From an uncultured bacterium (GTDB lineage: Bacteria; Bacillota_I; Bacilli_A; RF39; UBA660), in the NCBI GenBank assembly GCA_947169285.1, contig CAMVPB010000001.1, positions 141,226 through 205,225 on the forward strand: a DNA stretch of 64,000 bases, written 5' to 3'. This document shows positions 1 to 64,000 of this stretch, piece after piece (the stretch's first letter is position 1; each line of letters begins with the position of its first letter). Below the pieces are notes generated by a model, which was not told the DNA's origin, did not search any database, and saw only the letters and a program-made list of their open reading frames with translations. Made by a program: the position numbers and the translations under genes.

Positions 1-136
1 TTGCTGGAAATATTGATGATAAAATCATGCTAACACCACCACTAATTAATCCAACTAACAATATAGCTTTCCATATTGTCCATAAGTTACCTTTGATTTT
101 AGCTTTAGCTTCTTCTTTAATTGCTTTTCTATCCAT
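1..136 (-). CDS. DUF975-family membrane protein, N-terminal part (truncated by window edge)
   Basis: Reverse-strand reading from CAT at 134-136 gives MDRKAIKEEAKAKIKGNLWTIWKAILLVGLISGG..., typical DUF975 N-terminus; AGGAGG-type RBS upstream. Confidence 0.6.
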   Translation of the reverse strand, partial: MDRKAIKEEAKAKIKGNLWTIWKAILLVGLISGGVSMILSSIFPA

Positions 137-157
137 ACTACACCTCCTTTCTCTATT

Positions 158-1258
158 TTAAACATTGAATCTAAAGTAACAAATATCCCCATCTTGCATA
201 AGATATTCTTTACCTTCTATTCTAGTTTTACCAGCTTCTTTAACCTTCAATTCACTGCCATAATTTATTAAATCATCATATGACATTACTTCTGCTTTTA
301 TAAAACCTCTTTGAAAATCAGTATGTATTATTCCAGCACATTCAGGTGCTTTCATTCCATCAGTAAATGTCCAAGCTCTAACTTCATCCTTACCGACTGT
401 AAAAAATGTTTTAAGCCCTAATAATTTATAAGTAACTTGAATTAATCTATCAAGTCCACTCATTTCAATTCCTAAATCATTTAAAAATTTATTTTTTTCT
501 TCATCATTTAAATCTATTAATTCACTTTCAATTTTAGCACACATCGGTATTACTGGAACTTTTTCTTTTGAAGAAATACTCATAAGTTCGTTTAAAAATT
601 TATTATCATTACTCATTAAGTCATCTTCAGATATGTTTGCTAAATAAATAAGTGGTTTTAAAGAAATAAAATTAAATGGTTTTAAAATTGCTAATTCCTT
701 TTCATCAAAAGTTCCTAATCTTAAAGGTATTTCTTTATCTAATAGATCTTTTGCCTTTTCTAATGTTTCAAGTTCAAATAAATCATCTTTATTATTGGTA
801 GTATGAGCTTTCTTTTCAATTTTTGAAATTCTGTTTTCAATTATCTCTAAGTCACTCATAATAAGCTCTATATTAATAATATCAATATCCCTTAAAGGAT
901 TTACTTCTCCTTCAACATGTATAATATTTTTATCTTCAAAGCATCTAATTACATGAACAATCGCATCTACTTCTCTTATATGAGATAAAAATTTATTGCC
1001 CAAACCTTCCCCTTTAGATGCTCCTTTAACTAAACCTGCTATATCAATAAACTCATATTGAGTTGGTATTAATCTTTCTGGATTATACATGTCATTTAGT
1101 TTGTCTAATCTTTTATCTGGTACAACAACAATTCCTACATTTGGATCTATTGTTGCAAAAGGGTAATTAGCAGCTAAAATATTTTTTTTTGTAATTGCAT
1201 TAAATAATGTACTTTTACCAACATTTGGAAGTCCTATTATTCCCGCTTTCAATGCCAT
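158..1258 (-). CDS. ychF: Redox-regulated ATPase/GTPase YchF
   Basis: MALKAGIIGLPNVGKSTLFNAITK, full-length Obg-like with TGS domain. Confidence 0.97.
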   Translation of the reverse strand: MALKAGIIGLPNVGKSTLFNAITKKNILAANYPFATIDPNVGIVVVPDKRLDKLNDMYNPERLIPTQYEFIDIAGLVKGASKGEGLGNKFLSHIREVDAIVHVIRCFEDKNIIHVEGEVNPLRDIDIINIELIMSDLEIIENRISKIEKKAHTTNNKDDLFELETLEKAKDLLDKEIPLRLGTFDEKELAILKPFNFISLKPLIYLANISEDDLMSNDNKFLNELMSISSKEKVPVIPMCAKIESELIDLNDEEKNKFLNDLGIEMSGLDRLIQVTYKLLGLKTFFTVGKDEVRAWTFTDGMKAPECAGIIHTDFQRGFIKAEVMSYDDLINYGSELKVKEAGKTRIEGKEYLMQDGDICYFRFNV

Positions 1259-1273
1259 AATACATCACTCTTT

Positions 1274-2815
1274 CTATTTTAAATTAAATGGGATTGTTGT
1301 GAATCCTCCAATGCCCAAAGGAATTCCAGCTATATACCAACCAACTAATACTATGAACCATACTACAAATGTTGAAATACCATATGGAATCATATATCTA
1401 ATTCCTTTTTTTATAGTTATTATATCATTTTGACTATATTTTTCTAAAAATGCAATGTATATAACAAAATATGCAAATAATGGTGTTATACCATTAGTAA
1501 TCGAATCTCCAGCAGTAAATATTACTTGAGCAAATTCTGGAGATAAACTTGCATTCATAAACATTGGAACAGCTATTCCACTCATGATTGACCATTTTAT
1601 TAATGATGAGGTAGAAAATAGATTGCTTATCATTACTATTAATAAAAACACGATAATAAGTCCTACCCCTGTAAAACTATGTAATGTTAGTATCTTAGTT
1701 AATAAAGCAGTTATTACAACACCTATATTTGTCTTTTTAAATATACTGATAAACAATGACGCAAAAAACAACAAAACTATTACACTACCTATTCCATCTA
1801 ATGAATGAGATAACCCTTTAGTTAAATCTTTATTTGTTCTTATTGATTTAGTTATCATTCCATAAGAAAGACCAATTAAGAAGAACCATAAAGTTATTAT
1901 AAATACAAATCCTTTATTAAACAAAGAATTATCACCAAAAATCATATCTATATATCTTGCGCCACCATGATCTAATAATCCTCCTGATAATGGTAGTCCA
2001 GGAATTATGCTATATATAACAATTAATAAATAAATAATTGCTACTAATATTGCTATAATTAAACCTCTTAAGTCTTTATTTGTTATTATATAACTCTCAT
2101 CTTCTTCACTAAATTCATATTTTGGTAAGAGAGGCATTATTCTTTTTTCAGTAATTCTTGTAAATATTATAGACAACGAAATTAATAAAACTAACATTAT
2201 TAGTAATGCAAAGAAATTACCAATTGTGTACCCCATATTCAATAATTTTGCTGCATTTGTTGTTAATGATAGTAGGCTACTATCCATTGATGACAAAAAT
2301 ATATTTACCCCATATCCAAAAGATAAAGCTGCAAAAGAAGCAATTATTCCGCCAGTTGGATTTCTTTTTCCATATTTGAATAATAAAGCTGAAATCGGAA
2401 GCATTATTACAAATCCAATATCTCCAAATAATGAGAATAGAATACTTATAAATATTACCAAAAAGGTAACAACATTTTTAGACATTTTACGAGTAACTAA
2501 TGTAAGTGCAGTTCTCATAAAACCAGATTTTTCTAATATTCCTATTCCTATTAAAGTAATTAATAACATTGATAATGGTACAAAAGAAACAAAATCACTT
2601 ACTGCATTAGTAACAATATATTTAAGTCCTGATAAACTGAATAAACTCTCAACTTCTACAACGTTTGTTGTTAATTCATTTGTTACTGTATTTACTGTTT
2701 GATAATCTGTCTGTACATGTAAAATAGATAATATTCCACTTAAAATTATAGCAATTGCAGATAATACTATAAAACTAAGCATTGGGCTTAAAACAATTTT
2801 TTTCTTTATTTTCAT
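1274..2815 (-). CDS. AbgT-family transporter (p-aminobenzoyl-glutamate type)
   Basis: Multi-TM protein with AbgT-like motifs (GGARYIDM, YMIPYGI). Confidence 0.8.
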   Translation of the reverse strand: MKIKKKIVLSPMLSFIVLSAIAIILSGILSILHVQTDYQTVNTVTNELTTNVVEVESLFSLSGLKYIVTNAVSDFVSFVPLSMLLITLIGIGILEKSGFMRTALTLVTRKMSKNVVTFLVIFISILFSLFGDIGFVIMLPISALLFKYGKRNPTGGIIASFAALSFGYGVNIFLSSMDSSLLSLTTNAAKLLNMGYTIGNFFALLIMLVLLISLSIIFTRITEKRIMPLLPKYEFSEEDESYIITNKDLRGLIIAILVAIIYLLIVIYSIIPGLPLSGGLLDHGGARYIDMIFGDNSLFNKGFVFIITLWFFLIGLSYGMITKSIRTNKDLTKGLSHSLDGIGSVIVLLFFASLFISIFKKTNIGVVITALLTKILTLHSFTGVGLIIVFLLIVMISNLFSTSSLIKWSIMSGIAVPMFMNASLSPEFAQVIFTAGDSITNGITPLFAYFVIYIAFLEKYSQNDIITIKKGIRYMIPYGISTFVVWFIVLVGWYIAGIPLGIGGFTTIPFNLK

Positions 2816-2997
2816 TCTTCCACCACTTTCTTTAATTTTTTTTCAAATTCTATTCTTTCCATCATTATACATCTTTTACAATTTACACATTCAAGTTTAA
2901 TATCAACACCGCACCTTGTAATTCTCCATAAATTAGTTTTACATGCATGAGGTTTTTTCATAATAACTAATGAATTTATATCATATTTTCTATTCAT
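2812..2997 (-). CDS. DUF951 family small protein (YyzM-like)
   Basis: VIMKKPHACKTNLWRITRCGVDIKLECVNCKRCIMM; lies next to parB as in related genomes. Confidence 0.85.
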   Translation of the reverse strand: MNRKYDINSLVIMKKPHACKTNLWRITRCGVDIKLECVNCKRCIMMERIEFEKKLKKVVEE

Positions 2998-3895
2998 CGT
3001 TTACATCCACATCTATTTTTAAAATTTCTAATATTCTTTCTAAATCTTTTTCACTATCAAAAGGAATCAAAATAGATTTATTATTTATTTTAACCATAGT
3101 TCCTATTTTATCTCTCAATATTTCTTGTATAAAATTATACTTTGTATTGATTTTTTTTGATACTCTAAGAATGGGTTTTTGTCTTAAATAATTTGGATTA
3201 TCTAATAAATTTTCTAAATTTCTAACAGACATGTCTTCTGAAACAACTTTATTTGCTAAATCTAATATTTTATCTTTATCTTCAAGTTTACTCAAAACTC
3301 TAGCATGCCCCATACTAATTTTTTTATCAAGTACCATTTTTTGTACTGATTTTGGTAAACGTAGCAATCCCAACATATTAGTTATGTAACTCCTGCTTTT
3401 ACCTATCTTTTTAGAAAATTCTTCTTGAGTTATACCTAATGATGATATTAAATTTCTATAAGCTTCTGCTTCCTCTATAGGGCTTAAGTCTTCTCTTTGA
3501 ATATTTTCTAAAAGGGCTATTTGCATCATTTCTTCATCAGTAAAGTCTTTAATAATTGCGGGTATAGTCTTTTTATCAGCCATTAAAGATGCTTTAACTC
3601 TTCTTTCACCAGCTATTATTTCATATCCTTTTATACTCTTTTTAACAATAATCGGTTGAATTACACCAAATTCTTTAATTGAATCAGATAATTCTTGCAA
3701 TTTTTCTTCATCAAATATTTGCCTAGGTTGATATGGATTACTTCTAAGTTCACTTAAATCAAGTTGAACAATGTCACTTTTATTTGTAGTATCAAGAATA
3801 TTTTTTTCTAACGCTGAAATATTAATTGCCTCATTAGAAAATAATTGTTCTAAACCTCTTCCTAATGCTTGTCTTTTATTTTCCATTTCTATCAA
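2990..3895 (-). CDS. parB: Chromosome partitioning protein ParB/Spo0J
   Basis: LRSNPYQPRQIFDEEKLQELSDSIKEFGVIQPIIV, GERRVKA, ENIQREDLSPIEEA. Confidence 0.95.
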   Translation of the reverse strand: MIEMENKRQALGRGLEQLFSNEAINISALEKNILDTTNKSDIVQLDLSELRSNPYQPRQIFDEEKLQELSDSIKEFGVIQPIIVKKSIKGYEIIAGERRVKASLMADKKTIPAIIKDFTDEEMMQIALLENIQREDLSPIEEAEAYRNLISSLGITQEEFSKKIGKSRSYITNMLGLLRLPKSVQKMVLDKKISMGHARVLSKLEDKDKILDLANKVVSEDMSVRNLENLLDNPNYLRQKPILRVSKKINTKYNFIQEILRDKIGTMVKINNKSILIPFDSEKDLERILEILKIDVDVNDE

Positions 3896-4676
3896 TCACC
3901 TCTTTCGCTAAATTCAAATATGCCAAGGCTCCTTTGCATTTGGGATCATATTCTATTATTGGTTTTCCATGAGATGGTGCCTCCACTAATCTTACTAATC
4001 TTGGTATTATTGTATCAAATACTTTATCTTTAAAAAATTTTCTTAATTCTTCTACAACCTGTAATCCAAGTAAAGTTCTACCATCTAGCATTGTTAATAA
4101 TACTCCTTCAATATCTAATCCAGGATTTATTCTAGTTTGAGTAAGTATAATAGTATTTAGTAATTGCGTAACACCCTCTAATGCATAATATTCACATTGT
4201 ACTGGTATTAAAACAGAATTAGAAGCTGCTAAAGCATTTGTTGTTAAAAGTCCTAAATTTGGTGGACAATCAATTATTATATAATCATATCTATCTCTTA
4301 TTCTATCTATTTGTTTTTTTAATTGATCACTAATTTTTAAATCACTTTGAACCATGCTTTTTTGAACAAGTTCAATATCAGTACCAGCTAAACTTATATG
4401 TGATGGAATTATACTTAAATTTTTGAATGGAGTTTTAATAATTGCGTCTTCAATATTGGCATCTCCCATAATAACGTTATAAGCACTTTTATTAACTTCT
4501 AATTTATTAACACCGAGTCCAGTAGTTGAATTACTTTGAGGATCCAAATCTATTAATAAAACCCTCTTTCCTAAATGTCCTAAAGAACTAGACAAGTTTA
4601 TACTTGTTGTTGTTTTTCCGACTCCACCTTTTTGATTAACCAAAGAAATAACCTTACCCATTTCTTTATACCTCAC
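3876..4676 (-). CDS. parA: Chromosome partitioning ATPase ParA/Soj
   Basis: KGGVGKTTTSINL deviant Walker A, DLDPQSN. Confidence 0.95.
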   Translation of the reverse strand: MRYKEMGKVISLVNQKGGVGKTTTSINLSSSLGHLGKRVLLIDLDPQSNSTTGLGVNKLEVNKSAYNVIMGDANIEDAIIKTPFKNLSIIPSHISLAGTDIELVQKSMVQSDLKISDQLKKQIDRIRDRYDYIIIDCPPNLGLLTTNALAASNSVLIPVQCEYYALEGVTQLLNTIILTQTRINPGLDIEGVLLTMLDGRTLLGLQVVEELRKFFKDKVFDTIIPRLVRLVEAPSHGKPIIEYDPKCKGALAYLNLAKEVIDRNGK

Positions 4677-4759
4677 TTCATAATATATTTTAACACACCA
4701 AGCACTTTTTTTAAAGAAATAATAAAAAAATATGTTATAATTTTTTTAGGTGATAAAAT

Positions 4760-5920
4760 ATGGATTTTATAAAAAGAGATTGGAAAACATATTTAATTGT
4801 AATTGTAGTATCAATTATTGTAATTGCAATAGGTAAAGATATATGCTCATACAAAGTAAATAGCAAATATGATCTTGATTACTATTCTGCAAAAGTATTA
4901 TCTATACAAAAAGTCGAAGAATTACACAATGAAAGTAATGATAGAAAAATATACTTTAGTGCTAAAATACTAGATGGACCTTATAAAAATCAAATAGTTA
5001 ATGCTTTTCAAAAAGTAGAAAACACTGATGCATATAAAGTTAGAGATGTAAAAGAAAATGATAAAATAGTTATAATACCAGCTAAAACAACAGGGTTTGC
5101 ACAACAAGGTATTGGTGATGATGCCTTATGGACATTCTCTTTATTTAAAACAAGCAATTATTTATTAATACTTGTAATAGTATTTTTAATAATGATTGTA
5201 ATTATCGGGAAATGGAAGGGGATAAATACAATAATTGCCCTTACAATAACAACATTATTAATATTGTTAGTTTTTATACCATCTGTCTTAAAAGGATTTA
5301 ATATTTATGTATCGACACTTCTTTGTTCAATTTATATAATTATAAGTAGCTTACTTTTAATAAACGGATTTAATAAAAAAACTTTGTGTGCAATTGTAGG
5401 TAATATATTTGGTATATTAGTTTCTGCAATTATTGCACTAATAATGAATAAGGTTTTAAATATAAATGGACTTATAAATGAAAATTATATATATTTGTCA
5501 CTAGTTAACCCAGAACATCCAATAGACTTAAGAGCAATGATATGGTCAGGAATTATTATTGGTTCTTTAGGAGCTATAATGGATGTTGCAATGGCTATAG
5601 CTTCATCAATGCACGAATTAAATGAAAAGATGAAAAATAAAAGTTTTAAAAGCATGTTTGCATCTGGTATGAATATTGGAAAAGATTCAATAGGTACAAT
5701 GGCAAACACATTAATACTTGCATATATTGGATGTTCAATGTCTACTGTATTACTACTATTTTCATATAATAAAAATCTTCTATATTTATTCAATATAGAA
5801 GCCATAATAATAGAAGTATTACAAGCGGTTATAGGTAGTATAGGAATACTTTTGACAGTTCCATTAACAGCATTCTTTAGCGCTTGGCTATTTAATAGAA
5901 AAATAAAAAGAATCAATTAG
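4760..5920 (+). CDS. YibE/F-like multi-TM membrane protein
   Basis: N-terminal extracytoplasmic domain, then TM region with GSLGAIMDVAMAIASSMHEL motif of YibE/F. Confidence 0.85.
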   Translation: MDFIKRDWKTYLIVIVVSIIVIAIGKDICSYKVNSKYDLDYYSAKVLSIQKVEELHNESNDRKIYFSAKILDGPYKNQIVNAFQKVENTDAYKVRDVKENDKIVIIPAKTTGFAQQGIGDDALWTFSLFKTSNYLLILVIVFLIMIVIIGKWKGINTIIALTITTLLILLVFIPSVLKGFNIYVSTLLCSIYIIISSLLLINGFNKKTLCAIVGNIFGILVSAIIALIMNKVLNINGLINENYIYLSLVNPEHPIDLRAMIWSGIIIGSLGAIMDVAMAIASSMHELNEKMKNKSFKSMFASGMNIGKDSIGTMANTLILAYIGCSMSTVLLLFSYNKNLLYLFNIEAIIIEVLQAVIGSIGILLTVPLTAFFSAWLFNRKIKRIN

Positions 5921-7788
5921 TTTGATTCTTTTTTAGTTTTACTCTTTTTTACAGTGGTTTCTTCAACTATTGCTTCAATTTCTTCTTTTGTTAATGTTTC
6001 TTTTTCATAAAGTACATTTGCTAGTGTTTCTACTAATTTTTTATTTCCTTTTAAAATTTCTTTAGACTTATCATAGCAAGATTCTATTATTTTTTTAACC
6101 TCACTATCTATTTCAAGTGCTACTTGATCTGAGAAATTTTTTGATTTAGTATAATCTCTTCCTAAGAATACATCTTCTGATCTATGTTCATATTGAACTG
6201 GTCCTAAATCACTCATTCCATACTCAGTAACCATACTTCTTGCTATTTTAGTAGCTCTTTTTATATCATCAGAAGCTCCAGTACTGATTTCGCCTAAGAA
6301 TAACTCTTCGCTAACTCTTCCTGATAACAATGTTGTTATTTGTTCTAATAACTCATCTTTTGTATAGACTAATGTTTTTTCTTCTTTTGGAAGCATTTGT
6401 GTATATCCACCAGCCATACCTCTAGGAATTATTGTTATTTTATGAACTTCTTCTCCTTTTGGAAGAATTATACCAGCAACTGCATGACCTGCTTCGTGAA
6501 AAGATACAACTTTCTTTTCAAAATCTGTAACTTTTCTACTTTTCTTAGCTGGTCCCATAAGTACTCTATCACTTGCTTCATCTATTTCTTCCATTGTTAT
6601 TGAATTTTTATTTCTTCTAACTGCAAGTAAAGCGGCTTCATTAAGTAAATTTTCTAAATCCGCTCCAGAATATCCCGGAGTTCTTTCAGCAACTCTTTTT
6701 AAAGATACTGCTTCATCTAATATTTTGTTTTTTGCATGAACTTTTAATATATCTTCTCTTTCTCTAACATCAGGTAAATTAACTGTTACTTGTCTATCAA
6801 ATCTTCCTGGTCTTAATAACGCTGGATCAAGTACATCTGGTCTATTAGTTGCCGCTATGATAATTATACCTTCATTAGCACCAAAACCATCCATTTCCGT
6901 TAATAATTGATTAAGAGTTTGCTCTCTTTCATCATGGCCACCGCCAAGGCCTGTGCCTCTTTGTCTACCAACTGCATCTATTTCATCTATAAATATTAAA
7001 CAAGGCGCTGTAGCTTTTGCTTGCTTAAACATATCTCTTACACGAGATGCCCCTACACCTACAAATAATTCCACAAAGTCAGATCCACTTATGTAATAGA
7101 ATGGAACCTTTGCTTCACCGGCAACTGCCCTTGCAAGTAAAGTTTTACCAGTTCCTGGAGGGCCCACTAGTAAAACACCTTTAGGTATTCTGGCACCTAA
7201 TTTTTGAAATTTCTTCGGATTTTTTAAGAAATCTATTAATTCTTGAACTTCTTCCTTTTCTTCTTTAAGACCTGCTACGTTAGCAAAAGTTGTTTTACCA
7301 CCATCATCTGACAATTTTGCCTTACTTCTTCCAAAATCAAAAGTTCCTTTTCCGTTACTTCCTAATTTAGTAAATAAGAAGAACATCGCACCTAATAACA
7401 ACAAAGTAGGAACTACATTTATTAATATCAATATCCATGAACTATTTTCAGGATTGCTATTAGTTGTAACTTTTAAATTTTGACTTTCAGCAAGTGTTAA
7501 AACATTTTCCATTACTGAATCAGTCAAAGGAACAACCACTTTAAATCTTTCACCTTCTTTATAAGTTGTTAACTCACCACTTATAACATAAACGCCATCT
7601 CCACTTTTTGGAGTTATATTTAATTTTTCAACTTTTTTTTCATTTAAATTAACTATTAATTCATTATAATCCATATCATGAATTTCAGTTTTCAAATTTC
7701 TAAAAAATAATAAAGTTGATAACATTACTACTGCAAGTAAAACATAAGGCAATATATTTTTAAATAAATTATTCTTTTGTATAACCAT
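5917..7788 (-). CDS. ftsH: ATP-dependent zinc metalloprotease FtsH
   Basis: [30 protein letters not shown] region. Confidence 0.98.
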
Positions 7789-7799
7789 TTTTTCCTCCT

Positions 7800-9164
7800 T
7801 TAATAATATCTTAGTACAATATCATACTCTTGATTTTTATCTTTGTCAAACTTAGATTTTCTAAGTCCTGGAACCCAAACAATATTCTCGTTAGCATCTA
7901 AAACAACTGGCCAAATTTTTCTATCTTTTAAAGGCACTTTTTCATCTATAAATATATCATTTAATTTCTTAGTGCCATTCATTTTCTTTATATTAATTTT
8001 ATCACCATTTCTTCTTGTTCTTACATGAAGAGGTAAAGTTATTTCTTTTGATGAAAGCCTAGTTGCAAAATTATTTGTCCATTCTGTATCTTCTATAACT
8101 TCTATATTTTTTCCATTAGGTAAATTAACTATATCATTTATTTCAATTTCATAAATCTCATTTTCTGGTTCATTAAAATCAAATGTAACTTCATTATATG
8201 TTTTAGTACATATAACGTTATTAGGTAAATGTACTATCTTATTAGGTTTATTAGAATTTATTAAGTTTAAGATTAAATTTACATGAATATCACCAATTAT
8301 TAATAAGTCATCTCCATATATTGTTTCCAAAATTGAATAAATTATTTTAATTTGTATAACTTTATCTAATTCTTTAAATTTTTCAATATCAAGTATACCT
8401 TCTTTTAACACTTTATTCTTTAAAGTATTCATTTCTTTATCTATATATGCATTATTTTCAAGTAATATTTCACTAAATTTTAAAAATTTTAAATGCACAT
8501 TAGGATTTTCACTTTTTAAAAAAGGTAAAACATATTTTCTATATCTATTTCTTGTGTGAACATCATCAAAATTAGTTTTATCAATTACATACTTAATTTC
8601 ATTTTCTTTATCAAATTCTTCTATTTGAGCTTTAGTAACAGTAATAAGTGGTCTTAAAATTTTATATCCATCTTTATCTACAATTCTAGAAAAGCCACTA
8701 TAACCTTTTAATGATGATCCTCTAACTATTCTCATAAGAATTGTTTCAATTAAATCATCGCCATGATGAGCAGTTAATAAGAACTTAGCATTAAATTCTT
8801 TTACTAATTTATCAAAATAATTATATCTTATTGTCCTTGCCTCATTTTCAAAATTATCATCACCATATGTTTCTATTTTCATGTATTTAAAATAAATACC
8901 TTCAGCTTCACAAAATTTTTCTAAAAATTTTCTTTCATCATCACTTTCGATTCTTACATTATGATCAACATGAGCGCACACTAAAAACAAATCTAATTCT
9001 TTTCTTAATTTATTCATTAGATATAAAAGTGCCATTGAATCAGGGCCTCCTGAAACTCCAATAACAACTGTATCATTTTGTTTTATTCCACTTCTATTTA
9101 GCAAAAAATCATAAACTTCTTCCATAAAAACACCTGAATCAATTTTATCAAAAAATAACACCAA
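7800..9164 (-). CDS. tilS: tRNA(Ile)-lysidine synthase TilS
   Basis: SGGPDSMALLYLM PP-loop, C-terminal TilS domain; start may be internal (MEEVYDFL). Confidence 0.95.
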   Translation of the reverse strand: MVLFFDKIDSGVFMEEVYDFLLNRSGIKQNDTVVIGVSGGPDSMALLYLMNKLRKELDLFLVCAHVDHNVRIESDDERKFLEKFCEAEGIYFKYMKIETYGDDNFENEARTIRYNYFDKLVKEFNAKFLLTAHHGDDLIETILMRIVRGSSLKGYSGFSRIVDKDGYKILRPLITVTKAQIEEFDKENEIKYVIDKTNFDDVHTRNRYRKYVLPFLKSENPNVHLKFLKFSEILLENNAYIDKEMNTLKNKVLKEGILDIEKFKELDKVIQIKIIYSILETIYGDDLLIIGDIHVNLILNLINSNKPNKIVHLPNNVICTKTYNEVTFDFNEPENEIYEIEINDIVNLPNGKNIEVIEDTEWTNNFATRLSSKEITLPLHVRTRRNGDKINIKKMNGTKKLNDIFIDEKVPLKDRKIWPVVLDANENIVWVPGLRKSKFDKDKNQEYDIVLRYY

Positions 9165-9173
9165 AGTATAGTG

Positions 9174-9473
9174 TTATTCTATTTTAATGATTATTTCACC
9201 ATCTTTTGAATATAGATATTTTTCCCTTGCATATCTCGCTATGTATTCAGGGTCTTGTAACTTTATTATTTCACTTTGTAATTTTTCCTCTTCTTTTAAT
9301 TTTTCTTTATAAACAACATCTAATTCCTCTTTTGTTTTTATATTTTTAAATATTTGAGCTCCATATTTCCACATATTTGATATAAATAAAACTAACAAAG
9401 GTATTAATATTATTAATAATAGAAGTATTCTTCTTTTATCTTTTTTACTTGCCTTCTTCATATGGACCTCCAC
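9174..9473 (-). CDS. divIC: Septum formation initiator, DivIC/FtsB family
   Basis: Single TM plus coiled coil, EYIARYAREKYLYSKDGE motif; syntenic. Confidence 0.85.
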   Translation of the reverse strand: MEVHMKKASKKDKRRILLLLIILIPLLVLFISNMWKYGAQIFKNIKTKEELDVVYKEKLKEEEKLQSEIIKLQDPEYIARYAREKYLYSKDGEIIIKIE

Positions 9474-9502
9474 TATACTTGAATTATATCACATTTATTG
9501 AA

Positions 9503-9814
9503 TTAATGATTTTTTTTATTCTTAATTTTCAAAAACTTTACAAATTTTCTTGCCTTTTTAGTCAATCTAACCGATATAATAAACGATAAAAGCATAAGTA
9601 TAATAAAAAGAATTCTTAAATCACCATTATTAATTTTAAGCATTATAATGAAATATATTAAAAATATATTAGTAGATAATAGAAAATTGTTTAGTATTTT
9701 GTATCTTAATAAAGTCTTGTATAAAAATTTATAATTAAAATTATAAATTAGCCCATACAAACTACCATACAATATAGAAAAAATAATAGATATAATTTGT
9801 ACTTTTAATTCCAT
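9503..9814 (-). CDS. yabQ: Spore cortex biosynthesis protein YabQ-like
   Basis: Multi-TM small protein between yabP and divIC, as in Bacillus. Confidence 0.65.
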   Translation of the reverse strand: MELKVQIISIIFSILYGSLYGLIYNFNYKFLYKTLLRYKILNNFLLSTNIFLIYFIIMLKINNGDLRILFIILMLLSFIISVRLTKKARKFVKFLKIKNKKNH

Positions 9815-10164
9815 TACCTAAACAATCTAGATATTAAACTTTCTTTATTTTTTTTCTTTTCTTCATCAAAATATGCTACACTATTAATTTTTCCTTTAAT
9901 ATAAATATTACCACCAGAAGTATCTAATTTTACTAACTCTAATTCTTCGCCTTTAATAAGAATGTAACCCATAACACTTTGTAAAAAGAATTCTTCTTTA
10001 TTAAAACTTTCTATTTTTTTAATTCCATTCATTTGTATTGTTTTTCTATCAATCATTTGTACATTATGGGTTAAAACTTGTATATCTTTATTCTTGTCCA
10101 TTTTTCCTCCTAAAAATATATATGAAGAAAAATGCTTTAATATAACAAAAAAAGCTTTTTTCAA
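9814..10164 (-). CDS. yabP: Sporulation protein YabP
   Basis: VQMIDRKTIQMNGIKKIESFNKEEFFLQSVMGYILIKGEELELVKLDTSGGNIYIKGKI. Confidence 0.9.
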   Translation of the reverse strand: MKKAFFVILKHFSSYIFLGGKMDKNKDIQVLTHNVQMIDRKTIQMNGIKKIESFNKEEFFLQSVMGYILIKGEELELVKLDTSGGNIYIKGKINSVAYFDEEKKKNKESLISRLFR

Positions 10165-10172
10165 GCTTTTTA

Positions 10173-10460
10173 TTATTCTTCTTCTGCTGGTTCAGAATTA
10201 ACTTCTTCAGCGTTTTCGTATGCATCAAAAATTTCTCTTTCAAACATACTTCTGCATTCTTGAGTTATTGGATGAGCAATATCTTCAAATTCACCATCAG
10301 CTTTTTTACGGCTTGGCATTGCGATAAATAATCCTCTTTCTCCTTCAATAATTCTGATGTTTGTAACAACGAAACAATCATCTAAAACTACTGAAGCAAA
10401 ACCTCTAATACGTGAATTCTCTTTTTGAATTTTACGTACTTTAACAGATGTTATTTTCAT
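10173..10460 (-). CDS. spoVG: Septation/sporulation regulator SpoVG
   Basis: MKITSVKVRKI...ASVVLDDCFVVTNIRIIEGERGLFIAMPSRK. Confidence 0.97.
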   Translation of the reverse strand: MKITSVKVRKIQKENSRIRGFASVVLDDCFVVTNIRIIEGERGLFIAMPSRKKADGEFEDIAHPITQECRSMFEREIFDAYENAEEVNSEPAEEE

Positions 10461-10522
10461 TTTGTTTCCTCCTTATGTATATATTTTTATTTTACACCTT
10501 AAAATTCTTTATTACAAGTATT

Positions 10523-10735
10523 TTAATTAATTTTAAATATAATGTTTTTAGTTAATACATCTGAATAAGAAAACGACTTTATTTCGTTATCAGTTTTGAT
10601 AGTGAATAAAAATGGATAAGCATTTAGTATTATGCCTTCTATATATTCATACTTATTTCTACCTATGTCAATTTTTGCTAATACTTTTTCCCCAATCATA
10701 TTGCTTATTTCTTCTTTTATTTTTTCAATTTTCAT
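10523..10735 (-). CDS. veg: Veg family protein
   Basis: Length, context next to yabG, and sequence pattern. Confidence 0.8.
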   Translation of the reverse strand: MKIEKIKEEISNMIGEKVLAKIDIGRNKYEYIEGIILNAYPFLFTIKTDNEIKSFSYSDVLTKNIIFKIN

Positions 10736-11515
10736 TTATTCTCCATTTCTAGGATAGCCAATATACATGGTTCCTTTTGTTCTAATACCGCCTATCCCAT
10801 CTGGTCCATATTTTGTTTTAGATAATATGTCTATTAAATCAATTTCTTTACTTTTATCTGTATAACTAAGTGTTACTGCAATTATTGCAGGATCTAAAGC
10901 GTGAATATTAACTCTTTTTGGGCTAGATGCAAAAGTTGCTCCTGATTTAATTAAATTTTCATAATCACTTTGACAAGCACCTGCTATTATTATTAAACCA
11001 TCATTAGACTTTTCATATTCTCTAGCTTTTCGAACTGTTTTTATGAAATTTATACTATTTTTATATTTTGTATTTTCTTTGCCTCTTCCATAAAATGCAT
11101 CATGGCCCGTTACTATTAAAATATCAGGTTTTACCTCTTCAAGATATCCAATTATTTTATTCGGCATTTCCTTTTCATTTAAAGATTTACCATAAGCAAG
11201 TACATGAGCTTTTTTATAAAATTCCATACATTTTTTTAAATAATCATCATCACCATCTATGTGAAGAATTTTACCTGGAAGATAAAAATAATCACTTCTA
11301 TTTAATAGTCTGCCATTTAATACTTTATCAGCATAAGAATAATCACAATTAACTGCCTTTGTATCAAGTTTTACTAAATCTTTCTCATCTGCATCAGCAT
11401 ACAATCTCAATTCTACGCCTTTTAAATAGCAAATATTTTTTTTCTTATTTATAACTTTAAAAACAATATCGTTGTTATGAGATTTTCTAGTAACAATATC
11501 TCCAATTAAAATCAC
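10736..11515 (-). CDS. yabG: Sporulation peptidase YabG
   Basis: VTGHDAFYGRG...NSINFIKTVRKAREYE...IIAGACQSDYENLIKSGATFASSPKRVNIHALDP. Confidence 0.93.
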   Translation of the reverse strand: MILIGDIVTRKSHNNDIVFKVINKKKNICYLKGVELRLYADADEKDLVKLDTKAVNCDYSYADKVLNGRLLNRSDYFYLPGKILHIDGDDDYLKKCMEFYKKAHVLAYGKSLNEKEMPNKIIGYLEEVKPDILIVTGHDAFYGRGKENTKYKNSINFIKTVRKAREYEKSNDGLIIIAGACQSDYENLIKSGATFASSPKRVNIHALDPAIIAVTLSYTDKSKEIDLIDILSKTKYGPDGIGGIRTKGTMYIGYPRNGE

Positions 11516-11562
11516 TTTATCACCTAAAAAATTATATTCAAATAAATAAAAAATATATCTAA

Positions 11563-12357
11563 CTATAAATTGTTAGATATATCTATAAATTCTTCTACTG
11601 TGAGAGATTCAGCTCTTGCTGTTAAATCTTTGTTATATTTTTTCAATACATTATTTATTTTTTCTAAATCATATTTTTTTAAATTGTTTTTCAAATTTTT
11701 TCTTTTAAATTGAAACGAATCTTTTATAAGCTTATAAAATACATTTTCATTATTTACTTTCAATTTACTTTCTTTGCTTTTAAATTTAATAACCACACTA
11801 TCGACTTTTGGGACTGGAAAAAAACAATTTTTGGAAACAATTGCAACTTTAGAAATGTCATAATTATATTGTAGAAAAACACTTATTGATCCATAATCTT
11901 TTGTGTTTGGAACAGCAGAAAACCTTTCTGCAACTTCTTTTTGAACCATTAAAATCATTTCAGTTGGATTTGATTCTTTTGTTATTTTATTTATTATTGC
12001 AGTAGTAATATAATATGGTAAATTTGCTACAAAATATAAATTCTTATATTTTTTAGTTTTTAAAAATTTATTTAAGTCTATATTTAAAAAGTCTTCATAT
12101 ATTATTTTTAAATTATTATTATCTTTTTCTAGTTTATCTAATTCTTCTTTTAATCTGGTATCTATTTCAAATGAAATAACATTTGCATTTAATTCTACTA
12201 ATTTCTTTGTTAATGCTCCACTACCAGGACCGATTTCAATTATTATTGAATCTTCTCTTATATCAATTGAATTTATAATTTTATTTATAATATTTTGATC
12301 AATTAAAAAATTTTGACCAAGAGATTTCTTGTATTCAAAATTTTTCATTATTACCAC
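11563..12357 (-). CDS. rsmA: 16S rRNA dimethyladenosine transferase RsmA/KsgA
   Basis: SLGQNFLID, IEIGPGSGALT, NLPYYITT. Confidence 0.97.
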   Translation of the reverse strand: MVIMKNFEYKKSLGQNFLIDQNIINKIINSIDIREDSIIIEIGPGSGALTKKLVELNANVISFEIDTRLKEELDKLEKDNNNLKIIYEDFLNIDLNKFLKTKKYKNLYFVANLPYYITTAIINKITKESNPTEMILMVQKEVAERFSAVPNTKDYGSISVFLQYNYDISKVAIVSKNCFFPVPKVDSVVIKFKSKESKLKVNNENVFYKLIKDSFQFKRKNLKNNLKKYDLEKINNVLKKYNKDLTARAESLTVEEFIDISNNL

Positions 12358-12908
12358 CCTAATCTTAAAACTTCAAATTCCAAATTTTTTATTCTTCCAA
12401 CTTTTTTGCGTGCTTCATCTTCAGTATTCATTAACAAGTCTATGTTATTTCCACCAACGCCTCTGTCCATAACAACTGCTACAATAGGCTCTGATGAGAC
12501 TTTTCCAACTTTAAACCTTAAGATTGTCCCACATGGATACCTTTTACTACTAGCTACCATTCTGATCGTTCCATATTCTTTATCATCAAAGAAAATACCT
12601 TTTTCTAACACATTTATCCTTGGCTTACATGCAACGATTCCAGAACATAGCGGGCAATCTCCAGCATAACCAGTCAAACTGCCTACAAATGTAGTTTCTG
12701 GTTGATATAATGCAGTTTTATAAGACTCTTCTTGTTGATTTGATATTACCTCATAATTTATTGATTTATTCAAATTGTCATTTTTAACAACAGTAATAGA
12801 TGTTCTTTTCATTTCAGTGGTTGTAATAAACATAACAAAAAATAATAAAGAAAAAATTCTAAAATATGTTACCCATTTTTTTGGCTTGTATTTTTTCATT
12901 TTCTTCAC
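12351..12908 (-). CDS. 3D-domain (YabE/RpfB-like) secreted or anchored protein
   Basis: N-terminal TM; C-terminal YPCGTILRFKVGK...AVVMDRGVGGNNIDLLM 3D domain. Confidence 0.75.
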   Translation of the reverse strand: MKKMKKYKPKKWVTYFRIFSLLFFVMFITTTEMKRTSITVVKNDNLNKSINYEVISNQQEESYKTALYQPETTFVGSLTGYAGDCPLCSGIVACKPRINVLEKGIFFDDKEYGTIRMVASSKRYPCGTILRFKVGKVSSEPIVAVVMDRGVGGNNIDLLMNTEDEARKKVGRIKNLEFEVLRLGW

Positions 12909-12935
12909 CTTTCTAACAATAAAATTATATCATTT

Positions 12936-13718
12936 TTAGTCTTTAATGTCAAAAATTTTATAGCAATTTTTAGTAGTAATTTTTCCTAATTCTTCCAATG
13001 ATATATTAAAAATTTTTGATAAAAATTTTGCCGTCTCTAAAACATATTTTGGTTCATTTTGTTTACCACGAAATGGTTCAGGAGTCATATACGGAGAATC
13101 TGTCTCTAACACTATGTTTTTCAATCCGATTTTATTAATATAATTCTTCAAATTACAATTTTTAAAAGTAATTAATCCTCCTATACCAAGTTTATATCCG
13201 ATTTTTATATATTCCATTGCAGTCTCATAAGAACCAGAATAGCAGTGTATAACACCCTTTATATTATATTTCTTTAATATATTAATTGTATCTAATGTTG
13301 CTTCTCGTGAATGAATTATTACTGATTTATTATATTTTTTGGCTAAAGCCATTTGAAATTCTAAAAGTTTAATTTGATCTTCTTTATTTTCTTTTCCATA
13401 ATAATAATCAAGCCCTATTTCTCCAATTGCAATAAAATTTTTATCATTTAAATTTTTAACAATATAATTCTCTAATTTTTCTTTTATTTTTTCATTAACA
13501 TTAGTTACATCCTCTGGATGTATTCCCAAAGCATAATAAAAATTGTGCTCATGAGATATTTTTATAACATTTTCAATGTTGTTAATACTTGTAGCACAAT
13601 TAATTATTTTTACAATTCCATTTTCTTTTGCACTTTCTACAATATCATCAATATTTTTATAATATTCATCATAAATATGTGCATGACTATCTACTAACAT
13701 AAAACACCTATTTTTCAT
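12936..13718 (-). CDS. tatD: TatD-family hydrolase
   Basis: MLVDSHAHIYDEYY, ALGIHPEDV, GEIGLDYYYGK, ETDSPYMTPEPFRGKQNEP. Confidence 0.95.
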   Translation of the reverse strand: MKNRCFMLVDSHAHIYDEYYKNIDDIVESAKENGIVKIINCATSINNIENVIKISHEHNFYYALGIHPEDVTNVNEKIKEKLENYIVKNLNDKNFIAIGEIGLDYYYGKENKEDQIKLLEFQMALAKKYNKSVIIHSREATLDTINILKKYNIKGVIHCYSGSYETAMEYIKIGYKLGIGGLITFKNCNLKNYINKIGLKNIVLETDSPYMTPEPFRGKQNEPKYVLETAKFLSKIFNISLEELGKITTKNCYKIFDIKD

Positions 13719-13902
13719 TTGTCATTATTAGCATGTATTTTAATAAATAATAATCTAACGAAAATAAAAATACAAACCAATAAAAATGTTTTAAATTAAT
13801 GCTATCAATTATTATGTTTAATAATAACAAAATAATTGTAAATACAACAAACTTCTTATCTACTTCATACTTCAATAATTCTTTTATTGTTTTCATACGC
13901 AT
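13708..13902 (-). CDS. Small two-TM hypothetical protein
   Basis: ORF with hydrophobic segments, in operon frame upstream of tatD. Confidence 0.4.
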   Translation of the reverse strand: MRMKTIKELLKYEVDKKFVVFTIILLLLNIIIDSINLKHFYWFVFLFSLDYYLLKYMLIMTNEK

Positions 13903-13979
13903 CCATTAAAATATAGCAATTTAAAAAAAATCTTTCAACAAGTTTTACGTTTTTTTTCTTTTTTTGACATTTTTTTACA

Positions 13980-14489
13980 TTATTCAAGTTTTTCTTTTAA
14001 AAGAAATACAAATATTTCTACAACTAATAAATCTTTTTCTTCTATCTTATTTTCATTATATAATACTATACTGCCAAGAATATCTGTATTTACTATTATT
14101 GGACAAAAATAGTAATTACTTTTTACTTCTAATTCATTTGTAATTTTTAATGGTTTATTTTCTAAGTATTGTTTTCTTGAATCAATTAATTCTATAAATT
14201 GATGAGATAGTTTTCTATCTTTTATTTCATTTGTTTTTTTACAAACTAACAAAACATTTTCTTTATCAGTAATAATAAAATTTGATTTTAAAAATCTTTC
14301 TAATATGCAAAAGTAACTATTTAATATATCTTTTAAATTTTTTAATCTATAAAATTTTTCTAAAATTATTTTGTCATCATTAATAGATATTTCTAAATCA
14401 TCACTATTTTTTATATTTAAGTTCTTTCTAAGTTCTTTTGGAATCACTATTCTACCAAGTTCATCTACTTTTCTTACTATTCCAGACAT
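13980..14489 (-). CDS. spoVT: AbrB-family stage V sporulation regulator SpoVT
   Basis: MSGIVRKVDELGRIVIPKELRKNLNI plus C-terminal GAF-like domain. Confidence 0.88.
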   Translation of the reverse strand: MSGIVRKVDELGRIVIPKELRKNLNIKNSDDLEISINDDKIILEKFYRLKNLKDILNSYFCILERFLKSNFIITDKENVLLVCKKTNEIKDRKLSHQFIELIDSRKQYLENKPLKITNELEVKSNYYFCPIIVNTDILGSIVLYNENKIEEKDLLVVEIFVFLLKEKLE

Positions 14490-14592
14490 AAACCCTTCTT
14501 TCTTTATTATTTTTAACCCATATAATAAGGATTATACATTTGACTTTTATATTTTTTTAAAATATACTTTTATTATAGAAAGAAGTGATAAT

Positions 14593-15057
14593 ATGACAGT
14601 TGAAGCTACAATTGAAATACCTAAAAATACTAGGAATAAATATGAAATCGATAAGAAAACAGGAAAAATTAAATTAGATAGAGTCTTATATTCATCATTA
14701 TCTTATCCAGGCGAATATGGTTTTATAAATAACACACTTTCAGATGATGGTGATCCCTTGGATATATTAATCCTTGCTGATAATCCAACTTTTCCTGGCT
14801 GTATTGTTGATGCAAGAATAATAGGATATTTAGATGTTATAGACAACGGAGAAGGAGATCAAAAAGTAATTGCCGTTTTAGATAAAGATCCTAGAGCAAG
14901 CCAAATTAATGAAATTAACGATTTGCATGAACATCAATTAATTGAAATAAAAGATTTTTTTCAAAATTATAAGAATTTACAAAACATTTCAGTAATTGCA
15001 AAGGATTTTCATACAAGATTAGAAGCTGAAGAATTAATTAAAAAAACAACAATATAA
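14593..15057 (+). CDS. ppa: Inorganic pyrophosphatase
   Basis: MTVEATIEIPKNTRNKYEIDKKTGKIKLDRVLYSSLSYPGEYGFINNTLSDDGDPLDILIL; true ATG at 14593 inside the longer ORF. Confidence 0.95.
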   Translation: MTVEATIEIPKNTRNKYEIDKKTGKIKLDRVLYSSLSYPGEYGFINNTLSDDGDPLDILILADNPTFPGCIVDARIIGYLDVIDNGEGDQKVIAVLDKDPRASQINEINDLHEHQLIEIKDFFQNYKNLQNISVIAKDFHTRLEAEELIKKTTI

Positions 15058-15092
15058 AAAATGAAGTTATTTGTTTACTTCATTTTTTATAT
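15058..15092. terminator. Bidirectional terminator between ppa and mfd
   Basis: aaaaaatgaagttatttgtttacttcatttttt hairpin with flanking A/T runs. Confidence 0.7.
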
Positions 15093-18000
15093 ACTTTAAT
15101 ACTTCTAGAATATAGTATAAATAATGCTTTTCATAATCAAGTTTTAATAATGATAATACAATAAAATTATTTCTATAAACAAATGCAAATTTAGAATTTA
15201 ATCTCACTGTGTAAACAAATAAATTTTCTATATCTAATTTCTTATATATATTTTCTTCTATTTTTAATGATATTTTCATATTATCATTTATTAATATTTT
15301 AATATCTAAATATCTTAATATGTTTTCTACATATTCTTGAATCATATAATTCTCAATTTTATCATCAATAAAACCAAATCTATCAATTATCTCATCTTTT
15401 AATTTTTTATAGTCTTCATCATTGTTTATACTATTTATTTTATTATGAAGTTCTATTATTAATTCATCTTCTTCTGAATAGTTTTTATCTATATGTGTTG
15501 AGACATTATCTAGTAACGTTTGAGTATCTTTGTTTTCTTCTTTAGTACCATTTAATTCTTCATTTATAAGCTCCAAATACAAATCAACACCAACCGAATC
15601 AATAAAACCTGCTTGTTCAGTACCAAGCATATCTCCGGCTCCTCTAATACTCAAATCTCTCATTGCTATTTTATAACCACTACCTAAATTAGTGAATTCT
15701 TTTATTGCATTTAATCTTTTAACTGCTGTTTCACTTAATATAGATTTTGAATCATACATTAAGTATGTATAAGCTATTTTATTACTTCTACCAACTCTAC
15801 CTCTTATCTGATAAAGTTGACTAAGACCATAATGATCAGCATCAATAACTATCATAGTATTAGCATTTGGAATGTCAATTCCATTCTCAATTATTGTTGT
15901 ACTTAATAAAACATTAAATTCATTATTATAAAATTCAGTCATTATATTTTGAATTTTTTCTTTATCCATTTTGCCATGTGCATACTTAAAAGTTATATTA
16001 GGCATAAGATGTTGAAATTTTTTTAAAGTTTCTTCCATTTTTTTAATATTGTTATAAAGAATAAATACCTGTCCATTACGAGAAACTTCCTTTTGAATAA
16101 CTTCTTTTAATAATAATTCGTCATACGCAATGACATAAGTTTGAACTGGATATCTATTTTTTGGTGGTGTTTCAATTAAAGATAAGTCTCTAATACCTGT
16201 TAATGACATTTGAAGAGATCTTGGTATTGGAGTTGCTGATACACTTAATATATGTACATTATTTTTATATTTTTTTATTTTTTCTTTGTGCATCACACCA
16301 AAACGTTGTTCTTCATCTATTACCAATAATCCTAAATTTTTAGGCTTTATATCATCACTTAATAACCTATGAGTACCAATTAAAACATCAATTTTTCCTG
16401 TAGATAAATCTTCCAAAATTTTTTTAGTATCTTTTGGCGTGTTGTATCTATTTAATAATCTTATATTTACTCCGTAATTTTTAAATCTATTTATAGCATT
16501 ATCATATTGCTGCTGCGAAAGTAATGTTGTTGGGCACAAATATAACACTTGCTTATTATTCATAACTGCTTTAAAAATAGCTCTAAATATTACTTCTGTT
16601 TTTCCATAACCAACATCTCCACATAATAGTCTATCCATTGGTTTAGAAGATTCTAAATCTTTCTTTATTTCATTAATTGCTTTAATTTGATCAACAGTTG
16701 GTTCATATTGAAATTCGGATTCAAATTGTAATTGCAATGCACCATCTTTTTCATATGGTGTTACTACTGCATTAGTTCTTGCTCTATATAATTTTATTAA
16801 TTCTTCTGATATTTCTTTTATTTTATTCTTGATTCTATTTTTTACTTTCTCCCACTCGAAAGAATTTAATCTTTGTATATTTGGTTTAGCACCATCTTTA
16901 GAAGAATATTTATATAATTTTTCTAGACTATTGACTGGTATATATAATTTATCAGTACCTTTGTACTGTAAAAGAATATAGTCATTTTCAAAACCATTTT
17001 TTCTAATTGTTGTTATTCCCATATAAACACCTATTCCATGCTTTTTATGAACAACATAATCTCCTACTTTTAAATCTTCTATACTGGTTATTCTCTTACC
17101 AACTTTATATTTAATATTATAATTATAACTATTATTGGATTTTTTTAAATCATTTGAAGAATAATAATATTTTTTATTATATATAAAACCTCTATTTAAT
17201 ACTTCATCTATAACTTTAATATTATTTTGTACTAATAATTCGTTTAATTTCTTGTTTATTGAATATATTACCCCACAATTATTTTTAATATCATTTATAA
17301 ATTTTTCTGTATTCTCATTATAATTTACTATTTCTTCTGCGACAATTTTATAGTCATATTCATTATTATAGTTATCAATTAAATCAACATATATTTTATT
17401 CTTTATATAGTTTATATCAAAATTATAGTTTCTATTTTCCTCATAATATTTAGCTTGCTCATTTATAGTTTCAATACTCTTAATAATCTTACTATAATCT
17501 TGAATCAAAGTAATAGGATCATTGAGATAATCAATAATACTTGAATTTGAATTGTCATATTCATCAGTCACAGGTAACACGTTTATCATATTTAATTCTT
17601 TAATTGATAATTGAGTTACTTCATCAAAAGATTTTATTTTTTCTATTTGATCATCAAAAAATTCGATTCTAATAGGATGTTCTTGATCAATTGGAAAAAC
17701 ATCTAATATAAAACCTCTTACAGAATATTCACCTGTATTAGTAACAACTGTATCTCTTTTGTATCCTATTTCTTCTAATTTTTTTAAAACATTTTCTCTA
17801 TTACATTTATTATTTATTTTAAAATTTAAAGACATATTTTTAAAAGAATTTAAAGAAGGTAATTGTTTAAAGTATGAATTAATTGGGCACACAACTATCT
17901 TCTTTTTTTTGCTTGAAATACTATTTAATAAACTCATTCTCATGTATAATAAGTCTGGAGAAGCTGCGATTGCCTTTTTAGTTAAATAGTCATCATCTGG

Positions 18001-18210
18001 AAAAATATAGACCTCATCATAATAATTTTTTAAATTAAAAAATAATTTGTTAGCTTCATTTAAGTTAGAAGTTAATAACAATAAATTTTTTTCTTCATGT
18101 GAAAAAATATATAATATCAACTGATTATATATTTCATTATCAACACATGATATTTTCGTATTATTCTTGATTTCAAAATTAAATAAGTTTTTATATAGAT
18201 TGTTTCTCAT
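15067..18210 (-). CDS. mfd: Transcription-repair coupling factor Mfd
   Basis: CarD-like domain, GDVGYGKTEVIFRA, DEEQRFGV, QLYQIRGRVGRS. Confidence 0.97.
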   Translation of the reverse strand: MRNNLYKNLFNFEIKNNTKISCVDNEIYNQLILYIFSHEEKNLLLLTSNLNEANKLFFNLKNYYDEVYIFPDDDYLTKKAIAASPDLLYMRMSLLNSISSKKKKIVVCPINSYFKQLPSLNSFKNMSLNFKINNKCNRENVLKKLEEIGYKRDTVVTNTGEYSVRGFILDVFPIDQEHPIRIEFFDDQIEKIKSFDEVTQLSIKELNMINVLPVTDEYDNSNSSIIDYLNDPITLIQDYSKIIKSIETINEQAKYYEENRNYNFDINYIKNKIYVDLIDNYNNEYDYKIVAEEIVNYNENTEKFINDIKNNCGVIYSINKKLNELLVQNNIKVIDEVLNRGFIYNKKYYYSSNDLKKSNNSYNYNIKYKVGKRITSIEDLKVGDYVVHKKHGIGVYMGITTIRKNGFENDYILLQYKGTDKLYIPVNSLEKLYKYSSKDGAKPNIQRLNSFEWEKVKNRIKNKIKEISEELIKLYRARTNAVVTPYEKDGALQLQFESEFQYEPTVDQIKAINEIKKDLESSKPMDRLLCGDVGYGKTEVIFRAIFKAVMNNKQVLYLCPTTLLSQQQYDNAINRFKNYGVNIRLLNRYNTPKDTKKILEDLSTGKIDVLIGTHRLLSDDIKPKNLGLLVIDEEQRFGVMHKEKIKKYKNNVHILSVSATPIPRSLQMSLTGIRDLSLIETPPKNRYPVQTYVIAYDELLLKEVIQKEVSRNGQVFILYNNIKKMEETLKKFQHLMPNITFKYAHGKMDKEKIQNIMTEFYNNEFNVLLSTTIIENGIDIPNANTMIVIDADHYGLSQLYQIRGRVGRSNKIAYTYLMYDSKSILSETAVKRLNAIKEFTNLGSGYKIAMRDLSIRGAGDMLGTEQAGFIDSVGVDLYLELINEELNGTKEENKDTQTLLDNVSTHIDKNYSEEDELIIELHNKINSINNDEDYKKLKDEIIDRFGFIDDKIENYMIQEYVENILRYLDIKILINDNMKISLKIEENIYKKLDIENLFVYTVRLNSKFAFVYRNNFIVLSLLKLDYEKHYLYYILEVLKYIKNEVNK

Positions 18211-18766
18211 TTTTTATTCCATTGTATTTGCTCATTAATTTTTCAAAATCAATATTCGAAAAATCTTCAATTATATTATTTGTAATTTTAAAAATATTAT
18301 TTAGTTTTTCTAATTCTTCTGAATTAAAGCTACTCAAAACATAATCTTTTAATTTAAATTTATTTTTTGAAATTCCTATTTTAACACGTTTAATATTTTT
18401 TGTTTTTAATTTGTTTATTATATCGTTAATTCCATTATGTCCACCAGAAGAACCTGATTTTTTAATTTTTAATTCACCCACTTCAAAATTTATGTCATCA
18501 TATATAACTAATATATCATCTACATTTAAGTCAAAATAATTTTTAAATTCTAATACTGCATCACCAGATATATTCATAAATGTTTGAGGTTTTAATAATA
18601 TTACTTTTTCATTATTTACCATAGTTTCTGCATATAAAGCATTAAATTTATTCTTAAAAATCAAATTATTTGAACTAGAAAAAGCATCAACTGCCATAAA
18701 GCCGACGTTATGTCTTGTTTTTTCATATTCCTTACCAGGATTTCCTAATCCAACTATTAATTTCAT
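18191..18766 (-). CDS. pth: Peptidyl-tRNA hydrolase
   Basis: MKLIVGLGNPGKEYEKTRHNVGFMAVD. Confidence 0.97.
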   Translation of the reverse strand: MKLIVGLGNPGKEYEKTRHNVGFMAVDAFSSSNNLIFKNKFNALYAETMVNNEKVILLKPQTFMNISGDAVLEFKNYFDLNVDDILVIYDDINFEVGELKIKKSGSSGGHNGINDIINKLKTKNIKRVKIGISKNKFKLKDYVLSSFNSEELEKLNNIFKITNNIIEDFSNIDFEKLMSKYNGIKNEKQSI

Positions 18767-19623
18767 TTTTTTTGCTCCTCATTTTTATTATACAATAAAT
18801 TCTTCGATACTCCATATTTTTTTGATATTAACTTTACAGCATCTTTATTAGACATGCCTTTTTTAATTTCTAGTTTAACTTCTTTTAAAAGCTCATCTAT
18901 ATTAACCTCTTTTTCTCCCTTTTCTACAACTATTACTATCTCTCCTTTAATATCTTTATATAATTCAATTGCTTCACTTATTTTTCCTCTAAATATTTCT
19001 TCATGTATTTTAGTTATTTCTCTACATACACTTATATTTCTATCTCCGAATACATCTAGCATCAATTCTAATGTAGACAAAAATCTATGAGGAGCTTCAT
19101 AAAAAACTAATGTAAATTGTATATTTTTTAATGCTTCTAATTCTCTTTTTGCAGTTGATATTTTACTATTTAAAAAACCATAAAATAAAAATTTATTTGC
19201 TTCTATTCCGGACATATTTAATGCTGGAAGCAACGCTGATGGCCCTGGTAAAGATATTACATTTATATTATTTCTAATAACTTCTTTTACTAATTCATGC
19301 CCAGGGTCACTTAAAAGTGGTGTCCCCTGATCAGAAATTAAAGCAATATTTTTACCAGATTTTAATTCATCAACAACTTTATTTTTTATTTTTTCTTCAT
19401 TGTATAAATGGCATGCTTTCAAAGGCTTATTTATTTCATACATATTAAGTAAAATTGATGAAGTTCTTGTGTCTTCAGCATAGATTAAATCTACTAATTT
19501 TAAAGTTTCTAATGCTCTTAAAGTAATATCAGCTTTATTTCCGATTGGAGTTGGAACTATATATAAATTTCCAATCTTATTATCACTATAACTTTTCTGT
19601 AACAATTTAATCACCTCTTTCAA
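18763..19623 (-). CDS. rsmI: 16S rRNA 2'-O-methyltransferase RsmI
   Basis: GNLYIVPTPIGNKADITLRALETLKLVDLIYAEDTRTS. Confidence 0.95.
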   Translation of the reverse strand: MKEVIKLLQKSYSDNKIGNLYIVPTPIGNKADITLRALETLKLVDLIYAEDTRTSSILLNMYEINKPLKACHLYNEEKIKNKVVDELKSGKNIALISDQGTPLLSDPGHELVKEVIRNNINVISLPGPSALLPALNMSGIEANKFLFYGFLNSKISTAKRELEALKNIQFTLVFYEAPHRFLSTLELMLDVFGDRNISVCREITKIHEEIFRGKISEAIELYKDIKGEIVIVVEKGEKEVNIDELLKEVKLEIKKGMSNKDAVKLISKKYGVSKNLLYNKNEEQKK

Positions 19624-20338
19624 ACATCTTTAATATTTCCTTCGTATAATTAGAATTTTCATCATGTACTATTAAAGGACTTAATACTTTAACACCTATA
19701 TTTGTATTTTTTTTTGCCTCTATCAAAACTAAATTTGATTCAGAATCTTTCTTCGAAAATACAAATCTTATCCTCTTTGGTTCTAGTCTATATTTTCTTA
19801 AAATCTCAATTATCTCCGCTAACCGTTCAGTTCTATGAACTAAAGCAAATGTACCTTTGTTAACTAATAATTTAGAAGAAATAGATATGATATCTTCTAA
19901 ATTTATAAGTGTTTCATGTCTTGCATTTGTTTTAACTTTATTTTTATTTAAAATACTTGTATCTATTTTTTTAAAGTATGGTGGATTAGACAATATCAAA
20001 CCAAAAGATTCGCACTTATAATAAGACAATAAATCTTTTATATCAATATTTAGTATTTTTATTTGATTATCTAACTTGTTAATACTTACTGATTCAACAG
20101 CTAAATTATATATTTCTTTTTGAATTTCTACACCAATTATTTTTTCTTTTGTTTTAGTCGATAATATTAAAGGTATTGGAGCATTTCCAGTTCCAAGATC
20201 TAATATATTTTTTGTTTTATCATTTATATTAACAAAATTAGCAAGCAAAACAGAATCCAAGCTAAAATTAAAGTATTCATTTACTTGTACTATTTTTAAA
20301 TTTTTATAACCTACTAAATCATTTATTACTTTTTCCAT
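19607..20338 (-). CDS. tRNA1(Val) (adenine-N6)-methyltransferase-like (YabB/TrmN6)
   Basis: ILDLGTGNAPIPLIL, LILSNPPYFK; syntenic. Confidence 0.85.
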   Translation of the reverse strand: MEKVINDLVGYKNLKIVQVNEYFNFSLDSVLLANFVNINDKTKNILDLGTGNAPIPLILSTKTKEKIIGVEIQKEIYNLAVESVSINKLDNQIKILNIDIKDLLSYYKCESFGLILSNPPYFKKIDTSILNKNKVKTNARHETLINLEDIISISSKLLVNKGTFALVHRTERLAEIIEILRKYRLEPKRIRFVFSKKDSESNLVLIEAKKNTNIGVKVLSPLIVHDENSNYTKEILKMFERGD

Positions 20339-21128
20339 AATCTTTGCAATTCAAACATATTGTTTCTGTGCCATGTTCTGGTATGTTAACAATATACTTT
20401 CTATTAGGAATATCTATGAATATTACACTACCTTCTCCGAATTTTGTTTCAACAACATCACCCACTTCTGGCATTCCTTTTCTATTTTCTTCATATAGTT
20501 CATCTTCATATGTTAAACAACATAAAAGTCTTCCACAACTTCCATTTATTTTCGCTGGATTTAAAGCTAAATTTTGATTTTTTGCCATTGATATTGATAC
20601 AGAATCTAGATTGTTTAAAAAACTAGAGCAACATAATTTTCTTCCACATGGACCTAATCCAGAAATTTCTTTGGCTTTATCTCTTATTCCTATTTGTCTC
20701 AATTCAATTCTTGTTTTATATATTGCAGCTAATTCTTTAGCAAGTTCACGAAAATCAATTCTATTTTCAGAGATAAAATATAACATTAATTGACTTCTTT
20801 CAAAACTAAAATTTGAATCCACAAAAGTCATTTTTAATCCTAATTTTTCTGATAACTCAGTAGCTTTTACCAATGCTTTTTCTGCGTCTTTTTTATTTTT
20901 ATTATATGTGTTTTTATCTTTAGAAGTTGCGATTCTAATTACCCTTGACAATTCTTTATCATCAGATTCAAAATCTACATCAGGGTTTTTTAAAACTATT
21001 TTTGCATATTCTAATCCCTTTTCAGTTTCAACAATAACATCATCTTCATCAGTTATTTCAACTTTACTTGCATCAAAATAATATATTTTACCATTTTCTT
21101 TAAAAGAAACTCCTACTACTTTTCCCAT
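20319..21128 (-). CDS. ricT: PSP1-domain protein RicT/YaaT
   Basis: GLGPCGRKLCCSSFL...NPAKINGSCGRLLCCLTYE. Confidence 0.95.
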   Translation of the reverse strand: MGKVVGVSFKENGKIYYFDASKVEITDEDDVIVETEKGLEYAKIVLKNPDVDFESDDKELSRVIRIATSKDKNTYNKNKKDAEKALVKATELSEKLGLKMTFVDSNFSFERSQLMLYFISENRIDFRELAKELAAIYKTRIELRQIGIRDKAKEISGLGPCGRKLCCSSFLNNLDSVSISMAKNQNLALNPAKINGSCGRLLCCLTYEDELYEENRKGMPEVGDVVETKFGEGSVIFIDIPNRKYIVNIPEHGTETICLNCKDYGKSNK

Positions 21129-21940
21129 TATAATCTCCCAATTTCTATTAGAAATTTATCAATAAATAAATTTACATTTAAATTATACTTTAATAAATCA
21201 ATATTGTCATTTAAAATTTTTATTTTATCAATTATTTTTTTATAACTGTTTCTTTGTATTATGTTATCAATTAACTCTTCATAATCATTAAATATATTTA
21301 AATTTATTCCATATATTTTGTTTAAACAGTCTTTGTAAAACAATTCTATTATATTTAAAACTCTTTTTAATTCTTCTTTTTCAAACGATTTATATAATTC
21401 ATTAAAATTATATGCAATTGAATTTGTGCCAGTTGACTCTATTAGTTTAATTATAGATATACTTTCATTGATTATTTTCTCATTTTCTATCTTATTATTA
21501 ATGGGTTCACATTGAATTATTTGACACCTTGATTTTATAGTTGAGATAACAAGATCTATATTTGAAGTTATTAGAAAAGCATATATATTTTCAGAAGGTT
21601 CTTCAAGAGTTTTTAATAGACAATTTGCTGACGAAGCATTTAATTTTTCACATTCTTTTATTATATATACTTTACTATTAAAAATTTGAGAAGTCTTAGA
21701 AAGTTTTTCTTCTAACTCTAATATTTTTTCTTTTTTTATAGTATTTTTTTCTGGTTCTATAAAATAAACATCTGGATTATCTAAAATTTTCATATCAGTT
21801 TTAAATATTATTGAACACAAAATAAACTCTATTGCACTTTCTATATTTTCATAAATTGTATTAGAAAATAAATATGCATGTCCAATAGAATTTAAAGCAT
21901 TTTTTTCTTTGAAATACTTTTTTATTTCTTCTGTGTTCAT
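21128..21940 (-). CDS. holB: DNA polymerase III delta' subunit HolB
   Basis: GHAYLFSNTIYE, NASSANCLLKTLEEPSENIYAFLITSN. Confidence 0.9.
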   Translation of the reverse strand: MNTEEIKKYFKEKNALNSIGHAYLFSNTIYENIESAIEFILCSIIFKTDMKILDNPDVYFIEPEKNTIKKEKILELEEKLSKTSQIFNSKVYIIKECEKLNASSANCLLKTLEEPSENIYAFLITSNIDLVISTIKSRCQIIQCEPINNKIENEKIINESISIIKLIESTGTNSIAYNFNELYKSFEKEELKRVLNIIELFYKDCLNKIYGINLNIFNDYEELIDNIIQRNSYKKIIDKIKILNDNIDLLKYNLNVNLFIDKFLIEIGRL

Positions 21941-21948
21941 TTATACTC

Positions 21949-22131
21949 CTATAAAATAACTTTTAATATTACTAATATCATAATTCCAGGAAAATCAATT
22001 GTTGCTACTAAAAATATTGAATAAAAATTTATTGGAATAATAAACCCAATCTTACTTGTAATTAAATTGAAAGTATACAATAAACAAAATGATATGATTA
22101 TTCTTTTAATTATTTTAAATATATTTTTCAT
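21949..22131 (-). CDS. bofA: BofA-like (pro-sigmaK processing inhibitor) small membrane protein
   Basis: IPINFYSIFLVATIDFPGIMILVILKVIL BofA-like tail; immediately downstream of recR as in Bacillus. Confidence 0.65.
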   Translation of the reverse strand: MKNIFKIIKRIIISFCLLYTFNLITSKIGFIIPINFYSIFLVATIDFPGIMILVILKVIL

Positions 22132-22169
22132 TAATTCACCTTAATAAAAAATATTTTAATACGTTAATT

Positions 22170-22769
22170 TTATTCAATATATTTTCTATCTTCTAATGCT
22201 TTACTTACCATTAATGGATCTAAAAATTCAATATCTGATCCCATTGGTATTCCATATGATAATCTAGAAACTTTTATATTTTTTTTCTCTAATAGTTTTT
22301 GAATATATAATGAAGTTGTTTCTCCTTCTATGGATGGAGACAAAGCTATTATTACTTCTTTTACTTCATTGCTTATTCTTTCGTTAATTAATGAAAATAT
22401 ATTTATATCTTCTGGATTTATATCTTCAATTGGATTTATTAAACCATTTAAAATATGATATTTCCCATTAAAATTACCGCTTTTTTCAAAAACATATGCA
22501 CTTTTTGAATCCTCTACTACACATATAATTGATTTATCCCTAACTTTTGAAGCACAAATTTCACATACTTCTTTATCTGTTAAAATTCCACAAATTTTAC
22601 AATTCCGTATTGTATTTTTAAAATTCAACAAATCATTTGAAAAATTGATAACTTCCTCTTCTTTTAAAGTATTAATTGTAAAAGCAAAACGCTCTGCAGA
22701 TTTTTCTCCAATGCCAGGTAATTTTTTAAAATCTTGCATTAGTTTTTCAAAGGCTGATGGGTAAATCAT
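22170..22769 (-). CDS. recR: Recombination mediator RecR
   Basis: FKKLPGIGEKSAERFAF, zinc finger CKICGILTDKEVCEIC, TOPRIM. Confidence 0.97.
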   Translation of the reverse strand: MIYPSAFEKLMQDFKKLPGIGEKSAERFAFTINTLKEEEVINFSNDLLNFKNTIRNCKICGILTDKEVCEICASKVRDKSIICVVEDSKSAYVFEKSGNFNGKYHILNGLINPIEDINPEDINIFSLINERISNEVKEVIIALSPSIEGETTSLYIQKLLEKKNIKVSRLSYGIPMGSDIEFLDPLMVSKALEDRKYIE

Positions 22770-22771
22770 TA

Positions 22772-23065
22772 TTAAAATAATCCTCCAAGTCCGTTTGTAT
22801 ATTTACCTAGTCTCTCTTCTTTTTCTTTCTTTATTTTATCTAATGCATCATTTATTGCAAGAAGTACCATATCTTCAAATAATTCTTTTTCAGTAAGAAC
22901 TTCGTCATTTAATACTTCAATTTTAACAACTTTATTTGAACCTAATACCTCTACTTTTATTCCACTATTTTCACCAATAAAAGTTTTTTCTTCTATTTCT
23001 TTAGTTATCCTTTCAATATCTTTTTGTAATCTTTGTGCTTGCGCCATTAAACTTTGCATATTCAT
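22772..23065 (-). CDS. Nucleoid-associated protein YbaB/EbfC
   Basis: MNMQSLMAQAQRLQKDIERITKEIEEKTF. Confidence 0.93.
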   Translation of the reverse strand: MNMQSLMAQAQRLQKDIERITKEIEEKTFIGENSGIKVEVLGSNKVVKIEVLNDEVLTEKELFEDMVLLAINDALDKIKKEKEERLGKYTNGLGGLF

Positions 23066-23078
23066 ATAAATTCCTCCT

Positions 23079-24701
23079 TTATTTTATATCTATGCTTTCT
23101 TCACCAAAAATTCTTTCAGCAAAATCATCTGTCTTTTTACTAAATTTTTTCTTAATTTCTGGTTCTCGTTGCAATTTATATTGTATACCATTTTCTATAT
23201 TTTTTATATATTCTTTTTTTATTTTATTCCATTCTTCTTTTGTAACTGCTATTACGCTATACGTTTTATTTAACATAAATTTTATAAATTTTTCTATTTT
23301 TTCAATATTAAAATTAAATAAACTAGCATCTTTTTCTTTTTCATATTCAAACATCATATAACTATCTGAACAAACTATTAAGCTGCTGTTTTTTAAAAGA
23401 TTAACAACTTTATTATATTTTTCATTTGAAATGTACTCTGAAACTTTAGATAATTTTTTTTGGTTCTCTTGTAAAATTTGTTTATTTGCACCTGCTAACG
23501 CATTATTAATTCTTATAGAAATTATTTCCCGGGAAATAATTTCTGTACTTTCATTTGATATTTTTTTGTCGTCTTCTATATTTTTATTTTCCATTTGATT
23601 AACATTTTTAATTGAATTTATTGTATTTTTAATATCAAGTTCTTCTAATATTTCTAACAACGTTATTTCTAATAATAATTTTTGATTCTCTGATTTTTTT
23701 ATATCATTTAATAATTTTATTAATTTACTAGCTAAATAATTAGCAGTTTCATTTGATATACTAGAATACTTATTTAAATTCTCTTGCTGTTTTTTTGAAA
23801 AATAGTTATTAACATTATTGTTAATATTTATATTTCTAACTAAAACAACTAATCTTTCAATTATTGAATATATATTTTTGCCACTATTATATAATTTTTC
23901 TATCTTATTAAGTATGCCCGGAATATCTTTCTTTATTATATTATCAAACAATTGTTCTAATTCATTAATAGATATGTCTCCATTTAAATCATAAATATCA
24001 TCTATAGTTATCTCTTTCTTAGATGTTGTTATAATTTGATCTAATAAATTTATTGCATCTCTTAAACCACCATCACTTATTTCTGAAATAAGTTTTATTA
24101 CGTCTTCTGGCAATTCTTTTTTTTCTTTTTTTAAAATTTCTTTCAATTTTAATTCTATTTCAGATGGCGTTATTTTTTTAAAATCAAACTTTTGGCATCT
24201 TGATATTATGGTTAATGGAATTTTTTGTATCTCTGTTGTAGCTAATATAAATATTACATGTTTAGGTGGTTCTTCAAGAGTTTTTAATAATGCATTAAAA
24301 GCACCTATTGAAAGCATATGTACTTCATCAATTATATATATTTTATATTGCCCAACAGAAGGTAACAATTTAACATTATTTCTAATTTCTCTTATTTCAT
24401 CTACACCATTATTACTAGCAGCATCTATTTCAATTATATCTATGTCATTTTCTTTTATTGCGCTACATATTGCACATTTTTCACACATTTCTCCATTTTT
24501 AGGTTCCAAGCAATTAACTGTTTTTGCAAAAATTTTTGCCACACTTGTTTTACCTGTTCCTCTTGGCCCACTAAATAAATATGCATGACTTATATTTTTA
24601 GTTTTTATTGCATTTTTTAATATATCTATAACACACTTTTGTCCATATACTTCACTAAATTTATTAGGTCTATATTTTCTATATAAAGCTAAATAACTCA
24701 T
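23079..24701 (-). CDS. dnaX: DNA polymerase III gamma/tau subunit DnaX
   Basis: LYRKYRPNKFSEVYGQ, FSGPRGTGKTSVAKIFAK, zinc-binding CEKCAICSAI. Confidence 0.97.
   Translation of the reverse strand: MSYLALYRKYRPNKFSEVYGQKCVIDILKNAIKTKNISHAYLFSGPRGTGKTSVAKIFAKTVNCLEPKNGEMCEKCAICSAIKENDIDIIEIDAASNNGVDEIREIRNNVKLLPSVGQYKIYIIDEVHMLSIGAFNALLKTLEEPPKHVIFILATTEIQKIPLTIISRCQKFDFKKITPSEIELKLKEILKKEKKELPEDVIKLISEISDGGLRDAINLLDQIITTSKKEITIDDIYDLNGDISINELEQLFDNIIKKDIPGILNKIEKLYNSGKNIYSIIERLVVLVRNININNNVNNYFSKKQQENLNKYSSISNETANYLASKLIKLLNDIKKSENQKLLLEITLLEILEELDIKNTINSIKNVNQMENKNIEDDKKISNESTEIISREIISIRINNALAGANKQILQENQKKLSKVSEYISNEKYNKVVNLLKNSSLIVCSDSYMMFEYEKEKDASLFNFNIEKIEKFIKFMLNKTYSVIAVTKEEWNKIKKEYIKNIENGIQYKLQREPEIKKKFSKKTDDFAERIFGEESIDIK
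23517..23544. promoter_or_regulatory. Noc-binding site (NBS) candidate, perfect 28-bp palindrome
   Basis: agaaattatttcccgggaaataatttct; core ATTTCCCGGGAAAT (23524-23537) equals the B. subtilis NBS core. Confidence 0.8.
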
Positions 24702-24755
24702 CTATCATTCACCCCACTAACTAAATAAAATTATAGCATTTTATATAAAAAAAAA

Positions 24756-25166
24756 CTATCTTTTTGTTTTAAAAAAAGATGTTAATATTTCTTTGAAATT
24801 TTCATTAAAATCTTCAATTTTTTTAAATTCTGTTTTTGCATTAAATTGTTCATTATTAGAATTTAAAAAATAATATACTTTTTTTAATCTCGATTCTTTT
24901 ATTACTTCTAAGCACATATTACATGGTTTAAGTGTTACATACATCTCATAATCATTTAATCTCCAATCCTTTATTTTTTTGCAAAGTTTATTTATACATA
25001 TAATTTCTGCATGATATAAAGGATTGTTATACTTTTCTTTCATATTAAATGCTTTTGATACAATCTTGTTATTTTTAACAATTATACAAGCAACCGGTAC
25101 TTCGTTTTTTTTAGCTGCCTTTTGAGATAATTTAATTAATTCATTCAGTATTTTTACATTGTTCAT
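24756..25166 (-). CDS. tadA: tRNA-specific adenosine deaminase TadA-like
   Basis: HAEI, TLKPCNMCLEVI zinc deaminase motifs; next to SRP RNA and dnaX. Confidence 0.85.
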   Translation of the reverse strand: MNNVKILNELIKLSQKAAKKNEVPVACIIVKNNKIVSKAFNMKEKYNNPLYHAEIICINKLCKKIKDWRLNDYEMYVTLKPCNMCLEVIKESRLKKVYYFLNSNNEQFNAKTEFKKIEDFNENFKEILTSFFKTKR

Positions 25167-25183
25167 TATTACTCCTTAAAAAA

Positions 25184-25257
25184 AGCACACACAAATGTTA
25201 AACATTAAGGCTGCTATTTTCCAATCCTGACCTGTTTCTGTCACATTTGTTGTGCAG
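25184..25257 (-). ncRNA. ffs: Small SRP RNA
   Basis: Reverse strand has caggtcaggattggaaaatagcagcc, matching the GGTCAGG...GGAA...AGCAGCC domain, closed by complementary gcacaac/gtgtgtgc ends and followed by a U run. Confidence 0.85.
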
Positions 25258-25298
25258 TATAATTATATTTTATTTAATGTTTTTTTTCAACATTTTAA

Positions 25299-25314
25299 TG
25301 TTTCACGTGGAACA
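25299..25314. promoter_or_regulatory. parS site 1
   Basis: TGTTTCACGTGGAACA, near-palindromic match to the parS consensus TGTTNCACGTGAAACA. Confidence 0.85.
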
Positions 25315-25347
25315 TTAAATATTTTAAAATAAACTTTATTAATAAAA

Positions 25348-25379
25348 GAAAGTAATGTTCCACGTGGAACATTACTTTC
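25348..25379. promoter_or_regulatory. parS site 2 within a 32-bp perfect palindrome at the 3' end of gyrA
   Basis: gaaagtaaTGTTCCACGTGGAACAttactttc; core at 25356-25371. Confidence 0.85.
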
Positions 25380-27830
25380 CTACTCTTGTTTTTCAATTGA
25401 TTCTTCTTCAATTTCTTTATCCACTATAGATATAGATGAAACTGTATTATTTTCTTTTAAATTAATTAATCTTACACCTTGTGTTACTCTTCCTAAATTA
25501 GAAATTTTGTTTATATCTAATCTTATCACAACACCTAAATTTGTTATTATTATTAAATCTTTGTCTTGATCTACTAATTTAAATCCTATTATATTTCCAT
25601 TTTTTTCAGTAATATTTAATGCTTTAACGCCTTTACTTCCGCGCTTTGTTTCTCTATATTCATTTATATCTGTTTTCTTTCCATATCCTTTTTCAGTTAC
25701 AACTAATATATTTTTTCCTGATAAAGAAGTTTCCATAGAAATACATTTGTCATCTGATTGTAAATTTATTCCTCTTACTCCGCTTGCTGTTCTACCCATT
25801 AATCTTATTTCAGATTCGTTGTATCTAACCATTCTTCCTTTATAAGAACACATTATTACTTGATTTGATCCGTCTGTTTTACTTACAGAAATTAATTCAT
25901 CATCTTCTTTTAATTTAATAGCTATTTTTCCATTTTGTCTTATATTATCAAATTCTTCTATAGCTGTACGTTTTACTACACCTTTTTTAGTAGCAAATAT
26001 CAAACATTTGTACTTGTTATTTTTTTCTACTTTGATTATAGTATTAATTGTTTCTTGTTTTTCTAAAGGAAGAAGATTTACTATAGGTAGTCCTTTTGCA
26101 GTTCTAGAAAATTCAGGTATTTCATATCCTTTCATTCTATAAACTTTACCTTTATTTGAGAAAAATAATATGTAATCATGCGTAGACATTGTTATAATTT
26201 TTTCAACAAAATCTTCATTATTAGTTGTCATTCCTTTAATTCCCGTTCCACCTCGATTTTGTGTTCTATAAGTATCTGCACTTAGCCTTTTTATGTAATT
26301 CTTATGTGTTAATGTTATAATTGAAGTTTCTTCTGGAATTAAAGATTCATCTTCAATATAATCTATAGCTGTCATATCAATATGAGTTTTTCTTTCATCA
26401 GCATACTTTTCTTTAATTTCAAGTAATTCTTTCTTAATAATATCATAAATTTTTTGTTCACTTGATAAAATTGATTTATACTCTTCAATTGCAAGTAATA
26501 ATTCTTTTAATTCACTTTCAACTTTATCTCTTTCTAAACCAGTTAATCTACGTAATTTCATTTCAAGGATTGCGTCTGTTTGAATTTCAGTTAAAGCAAA
26601 TCTAGATATTAATTTTTCTTTTGCTTCTTCATCACTTTTAGCATTTCTTATGATTTTAATTACTTCATCTATATTGTCTAAAGCTATTTTTAAACCTTCT
26701 AAAATATGAACACGTTTTTCTGCTTTATCCAATTCAAATTTTGTTCTTCTTATTATAATTTCTTTTTGATAATCTATATATTTAGAAATTATATCTTTTA
26801 TACCAAGTGTCCTTGGCACACCATTATCAAGCATTAAAAATATAATTCCATAATTTGTTTGAAATTGTGTATGTTTGTATAAATTATTTAATACAACTTG
26901 AGGATTAGCATCATGCTTTAAAGTTATTGTTATTTTTACTCCGTCTTTTAAATCTGTGTGATAATCTGATATTCCATCAATCACCTTATTATGAACAAGT
27001 TCTGCAACTTTATTTTTTAATTCAGAAGTATTAACCCCATATGGAACTTCTGTAATCACTATATAGTTCTTACCATTTTTTTCTTCTATTACAGCCTTAC
27101 TTCTTATTGTAATAGATCCTCTACCAGTTTCATATGCTTGTCTAATACCACTATTACCTAAAATAATTCCACCAGTAGGAAAATCTGGACCTTTAATATA
27201 TTGCATTAAACCTATTGTATCTATGTCATGATTGTCAATATAAGCAACACATCCATCTATTACTTCTCCTAAATTATGTGGGGGTATATTTGTTGCCATA
27301 CCAACTGCTATACCCATAGTTCCATTTACTAAAATATTAGGAAATCTTGATGGTAATATTTCTGGTTCTTTTTCTGATTCGTCAAAATTAGGAATAAAAT
27401 TAATCGTATCTTTATTAATATCTCTTAATAATTCAAGTGATATTTTTGAAAGTCTAGATTCTGTATAACGCATTGCAGCAGCTCCTGCTCCTGCAATATT
27501 ACCAAAATTACCATGCCCATCAACTAATGTATTTCTATAACTAAAATCTTGAGCCATACGAACCATTGCCTCATATATACTTGAATCTCCATGTGGATGA
27601 TATTTACCCATAACATCTCCGACAATACGAGCAGATTTTTTATGAGGCTTGTCAGGAGTATATCCAGATTCATACATTGACCATAAAATTCTTCTATGTA
27701 CTGGTTTTAAACCATCTCTTAAATCAGGGAGTGCACGTGATATTATAACACTCATTGAATACTCTAAAAATGACGTTTCTATTTCATTTATAATATTATT
27801 TTCTTCTAATCTATCTCTACTATGATCCAT
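25380..27830 (-). CDS. gyrA: DNA gyrase subunit A
   Basis: [69 protein letters not shown]. Confidence 0.98.
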
Positions 27831-27843
27831 TTTAACCTCCCTA

Positions 27844-30838
<2,995 letters not shown>

Positions 30839-31003
30839 TATTTACCCTCTTTTAAATGTTTTTAAGAAAAAATATAGTAAGTACGTACTCCTACTCACAA
30901 TTAAAATTATATCACAAAATAAGTTTTATTTCATTAAATTTTAAAAAAAAGAAAGTTTTTTTAAAGTGTTTTATTAAAAATTCACTTTGTTATTACTTTC
31001 TTT

Positions 31004-31468
31004 TTATTTAAACTTTTCTTGTCTTTCTTCAAGTAGATATTTTAATCTGCTAGATCTCATTATTTGATTATTTAATGAACCTATTGAAATATTTAAATCT
31101 AATGTATTACCATTTTTAAATATAATTTTCGATGTTCCTTTTCTCTTACCTTTTTCATATGATAATATATTATTTAATGATATCCATACACAATCAGGTC
31201 TATTAGGAGAAGTTGTAGGAAAAAATATTATTTTATTTGTATCTTCAATAATTATTGGAGATTTATGAGTAATTCCAGATATATTTTTTGTTCCTACATA
31301 TCTTCCTTCATATGTACTACCAAAATACTCGCAACTGCGTTCAATAACACTTAATGTTGGCATAGATACATCATATTCAATATCATTTTCAAGAACTCTA
31401 CTTTCTTCTTCTGATTTAGGCATTATTGCTAATGTATCTTTATTAATTTCATAATCCATAAAATTCAC
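31004..31468 (-). CDS. comK: ComK-family competence transcription factor (short C-terminus)
   Basis: ERSCEYFGSTYEGRYVGTKNISGITHKSPIIIEDTNKIIFFPTTSPNRPDCVWIS matches the B. subtilis ComK core pattern. Confidence 0.88.
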   Translation of the reverse strand: MNFMDYEINKDTLAIMPKSEEESRVLENDIEYDVSMPTLSVIERSCEYFGSTYEGRYVGTKNISGITHKSPIIIEDTNKIIFFPTTSPNRPDCVWISLNNILSYEKGKRKGTSKIIFKNGNTLDLNISIGSLNNQIMRSSRLKYLLEERQEKFK

Positions 31469-31549
31469 CTCCTTTTCAATAAAATTATTTTCATTATATC
31501 ATATTGAAAAGTCGAGATTTGTAGAATTTTGTAAAAAAATATTTTTTTG

Positions 31550-32668
31550 TTAATAAGTCATAATTGGTAATATTAATTGAATTAATGTACCTTCATCACT
31601 TTCTTTTATAATTATAGGTTTTATTTGGCCATTAAAATATAATTTTATAGTTTCTGTTTCAAATGTTTTTAAAGCTTCTAATAAGTATTTTGCAGAACAT
31701 GAAATTTTTAATTCTTCTCCTTTTTTATTTATTATATCTATTTTTTCTTCTACTTTTCCAGCTTCTTGACTTGAAGAATTTACTATTAATTTATCTTTTA
31801 TTATGGATATTTGAATGGTATTTTTATCTTTTGATTGAGCAAGTAATGAAGCTCTATCAATCATATTATAAAAATCTATCAAATTAACTTCTACTTCCAT
31901 TTCAAAGTTGTTAGGAACAAAATTATCGGTATTAGGATAACTTCCATTTAATAAACTTGATTGAAACAAAATATTATCATATTTAAATAAGATTTTATTA
32001 TTAAATATATGCATTTCTATATCTTTTTCTGATTCTATAATTTTTAATAATTCATTAATATTTCTAGCAGGAATTACAATATTAATACTTTCTTCTACTG
32101 GTGTATTAATTTTTATAATTTTTTTAGCTAATCTATATGAATCAGTTGCCACACATTCTAAAATATTACCTATTATTTTCATATTTATTCCTGTCAAAAG
32201 TGGTCTACTTTCTTGTAATGAAGTAGCAAATGAAGTTTGATTTATCAATTCTTTTAAAGTACTACTTAACATGATTATAGGATTACTTGTTTCTTTAAAA
32301 TCTATTTTAGGAAATTCATTAACTGAGAAACAATTTAAATTATATTTAGAATTTTTTGTGGATATAACAGTTTTATTTCCATCTATTTCTTCTATTGTTA
32401 TAATTTCAGAAGGTAATTTTCTTATTATTTCTAATAAATATCTTCCATATATTATTATTTTTCCTTCTTCATTTATTTCTTTTATATTTTTCTTATCTAT
32501 AAATGTTTTTATAGTTATATCATTATTAGTAGCAGTTAAATATAAACCTTTTTTTTCAAGATTAAATTCGATTCCATTTAATACTGGAATAATATTCCTT
32601 GTAGATATTGCTTTAGTAACTGCATTTAAATTTTCTAATAAAATTTCTTTTTCAATTTTTAATTTCAT
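31550..32668 (-). CDS. dnaN: DNA polymerase III beta clamp
   Basis: MKLKIEKEILLENLNAVTKAISTRNIIPVLNGIEF; SCSAKYLLEALKTF; C-terminal LILPIMTY. Confidence 0.97.
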   Translation of the reverse strand: MKLKIEKEILLENLNAVTKAISTRNIIPVLNGIEFNLEKKGLYLTATNNDITIKTFIDKKNIKEINEEGKIIIYGRYLLEIIRKLPSEIITIEEIDGNKTVISTKNSKYNLNCFSVNEFPKIDFKETSNPIIMLSSTLKELINQTSFATSLQESRPLLTGINMKIIGNILECVATDSYRLAKKIIKINTPVEESINIVIPARNINELLKIIESEKDIEMHIFNNKILFKYDNILFQSSLLNGSYPNTDNFVPNNFEMEVEVNLIDFYNMIDRASLLAQSKDKNTIQISIIKDKLIVNSSSQEAGKVEEKIDIINKKGEELKISCSAKYLLEALKTFETETIKLYFNGQIKPIIIKESDEGTLIQLILPIMTY

Positions 32669-32784
32669 ATTTTTTTACCTCTTTCTTTTATTTATTACTA
32701 TTATTAATGTTAATAGTGTTGATAACTCATTCAATACCTTTATTTTTCATAAATTTGCATGTGTTTTATTTGTTAATAATTAAT

Positions 32785-34146
32785 TCATTTTTCACTTATT
32801 TTAGATTTTATTTCTATTATTGTACTTCCTAAATCTTTATTTTTTTCTATGTCATGTTTAATTTTTTCAAAAGAATGGATTGCAGTTGCATGATCTCTAT
32901 TTCCAAATTCTAATCCTATTTTAACATAACTTTCATCTGTCATCATTCTACATAAGTAAAAAGCAATATGTCTAGCATTAGTTATAGTAGCATTTCTTTT
33001 TTTACCTTTTAAATCATCCACTGATAAATTAAAATATTTAGCAACACAATCTTGTATTTTTCCAATTGAGTTAGGAGTAAATAATCCTGAATTTGTGTAT
33101 TCTTTAAGAGCTTCTATTGCATCATCTAATGTTAGTTTTGAAATGTTCATTATAGCTTGATATGCGATTAATCTAGTAATAAATCCTTCTATATTTCTAA
33201 CATCACTACCACAATTAGATGCAACATAATTTATTATTTCATCACTTAAATCTATAACTAAATCACTTGTTTTTATTTTCTGTTTTATAATATTTACCTT
33301 TAGCTCATAATTAGGTGGGCTTATATTTACTTTTAATCCCCAATTAAATCTTGTTTTTAATCTATCTTCTAATTCTTTTATATCATCAACTGATCTATCT
33401 GAACAAATGATTATTTGTTTTTCATTATCATATAAAGAATTAAAAGTATTAGTAAATTCTTTTTGAGATTTAATAGCTCCTGTTAAAAATTGAATATCAT
33501 CAATCATTAAAACATCAACATCTCTATATTTTTTTCTAAATAATTCAATATAACTTATATTATCACCTGAACCATCTTTTTTATACATAAGTATTAAATC
33601 ATTAACAAATTGTTCAGTAGTAATATAAAGTACTTTTTTGTTTGAATTTTTTTGTATATAATTACCTATTGCATGCATTAAATGTGTTTTACCAAGACCG
33701 CTATTACCATACAAAAATAGTGGATTATAAAGTTTACCTGGCTTTTGAGCAACAGATAAAGCTGCAGAATAAGCAAGTTTATTACTTTCACCAACTATAT
33801 AATTATCAAAAGTATATTTTGGATTAAAATTACTATAATTTTTATATTCCTCTTTAATATTATTATCAAATATTTCAATAATTTCTTCTTTTTCTACTTT
33901 TTTATCATTACTATTAATAATACTTACAAAATTAAGTTTATTATTAATTTCAACTATTAAATCTTCTATAATATCTTTATAATTATTTATTAAATGTTTT
34001 TTACAAGACTCATGAGGAGTAACAAGATAGATGTCATTATTTTCTATATAGAAATCTATATCTTTAAACCAAATGTTAAAAGAAGAAGAAGAAACTTTAT
34101 TTTTAATGTTATTCAAAAAGATATCTTTAAAGTTATTAACATCCAT
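32785..34146 (-). CDS. dnaA: Chromosomal replication initiator DnaA
   Basis: NPLFLYGNSGLGKTHLMHAIGNYI, IDDIQFL, domain IV FGNRDHATAIHSFEKI. Confidence 0.98.
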   Translation of the reverse strand: MDVNNFKDIFLNNIKNKVSSSSFNIWFKDIDFYIENNDIYLVTPHESCKKHLINNYKDIIEDLIVEINNKLNFVSIINSNDKKVEKEEIIEIFDNNIKEEYKNYSNFNPKYTFDNYIVGESNKLAYSAALSVAQKPGKLYNPLFLYGNSGLGKTHLMHAIGNYIQKNSNKKVLYITTEQFVNDLILMYKKDGSGDNISYIELFRKKYRDVDVLMIDDIQFLTGAIKSQKEFTNTFNSLYDNEKQIIICSDRSVDDIKELEDRLKTRFNWGLKVNISPPNYELKVNIIKQKIKTSDLVIDLSDEIINYVASNCGSDVRNIEGFITRLIAYQAIMNISKLTLDDAIEALKEYTNSGLFTPNSIGKIQDCVAKYFNLSVDDLKGKKRNATITNARHIAFYLCRMMTDESYVKIGLEFGNRDHATAIHSFEKIKHDIEKNKDLGSTIIEIKSKISEK

Positions 34147-34346
34147 AAAACCCTCCTATTAGTTGTTAACTTAATTGTAGTCTAAACTTAATAAAAAGAA
34201 AAGACTAAAAAGTTATTAACAATAATTATTAACAAGTTATTAACAATAAAAACCCTTTTAAATTCTAACTATTTAATAGTTATTAACATTATTAACAAAA
34301 TTTAAATAAACATGTTTACAAAGTTATTAACAAATATTGTTAATAT
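34133..34346. other. oriC region with clustered variant DnaA boxes TTATTAACA
   Basis: TTATTAACA at 34133-34141, 34213-34221, 34226-34234, 34237-34245, 34280-34288, 34289-34297 and 34324-34332, in the dnaA-rpmH intergenic region; one-mismatch reverse copy at 34338-34346. Confidence 0.85.
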
Positions 34347-34362
34347 AGTTAATAAAAATAAA

Positions 34363-34391
34363 TTGACAATTTTTATTTTATTGTTTATAAT
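34363..34391 (+). promoter_or_regulatory. Consensus sigmaA promoter for rpmH
   Basis: TTGACA (34363) - 17 bp - TATAAT (34386). Confidence 0.85.
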
Positions 34392-34434
34392 CTAGTGTGT
34401 CAAGAAGAAATATTAATATAAAGGAGGCAAAATT

Positions 34435-34557
34435 GTGAAAAGAACTTATCAACCTAATAATAGAAAAAAGAGTAAAACACATGGATTTCTTTCTAGAAAA
34501 GATAGTAATGTTTTAAATAACAGAAGAAGAAAAGGAAGAAAAGTATTAGCAAAATAA
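34435..34557 (+). CDS. rpmH: 50S ribosomal protein L34 (40 aa; not in ORF track)
   Basis: GTG start after aaggagg: [40 protein letters not shown]. Confidence 0.95.
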
Positions 34558-34559
34558 AT

Positions 34560-34588
34560 AACTACTTTTAATTAAGTAGTTTTTTTTG
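34560..34588 (+). terminator. rpmH terminator or attenuator
   Basis: aactacttttaattaagtagtttttttt. Confidence 0.65.
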
Positions 34589-34602
34589 TATAATCTAATT
34601 AG

Positions 34603-34923
34603 GTGTTTTTTATGAATAAAAAGTATATTTTAAAAAAAAATGAAGATATATTACTAGTTATAAAAAATGGTATAAAAAAAGTTTATAAACATTTTATTAT
34701 ATATAGGAAAGAAAATCAGTTGACTAATAGTAGATTTTGTATAAGTGTTAGTAAAAAAATTGGAAATGCAGTAGTAAGAAATAAATTAAAAAGACAAGTT
34801 AAAGATATTATAATGAAAAATATGGTTACTAAAAAAGAAGATTATGTTATAATACTATCAAGTTCATTTAAAGAACTAACATTTTTAGATAAGAAAAATG
34901 AAATATTGAAAGGAATAGAGTAG
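34603..34923 (+). CDS. rnpA: Ribonuclease P protein component
   Basis: RFCISVSKKIGNAVVRNKLKRQVKDI. Confidence 0.96.
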   Translation: MFFMNKKYILKKNEDILLVIKNGIKKVYKHFIIYRKENQLTNSRFCISVSKKIGNAVVRNKLKRQVKDIIMKNMVTKKEDYVIILSSSFKELTFLDKKNEILKGIE

Positions 34924-35841
34924 ATGAAAAAGAAAGTATTAATTTTATCATTAATTATATTATTATGTTTTACTGGTTGTGCTAAAAGATTTACAGTGGA
35001 AGGTGAAAATAAAACTGTAAAAAGTTATGTTTCAAATATATTGTGCCAACCAACTACAAAAGAAATGAAGCAAGTATATTCAGATAACACAGATAAATTA
35101 CAAGTTAATGTAGATAAACTACCTTCATGTAAGAATTTTAAGATTAATTCAGGAGGATATGAAGGGTTATGGACTTCAATATTTGTTAAGCCATTAGCTT
35201 GGGCAATAATTCAAATTGGAAAAATTGTTAAAAATTATGGTTTAGCAATAATGTTGGCATCATTAATATTAAGAGCAATTTTATTTCCATTTTCTAAAAA
35301 ATCAACTATGATGAGTGTTAATATGAAAAAAGCAAAACCAGATTTAGATAAACTAGAAAAGAAATATGCTAATAAACAAGATAAAGATTCTATGATGATG
35401 AAAAGTCAAGAAATGATGCGTATTTACAAAAAATATAATATAAGTCCAATGTCAGGTTGTTTATTTGCATTTTTGCAAATACCTATATTCTTTGCATTTT
35501 TAGAAGCAATATATAGAATTCCAGTTTTGTTTGAAGGAAAATTTTTGTTATTTAACTTAGGAACAACTCCTTGGGAAGGTATTAAATCAGGAAATTATTT
35601 CTATATTATATTAATCTTATTAATAGTGGGAACAACATTCTTCTCAATGAGAAATATGAATTCTGCTGGCATGAATGATGATCAAGCAAAACAAATGAAA
35701 ACAATGAATTATTTTATGGTAGCGTTTATTGCTTTTGCATCTTTTAGTCTTCCAACAGCAATCGCTCTTTATTGGGTAGTATCATCAGGATTTACAGTAA
35801 TTCAAAATATAGTATTGAATAAAACAATAACAAATAAGTAG
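34924..35841 (+). CDS. yidC: Membrane protein insertase YidC/OxaA (lipoprotein form)
   Basis: Lipobox FTGCAKR; YGLAIMLASLILRAILFPFSKKS; NMKKAKPDLDKLEKKY. Confidence 0.96.
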   Translation: MKKKVLILSLIILLCFTGCAKRFTVEGENKTVKSYVSNILCQPTTKEMKQVYSDNTDKLQVNVDKLPSCKNFKINSGGYEGLWTSIFVKPLAWAIIQIGKIVKNYGLAIMLASLILRAILFPFSKKSTMMSVNMKKAKPDLDKLEKKYANKQDKDSMMMKSQEMMRIYKKYNISPMSGCLFAFLQIPIFFAFLEAIYRIPVLFEGKFLLFNLGTTPWEGIKSGNYFYIILILLIVGTTFFSMRNMNSAGMNDDQAKQMKTMNYFMVAFIAFASFSLPTAIALYWVVSSGFTVIQNIVLNKTITNK

Positions 35842-35849
35842 GTGGAGTT

Positions 35850-36479
35850 ATGGAGAAGTATAAGTTTGAATCAAAATCAAAAGAAAATTTATTAAATTTA
35901 GCTTGTGATGAGTTAAAAGTTACAGAAAATGATATTTTATATAATATTACTGAAGAAAAAAAAGGTTTATTTGGTAAAAAATATTATATAGAAATAATAA
36001 AAATAAAAGATTTAGCTGATTATGGAAAATCATTAATAATAGATTTTTTAAAAGGATTTAATTTAAAAGGAAATGTTGAAATAAAAATAAGAGAAAAAAG
36101 TATTACTTATAAATTATTTACTGATAATAATGGAATATTAATAGGTAAAAAAGGACATATATTAGAATCTTTACAAACTTTTGTAAGACAAGCATTATTA
36201 AATAGTACTGATATATTTGTAAATGTAATAATAGATATTGAAAATTATAAAGAAAAGCAAATATATTTTTTAGAAAAAAAAGTTAAAAAATTAGCAAGAG
36301 AAGTAATTCTTACTAAAACTGACATTAAATTGGATCCAATGAATTCATATGATAGAAGAATTATACATAATGCTTTAAGTAATTTTGATTATATTGAAAC
36401 AGAAAGTGTTGGAGAAGAACCTAATAGATGTGTAGTAATTAAATACAAAGGAAAAAAATCAAATACAAAAATAAATTAA
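35850..36479 (+). CDS. jag: Jag/KhpB RNA-binding protein
   Basis: Jag-N, KH (GILIGKKGHILESLQTFVRQAL) and R3H domains. Confidence 0.95.
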   Translation: MEKYKFESKSKENLLNLACDELKVTENDILYNITEEKKGLFGKKYYIEIIKIKDLADYGKSLIIDFLKGFNLKGNVEIKIREKSITYKLFTDNNGILIGKKGHILESLQTFVRQALLNSTDIFVNVIIDIENYKEKQIYFLEKKVKKLAREVILTKTDIKLDPMNSYDRRIIHNALSNFDYIETESVGEEPNRCVVIKYKGKKSNTKIN

Positions 36480-36571
36480 TTAAATTAAAAACTTAATTAA
36501 TTTTTTTTAATAATTAAAAAAACTAGATTATTAAAAAAATATATTATATACTATATACAGTTAAAGTAGGT

Positions 36572-37720
36572 GTGATTATGAATAAAAAAGGATTTACGTT
36601 AATAGAGTTAATAGCCGTAATAACAATACTTGCAATATTAATAGTACTTGCAATACCCAATATATTAAAAATATTTACATCATCAAAAGAAAAAGCATTT
36701 CTTGTACAAGTTAAAGAATTATATAAAGCTGCAGAACAAGAAATAATAAATAAAAATATAAGCAATTCTAGTGTTATTATAAAAAAATTTGATAGTAACG
36801 AAGAAGATAAAAAAATAAATTTAAGTGGTACTCAAAATGTAAAATATTGTATAAAAATACAGGATAATAAAATAACTTCAATAGCAGTATCAAATGGTGA
36901 TTATTGGTATTTTAATGAAAATATTGTATCACTTTCTGATATTTCAAATGAAGATAATACAAAATTTGGAGCAGAAAACAAAAGAGTATCTTGTGATGAA
37001 AATGGAACAATAGTATATCCAACAATAATGTTAACTACAGATCAAGGATCTTCAGGTCTTGATATAGGTGATATAGTAACAATATCAAAAGGAACAATAT
37101 CAGAACAATTTTATGTAATAGGCAGTAATTCAAATGAAACAAAATTGTTTGCTAAGTATAACTTATATGTTGGAAATGTTTATAGTGATCAAGGTAACAC
37201 ATTAGTAAAAAGATTAACATCATCAGATCCGGGGTATGGGTTACAAAATAGTACAGCAACTGGAGCTACTTATCAGGCCACAGAAGGTTCGTCAATAGGA
37301 ACTGTATTATTTAGTAAAAATAATTATTGGTATGATGCATCAAATAATACTATTTTAACAAAATATGGCACAAGTTATGATGCAAGTGATATATATGATA
37401 AAAATTATTCAAATACAAATGATTGGGAAAATGATTCATATAGTATATCATATTATGTAGAACAATATGTAAATAGATTAGGAATAAATGGAACAGGAAG
37501 ATTGTTATTAAAATCAGAAGGAACACCATTAAATAATACAAATAGTGATATTATAAATAATGGAACATCATATTGGCTAGGTACAGCAAGAAAAGAGAAA
37601 GCTGTTTATGGTGTTGTGAATGGTCTAAAAGGAATAAATTTTGCAGGGATTATTGCCGAAGGAGCATTTGGTGTTCGTCCTGTTATAATTGTTCCTACTT
37701 CTGATATAGTAATCAATTAA
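36572..37720 (+). CDS. Type IV prepilin-like protein with a large C-terminal extracellular domain
   Basis: MNKKGFTLIELIAVITILAILIVLAIPNI class III signal; C-terminal SYWLGTAR...GVRPVIIV motif. Confidence 0.85.
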   Translation: MIMNKKGFTLIELIAVITILAILIVLAIPNILKIFTSSKEKAFLVQVKELYKAAEQEIINKNISNSSVIIKKFDSNEEDKKINLSGTQNVKYCIKIQDNKITSIAVSNGDYWYFNENIVSLSDISNEDNTKFGAENKRVSCDENGTIVYPTIMLTTDQGSSGLDIGDIVTISKGTISEQFYVIGSNSNETKLFAKYNLYVGNVYSDQGNTLVKRLTSSDPGYGLQNSTATGATYQATEGSSIGTVLFSKNNYWYDASNNTILTKYGTSYDASDIYDKNYSNTNDWENDSYSISYYVEQYVNRLGINGTGRLLLKSEGTPLNNTNSDIINNGTSYWLGTARKEKAVYGVVNGLKGINFAGIIAEGAFGVRPVIIVPTSDIVIN

Positions 37721-37724
37721 AATT

Positions 37725-37747
37725 AACACCAATTATGGTGTTTTTCT
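37725..37747 (+). terminator. Intrinsic terminator after the prepilin-like gene
   Basis: aacaccaattatggtgtttttct. Confidence 0.7.
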
Positions 37748-37797
37748 TTACTTAATTATATAAAAATGGTATAATCTATGCCGATTGAGGGGTATTT

Positions 37798-39147
37798 ATG
37801 GAAGATACTATTGCTGCAATTTCAACTATAGTAGGAGAATCCGCTTTAAATGTAATTAAAGTAAGTGGTAATGATTCTATTGAAATAGTTAATAAAATAT
37901 TTAGTGGAAAAGACTTAACAAAAGTTAAAAGTCATACAATTCACTATGGTTTTATTATGAATAAAAATGAAAAAATTGATGAAGTATTAGTATCTATATT
38001 TAAAGCTCCTAAAACTTATACTAGGGAAGATGTAGTAGAAATAAATTGTCATGGTGGAGTATCTGTTACTAATAAAATTCTTGAATTATTATTAACAAAT
38101 GGTTGTAGAATGGCAGAACCTGGAGAGTTTATTAAAAGGGCATATTTAAATGGAAGAATAAATTTAGTAGAAGCAGAAGCTGTTAGTGACTTAATATCTG
38201 CTAAAACAGAAATTGCTAGAAAAATAGGTATTAAAGGTTTAACTGGTGAATCTTCAAAATTAATCAAAGAATTAAGAGAAGATTTAATTAGTTTAATTGC
38301 TAATATAGAAGTGAATATAGATTATCCAGAATATGAAGATGCAGTAGAAGTTACTAAAGACTTAATAAAAGAAAAAATAAATAATATGATTTTTAAATTG
38401 AATGAAATTATTAGTAAAAGTGAAAATCAATTATTAATTAAAAATGGAATAAAGGTTTCAATTGTAGGTAAACCAAATGTAGGAAAAAGTAGTATTTTAA
38501 ATAAGTTTTTGAATGAAGAAAAAGCAATAGTTACTGATATAGAAGGAACGACTAGAGATACAGTAGAAGGAAGTATTATTTTAAATGGAGTAGAAATTAA
38601 TTTTATAGATACTGCAGGTATTAGAGATACTAATAATATTGTAGAAAAAATAGGTGTAGAAAAAAGTTTAAAAGCTATTGAGGATGCCGACTTAGTGTTA
38701 TTTGTACTTGATGGAACTAGGAAAATAAGTAAAGAAGATTTAGAAATATTTGATAAAGTTAAAAATAAAAAAGTAATAATTATTGTTAATAAATCAGATG
38801 AAGCTCAAATTATAGATTTATCAAAATTTAATAAATATGAGATTATTTTTACTTCTACTAAAATAGAAGAAGGCCTAGATGAATTAAAAAACAAAATAGT
38901 TGAAATGTTTAATTTAGGAAATTTAGAATTAAATGATTACACATATTTATCTAACAGTAGACAAATATCTATATTAAAAGATTCATTAAATTTAGCTAAT
39001 AACGTATTAAATAAGAATGAAACAGAAGTAGATTTAATTGAAATAGATATTAAATTATTATGGGAAAAATTAGGTGAAATTCTTGGTGAAACATATAAGG
39101 ATGATTTGCTTGATGAAATTTTCTCAAAATTTTGCTTGGGAAAATAG
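37798..39147 (+). CDS. mnmE: tRNA modification GTPase MnmE
   Basis: DTIAAISTIVGESALNVIKVSG, GKPNVGKSSILN, DTAGIRDT, C-terminal FCLGK. Confidence 0.98.
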   Translation: MEDTIAAISTIVGESALNVIKVSGNDSIEIVNKIFSGKDLTKVKSHTIHYGFIMNKNEKIDEVLVSIFKAPKTYTREDVVEINCHGGVSVTNKILELLLTNGCRMAEPGEFIKRAYLNGRINLVEAEAVSDLISAKTEIARKIGIKGLTGESSKLIKELREDLISLIANIEVNIDYPEYEDAVEVTKDLIKEKINNMIFKLNEIISKSENQLLIKNGIKVSIVGKPNVGKSSILNKFLNEEKAIVTDIEGTTRDTVEGSIILNGVEINFIDTAGIRDTNNIVEKIGVEKSLKAIEDADLVLFVLDGTRKISKEDLEIFDKVKNKKVIIIVNKSDEAQIIDLSKFNKYEIIFTSTKIEEGLDELKNKIVEMFNLGNLELNDYTYLSNSRQISILKDSLNLANNVLNKNETEVDLIEIDIKLLWEKLGEILGETYKDDLLDEIFSKFCLGK

Positions 39148-39155
39148 GTGATGTT

Positions 39156-41018
39156 ATGAAATATGATGTAATAGTAGTTGGAGGTGGGCATGCAGGATGT
39201 GAAGCGGCTCATGCATGTGCAATATTAGGTAATAAAACTTTATTAATAACTGGAAATATTAATAATATAGGTGATATGCCTTGTAATCCATCAATAGGTG
39301 GCTCTGCAAAAGGAATAGTTGTAAGGGAAATAGATGCTCTTGGTGGAATAATGGGTGAAGTAGCAGATGCTACTCATATTCAAATAAAATTTTTAAATAG
39401 TAAAAAAGGGCCAGGTGTTAGATCTTTAAGATGCCAATCTAATAAGAAATTATATTCAGAAGAAATGGTTAAATTATTAAAAAATACTAATAATCTTATT
39501 TTAAAAGAGTGTTTAGTTAAATCTTTAATTATAGATAAAAATGAAGTAAAAGGTGTCATTACTGAAGAAAATGAAAATATTTTTTCTAAAAGAGTAATAC
39601 TTACTACCGGGACATATTTAAATTCAGATATAATGAGAGGACATAATAAATATAAAAGTGGCCCCCATGGAGAAAAAACTTCTTTATATTTAAGTAAAAA
39701 TTTAAAAGAATTAGGTTTAAAAATAATAAGACTTAAGACTGGAACACCACCTAGGATAGATGGAAATACTATAGACTATAGTGTTATTAAAGAAGAAAAA
39801 GGAGATAATAAGTTAATAACTTTTAGTAACTTTAATAAACCTAGTTATAAAGTTAAGAATCAAATATCTTGTTATCTAACTTATACTAATATTGAAACTC
39901 ATAAAATAATATTAGATAATTTAGATAAATGTGCTTTATATAGTGGAATGATAAAAGGAGTAGGTCCCAGATATTGTCCATCTATAGAAGATAAAATAGT
40001 TAAATTTAGAGATAAAGATAGACATCAAATTTTCTTAGAGCCAAATGAACTTTCTACTAATGAAATATATGTTGGAGGTTTTTCTACAACTATGCCAGAA
40101 GAATTACAAGAAAAGTTAATTCATACTATGAAAGGTTTAGAAAATGCTAAAATAACTAAATATGGTTATGCAATCGAATATGATGCAATTGATCCTACTG
40201 AACTTAATATGTCTTTAGAATCTAAAAAGATAAAAGGATTATATACAGCTGGTCAAATAAATGGAACATCTGGTTACGAAGAAGCAGCTGCTCAAGGATT
40301 AATTGCTGGTATAAATGCTAGTTTGTCATTAAAAGAAATAGAGCCTTTGATATTAAAAAGAAATGAGGCTTATATTGGTGTTTTAATTGATGATTTAATA
40401 AATAAAGGAATAACAGAGCCTTATAGATTATTAACTTCACGAGCTGAATTCAGATTATTATTAAGACATGATAATGCTGATATTAGGCTTACCGAAATAG
40501 GTAGAAAAGTAGGTTTAATAAATGATATAAAATATAAAATATTTAATAAAAAGCAAAAAGAAATAGAAAATTTAATGAATTATATTAAAGAAACTAATTT
40601 CAAATGTTCTAAAGATAATAATGAATTTTTATTAAAGAATAAATCAGTTAAATTAGATAATTCTATAAAAATATATGAACTTATTAAAAGGCCTGAAATT
40701 AAATTGAGTAAAGTTTTAAAGTATTTAAATGTTAAATTTAATAAAGAATCAATAGAACAAGTTGAAATAAATATAAAATATAAAGGATATATTGATAAAA
40801 CAAATAAAGAAGTAGAGAAGATGTTAAATTTAGAAGATAAAAAAATACCTAATGATATTGATTATGAAAAAGTAAAGAATATTGCAACAGAGGCAAAGCA
40901 AAAATTATCTTTAGTAAGGCCTTTAACAATAGGTCAGGCATCACGTATTAGTGGAGTAAATCCTGCTGATATATCTATGCTATTAATATATTTAAAGAAG
41001 GAATATCCAAATGAATAA
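39156..41018 (+). CDS. mnmG: tRNA modification enzyme MnmG/GidA
   Basis: MKYDVIVVGGGHAGCEAAHACA; start taken at internal Met. Confidence 0.98.
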   Translation: MKYDVIVVGGGHAGCEAAHACAILGNKTLLITGNINNIGDMPCNPSIGGSAKGIVVREIDALGGIMGEVADATHIQIKFLNSKKGPGVRSLRCQSNKKLYSEEMVKLLKNTNNLILKECLVKSLIIDKNEVKGVITEENENIFSKRVILTTGTYLNSDIMRGHNKYKSGPHGEKTSLYLSKNLKELGLKIIRLKTGTPPRIDGNTIDYSVIKEEKGDNKLITFSNFNKPSYKVKNQISCYLTYTNIETHKIILDNLDKCALYSGMIKGVGPRYCPSIEDKIVKFRDKDRHQIFLEPNELSTNEIYVGGFSTTMPEELQEKLIHTMKGLENAKITKYGYAIEYDAIDPTELNMSLESKKIKGLYTAGQINGTSGYEEAAAQGLIAGINASLSLKEIEPLILKRNEAYIGVLIDDLINKGITEPYRLLTSRAEFRLLLRHDNADIRLTEIGRKVGLINDIKYKIFNKKQKEIENLMNYIKETNFKCSKDNNEFLLKNKSVKLDNSIKIYELIKRPEIKLSKVLKYLNVKFNKESIEQVEINIKYKGYIDKTNKEVEKMLNLEDKKIPNDIDYEKVKNIATEAKQKLSLVRPLTIGQASRISGVNPADISMLLIYLKKEYPNE

Positions 41019-41712
41019 AGAAGAATTTATAAAATATGTAGAAAAGTTAAATGTTGATATTAACGAAGAAATATTAAATAAATTAGATAAATATTTTAAA
41101 TTATTAGTAGAATGGAATAATAAATTTAATTTAACTACAATAATAGAAGAAAATAATGTTTACTTAAAACATTTTTATGATTCAATTGCAATAGTTAAAT
41201 CAAATTTAATAGAAAATAAAGAAATTAAATTATGCGATTTTGGAACTGGTGCTGGGTTTCCAGGTATAATAATTAAAATATTTTTTTCTAAAATTAATAT
41301 TACTTTGGTTGAGTCAAATGGTAAGAAATGTATATTTTTAAATGAAGTTATTAAAAAATTAAATTTAGAAAAAATAGAAGTCATAAATGATAGAATGGAA
41401 ATATATTCTAGAATTAATAGAGAGTCATTTGATATAGTAACTTGTAGGGCTGTATCACATTTAAAAGTGATAAGTGAGCTTGGCATACCTTTGTTAAAAA
41501 ATAATGGGTATTTTTTACCTTTAAAATCTAACGTTAATGAGGAAATAATTGAAAGCAAGGATATTTTAAATAAATTGAATTCTAAAATAGAAGATATTAT
41601 TTCATATGAATTACCTATTGAACATTCTAAAAGAAATATATTAATAATTAGAAAATTAAAGGAAACAAATATTAAATATCCTAGAGAGTATAATAAGATT
41701 ATTAAAAAATAA
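41011..41712 (+). CDS. rsmG: 16S rRNA m7G methyltransferase RsmG
   Basis: WNNKFNLTTI, KLCDFGTGAGFPGIIIKI, CRAVSHL. Confidence 0.96.
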   Translation: MNKEEFIKYVEKLNVDINEEILNKLDKYFKLLVEWNNKFNLTTIIEENNVYLKHFYDSIAIVKSNLIENKEIKLCDFGTGAGFPGIIIKIFFSKINITLVESNGKKCIFLNEVIKKLNLEKIEVINDRMEIYSRINRESFDIVTCRAVSHLKVISELGIPLLKNNGYFLPLKSNVNEEIIESKDILNKLNSKIEDIISYELPIEHSKRNILIIRKLKETNIKYPREYNKIIKK

Positions 41713-41792
41713 AAATTAATAGTCTTTTTTATTGAATTTAATTATTATTTAGTTTAAAATTATAATAGGAAAATAGAATAGTAGGTGTTAAT

Positions 41793-42776
41793 ATGTTTGA
41801 AAATAAAGAAGTTAGATTAATTTCGATAAATGATATTGTTCCTAATAGATTTCAACCAAGGCAAGTATTTGGTGAAAAAGAATTAAATGAACTTGCTGAT
41901 TCAATTAAAGAACACGGAATAATTCAACCATTAATTTTGAGACCTTTAGGGGAAAAATATGAAATAATAGCCGGTGAAAGAAGATATAAGGCAGCTTTAA
42001 TAGCTGGTTTTAAGACTGTACCATCAATTGTAATAGAAGCAAATGATAGTGAGATTGCAGAGATAGCTATTATAGAAAATATACAAAGAAAAGATTTAAC
42101 TCCAATAGAAGAAGCAAAAGCATACAAAAAACTTATTGATATAGGATTAACTCAGGAAGAAATTGCAAAAAAATTAGGTATAACACAACCAACAGTCGCA
42201 AATAAATTGAGATTATTAAATTTAACTCAGGAAACCCAAAATGCATTATTATATAATAAGATTTCTGAAAGACATGCAAGAGGATTATTAAGACTTGAGT
42301 CACCCGAACAACAAATAAGTATGTTAAATAAAATAATAAATGAAAAAATTAATGTAAAACAAACAGAAGAAGAAATAGATAAAATATTAGGGTATAATAA
42401 ACCAACAGAAGACTTAGAAATTCCTGTTTTTGAAGAAGTAGCACCTAAAATAAAACCTATAAATGATATAGACAATGAAAAAATCGAAGTATTAAATCCA
42501 TTTATAGAAAGTGAAGAAATACTAAATATAGATGAAGAACAAGAATCAAAAAATTTATTTAAATCTTTAGATGAATCTTCACAAGATTTATCTATCCCTT
42601 CAATTGAAAGTGTTGAAGAAAAAGATGAAAATATTCAAAATAAATATAAGTATTTAGATATTGTTAATGATACAAGAGAATTTATAGAAGATTGTAAATC
42701 AAAAGGATTAAAAATTATATCTGAAGAATATGATATGGATAATGAATATCAAATATTATTAAAAATAGAAAAATAG
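41793..42776 (+). CDS. noc: ParB-family nucleoid occlusion protein Noc-like
   Basis: NDIVPNRFQPRQVFGEKELNELADSIKEHGIIQPLILRP; LGITQPTVANKLRLL; position after rsmG. Confidence 0.88.
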   Translation: MFENKEVRLISINDIVPNRFQPRQVFGEKELNELADSIKEHGIIQPLILRPLGEKYEIIAGERRYKAALIAGFKTVPSIVIEANDSEIAEIAIIENIQRKDLTPIEEAKAYKKLIDIGLTQEEIAKKLGITQPTVANKLRLLNLTQETQNALLYNKISERHARGLLRLESPEQQISMLNKIINEKINVKQTEEEIDKILGYNKPTEDLEIPVFEEVAPKIKPINDIDNEKIEVLNPFIESEEILNIDEEQESKNLFKSLDESSQDLSIPSIESVEEKDENIQNKYKYLDIVNDTREFIEDCKSKGLKIISEEYDMDNEYQILLKIEK

Positions 42777-42795
42777 TTTAAAACTATTTTTTTTA
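42770..42795. terminator. Bidirectional terminator between noc and the PBP gene
   Basis: aaaatagtttaaaactatttttttta. Confidence 0.65.
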
Positions 42796-44715
42796 TTTGT
42801 AATTATTGTTTGGTTCAGTACCATTAATATAAAATAGTAAAGTGTTTTTATTTCCATCGTTAGTTTCCCCGCTAAGTGGATTTACTAATGAAGCAGTAAT
42901 GTTATCAGGTATTTCATACCAAGTCTTTTTAGTGTTTTTTAAAATTTCTTCTATTGTTTTAGCCCATATATTTTTATTTGCTATAGATACATTCTTTTTT
43001 GTCGGAGTATTATCGTCATATCCACTCCATACCATTACTAAAGCATCATTATTATATCCAACTGTCCAAGTGTCAGAAGAAGTGCTTCCACTTTTAACTG
43101 AATACTTTCTTGTAATTATTTTATTAATACTTAACATTGTTGGTGAAGTATAATCTACAAAAGTATAATTATATGTATTAGTTAATAATTCATTTAAAAT
43201 ATAAACATATTTTTTATTTAAAACTTCTTCTTCATCACTTTTATGTTCGTATATAATATTGTTATTTATATCTGTTATTTTTTCAATTAAATGCACTTTG
43301 TTTTTTTTGCCCATATTAGCAAGGGTAGCATATCCATTAGCAAAATCAATCATACTTATTTCATTACTGCCTAATGGAAGAGATGCGTTTGGTTCTAATT
43401 TAGTTTCAATACCAACTTCTTTTGCTATATTTATTAAAACATCTGTTCCTAAAAACAAATGAGTTTTAACAGCATAAATATTGTCTGAAAAAGCAATTGC
43501 AGAAGCCATAGATATGTCTTTATTAGCATAAATGTTACTTGCATTTTTAGGTGAATATATTTTGTTATTACCTAAGTTAAAAGTTGTTGGTTCGCTTTTA
43601 AAAGTTGAAGATGCAGTAAATCCATTTTCTAAAGCTGCATAATAAAGAAATGGTTTCATTGTTGAACCAACTTGTCTTTTTGCTTGTGTAACTCTATTAA
43701 ACTCACTTTTAGTATAGTCTATACCCCCAACTAAAGCAGAAATATTTCCTGTTTTGGGATCAACAATTATTGAAGCAACTTGAATATTTTCTATATCTTT
43801 AAGTTCGTTTTTAATATTTTCCTCAAGTACTTTTTGATTATCTAGATTTAAATTAGTATATATTTTTAAACCGCCAGTTTCAATCAATGAATTAGGTATT
43901 GATTTAATATTATTTAATTCTTGCATAACTGCATCTTTATAATAGTAGACGCTTGACAGTGATCTATTTTTTTTAATTCCATAAAAATTAAGTTGTTCAT
44001 TATAAATACTATTAGCTTTGTCTTTTGTTATATATTTATTTTTTACCATACCATCTAAAACTAATTTTTGTCTTTTTTTAGCGTTATCATAATAATTTAT
44101 TGGGTTATAATAAGTTGGATTTTTTGGAATTCCCACTAAAATAGTAGCTTCAGCTAATGTTAAATCCTTCGCGTTTTTATTAAAATAATAGTTAGAAGCT
44201 GCTTCTATTCCATAATTACCTGCACCATAATTGATAGTATTTAGGTACCCTTCTAATATTTCATCTTTTTTATAATGTACTTCTAATTCAAGAGTTAAAA
44301 AAGCTTCTTCTATTTTTCGTTTCCATGTTTTATTAAAATCTAAATATAAATTTTTAATATACTGTTGTGATATTGTTGAAGCTCCCTGGGATAAAGAATT
44401 GTTTTTAATATTAATTAACATTGCTTTTAAAATTCTAGGATAATCAAAACCTTTATGTTTATAAAAATTCTTATCTTCAGCAGAAATAGTGGCATCTATA
44501 ATATTTTTTGAAATATTGTCTAATTTTATCCAAGTAGCATCACTGGCATTCTCAAATACTAGATTTTTTTCGTCATCATATATTAGTATTTGATTTGCAG
44601 TTTTCAAGTTTTCTTTGGGTGTTAAATATGCATAAGCATAAAATCCAAATATTATTACTGTTAAAGAAAAAAATAAAAATATTGTCATTTTAATGAAAAA
44701 GTACAGTTTTTTCAT
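42793..44715 (-). CDS. Class A penicillin-binding protein (transglycosylase/transpeptidase)
   Basis: SAEDKNFYKHKGFDYPRILKAM, GASTISQQYIKNLYL, RQVGSTMKPFLYYAALE, KSGSTSSD. Confidence 0.95.
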   Translation of the reverse strand: MKKLYFFIKMTIFLFFSLTVIIFGFYAYAYLTPKENLKTANQILIYDDEKNLVFENASDATWIKLDNISKNIIDATISAEDKNFYKHKGFDYPRILKAMLINIKNNSLSQGASTISQQYIKNLYLDFNKTWKRKIEEAFLTLELEVHYKKDEILEGYLNTINYGAGNYGIEAASNYYFNKNAKDLTLAEATILVGIPKNPTYYNPINYYDNAKKRQKLVLDGMVKNKYITKDKANSIYNEQLNFYGIKKNRSLSSVYYYKDAVMQELNNIKSIPNSLIETGGLKIYTNLNLDNQKVLEENIKNELKDIENIQVASIIVDPKTGNISALVGGIDYTKSEFNRVTQAKRQVGSTMKPFLYYAALENGFTASSTFKSEPTTFNLGNNKIYSPKNASNIYANKDISMASAIAFSDNIYAVKTHLFLGTDVLINIAKEVGIETKLEPNASLPLGSNEISMIDFANGYATLANMGKKNKVHLIEKITDINNNIIYEHKSDEEEVLNKKYVYILNELLTNTYNYTFVDYTSPTMLSINKIITRKYSVKSGSTSSDTWTVGYNNDALVMVWSGYDDNTPTKKNVSIANKNIWAKTIEEILKNTKKTWYEIPDNITASLVNPLSGETNDGNKNTLLFYINGTEPNNNYK

Positions 44716-44836
44716 GCTTCCTCCGATTACTATATATTAGTATGTAGAATAATTAATTTAATTATTACATAATAATGTATAAAAAATACTTGATTTATTT
44801 AAAATAATAAGTATAATTTTAGGAGATAAATGTTTT

Positions 44837-45286
44837 ATGACGGAGGAATTTATGAAGTTTAAAACTGTTACAAAAGAAGAATTAGAATTAATGCCTTTTG
44901 ATGATATTGCTTATGTAATATTAAAAGAAAAAGGTAAAAAGATGAAAATAAATGAGATTTTCAAAATTATATGTGATACTTTAGAGTTAGGAGAATCTGC
45001 TTTTGAAAATCAAATAGCTGATTTCTTTACTTTACTTGCAACTGAAAAAAGATTTATTCAATTGGAAAAAGGTTATTGGGATTTAAGAGAAAATCACACA
45101 GCTGAAATTAGAATAAAAGATATTGAAGATGAACTTAATGAAGAAGAAATAATGGAAGAAGATTATAGTGATACTGAAGAAGATGATGAGTATAGTGAAA
45201 CAAAAGATATAGATGATGATGATACGGATGATGATTTAAAAGATTTAGTAATAGTAGATGAAGAAGATGAAGGGAATGATTTATAG
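44837..45286 (+). CDS. rpoE: DNA-directed RNA polymerase delta subunit
   Basis: HARE-HTH N-terminus and acidic Asp/Glu-rich tail. Confidence 0.9.
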   Translation: MTEEFMKFKTVTKEELELMPFDDIAYVILKEKGKKMKINEIFKIICDTLELGESAFENQIADFFTLLATEKRFIQLEKGYWDLRENHTAEIRIKDIEDELNEEEIMEEDYSDTEEDDEYSETKDIDDDDTDDDLKDLVIVDEEDEGNDL

Positions 45287-45330
45287 CTAGTTTTTTAGTT
45301 TTTGATTAAATTAAAAAAGGAGATATAAAT

Positions 45331-46395
45331 ATGGATGAAAGATTAAAAATAATAGAAGAAAGATATAAATTTTTAGAAAGTGAATTACTTAAACCTGAAG
45401 TATATGAAAATTATGAGAAAATGAAGGTATTAAGTAAGGAAAAAACTTCATTAGAAGAAAAAGTTAATAAATACCACGAGTATAAGCAAATCATTGAAGA
45501 TTTAGAAACAGCTAAGGAAATGCTTAAAGATCCTGAGATGGTTGAATTTGCAGCAGAAGAAATAGAAACTTTAAGTAATAAAAAAGAAAAACTAGAGAGT
45601 ATTATAAAAAGAATGCTTTTACCAAAAGACCCTAATGATGAAAAAAACGTTATTATGGAAATTAGAGGGGCAGCTGGTGGAGACGAAGCAAATATTTTTG
45701 CTGGGGATCTTTTTAGAATGTACTCTAAATATGCTGAACACGAAGGTTGGAAGTTAGAAGTTACCTATGAAGCTCCAGGGGAAAGTGGAGGCTATTCAAA
45801 CATTGAATTTATGTTAAGTGGTGAATCTGTTTATTCAAAACTTAAATATGAAAGTGGTGTTCACAGAGTTCAAAGAGTTCCAGAAACAGAAAGTCAAGGT
45901 AGAGTGCATACTTCAACTGCAACAGTACTTGTAATGCCTGAAGCAGAAGAAGTAGATGTTGAAATAAAAGATTCAGATATAAGGGTAGATATTACAAGAA
46001 GTTCTGGTGCAGGAGGTCAATGTGTTAATACAACAGATTCTGCAGTAAGAATTACTCATATACCTACTGGAATTATTGTTTATTGTCAAGTTGAAAGAAG
46101 TCAAATAAAGAATAAAGAAAGAGCAATGCAAATTTTAAAGACTAGACTTTATGATTTAAAACAAAGAGAACAAGAAGAAAAGCTTGAAAGTGAACGTAAA
46201 AGTAAAATAGGTACAGGGGATAGGTCAGAAAAAATTAGAACATATAATTATCCACAAAATAGAATAACTGATCATAGAATTAATTTAACACTTATGCATT
46301 TAGATAAAGTTATGGAAGGTCATCTTGAAGAAATTATTGAAGCATTAATAATAGAAGATGAAAGAATGAAACTTGAAGCCGATGAAAATAAATAA
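45331..46395 (+). CDS. prfA: Peptide chain release factor 1
   Basis: RSSGAGGQCVNTTDSAVRITHIPTGI. Confidence 0.98.
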   Translation: MDERLKIIEERYKFLESELLKPEVYENYEKMKVLSKEKTSLEEKVNKYHEYKQIIEDLETAKEMLKDPEMVEFAAEEIETLSNKKEKLESIIKRMLLPKDPNDEKNVIMEIRGAAGGDEANIFAGDLFRMYSKYAEHEGWKLEVTYEAPGESGGYSNIEFMLSGESVYSKLKYESGVHRVQRVPETESQGRVHTSTATVLVMPEAEEVDVEIKDSDIRVDITRSSGAGGQCVNTTDSAVRITHIPTGIIVYCQVERSQIKNKERAMQILKTRLYDLKQREQEEKLESERKSKIGTGDRSEKIRTYNYPQNRITDHRINLTLMHLDKVMEGHLEEIIEALIIEDERMKLEADENK

Positions 46396-47119
46396 TAAAT
46401 TAAATATTTCTAAAAGAGAATTAGATGAATTAAAACTTGTATCTAAAGATTATGAATCTGATTATAATAAAGTATTAAAAGGATACCCAATTCAATATTT
46501 GATTGGGTATGTTAATTTTTATGGATATAAAATAAATGTTAATAAAAATGTTTTAATACCTAGATTTGAAACTGAATTATTAGTTGAGAAGACCATTAAA
46601 TATATAAATAAGATATTTAATAAAAAAGTAAATATTTTGGATATAGGCACAGGTAGTGGGTGTATAAGTATTGCGTTACATAAAGAAGTTAATTCAAATT
46701 TAACAGCCTGTGATATAAATAATAAAGTTTTGAAATTAGCTAAAAGTAATGCCAAGTTAAATAATTGTAATATTAATTTTATTAAAAGTAATTTGTTTGA
46801 AAATATAAATGATAAATATGATGTAATAATAAGTAATCCACCATATATTGATCAAAATGAAAAAATAATGGATATGGTAGATAAATATGAACCTCATGAA
46901 TCTTTATACGCACCTAATAATGGATTATATTTTTATGAAGAAATTCTTAAAAATGCTAATAAATATTTAAATGATAAATTTATAATAGCTTTTGAAATAG
47001 GATGGTGGCAAGGCGAACTTATTAAATCAATTGCTAGAATTTATTTTAAAAATTCAAAAATAATAATAGAAAAAGATTATACTGATAGGAATAGATATAT
47101 TTTTATAATTGGTGAATAA
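46382..47119 (+). CDS. prmC: Release factor glutamine methyltransferase PrmC
   Basis: ILDIGTGSGCISIAL, IISNPPYI. Confidence 0.95.
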   Translation: MKINNKLNISKRELDELKLVSKDYESDYNKVLKGYPIQYLIGYVNFYGYKINVNKNVLIPRFETELLVEKTIKYINKIFNKKVNILDIGTGSGCISIALHKEVNSNLTACDINNKVLKLAKSNAKLNNCNINFIKSNLFENINDKYDVIISNPPYIDQNEKIMDMVDKYEPHESLYAPNNGLYFYEEILKNANKYLNDKFIIAFEIGWWQGELIKSIARIYFKNSKIIIEKDYTDRNRYIFIIGE

Positions 47120-47146
47120 AATAAAAAAAAATATACCAATACTTAT

Positions 47147-47692
47147 ATGAAAGGTTGGTATTTTTTAATGAAAAAAATATTAATAACAATTACAATTTTA
47201 ATATTGTTATTTTTACTTATTAAAAATGAAGAAACTTTAATGATTCCAGAAGATTCTATTAGATTTAGAGTGGTTGCTAATTCAAATGAAAAAGAAGATA
47301 TATATGTAAAAGAATTTTTAGTTAATGAAATAATAAATAATGAATCTATAATATTTAAAAGTGATTCAATAGAAGATTCTAGAAAAAATATAAAAAGTAA
47401 CATTGAAAATGTCGAAAAAGTTGTAAGTGATACTTTTAAAAAATTAGATTATAATAAAAAATATGATGTAAAATATGGAATAAATTATTTTCCACAAAAA
47501 AAGTATAGAGGAATAAATTATGATTCTGGGTATTATGAATCACTTGTAATAACAATTGGAGAAGGTAAAGGTAATAATTATTGGTGTGTAATGTTTCCAC
47601 CGCTTTGTATGATAGATGAAGAGAATATGGATAATATAGAATATAAATTTAAAATAGAAGAAATTATAAAAAAATATATCATAAAGAAATGA
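47147..47692 (+). CDS. spoIIR: Stage II sporulation protein R
   Basis: IRFRVVANSNEKEDIYVKEFLVNEI...NYWCVMFPPLCMID; likely start at 47168. Confidence 0.92.
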   Translation: MKGWYFLMKKILITITILILLFLLIKNEETLMIPEDSIRFRVVANSNEKEDIYVKEFLVNEIINNESIIFKSDSIEDSRKNIKSNIENVEKVVSDTFKKLDYNKKYDVKYGINYFPQKKYRGINYDSGYYESLVITIGEGKGNNYWCVMFPPLCMIDEENMDNIEYKFKIEEIIKKYIIKK

Positions 47693-48243
47693 TTAAAATA
47701 ATAATAATTAATATGGAAATATTAACATTATTATTAATAGGATTAAGTTTAAGTATAGATGCTTTTACTATGTCACTTGCATACGGACTTATAGGAATTC
47801 AAAAAAACAAAATATTTTTATCATCAATAATTGTTGGATTATTTCACTTTTTTATGCCTTTGTTGGGTAGTTTAATAGGCTATAAATTATTAAATTCATT
47901 TAAAATAAATCCTAAATATTTAATAATAATTATAATATCAGTATTGTTAGTTGAAATGATAAAATCAATTAAAGACGAAGAAATTAAAACTATTAAAATG
48001 AATATATTTGGTATGTTAAGTTTTGCATTTTTAGTTTCGTTAGATAGTTTTACAGTGGGTATGGGAATTTATTATATAACTAATAAACCAATATACGCAT
48101 CAATTGTATTTTCAATTGTTAGTTTTTGTTTTACATTAATAGGGTATATTTTAGGTAAATATGCATCAAAAAAATTAGAAAAAGCATCTAAATATATAGG
48201 AATAATAATTTTGTTGATTTTACTTATATATTTTATATTTTAA
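47689..48243 (+). CDS. YtaF/MntP-like membrane protein
   Basis: LIGLSLSIDAFTMSLAYGL and SFAFLVSLDSFTVGMGI repeats. Confidence 0.8.
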   Translation: MIKIIIINMEILTLLLIGLSLSIDAFTMSLAYGLIGIQKNKIFLSSIIVGLFHFFMPLLGSLIGYKLLNSFKINPKYLIIIIISVLLVEMIKSIKDEEIKTIKMNIFGMLSFAFLVSLDSFTVGMGIYYITNKPIYASIVFSIVSFCFTLIGYILGKYASKKLEKASKYIGIIILLILLIYFIF

Positions 48244-48291
48244 ATTGATAAAAGCAAAAAAATATATTATAGTAGTAATAAGGAGATCATT

Positions 48292-49539
48292 ATGCCAAAA
48301 ATAAGAATTGAAGGTAATCATGAATTAAAAGGTGAGGTAACTATTAGTGGTGCAAAAAATAGTGCAGTAGCTTTAATACCTGCAGCTATACTTTCTACTA
48401 GCAGTATCATTTACAATGTTCCTAAAATTACAGATATAGATTATTTAATAAAAATATTAGAACTTTTAAATTGTAAAGTTGAAATGAAAGATGGAAATTT
48501 ATATATAGATTCATCTAAATCAGAAAATCAAGATATACCAGAAGAATTAAGTGTTCAAATGAGAGCATCATATTACTTTATGGGAGCGTTACTTGCAAAA
48601 TTTAAACGTGCTGAAATATGTTACCCTGGAGGGTGTAAAATAGGCAATAGGCCAATAGATCTTCACATAAAAGGATTTGAAGCATTAGGTGCAAAAGTAA
48701 CTCAAATTAAAAGTAAGTTTATAATCGAAGCGGATAATTTGAAGGGTTCTAAAATATATTTGGATTTTCCTAGTGTTGGAGCAACTATAAATATAATGTT
48801 AGCTGCAACTGCTGCAGAAGGTACGACTATAATAGATAATGCAGCCAAAGAACCAGAAATAGTAAATGTTGCATCTTTTTTAATAAATATGGGATGTAAA
48901 ATAATAGGAGCCGGCACTGATAAAATAATAATAGAAGGTGGTAAGAAACTTCATGAAGGTGTAGTAGAGGTATTACCTGATAGAATAGAGGCAGGAACAT
49001 ATTTAATAATAGGTGCATTATTAGGAAATTTAAAAATTAAGAATGTAATAGCAGAGCATATACATGCAGTATTAATTAAATTAAAAGAAGTTGGTGTTAA
49101 ATATGAGATTCAAAAAGATGGAATATTGATACATAAATGTGATAATTTAAAGCCAACAACAATAACAACATTAGGATTTCCTGGCTTTCCAACTGATCTT
49201 CAGCAGCCATTTACAACTTTATTAACACAGGCAGAAGGTAAATCTATAATTAATGAAACAATATATGAGTCAAGATTTAGAAATGCTGAATATTTAAATA
49301 TAATGGGTGCTAATACTAAATTATTATCTTTTGATACCCTTGAAATTAATGGAAAGACGCCTTTAAAAGGAGCAGATGTTTATTCAACGGATTTAAGAGC
49401 AGGTGCATCACTTTTAGTAGCGGGTTTAATTGCAAAAGGAGTAACAACAATTGATAATATTGAACTTATTTTAAGGGGATATGAAGACGTTGTTGAAAAA
49501 CTTCAAAAAATAGGTGCTAAAATTAAACTAATACCATAG
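48292..49539 (+). CDS. murA: UDP-N-acetylglucosamine 1-carboxyvinyltransferase
   Basis: LKGEVTISGAKNSAVALIPAAILS; DRIEAGTYLI. Confidence 0.96.
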   Translation: MPKIRIEGNHELKGEVTISGAKNSAVALIPAAILSTSSIIYNVPKITDIDYLIKILELLNCKVEMKDGNLYIDSSKSENQDIPEELSVQMRASYYFMGALLAKFKRAEICYPGGCKIGNRPIDLHIKGFEALGAKVTQIKSKFIIEADNLKGSKIYLDFPSVGATINIMLAATAAEGTTIIDNAAKEPEIVNVASFLINMGCKIIGAGTDKIIIEGGKKLHEGVVEVLPDRIEAGTYLIIGALLGNLKIKNVIAEHIHAVLIKLKEVGVKYEIQKDGILIHKCDNLKPTTITTLGFPGFPTDLQQPFTTLLTQAEGKSIINETIYESRFRNAEYLNIMGANTKLLSFDTLEINGKTPLKGADVYSTDLRAGASLLVAGLIAKGVTTIDNIELILRGYEDVVEKLQKIGAKIKLIP

Positions 49540-49560
49540 AATTTAACAAGATATGTTTTT

Positions 49561-50319
49561 TTGGGAGGATATATGAACAGAAAAACACTTGTTATTTTTT
49601 TTATTGGATTAATATTATCATTTATTATATTTAAATTAGTGTACAAAGAAAAAATTGATTATTTAGCTTTAGGGGATGAATTAGTGCTTGGTTATACACC
49701 ATTTGATACATATAATAAAAGTTATTCAGATTACTTTAGTGATTATTTAAAAAGCAAAAAGAAATTAGGATTTTATATAAATGATTTTAGTAAGTATAAT
49801 TATACTATTAAAAAATTAATTAATGATATGGATAATATTAAAGAAATAAAAATAAATAATAAAAAAATAAATATTAATCAAGCTATATCTTCTTCTGATA
49901 TTATAACTTTATCTTTTGGTCAAAAAGAATTATATGTTTTACTTAGTAAAAACTATAATAATAAATTAAAGAATATTAATGAAATATATAAGTATATTGA
50001 TGAATATTTTAATGATTATATTTTATTGCTTAATAAAATAAGAAAAATAAATTCTAATGAAATATATATAATAGGGTTATATGACCCTTTAATAAATGTT
50101 AATCAAGAAACTATTATTAAATTAAATGAAATATTTAATTATATAAATAATAAATTTAAATTATTAGAAGAAAATAAAAATATATATTATATAGAAATAT
50201 CAAAAGAATTTGATAATAAAAATTATTATATACCAAATATAAAAAATCCTTATCCATCTTTAGAAGGATATAATTATATTTCAAATAAACTAATATATAA
50301 AGTTTCTAAAAAATGTTGA
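49561..50319 (+). CDS. Membrane-anchored SGNH/GDSL-like protein with degenerate active site
   Basis: N-terminal TM, IDYLALGDELVLGYTPF block I-like, IITLSFGQKELY block III-like, YPSLEGYNYISNKL block V-like. Confidence 0.65.
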   Translation: MGGYMNRKTLVIFFIGLILSFIIFKLVYKEKIDYLALGDELVLGYTPFDTYNKSYSDYFSDYLKSKKKLGFYINDFSKYNYTIKKLINDMDNIKEIKINNKKININQAISSSDIITLSFGQKELYVLLSKNYNNKLKNINEIYKYIDEYFNDYILLLNKIRKINSNEIYIIGLYDPLINVNQETIIKLNEIFNYINNKFKLLEENKNIYYIEISKEFDNKNYYIPNIKNPYPSLEGYNYISNKLIYKVSKKC

Positions 50320-50395
50320 TTTTTAAATAATTTTTGTTATAATACTTATTGAAGAAATTTCTATAGTTATTTATTAACTATGGCGAGGAGGGATT

Positions 50396-50593
50396 ATGAA
50401 AAAGGGAATACATCCAGAATTAAAAGAATGCAAAGTTAAATGTGCATGTGGTAATGAATTTACTGTTAAATCAACTAAAGAATTAATTCAACTTGAGACA
50501 TGTAATAAATGTCACTCATTTTATACAGGTAAATATAAAACTGCTAAAACAGGTAACGTTCAAAAATTCAAAGAAAAATATGGAATTAAATAG
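50396..50593 (+). CDS. rpmE: 50S ribosomal protein L31 (zinc-binding C+ form)
   Basis: MKKGIHPELKECKVKCACGNEFTV...ETCNKCHSFYTGK. Confidence 0.96.
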   Translation: MKKGIHPELKECKVKCACGNEFTVKSTKELIQLETCNKCHSFYTGKYKTAKTGNVQKFKEKYGIK

Positions 50594-50657
50594 TAAACTT
50601 TACATAAGTTTGCTTTTTTTTATAAAAAAATTGTTATAATATAAAATAGGTGATTGT

Positions 50658-51089
50658 ATGAGAATAATTATAGGTAATGATCATAATGGGTATGAATTAA
50701 AGAAAGAACTTGTTAGATATTTAAAGAATAATCGATATTATCTTGAAGATGTAGGTTGTGATAGTATTGATTCAGTTGATTATCCTTTAATAGCAAAGAA
50801 AGCATGTGAAGAAGTATTAAGAGATGATGATAATTTAGGAATACTTATTTGTGGCACAGGAATTGGTATGTCAATCGCCGCTAACAAAATAAAAGGAATT
50901 AGATGTGCAAAAGTATCAACAGAAGAAGAAGCTGCATTATCAAAACTTCATAACAATGCTAATGTAATGGCTATTTCAGGAAGAATAGACAAATCTTTAG
51001 CAATTAAGTTTGTAGATAAATTTATTAACACATCTTTTTCAAATGAAGAAAGGCATGTTAGAAGAAATAATCAAATCGACAATTTATAG
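50658..51089 (+). CDS. rpiB: Ribose-5-phosphate isomerase B
   Basis: IGNDHNGYELK, GTGIGMSIAANKIKGIRCA. Confidence 0.95.
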   Translation: MRIIIGNDHNGYELKKELVRYLKNNRYYLEDVGCDSIDSVDYPLIAKKACEEVLRDDDNLGILICGTGIGMSIAANKIKGIRCAKVSTEEEAALSKLHNNANVMAISGRIDKSLAIKFVDKFINTSFSNEERHVRRNNQIDNL

Positions 51090-51116
51090 TAATATTTTTA
51101 AGTTTTATTTAATATA

Positions 51117-52040
51117 ATGCATAATATGAAATATATATTATGCATTTTACTTTTAATAATACCATTGTATTCGTTAATTGTTCCACATAATAACAATAAT
51201 TTTTATTATGAAAAAATAGAATACGTTAATAAAATAAAAGAAGAACCAGTTGTTAAATTATTAGATTCAAATAAAATTATAAATCTATCAATTGAAGATT
51301 ATATAATAGGAGTTGTATCTTGTGAAATGCCAGCTTCTTATGAACTAGAAGCTTTAAAAGCACAAGCCATTGCTTCAAGAACTTATGCTTTAGAAAAGAT
51401 GAATATAAATAATTTATACGATTTAGAAAACTCTACAAATAATCAATGTTATCATAATAATGAAATATTAAAAAATAAATGGGGTAATAATTATGAAAAA
51501 TATTATAAAAAAATAACTAAAGCGGTAAATGAAACAAAAGGTTATTATATGACTTATAATGGAAAAATAATAAAAGCATTTTATTTTTCAACTTCAAATG
51601 GTTATACAGAAGATGTAAAAAATGTATTTGGAAGTAATCTTGAATATTTATCATCCGTTGAATCTTCTTGGGACAAAAATAATAAAAATTTCGAAAAAAC
51701 TGTAAGTTTTAATGAAATAGATTTTATAAACAAATTAAAATTAAGTGATATAAAAGTTAATAAAATTGAAATATTAAATAGGACTAAAAGTAATAGAGTA
51801 AATGAAATAATGATAAATAATACTATATTTAAAGGTACAACATTTAGAAAATTACTTAGTATTAGATCAACAGATTTTGATATAGAAAAAAAAGATAACA
51901 TAATATATATTAAAACAAGAGGATATGGTCATGGAGTAGGTCTTAGTCAATATGGGGCAAATGAAATGGCTAAGCTCGGTTATGACTATGATGAAATATT
52001 AAAATATTATTATAAAAATATTGATATTAATAATGTATAA
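51117..52040 (+). CDS. spoIID: Stage II sporulation protein D
   Basis: EDYIIGVVSCEMPASYELEALKAQAIASRTYAL; GYGHGVGLSQYGANEMA. Confidence 0.95.
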   Translation: MHNMKYILCILLLIIPLYSLIVPHNNNNFYYEKIEYVNKIKEEPVVKLLDSNKIINLSIEDYIIGVVSCEMPASYELEALKAQAIASRTYALEKMNINNLYDLENSTNNQCYHNNEILKNKWGNNYEKYYKKITKAVNETKGYYMTYNGKIIKAFYFSTSNGYTEDVKNVFGSNLEYLSSVESSWDKNNKNFEKTVSFNEIDFINKLKLSDIKVNKIEILNRTKSNRVNEIMINNTIFKGTTFRKLLSIRSTDFDIEKKDNIIYIKTRGYGHGVGLSQYGANEMAKLGYDYDEILKYYYKNIDINNV

Positions 52041-52075
52041 ATTAAAAAAAATGGTTCACACTCTATAATAGGAGT

Positions 52076-52705
52076 GTGATTATGAATAAAGCAAAGAGAT
52101 TAATAATACCTACTGTCTATGCAATTTCGCTTTTACTTATTATTGGAAGTGTATTTATGTTAGTTGAAGGAATAAGCAATTATTTTAATGAAACAATTAA
52201 CTATGACCATTCAGTTAAAAATGTATTTGAAAAAACAATTCCTGTTCAAACAACTAAAAATCTAATAATAAGGCCATATTTATCAGAAAATGTTAATATC
52301 GGAAAATATTTTTATGATTATGAAGGTGAAAAAGAAAACCAAGAAAAAGCATTAGTTTATTATGAGAATACATACATGCAAAATTCTGGTGTGGACTATA
52401 TAAGCAACAGTATATTTGATGTAGTGTCTATCTTAGATGGTGAAGTAATATCAGTTGAAAGCGATAATACTTTAGGAAATATAGTTCAAATAAAACATGA
52501 TAAAGATCTAATAAGTATTTATCAAGGAATAGACGAAGTAGCGGTAAAAAAAGGTGATAGTATAAATCAAGGACAAATTTTAGGAGTAAGTGGCACTTCA
52601 AAAATAAATCCTGAATATAATTCTTCTCTACATTTTGAAGTTTACCATAAAGGTGAAATAATAGATCCAGAAAATCTTTATACTTTAAGCATAGAAGACT
52701 TTTAA
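52076..52705 (+). CDS. SpoIIQ-like M23-family membrane protein
   Basis: N-terminal TM; GNIVQIKHDKDLISIYQGIDEVAVKKGDSINQGQILGVSGTS...SLHFEVYHKGEIIDPENL. Confidence 0.85.
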   Translation: MIMNKAKRLIIPTVYAISLLLIIGSVFMLVEGISNYFNETINYDHSVKNVFEKTIPVQTTKNLIIRPYLSENVNIGKYFYDYEGEKENQEKALVYYENTYMQNSGVDYISNSIFDVVSILDGEVISVESDNTLGNIVQIKHDKDLISIYQGIDEVAVKKGDSINQGQILGVSGTSKINPEYNSSLHFEVYHKGEIIDPENLYTLSIEDF

Positions 52706-52756
52706 CAAAAGTCTTTTTTCATATTTTTTAAAAACTTTTATATATTTTAATAGGGG

Positions 52757-53020
52757 TTGATAAAGATAAAAAAGAGCATTGTTGATAGAATAAAATATGA
52801 AACAGAATATATATTGAAAACAAATGAAACAATAAGAGAAGTCGCTAAAAAGTTTAAAGTAAGTAAAAGTACAGTCCATAAAGATTTACACGAAAGATTG
52901 AAAGATATAAATAGTAAAATATATAATGATGTTAAGGAATTAATGAAAAAGCATATAGAAATTAGGCATATAAACGGTGGAGAAGCCACTAAAAACAAGT
53001 ATAAAGTCACCGAGAAGTAG
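52757..53020 (+). CDS. spoIIID: Sporulation transcriptional regulator SpoIIID
   Basis: TIREVAKKFKVSKSTVHKDLHERL; TTG start. Confidence 0.93.
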   Translation: MIKIKKSIVDRIKYETEYILKTNETIREVAKKFKVSKSTVHKDLHERLKDINSKIYNDVKELMKKHIEIRHINGGEATKNKYKVTEK

Positions 53021-53086
53021 ACTTTTTGTTTATTTTTATAACTAACTATTAAATATTATGATATTATTTCTAGTGGGTGTTTTTTT

Positions 53087-53794
53087 ATGATAAATTTTAT
53101 AATAGTAGAAGATAATAATGCACATAGAAAAAGTACTGAAAAAGTAATATTAAAATATATGATGAAAAACAAATATGAATTTGAAATTTTTTCGTATGAC
53201 AAAGAAACAGAAGAACTACTAAACTATATAAAAAACAATGATAAAAATAATATATACATATTAGATTTTGAACTTCCAAATACAAATGCTATAGATTTAG
53301 CTAGAGAAATAAGAAAAAATGATTGGAGAAGTCCAATTATTATTTTAACAGCACATGGAGGTATGGCATTTGAATCATTTAAACAAAGACTACAAATATT
53401 AGATTTTATATCTAAGCAGTATAAAGCAGAAGAAAGTTTGATTGAATCTTTTGATATATGTTTAAAACAATTTAATTTAGCAAAATCATTAAAATTAAAT
53501 TATAATTATACTGATTATAATATTCCTTTTGATAAAATATTGTATATTTATAGAGATACTGTAGAAAGAAAATCGGTAATAGTAACAGAAAACTCTGAAT
53601 ATATGATAAGAATTAATATGAAAGATATAAAAGAATTATTACCTAAAACATTTAAATATTCACATAAAGCCTGTATAGTAAATATTAATAAAGTTGAAGC
53701 ATTTGATTGGAAGAACTATGAAATATATTTTTCAAATGGTAGTAAAACAAATTTATTATCAAGAACACACAAGAAGGAGTTAGCAGAAAAATGA
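53087..53794 (+). CDS. agrA: AgrA-like LytTR-family response regulator
   Basis: FIIVEDN, YILDFELPNTNAIDLAREIR, C-terminal LytTR domain (SHKACIVNINKVEAFDW). Confidence 0.88.
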   Translation: MINFIIVEDNNAHRKSTEKVILKYMMKNKYEFEIFSYDKETEELLNYIKNNDKNNIYILDFELPNTNAIDLAREIRKNDWRSPIIILTAHGGMAFESFKQRLQILDFISKQYKAEESLIESFDICLKQFNLAKSLKLNYNYTDYNIPFDKILYIYRDTVERKSVIVTENSEYMIRINMKDIKELLPKTFKYSHKACIVNINKVEAFDWKNYEIYFSNGSKTNLLSRTHKKELAEK

Positions 53795-55089
53795 AAATAT
53801 ATGAAATAATACTATGTATATTAGGAATAACTTTTTGTATCTATACGTATATAAAAAGTTATTCTTTAATTTTTGAAAATAAAATACAAAAAATTGATTA
53901 TAAAATGGAGATTATACTATTTTTAGTGATTATAGCTGCATATTACAATACTTTTTATAATTATGGGTATTCTAAGATAATAATTAGCTTTCTAGAAATA
54001 TTTGCAGTTTTAAGAATAACACATCAAGAAAATATAAAAGCAACATTTTTGAAAACGTTAATTCTATATTTGTTAGAATGTATTATAGAAATTGTTATTG
54101 GAGGATTTGTATTCTATATGTTTTTTAATAGTGTACAATCTTTTGATCAAAATATAATATTTAAAGTTTTATTTTCTTTACTGATAATGTTATTAGTTTT
54201 GTTAGTCGCAAATTTAAATAAATCTTCAAAAATAATTAGAAAACTATATAATTTTATGTCTAAGATTTTTAATGTGACAATGATAATTGTAATGTTATTA
54301 ATTTCAATTTCTATATTGGCATATTGTTTAATAATTTCAACAAGTATATATAGTTATACAGTTACTGCCGTAATGATAATAATCTTATTTGTATTAATAG
54401 TGATATCTATCATTCAAAGTATAAAAACTAAAATAGCCACTGATAAAGAAGAAGTATTGTTAGAGTTCATGAAAGAATATGAAATGATTATTGATAAAGA
54501 AAGAATTGATAGGCATGAGATGGTTAATAATTTACTGGTTTTAAAAAGTATTAAAAATAAAAATACTAAACAGTATGACAAAATACTAGATGATATTTTA
54601 TTAACGTATCAAAGTAATAAATCTTCTAAGGGACTATATGAACTTCCTTCGGGTTTAAAAGGACTTTTTTATTACAAAATCTATGATATGAAAAACAGAA
54701 ATGTTGAGGTTTTTATTAATGTTTCTAATAAAATATTAAAAGATTTAGATAATTTAGATTCTAAAATATTAACTAAAGTGTGCAAAATATTAGGTATACT
54801 TTTAGATAATGCAAAAGATGCAGCTTGTGAATCTAAAGATAAACTAGTTGTTATAGATTTATATAAAGAGGAAGAAAGCATTATTATTTATATTGAAAAT
54901 ACTATGAGTGATAATTTTAATATAAACATTAATAGAATGAAAGTAAAAGGGTTTAGTACAAAAGGTCAAAATAGAGGATATGGATTATATATTGTTGATA
55001 AATTATTAGGTGAGTCAAATAAGATATTGTTAAATCAAAGCATTAAAGATAGTAAGTTTATATCTATTATGACAATAAAAAATAATTAG
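53791..55089 (+). CDS. agrC: AgrC-like GHKL sensor histidine kinase
   Basis: Multi-TM N-terminus; DRHEMVNNLLVLKS, GILLDNAKDAA, KGQNRGYGLYIVDKLL. Confidence 0.9.
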   Translation: MKIYEIILCILGITFCIYTYIKSYSLIFENKIQKIDYKMEIILFLVIIAAYYNTFYNYGYSKIIISFLEIFAVLRITHQENIKATFLKTLILYLLECIIEIVIGGFVFYMFFNSVQSFDQNIIFKVLFSLLIMLLVLLVANLNKSSKIIRKLYNFMSKIFNVTMIIVMLLISISILAYCLIISTSIYSYTVTAVMIIILFVLIVISIIQSIKTKIATDKEEVLLEFMKEYEMIIDKERIDRHEMVNNLLVLKSIKNKNTKQYDKILDDILLTYQSNKSSKGLYELPSGLKGLFYYKIYDMKNRNVEVFINVSNKILKDLDNLDSKILTKVCKILGILLDNAKDAACESKDKLVVIDLYKEEESIIIYIENTMSDNFNININRMKVKGFSTKGQNRGYGLYIVDKLLGESNKILLNQSIKDSKFISIMTIKNN

Positions 55090-55113
55090 GTTTTTAATTC
55101 CTAATTATTTTTT
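55081..55113. terminator. Shared bidirectional terminator between agrC and agrD
   Basis: aataattaggtttttaattcctaattattttttt. Confidence 0.7.
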
Positions 55114-55119
55114 TGTTTA

Positions 55120-55218
55120 TTATAATAAACTTTCAGGAATTTCTTCTTCATCAAACCAGAAAAAGAAACATGCTCCAGTAGCTGTTTTAGCTATAAATTC
55201 ACCTAATAATGCTAACAT
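55120..55218 (-). CDS. agrD: AgrD autoinducing peptide precursor (32 aa; absent from ORF track)
   Basis: Reverse-strand MLALLGEFIAKTATGACFFFWFDEEEIPESLL with AGGAGG RBS, directly downstream of agrB; Cys-hydrophobic core followed by acidic DEEEIPESL tail. Confidence 0.9.
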   Translation of the reverse strand: MLALLGEFIAKTATGACFFFWFDEEEIPESLL

Positions 55219-55251
55219 CTTAATACCTCCTTTTATTCTTATTTAAAATAT

Positions 55252-55860
55252 TTATGCTGGAAGTGGCTTCTTATAATTTTTATAATTAGCATATTTCAGC
55301 TTAAATATTTTATAACTTAAAGGGTTTATCATGAAGCATTCTAAGATTAGTGAAAAGAATATGGAATTTTGTATTAAAACATTTTTTGTTAATATTGAAT
55401 AAATCGTTAATCCAATTGCTATTAAAGTACACAATATTTTATATAAAATTCTCCTTTTTTTTCTAATTAATGGTCTTTTTTCTGTATCAGCAGGAGCATA
55501 TATAATTATAAGAACAATTGATAATATTGATATTATTAATCTTACGTAAAAATTAATTATAAGTAGTTTAACTAAATAAGGCAAAAGCAAAAATGTTAAT
55601 AGAGACCCAATCCAGCATTGCCAAGTTTTCTTGGCGTGTAATCCAAATCCAAATAGTCTTAATAATCCATAAAACAATAATATAAGTAAAAGCTCTTTTA
55701 TTAGATTTAATATAATTGATAATGTTATAATTACGATTGTTTTTGTAATATTTATATATAAAGTTGATAATCCATATTTTATTTCAGCTAGTTTTGTTTC
55801 ATCAAAATTATTTTTTCTTTTAATTGAATTCATTGCTTTATCTATTATTAAATCCTTCAT
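55252..55860 (-). CDS. agrB: AgrB peptide-processing membrane protease
   Basis: GLLRLFGFGLHAKKTWQCWIGSLL, conserved GxHAKxxxxC region; multi-TM. Confidence 0.9.
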   Translation of the reverse strand: MKDLIIDKAMNSIKRKNNFDETKLAEIKYGLSTLYINITKTIVIITLSIILNLIKELLLILLFYGLLRLFGFGLHAKKTWQCWIGSLLTFLLLPYLVKLLIINFYVRLIISILSIVLIIIYAPADTEKRPLIRKKRRILYKILCTLIAIGLTIYSILTKNVLIQNSIFFSLILECFMINPLSYKIFKLKYANYKNYKKPLPA

Positions 55861-56107
55861 ATTCTTACTTCCTACGATTTAAGTTTAACAAGTTTTATTA
55901 TTTAAAAAATAACCGCTAAATATTCAATTAACTTTAATGTTTTAATTATTAATTATTAAAATTATTTGAACCAACTTTTTCACTTTAATCAAGTAAACTA
56001 TAAATTAAAACATATTTTTAGTTAATAATAAAGATATTGTTTACAATTAAAATACTCGCCATAAAATTCATGGGAGTGAAAGCAGTAAAGGAAGGGAAGG
56101 TGTTAAT

Positions 56108-56329
56108 TTGAGTAAAGGTCGCGTTAAGTGGTTTAACAATGAAAAGGGTTATGGATTTATTGAATCAGATGAATTAGAAAACCAAGATATTTTTGTTCAT
56201 TACTCAGCAATTGACTGTGAGGGTTATAAAACTCTTAAGGAAGGCGATATTGTTGAATTCAGTTTGATAACAACCGCGAAAGGTCATCAAGCAATAAATG
56301 TAAAAGAAGTAAAATTAACAACCGTTTAA
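56108..56329 (+). CDS. csp: Cold shock protein
   Basis: [36 protein letters not shown] start. Confidence 0.96.
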
Positions 56330-56413
56330 GCACACTGCAGTATTGTGTGTTTTTCTTTATATTAATGTAGTAATACTTTTTTATTTGTGATAAAATATTA
56401 TTAGGAGGATAAT

Positions 56414-56935
56414 ATGAAATATATAGTTAGAGGAAATAATATAGAAGTAACTAATTCAATAAAGAATTATATTGAAGAGAAATTATCTAGAATGGATAAA
56501 TATTTTAAAAATCCAGAGAATACAGAAGCAAAGGTATTAATTTCAGTTAATGGAATTGATCAAAAAGTAGAAGTAACAATTAATGAAAGTAAATATTTTA
56601 TTAGGGCTGAAGAAATTAACAATGATTTATATGCAGCTATTGACATAGTTGTTGATAAATTAGAAAGACAAGTAAGAAAATATAAGACAAAATTAAGCAA
56701 TAGAAACAAACCAGAAGAAAGTTCAATAGAAATAGAAGATTATTTTGAAGAACCAGATGAGGAAGTAGTTAAAAGAAAAGAATTGTTTTTAAAACCTATG
56801 GATGAAGAAGAGGCTATTACTCAAATGGAATTATTAGGACATACATTCTTTGTGTTCAAAAATATTGATACTGAAAAAGTATGTGTTGTTTATAAAAGAA
56901 AAGATGGAGCATACGGGATTCTAGAAACAGATTAA
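56414..56935 (+). CDS. hpf: Ribosome hibernation promoting factor, long form
   Basis: MKYIVRGNNIEVTNSIKNYIEEKLSRMDKYF; C-terminal RKELFLKPMDEEEAITQMELLGHTFFVF. Confidence 0.95.
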   Translation: MKYIVRGNNIEVTNSIKNYIEEKLSRMDKYFKNPENTEAKVLISVNGIDQKVEVTINESKYFIRAEEINNDLYAAIDIVVDKLERQVRKYKTKLSNRNKPEESSIEIEDYFEEPDEEVVKRKELFLKPMDEEEAITQMELLGHTFFVFKNIDTEKVCVVYKRKDGAYGILETD

Positions 56936-56994
56936 GATACTTAAATGTATCTTTTTTTTTAATAAAATGATACAATATTCCCAAGGGTGAGAAA

Positions 56995-59487
56995 ATGGGA
57001 ATATTTAAAAAGTTTTTTAATCATGAAGCTAGAGAGCTAAAAAGATTTGAAGCCTTAGCAAATGAAATAGAAGCATTAGATGAAGAAATGCAAAAATTAA
57101 CTGATATAGAGTTAAAAAGTAAAACTGATGAATTTAGAACAAGACTTTCTAAAGGAGAAACTTTAGAAGATATATTAGTTGAAGCTTTCGCAGTAGTTAG
57201 AGAAGCTGCATATAGAGTTTTAGGGGAAAAAGCTTATCACGTTCAGTTAATCGGTGGTCTTGCAATTCATTATGGTAATATAGCAGAAATGAGAACTGGT
57301 GAAGGTAAAACATTAACTTCAACTTTGCCAGCTTATTTGAATGCCTTAGAAGGCAAAGGTGTTCATGTTGTAACTGCCAATGAATACTTATCAACACGTG
57401 ATGCTGAGTGGATGGGAAAAGTTCATGAATTTTTAGGTTTAACAGTAGGATCAAACCAAAAAGAAATGACACCATCAGAAAAAAGAGCACAATATGAATG
57501 TGATATAACTTATACAACTAACAATGAACTTGGATTTGATTATTTAAGAGATAACATGGTTGTTAGAAAAGAAGATAGAGTTCAAAGAGGACTTAATTTT
57601 GCAATTGTTGATGAAGTTGACTCAATTTTAATTGATGAAGCTAGAACTCCACTTATCATATCTGGTGGTGTAAGTAAGTCAGATGATTTATATAAAACAG
57701 CTGATAGAGTAGCTAAAAGTATGGTGCCAGATGATTATGTAATTGATGAAAAAACAAAAAAGGTAACACTTACTGAAGAAGGTGTTAAACATGCTGAAAG
57801 ATTACTTAATTTAGATAATCTATATGATATTAAAAATAGTGTAATGGTACATAATTTAGATAAAGCTTTATCTGCAAATTATACATTTAAAAAAGATGTT
57901 GACTATGTAGTTCAAGATGACAAAATTATAATTGTTGATTTATTCACAGGAAGATTAATGCATGGAAGACAATTTAGTGAAGGGCTTCATCAAGCATTAG
58001 AAGCTAAAGAAGGTGTAACTATTAATAGTGAAACTAAGACCTTAGCAACTATCACATTTCAAAATCTATTTAGAATGTATAATAAACTTTCTGGTATGAC
58101 AGGTACCGCTAAAACAGAGGAAGAAGAATTTAGAAACATATATAACATGTATGTTATTGAAATACCTACAAATGTACCAGTTATAAGAGAAGATTTAACA
58201 GATTTAATATATTCAAGTATGAAAGGTAAACTTAATGCAGTTGCTGATAGAATTGCTGAAATTCATAAAACTGGTCAACCAATATTAGTTGGTACTGCTT
58301 CAATTGAAATGTCTGAAACATTAAGTTCACTTCTTGATAAAAGGAAAATAAAACATGAATTATTAAACGCTAAGAATCATGAAAGAGAAGCTCATATAAT
58401 TGAAAATGCCGGTCATAAAAATGCAGTAACAATTGCAACTAATATGGCAGGTCGTGGAACAGATATAAAACTTGGGCCCGGTGTTAAAGAACTTGGTGGT
58501 TTATATGTAATTGGAACAGAAAGACATGATTCTAGACGTATTGACAATCAGTTAAGAGGACGTTCTGGAAGACAAGGAGATCCAGGTACTTCAATTTTCT
58601 ATGTATCAATGGAAGATGATTTAATGGTTAAATTTGGTTCTGAAAGAATGAAATCAATTATGGATTCTTTGGGGATACCTGAAAATCAAGCAATAAGTAA
58701 TAAAATGATTTCTAGAAATATAGAATCTTCTCAAAAAAGAGTTGAAGGATTTAACTTCGATAGAAGAAAAGGATTACTTGATTATGATAATGTAATAAGT
58801 AAACAAAGAGAAATTATTTATGAAAGAAGAAATGAAATATTAGATAAAGATAGTATTACTGATAGAGTAATGCAAACATTTAAAGAATATGTTGAAAATG
58901 TAGTTAATTCTCATAGATCAGAAAAAGGAGATCTTAATTCAAATGATTTAGATAATATAATGGAACATTTTAATAGCAATCTATTAAAATCTAAAAAGAT
59001 TGAATTAAAAGAAATTAAAGATAAATCTCCAGAAGAAATAATAGATTATATTTATGATATAGTTGTTGATGACTATAATAATAAGTTAAAAGACATACCA
59101 GAAGAAATCCAAAATGATTTTGAAAAAGCAATAACACTTAGAGTAATAGATAAACACTGGATGGATCAACTAGATGCAATGGAGAATTTAAAAGAAGGCG
59201 TTGGTTTAAGAGGATATGCTCAAACAAATCCACTTCAAGTTTATGCATTAGAAGGTTTCCAATTATTTGATGATATGTTAGCATCAATAAATGCAGAAGT
59301 TACTACATTCTTATTAAAAGCAGAAATAAGACAAAACTTAGAAAGAGTTGAACACAAGAATATACATACAAATGACGGAAAAGAAAAAGCAAAGAATACT
59401 CCAAAAAAAGCATCACCTAAAATAGGTAGAAATGATCCATGTCCATGTGGCAGTGGTAAAAAATATAAACAATGTTGTGGCAAATAA
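56995..59487 (+). CDS. secA: Preprotein translocase ATPase SecA with C-terminal SEC-C zinc motif
   Basis: MRTGEGKTLTSTLPAYLNAL; C-terminal IGRNDPCPCGSGKKYKQCCGK. Confidence 0.98.
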   Translation: MGIFKKFFNHEARELKRFEALANEIEALDEEMQKLTDIELKSKTDEFRTRLSKGETLEDILVEAFAVVREAAYRVLGEKAYHVQLIGGLAIHYGNIAEMRTGEGKTLTSTLPAYLNALEGKGVHVVTANEYLSTRDAEWMGKVHEFLGLTVGSNQKEMTPSEKRAQYECDITYTTNNELGFDYLRDNMVVRKEDRVQRGLNFAIVDEVDSILIDEARTPLIISGGVSKSDDLYKTADRVAKSMVPDDYVIDEKTKKVTLTEEGVKHAERLLNLDNLYDIKNSVMVHNLDKALSANYTFKKDVDYVVQDDKIIIVDLFTGRLMHGRQFSEGLHQALEAKEGVTINSETKTLATITFQNLFRMYNKLSGMTGTAKTEEEEFRNIYNMYVIEIPTNVPVIREDLTDLIYSSMKGKLNAVADRIAEIHKTGQPILVGTASIEMSETLSSLLDKRKIKHELLNAKNHEREAHIIENAGHKNAVTIATNMAGRGTDIKLGPGVKELGGLYVIGTERHDSRRIDNQLRGRSGRQGDPGTSIFYVSMEDDLMVKFGSERMKSIMDSLGIPENQAISNKMISRNIESSQKRVEGFNFDRRKGLLDYDNVISKQREIIYERRNEILDKDSITDRVMQTFKEYVENVVNSHRSEKGDLNSNDLDNIMEHFNSNLLKSKKIELKEIKDKSPEEIIDYIYDIVVDDYNNKLKDIPEEIQNDFEKAITLRVIDKHWMDQLDAMENLKEGVGLRGYAQTNPLQVYALEGFQLFDDMLASINAEVTTFLLKAEIRQNLERVEHKNIHTNDGKEKAKNTPKKASPKIGRNDPCPCGSGKKYKQCCGK
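59443..59487 (+). repeat. secA 3'-end repeat, native copy A
   Basis: CCATGTGGCAGTGGTAAAAAATATAAACAATGTTGTGGCAAATAA (PCGSGKKYKQCCGK*), followed by ctcgc...gcgag terminator hairpin. Confidence 0.9.
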
Positions 59488-59565
59488 CTCGCAAACCCTT
59501 GATATATAAGGGAAAACGCGAGTTTTTCTTTTGCTCCAAAAATTCAATATTTTATAAAAAACACG

Positions 59566-59627
59566 TTTTAGATACGATTTTACATACGATTTTATTACGG
59601 ATAATTCGTATCTAAATCGTATCTAAA
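59566..59627. repeat. AGATAC repeat cluster, boundary A (inverted pairs)
   Basis: TTTTAGATACGATTTTACATACGATTTT...TTCGTATCTAAATCGTATCTAAA. Confidence 0.85.
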
Positions 59628-59836
59628 CAGCAAATTTATACGGATTAGCAGTTAATATTCCCTTATTTTATGGGCATTTATTAAAAAAATTCCCACTGTC
59701 CCGATGACAAGGTGCATTCTTAAAATAAAGCATTAAAATAATTGCCGATAAAGCTAAGGACTTTTAAAAAGCAAAACAATTATAAAATATTTTGTGTATT
59801 AAACTGTTTGTGCTATTATAGTGTTATTGAAAGGCT

Positions 59837-60241
59837 GTGAACATTATGGATTATTCATATTTAGCAAAAACAAAAGAAATATATAGTATGATATTAGGAG
59901 AGTATGAAAAATTAGATGAAGAAGGAATACTTGTTATAGAATACACTGGTTTTGTACGTGATTTAAATCTGTATCATTTATTTGGTTGGTATATTAATTA
60001 CGGAAATCAAAATAGTAAATATCATCATGATATGAGACACTTTATATATGATGAATTAATAGAATTATTGAACAATAGTAATATTGAATTTATTGATAAT
60101 CATATTAGTACGGAAGCTATTAAAGAACAGTTTGAAAAATCAGAATTACTAAAATATTCATTTCAGCGTGATTTTGAAACAACATCAAGAATTTATCTTG
60201 CTAATAGAGTGAAAGAAAAAATTAAAATAGTTTGCAAATAA
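59837..60241 (+). CDS. Hypothetical cytoplasmic protein (accessory)
   Basis: ORF of 134 aa; GTG start or ATG at 59846. Confidence 0.65.
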   Translation: MNIMDYSYLAKTKEIYSMILGEYEKLDEEGILVIEYTGFVRDLNLYHLFGWYINYGNQNSKYHHDMRHFIYDELIELLNNSNIEFIDNHISTEAIKEQFEKSELLKYSFQRDFETTSRIYLANRVKEKIKIVCK

Positions 60242-60286
60242 CAAAAGGTTAATATATAATATTGAGACATAGAGGAGGTTTTAAAT

Positions 60287-60679
60287 ATGTATGAGATGGA
60301 TAGATTTGGTATAATAACTGAGTTAAAACGTGAAAGAGAAAATATGGGTTTAACAAAAGAATTGTTACCAGAAGATATTGAATATAATCTTTTTTTATTA
60401 GATAGTATTATCTATTCTAAATACAATTGCAATCATGAAAATGCTATTGCTGATTCTGATGATTTAAAGGGAAAATGTAATTGTTTAGACTGTGGTGATT
60501 ATGTAAATCCTGAAGGATATAATTATCAAATGCTTTATACAATTAAACAAAGTGAAAAACTAACAGATGTAAGAAAAAAATATTTAGGGTTATTACTTAC
60601 TAGAAGTACTGATGATGCTATTAAAGAATTAACTGGAGATCAAACTATTAAACTAAGAAGGCAAATAGTCCGCATGTAA
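60287..60679 (+). CDS. Hypothetical Cys-containing protein (accessory)
   Basis: RBS gaggagg; CNCLDCG motif. Confidence 0.7.
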   Translation: MYEMDRFGIITELKRERENMGLTKELLPEDIEYNLFLLDSIIYSKYNCNHENAIADSDDLKGKCNCLDCGDYVNPEGYNYQMLYTIKQSEKLTDVRKKYLGLLLTRSTDDAIKELTGDQTIKLRRQIVRM

Positions 60680-60713
60680 AAAGAACTGTGACTTTTCAAT
60701 TTTCAAGATATTT

Positions 60714-60740
60714 TTTAGATACGATTTTAGATACGATTTA
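60714..60740. repeat. AGATAC repeat cluster, boundary B start
   Basis: TTTAGATACGATTTTAGATACGATTTA. Confidence 0.85.
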
Positions 60741-60841
60741 CTAGGTAAGCCGAGGGAACTGGAGAGAAGTCATGGGAACAAATAAACGATTTTAAGGCCT
60801 TTTAACGAGCCAAGTGAAGCAGTAAAGGCACAACGTTTTGG

Positions 60842-60886
60842 CCATGTGGTTCTGGTCGCAAGTATAAGCAGTGTTGCGGAAAGTAA
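60842..60886 (+). repeat. Displaced secA 3'-end fragment, copy B
   Basis: CCATGTGGTTCTGGTCGCAAGTATAAGCAGTGTTGCGGAAAGTAA = PCGSGRKYKQCCGK*. Confidence 0.85.
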
Positions 60887-60942
60887 GGTAAATAAAGGGA
60901 TTGCGGGCTTCGACACTATTAAAAAAAGTGAAAAAACGTGAA

Positions 60943-60963
60943 TTAGATACCTTTTAGATACCC
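60943..60963. repeat. AGATAC repeat cluster, boundary B end
   Basis: TTAGATACCTTTTAGATACCC. Confidence 0.75.
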
Positions 60964-60977
60964 TGAAACATAATTTT

Positions 60978-61014
60978 AAAAGACTATTTTAAGATAATTG
61001 AATAGTCTTTTTTT
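60978..61014 (+). terminator. Intrinsic terminator-like hairpin
   Basis: aaaagactattttaagataattgaatagtcttttttt. Confidence 0.65.
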
Positions 61015-61187
61015 GTAAAAAAATAAGTTGTTAAAAAAAGATTATGGTTAATGGTATAATTAAATAGAAATAAATAGTAATTTAATGTTGAATTTAACTC
61101 TACTTTTGGTTGATTTTTCCCCAAACTACCTTAAGTTCGTTTTATTTTCAAAAAAAGATACTACAATTAAATTAAAGGAGGTGTCTT

Positions 61188-61796
61188 ATGGACCAAATTA
61201 AAATTGGAAAGTTTATTGCAGAGTGTAGAAAAAATAAAAATCTTACACAGGCACAACTATCAGAAAAATTGAATGTAACTGATAGGGCAGTATCAAAATG
61301 GGAAACTGGTAATGCAATGCCTGATTCAAATATTATGCTCAAACTTTGTTCTATTCTTGGAATAGATGTAAACGAATTATTATGTGGGGAGATGATTGAT
61401 ATGGAAAAAAAGGATGAACAATTAAATGACTTAATTTTTCAAATGGCAACAAATGAGGAAAGATACCATAAAAGATTGAAGCATTCCTCTTATATGATTA
61501 TTGCTATAAGTTTGATAGCACTTATTAGTATTATAACAGTAATATCACTTCTTATTCCAGAATGTGGATTTCAATACTTCTTGATAGTAGTGTCTGTTAT
61601 ACTATTTATAATTCCATGTTTGATTGCTCTTAAATTTAAAGTTGAAACAGGATATTATGAATGTAAAAATTGTCAAAATATGTTTGTTCCTAACTATAAA
61701 GGAATTGCTGTGTTGATGCAAACACCAACTAAAAAATTATTGAAGTGTACTAAATGTGGAAAATGGACTTGGTGCAAAAAACTATCAAAGAAATAA
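61188..61796 (+). CDS. XRE-family HTH regulator with two TM segments and C-terminal zinc-ribbon-like motif
   Basis: IGKFIAECRKNKNLTQAQLSEKLNVTDRAVSKWETGNAMPD; CKNCQNMF...CTKCGKW. Confidence 0.85.
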   Translation: MDQIKIGKFIAECRKNKNLTQAQLSEKLNVTDRAVSKWETGNAMPDSNIMLKLCSILGIDVNELLCGEMIDMEKKDEQLNDLIFQMATNEERYHKRLKHSSYMIIAISLIALISIITVISLLIPECGFQYFLIVVSVILFIIPCLIALKFKVETGYYECKNCQNMFVPNYKGIAVLMQTPTKKLLKCTKCGKWTWCKKLSKK

Positions 61797-61816
61797 TATG
61801 ATATTATTAACAGAAA

Positions 61817-61853
61817 TTTAGATACCTTTTTAGATACGTTGTGGTATCTTTTT
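61817..61853. repeat. AGATAC repeat cluster upstream of boundary C
   Basis: TTTAGATACCTTTTTAGATACGTTGTGGTATCTTTTT. Confidence 0.75.
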
Positions 61854-61986
61854 CTCACTATTTTTCACATTTCTTCACTTTTCTTGATATTAAGATTAGT
61901 GAAAAAGTATGAATTAAAGTGAGTGAATAAGAGAGAAAAGTGAAAAACCATAAAGAAAAGTGACTGAAATATTAAATGCACTGACG

Positions 61987-62032
61987 CCATGTGGCAGTGG
62001 TAAAAAAATATAAACAATGTTGTGGTAAATAG
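61987..62032 (+). repeat. Displaced secA 3'-end fragment, copy C (one-base frameshift)
   Basis: CCATGTGGCAGTGGTAAAAAAATATAAACAATGTTGTGGTAAATAG, nearly identical to copy A. Confidence 0.9.
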
Positions 62033-62138
62033 CTCGCAAAGTCCCATAAATAAAGGGATTGCGAGTTTTTCTTTGCATAGGCAAAAATTCAATATTTTAT
62101 AAAAAACACGTTTTAGATACGATTTAGATACGATTTTT
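62032..62138. repeat. Duplicate of the secA downstream region (terminator plus TTTTAGATACGATTTAGATACGATTTTT)
   Basis: CTCGCAA...TTGCGAGTTTTTCTTT and AAAAATTCAATATTTTATAAAAAACACGTTTTAGATACGATTT match 59488-59580. Confidence 0.88.
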
Positions 62139-62226
62139 TGACACGTTTTTTTATCTTTCAAAATGACAAGGTTCATTTTATGTTATAATTTTATTAGTAA
62201 ATAATTATTTTAAGGAGTTAGTTGAA

Positions 62227-62970
62227 ATGAACGAATATATTAATTTAGATGAAAAGAACATTGAAAATGAACATATATGTTGTGCTATAGGAGATCCTAA
62301 ACATCAATGTGGTGTGGATAAAAAGAAAGAATGGATTAAAAGTAAATTAAAAGATGGACATGTATTTAGAAAACTAAATGCAAGAGGTAAAATCTTTATT
62401 GAATATGAGCCAATAGAAACTGCATGGGTTCCTATTAACGGAAAAAACTATATGTATATTTATTGTTTATGGGTTGCTGGTAGTTTTAAAGGAAAAGGTA
62501 TTGGTAAAGAATTATTAGAATATGCTATTGAAGATGCAAAAAATAAAAAAATGAGTGGTGTATGTACATTAGTATCACAAAAGAAGAAACCATTTATTGG
62601 AGATAAGAAATTCTTTGAACATTATGGATTTAAAGTAGTAGATACAATTAATGATTATGAATTAATGGCATTACAATTTGATGATAAAGAAACACCTAAA
62701 TTTAGTGATAATTGCAGAAAAATGGAAATTGATAGCAAAGATTTTACTATTTACTATTCTAATGAATGTCCATATGTAGAATATGAAGTAAAAGAATTAT
62801 CTAACTATGCTAAAGAAAAAGGAATTAAACTAAACTTTATTAAAATTGATTCATTAGAAAAAGCAAAAAATGCACCATGCATATTTAATAATTGGGCTAA
62901 TTTTTATAAAGGGAAATTTATATCCAATACAATATTAAATGCAAATGCATTTGACAAGCTTATTAAATAA
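62227..62970 (+). CDS. GNAT-family acetyltransferase with YoaP-like C-terminal domain
   Basis: LWVAGSFKGKGIGKELLEYAIEDAKNKKMSGVCTLVSQKKKPFIGDKKFFEHYGF. Confidence 0.85.
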   Translation: MNEYINLDEKNIENEHICCAIGDPKHQCGVDKKKEWIKSKLKDGHVFRKLNARGKIFIEYEPIETAWVPINGKNYMYIYCLWVAGSFKGKGIGKELLEYAIEDAKNKKMSGVCTLVSQKKKPFIGDKKFFEHYGFKVVDTINDYELMALQFDDKETPKFSDNCRKMEIDSKDFTIYYSNECPYVEYEVKELSNYAKEKGIKLNFIKIDSLEKAKNAPCIFNNWANFYKGKFISNTILNANAFDKLIK

Positions 62971-62973
62971 AAA

Positions 62974-63002
62974 TTTAGATACGATTTTAGATACGATTTA
63001 CT
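62974..63002. repeat. AGATAC repeat cluster, boundary D start
   Basis: TTTAGATACGATTTTAGATACGATTTACT, same as boundary B. Confidence 0.85.
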
Positions 63003-63102
63003 GTGAAAGCCGAGGGAAACAGAGGGAAACCAAGGGAAGTATCGAATCACTTTAGCCCGATTTTAAGGACTTTTTGGAAACAGTAAAGGCAAATTGTTTT
63101 AT

Positions 63103-63147
63103 CCATGTGGATCTGGAAAGAAGTATAAAAACTGCCACGGAAGATAA
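63103..63147 (+). repeat. Displaced secA 3'-end fragment, copy D
   Basis: CCATGTGGATCTGGAAAGAAGTATAAAAACTGCCACGGAAGATAA = PCGSGKKYKNCHGR*. Confidence 0.85.
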
Positions 63148-63160
63148 TAAAAATGCCCAA

Positions 63161-63186
63161 AAAGCCCAGTAATTACGGGCTTTTTT
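63161..63186 (+). terminator. Intrinsic terminator following copy D
   Basis: aagcccagtaattacgggctttttt. Confidence 0.75.
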
Positions 63187-63210
63187 CATATTCCAAAAAC
63201 TTCAGAAAAA

Positions 63211-63268
63211 TTTTTAGATACCTTTTTGGATACCTTCCGCTGAGTATCTAAAAGGTATCTAGATACCC
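63211..63268. repeat. AGATAC repeat cluster, boundary D end (inverted pairs)
   Basis: TTTTTAGATACCTTTTTGGATACC...GAGTATCTAAAAGGTATCTAGATACC. Confidence 0.8.
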
Positions 63269-63470
63269 AAAAACAGGGTTAAAATACAAAATTTTTGTAT
63301 TGCTAAAAATCACGATATTTCCTTTATTTATAAGGCTTTGTAAAGATTTATTTAAGAAAAAAAGATAAAATTGTGTCCAGTGCCAAAATGACATTGATAA
63401 ATGAGTTTAAAGCATATAATTTTAAATAAAAATAAGAGATATTATGGTATAATATTTTTAGGAGGTTTTT

Positions 63471-64000
63471 ATGGAAAAATATGATACTTTAAAATACTAT
63501 AATCAAAATGCTGAAAAATATTGTGAGCAAACTAAAAATGGAGATATGACAGAATCTTACAATCGTTTCTTATTATTGTTACCAGATAGAGCATATATTC
63601 TAGATTTTGGATGTGGTTCTGGTAGAGACAGTAAATACTTTTTAGAAAAAGGATATACAGTTAGGGCAATTGATGGATCAGAAAAGTTGTGTGAATTAGC
63701 TAGTGATTATATTGGTCAAAAAGTTGAATGCATGAAATTTGATGAATTATCAGAAGAATCTAAATATGATGGAATATGGGCTTGTTCATCAATCTTACAT
63801 GTAGAAAGAGAAAACTTACCTGATATACTAAGAAAAATGATTAAAGCACTAAAAGAAGATGGAGTAATTTATACATGTTTTAAAATTGGAAATCAAGAAA
63901 TAGTACAAGATGGAAAATATTACAATTATATTACAAAAGAAATATTAGAAGATATGCTTAGACAAATTGATCCAAATTCAGAAGTATTAGATTATTATGA
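63471..64000 (+). CDS. Class I SAM-dependent methyltransferase (truncated by window end)
   Basis: AYILDFGCGSGRDSKYFLEKGYTVRAIDGSEKLCELA; ggagg RBS at 63461-63465. Confidence 0.88.
   Translation, partial: MEKYDTLKYYNQNAEKYCEQTKNGDMTESYNRFLLLLPDRAYILDFGCGSGRDSKYFLEKGYTVRAIDGSEKLCELASDYIGQKVECMKFDELSEESKYDGIWACSSILHVERENLPDILRKMIKALKEDGVIYTCFKIGNQEIVQDGKYYNYITKEILEDMLRQIDPNSEVLDYY

Follow-up and report, generated by a model that had tools for sequence, protein, structure and literature searches.

A convergent agr locus, very probably a working quorum-sensing system, conserved in a family of uncultured RF39 bacteria

The closest known Agr systems, namely agrBDCA of Staphylococcus aureus and the loci of Enterococcus and Turicibacter recovered in this analysis, combine four components: AgrB with its catalytic His and Cys, the signal precursor AgrD, AgrC with its kinase fold and the LytTR-type regulator AgrA. 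The locus described here has the same four components, and its AgrD shares the layout of leader, core and acidic tail found in those three groups. Nevertheless, agrB, agrD, agrC and agrA are co-directional in these systems, whereas in the present locus agrAC and agrBD run towards each other and meet at a terminator used by both. The phospho-acceptor motif of AgrC is His-Glu rather than His-Asp, and there are further differences in the LytTR contact motif and in the candidate operator. The sequence-only reading of this DNA had set the locus against classical ones organized as one agrBDCA operon, a generalization that does not extend to all known loci, since Clostridium acetobutylicum and Clostridioides difficile agr2 are exceptions. 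The agr2 locus (agrACDB) has the chromosomal order A-C-D-B as found here, but it is reported to be probably expressed as a single transcript (PMC3754575), whereas agrD and agrB are inverted in the present locus. In C. acetobutylicum, separate transcription units are predicted for agrBD and agrCA (PMC10301443) and the ring of the signal comprises six residues (PMC4916163), both as proposed here; its locus (CA_C0082) lies in a different neighbourhood, and we found no mention of convergence in PMC10301443. The Listeria monocytogenes peptide CFMFV is likewise an aromatic-rich thiolactone with Cys at the start of the ring (PMC4916163), although its ring comprises five residues and the present family favours six. 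In the open-licence literature, we found no report of a convergent agr locus or of Agr signalling in RF39. The underlying mechanism is that of ordinary Agr signalling; new here are an architecture that is both convergent and fixed, a candidate operator and receivers lacking a sender.

The window, i.e., the whole stretch of 64,000 nucleotides that was analysed, belongs to a genome of 0.98 Mb that carries a single agrB. From the sequence, a full Agr locus including an agrD of only 32 aa had been proposed, and all four genes were recovered at the same places and on the same strands (Table 1), so that the proposed split into converging agrAC and agrBD also held. Profile searches assigned the LytTR domain PF04397 (E=2.7e-16) and the receiver domain Response_reg PF00072 (5.5e-12) to AgrA, and the aspartate of its YILDFEL motif is kept in the family alignment. 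AgrC, whose N-terminal half is hydrophobic, carries a GHKL domain (PF14501, 1e-10) and matches the NCBIfam AgrC model NF046015 (7.8e-17); its kinase region can be aligned by sequence to S. aureus AgrC as seen in structures 4bxi and 6e52, and the alignment includes the phospho-His. The score of AgrA with the AgrA model NF046049 was 58.2 bits, under the equivalog cut-off; such sub-cut-off scores of AgrA and AgrC are to be expected of distant orthologues. The two genes overlap by 4 nt. AgrB belongs to PF04647 (8.1e-33), and its catalytic His and Cys, seven residues apart, are both invariant in 69/69 aligned homologues. Despite its length, AgrD scores 25.3 bits with the curated model TIGR04223 (cut-off 19), and a GGAGG ribosome-binding site lies just 5' of its ATG. 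The defining parts of an Agr system are thus present, i.e., a His/Cys peptidase AgrB, an adjoining AgrD, a GHKL-type AgrC and a LytTR-type AgrA, whereas the co-directional genes and single transcript of a classical agrBDCA operon are replaced by two halves converging on a two-way terminator. An Rfam search revealed no RNA near agr.

Table 1. Features of the agr locus, in positions of the window
Feature	Position	Strand	Description
agrA	53087..53794	+	Response regulator, receiver and LytTR DNA-binding domains, 235 aa
agrC	53791..55089	+	Membrane histidine kinase, N-terminal hydrophobic helices and GHKL ATPase domain, 432 aa
Hairpin	55077..55114	.	Bidirectional, terminator-like; between the agrC and agrD stop codons, overlapping the end of agrC
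agrD	55120..55218	-	Signal precursor of 32 aa, MLALLGEFIAKTATGACFFFWFDEEEIPESLL; predicted core CFFFWF, acidic C-terminal recognition tail
agrB	55252..55860	-	Membrane peptidase processing AgrD, 202 aa; PF04647
Candidate AgrA operator	55983..56012	-	Direct repeat TGTTTTAAT-N12-TGATTAAAG

The proposal of so short an agrD had been open to refutation by its absence next to agrB in relatives. About 50 relatives have an agrD there, and chance is therefore excluded for this gene. Cores could be defined in 49 of the 50 AgrDs of the family set, and all 49 are distinct. The nucleophile is Cys in 45/50 and Ser in 4/50, three of the Ser types falling in one clade (L031, L034 and L041) and the fourth, L062, standing apart. 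In the remaining one, L050, an AgrD-like precursor with neither Cys nor Ser where the nucleophile normally stands lies at L050:4871-4982 (TSNRTVWLVLDEP). The flanks are near-invariant, with Gly or Ala before the nucleophile and D/E then E after the core, a pattern also described as D-E-P/E. Hypervariable cores between near-invariant flanks are what one would expect if the signal is private and is read by a receptor of its own. Core residues in the family are 91% hydrophobic and on average 40% aromatic (F/W/Y). The description of the window core as unusually aromatic therefore needs qualifying: with FFFWF after Cys, i.e., five aromatics, it is the family extreme (YWWFL, AWWWF and WLWFF follow closely), but an aromatic core as such is the family norm. 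As for the two rings suggested earlier, CFFFW and CFFFWF, the family alignment favours the latter, with cleavage before the acidic tail, and speaks less for the former. A cut before the acidic residue gives six-residue rings in at least 37/49 cores; that of the window also yields one if the cut falls before DEEE. Besides the aromatic CFMFV of L. monocytogenes and the six-residue ring of the C. acetobutylicum signal, Ser in place of Cys is already known in Agr peptides (PMC4916163), and these precedents keep the predicted chemistry within known bounds.

AgrB was found in 36/58 sampled genomes of the same family, and AgrC relatives in 36/58 as well. In the nearest relative, of the same genus, AgrB is 83% identical over the 144 residues present on that contig. 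AgrB and AgrC are convergent in every family locus that has both on one contig. A 66-row AgrB tree places the family, including the window, in a clade of 50 rows with support of 100/100, and convergent orientation was observed in 45/45 clade rows of known orientation. Among the outgroups, the nearest ones, Enterococcus and Turicibacter, have co-directional genes, and those of Clostridium yunnanense diverge; the convergence is most simply read as a single rearrangement at the origin of the clade. The split layout, singled out earlier as notable, does depart from the classical operon, but it is a trait of a family-level clade and not of this genome alone. The second, distant agrB of one genome (L027 of G010) is convergent, yet the tree sets it apart from the clade, at the end of a long branch. 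Most relatives whose contigs are long enough, though not all, share the gene order rpiB, spoIID, spoIIQ, (spoIIID), agrA, agrC, agrD, agrB, csp, hpf, secA. This recurrent neighbourhood points to vertical inheritance of agr as a fixed core locus rather than to an acquired island.

The stop codons of agrC and agrD are separated by 30 nt, filled by an A-tract/T-tract hairpin. Its predicted folding energies on the two strands are -13.9 and -14.2 kcal/mol, with z about -3.4 on both, in agreement with the shared terminator that had been proposed between the halves. Hairpins with z < -2 fill this gap in 36/42 loci, that of the window included, although their sequences differ. A terminator consensus scanner did not call the hairpin in the window gap, because its stem has few G-C pairs. 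Insertions of 1.5-2 kb lie between the converging agrD and agrC in L036 and L062, with a transposase-like reading in L036.

Position-blind EM on the regions upstream of agrB in the family revealed a direct repeat, TGTCTTAAA-N12-TGTCTTAAA, with a spacing of 21 bp. Over spacings of 10 to 33, it scored 108.8, compared with 94.4 for the next spacing and 29 to 44 for shuffled controls; only a 10-bp-spaced motif, TTCGACA, which resembles tandem Spo0A boxes, scored as well (109.8). The best 21-bp site lies 115-135 nt 5' of agrB in 33/50 loci, although position was unused in training, and it occupies that place in 8/12 held-out genomes against about one expected (G071, a near copy of L038, was left out of this set); relatedness among the loci and genomes lowers the weight of both counts. 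The window copy is located 122 nt 5' of where agrB starts, with csp about 95 nt away. At 9.4 bits, around the 95th percentile of random 260-nt stretches, it is weak, and it is considered a candidate operator mainly for its conserved place; stronger copies occur in L052 and L030. The LytTR contact motif of the window AgrA, FKYSHKA, differs from FFRCHNS of S. aureus at R198, N201 and S202 and keeps H200 (contact positions from PMC4227749). This divergence fits a different operator but proves nothing, and binding by AgrA should not be assumed.

The repeat could also serve another regulator, or csp, instead of AgrA control of agrBD. We regard this as possible but rather unlikely, weighing its position between the agrB and csp starts, the frequency of the Spo0A-like TTCGACA boxes in the same region of relatives and the reverse, csp-facing orientation of the repeat in G022 and G032 against its fixed distance from agrB and the lack of a comparable repeat upstream of agrA in the family loci. 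The spacing of 21 bp, two helical turns, is that of other LytTR direct repeats. G022 bears on both sides: it has lost agrBD, but it keeps agrAC together with a near-perfect repeat before csp-hpf-secA.

It is very likely that the locus encodes a functional Agr system signalling through a cyclic autoinducing peptide, with a proposed feedback on agrBD only. What we observe is the set of genes with their domains, a layout that is conserved, the hairpin and the operator motif of the family; from these we infer its chemistry, signalling and feedback. AgrB would cut AgrD before the acidic tail and join the new C-terminus to the single Cys as a thiolactone, the most likely product being a ring of six residues, CFFFWF, which may carry a short tail at its N-terminus. 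The exported peptide would be sensed by AgrC, leading to phosphorylation of AgrA, which may then bind the 21-bp-spaced repeat between agrB and csp and activate agrBD in a positive feedback. Since the locus is divided into two converging units, agrAC and agrBD, which share a two-way terminator, this feedback would be limited to the signal-making half. As no such repeat lies upstream of agrA, expression of the sensing half probably does not depend on the signal. The split is thus predicted to separate signal feedback from receptor expression, a regulatory contrast with the classical operon.

Two other readings of the locus appear very unlikely. One is that it is a relic or a system being lost, its genes intact by chance after genome reduction and its signalling unselected. 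The genome is indeed small, agrB is missing from about 38% of the sampled family genomes and some retain agrAC alone; nevertheless, the four frames are intact with invariant catalytic residues, the agrD flanks are conserved while the cores diversify, and terminator and synteny have been maintained over deep divergence. The other, equally improbable, is that the AgrBD peptide mainly serves a purpose other than self-sensing, e.g., inhibition of the Agr systems of others, with agrAC answering another signal and the proximity of the halves being historical. Agr peptides do cross-inhibit across species, the two halves are predicted to be separate transcription units, and orphan agrAC loci and tandem agrC pairs indicate that sender and receiver can be uncoupled; against this stand the physical linkage of both halves in essentially every member that has both and the candidate operator, which ties agrBD to a LytTR regulator. 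A phage origin of the locus was rejected, as AgrB has no match in the phage collection.

If functional signalling is the correct reading, a large group of uncultivated small-genome gut bacteria would have kept peptide quorum sensing in a fixed convergent layout. The locus family yields about 50 concrete peptide sequences and a candidate operator, and supplies natural Cys-to-Ser changes as well as receivers without senders. The latter are agrAC or agrAC-like pairs in four genomes in which no agrB was found, at L187 (G022), L182 (G023), L183 (G025) and L184 (G064), and these agrAC-only genomes are possible listeners. In addition, two tandem agrC genes face one agrB, with one agrA and agrBD, in L185 (G068), L186 (G024) and L064.

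Candidate targets of AgrA were also considered. RNAIII-like or PSM-like targets were rejected, since a family-wide pattern search with 19 places inspected revealed no shared downstream gene or small peptide. In many genomes, the operator pattern is about as frequent as its reversed control, and it is therefore too loose to define a regulon. The window also encodes an unambiguous regulator of competence, ComK, at 31007-31468 (-) (PF06338, 1.2e-47), downstream of dnaN (31553-32668) and dnaA (32788-34146). Among the 58 sampled family genomes, comK is present in 56 and Spo0A in 53; in the window genome, Spo0A was noted outside the window, at G000:C1:234584-234895. In relatives, TTCGACA/TGTCGAA boxes are found repeatedly in front of comK and between agrB and csp; none was found in the agr region of the window. 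Control of comK by Agr as a general rule was rejected: a matching repeat lies beside comK only in G032 (L070), no comparable one being found in the readable comK upstream regions of other members, and the connection is only a lead. It is a doubtful idea that AgrA acts from the agrB-csp region to switch signal production together with the csp-hpf side, and in some species comK, so that the peptide would set dormancy or competence. The csp-hpf side stands for a cold-shock protein and ribosome hibernation, and the hosts have genomes of about 1 Mb; if the idea were true, species with agrAC and the operator but without agrBD would only listen. AgrB-domain proteins with the His/Cys spacing also occur near csp, in the neighbourhood that agr occupies in relatives, at L189:3713-4945 (G036) and L188:2108-2799 (G028), where an HTH-like stretch follows at the C-terminus or separately and, in L188, a LytTR protein comes next.
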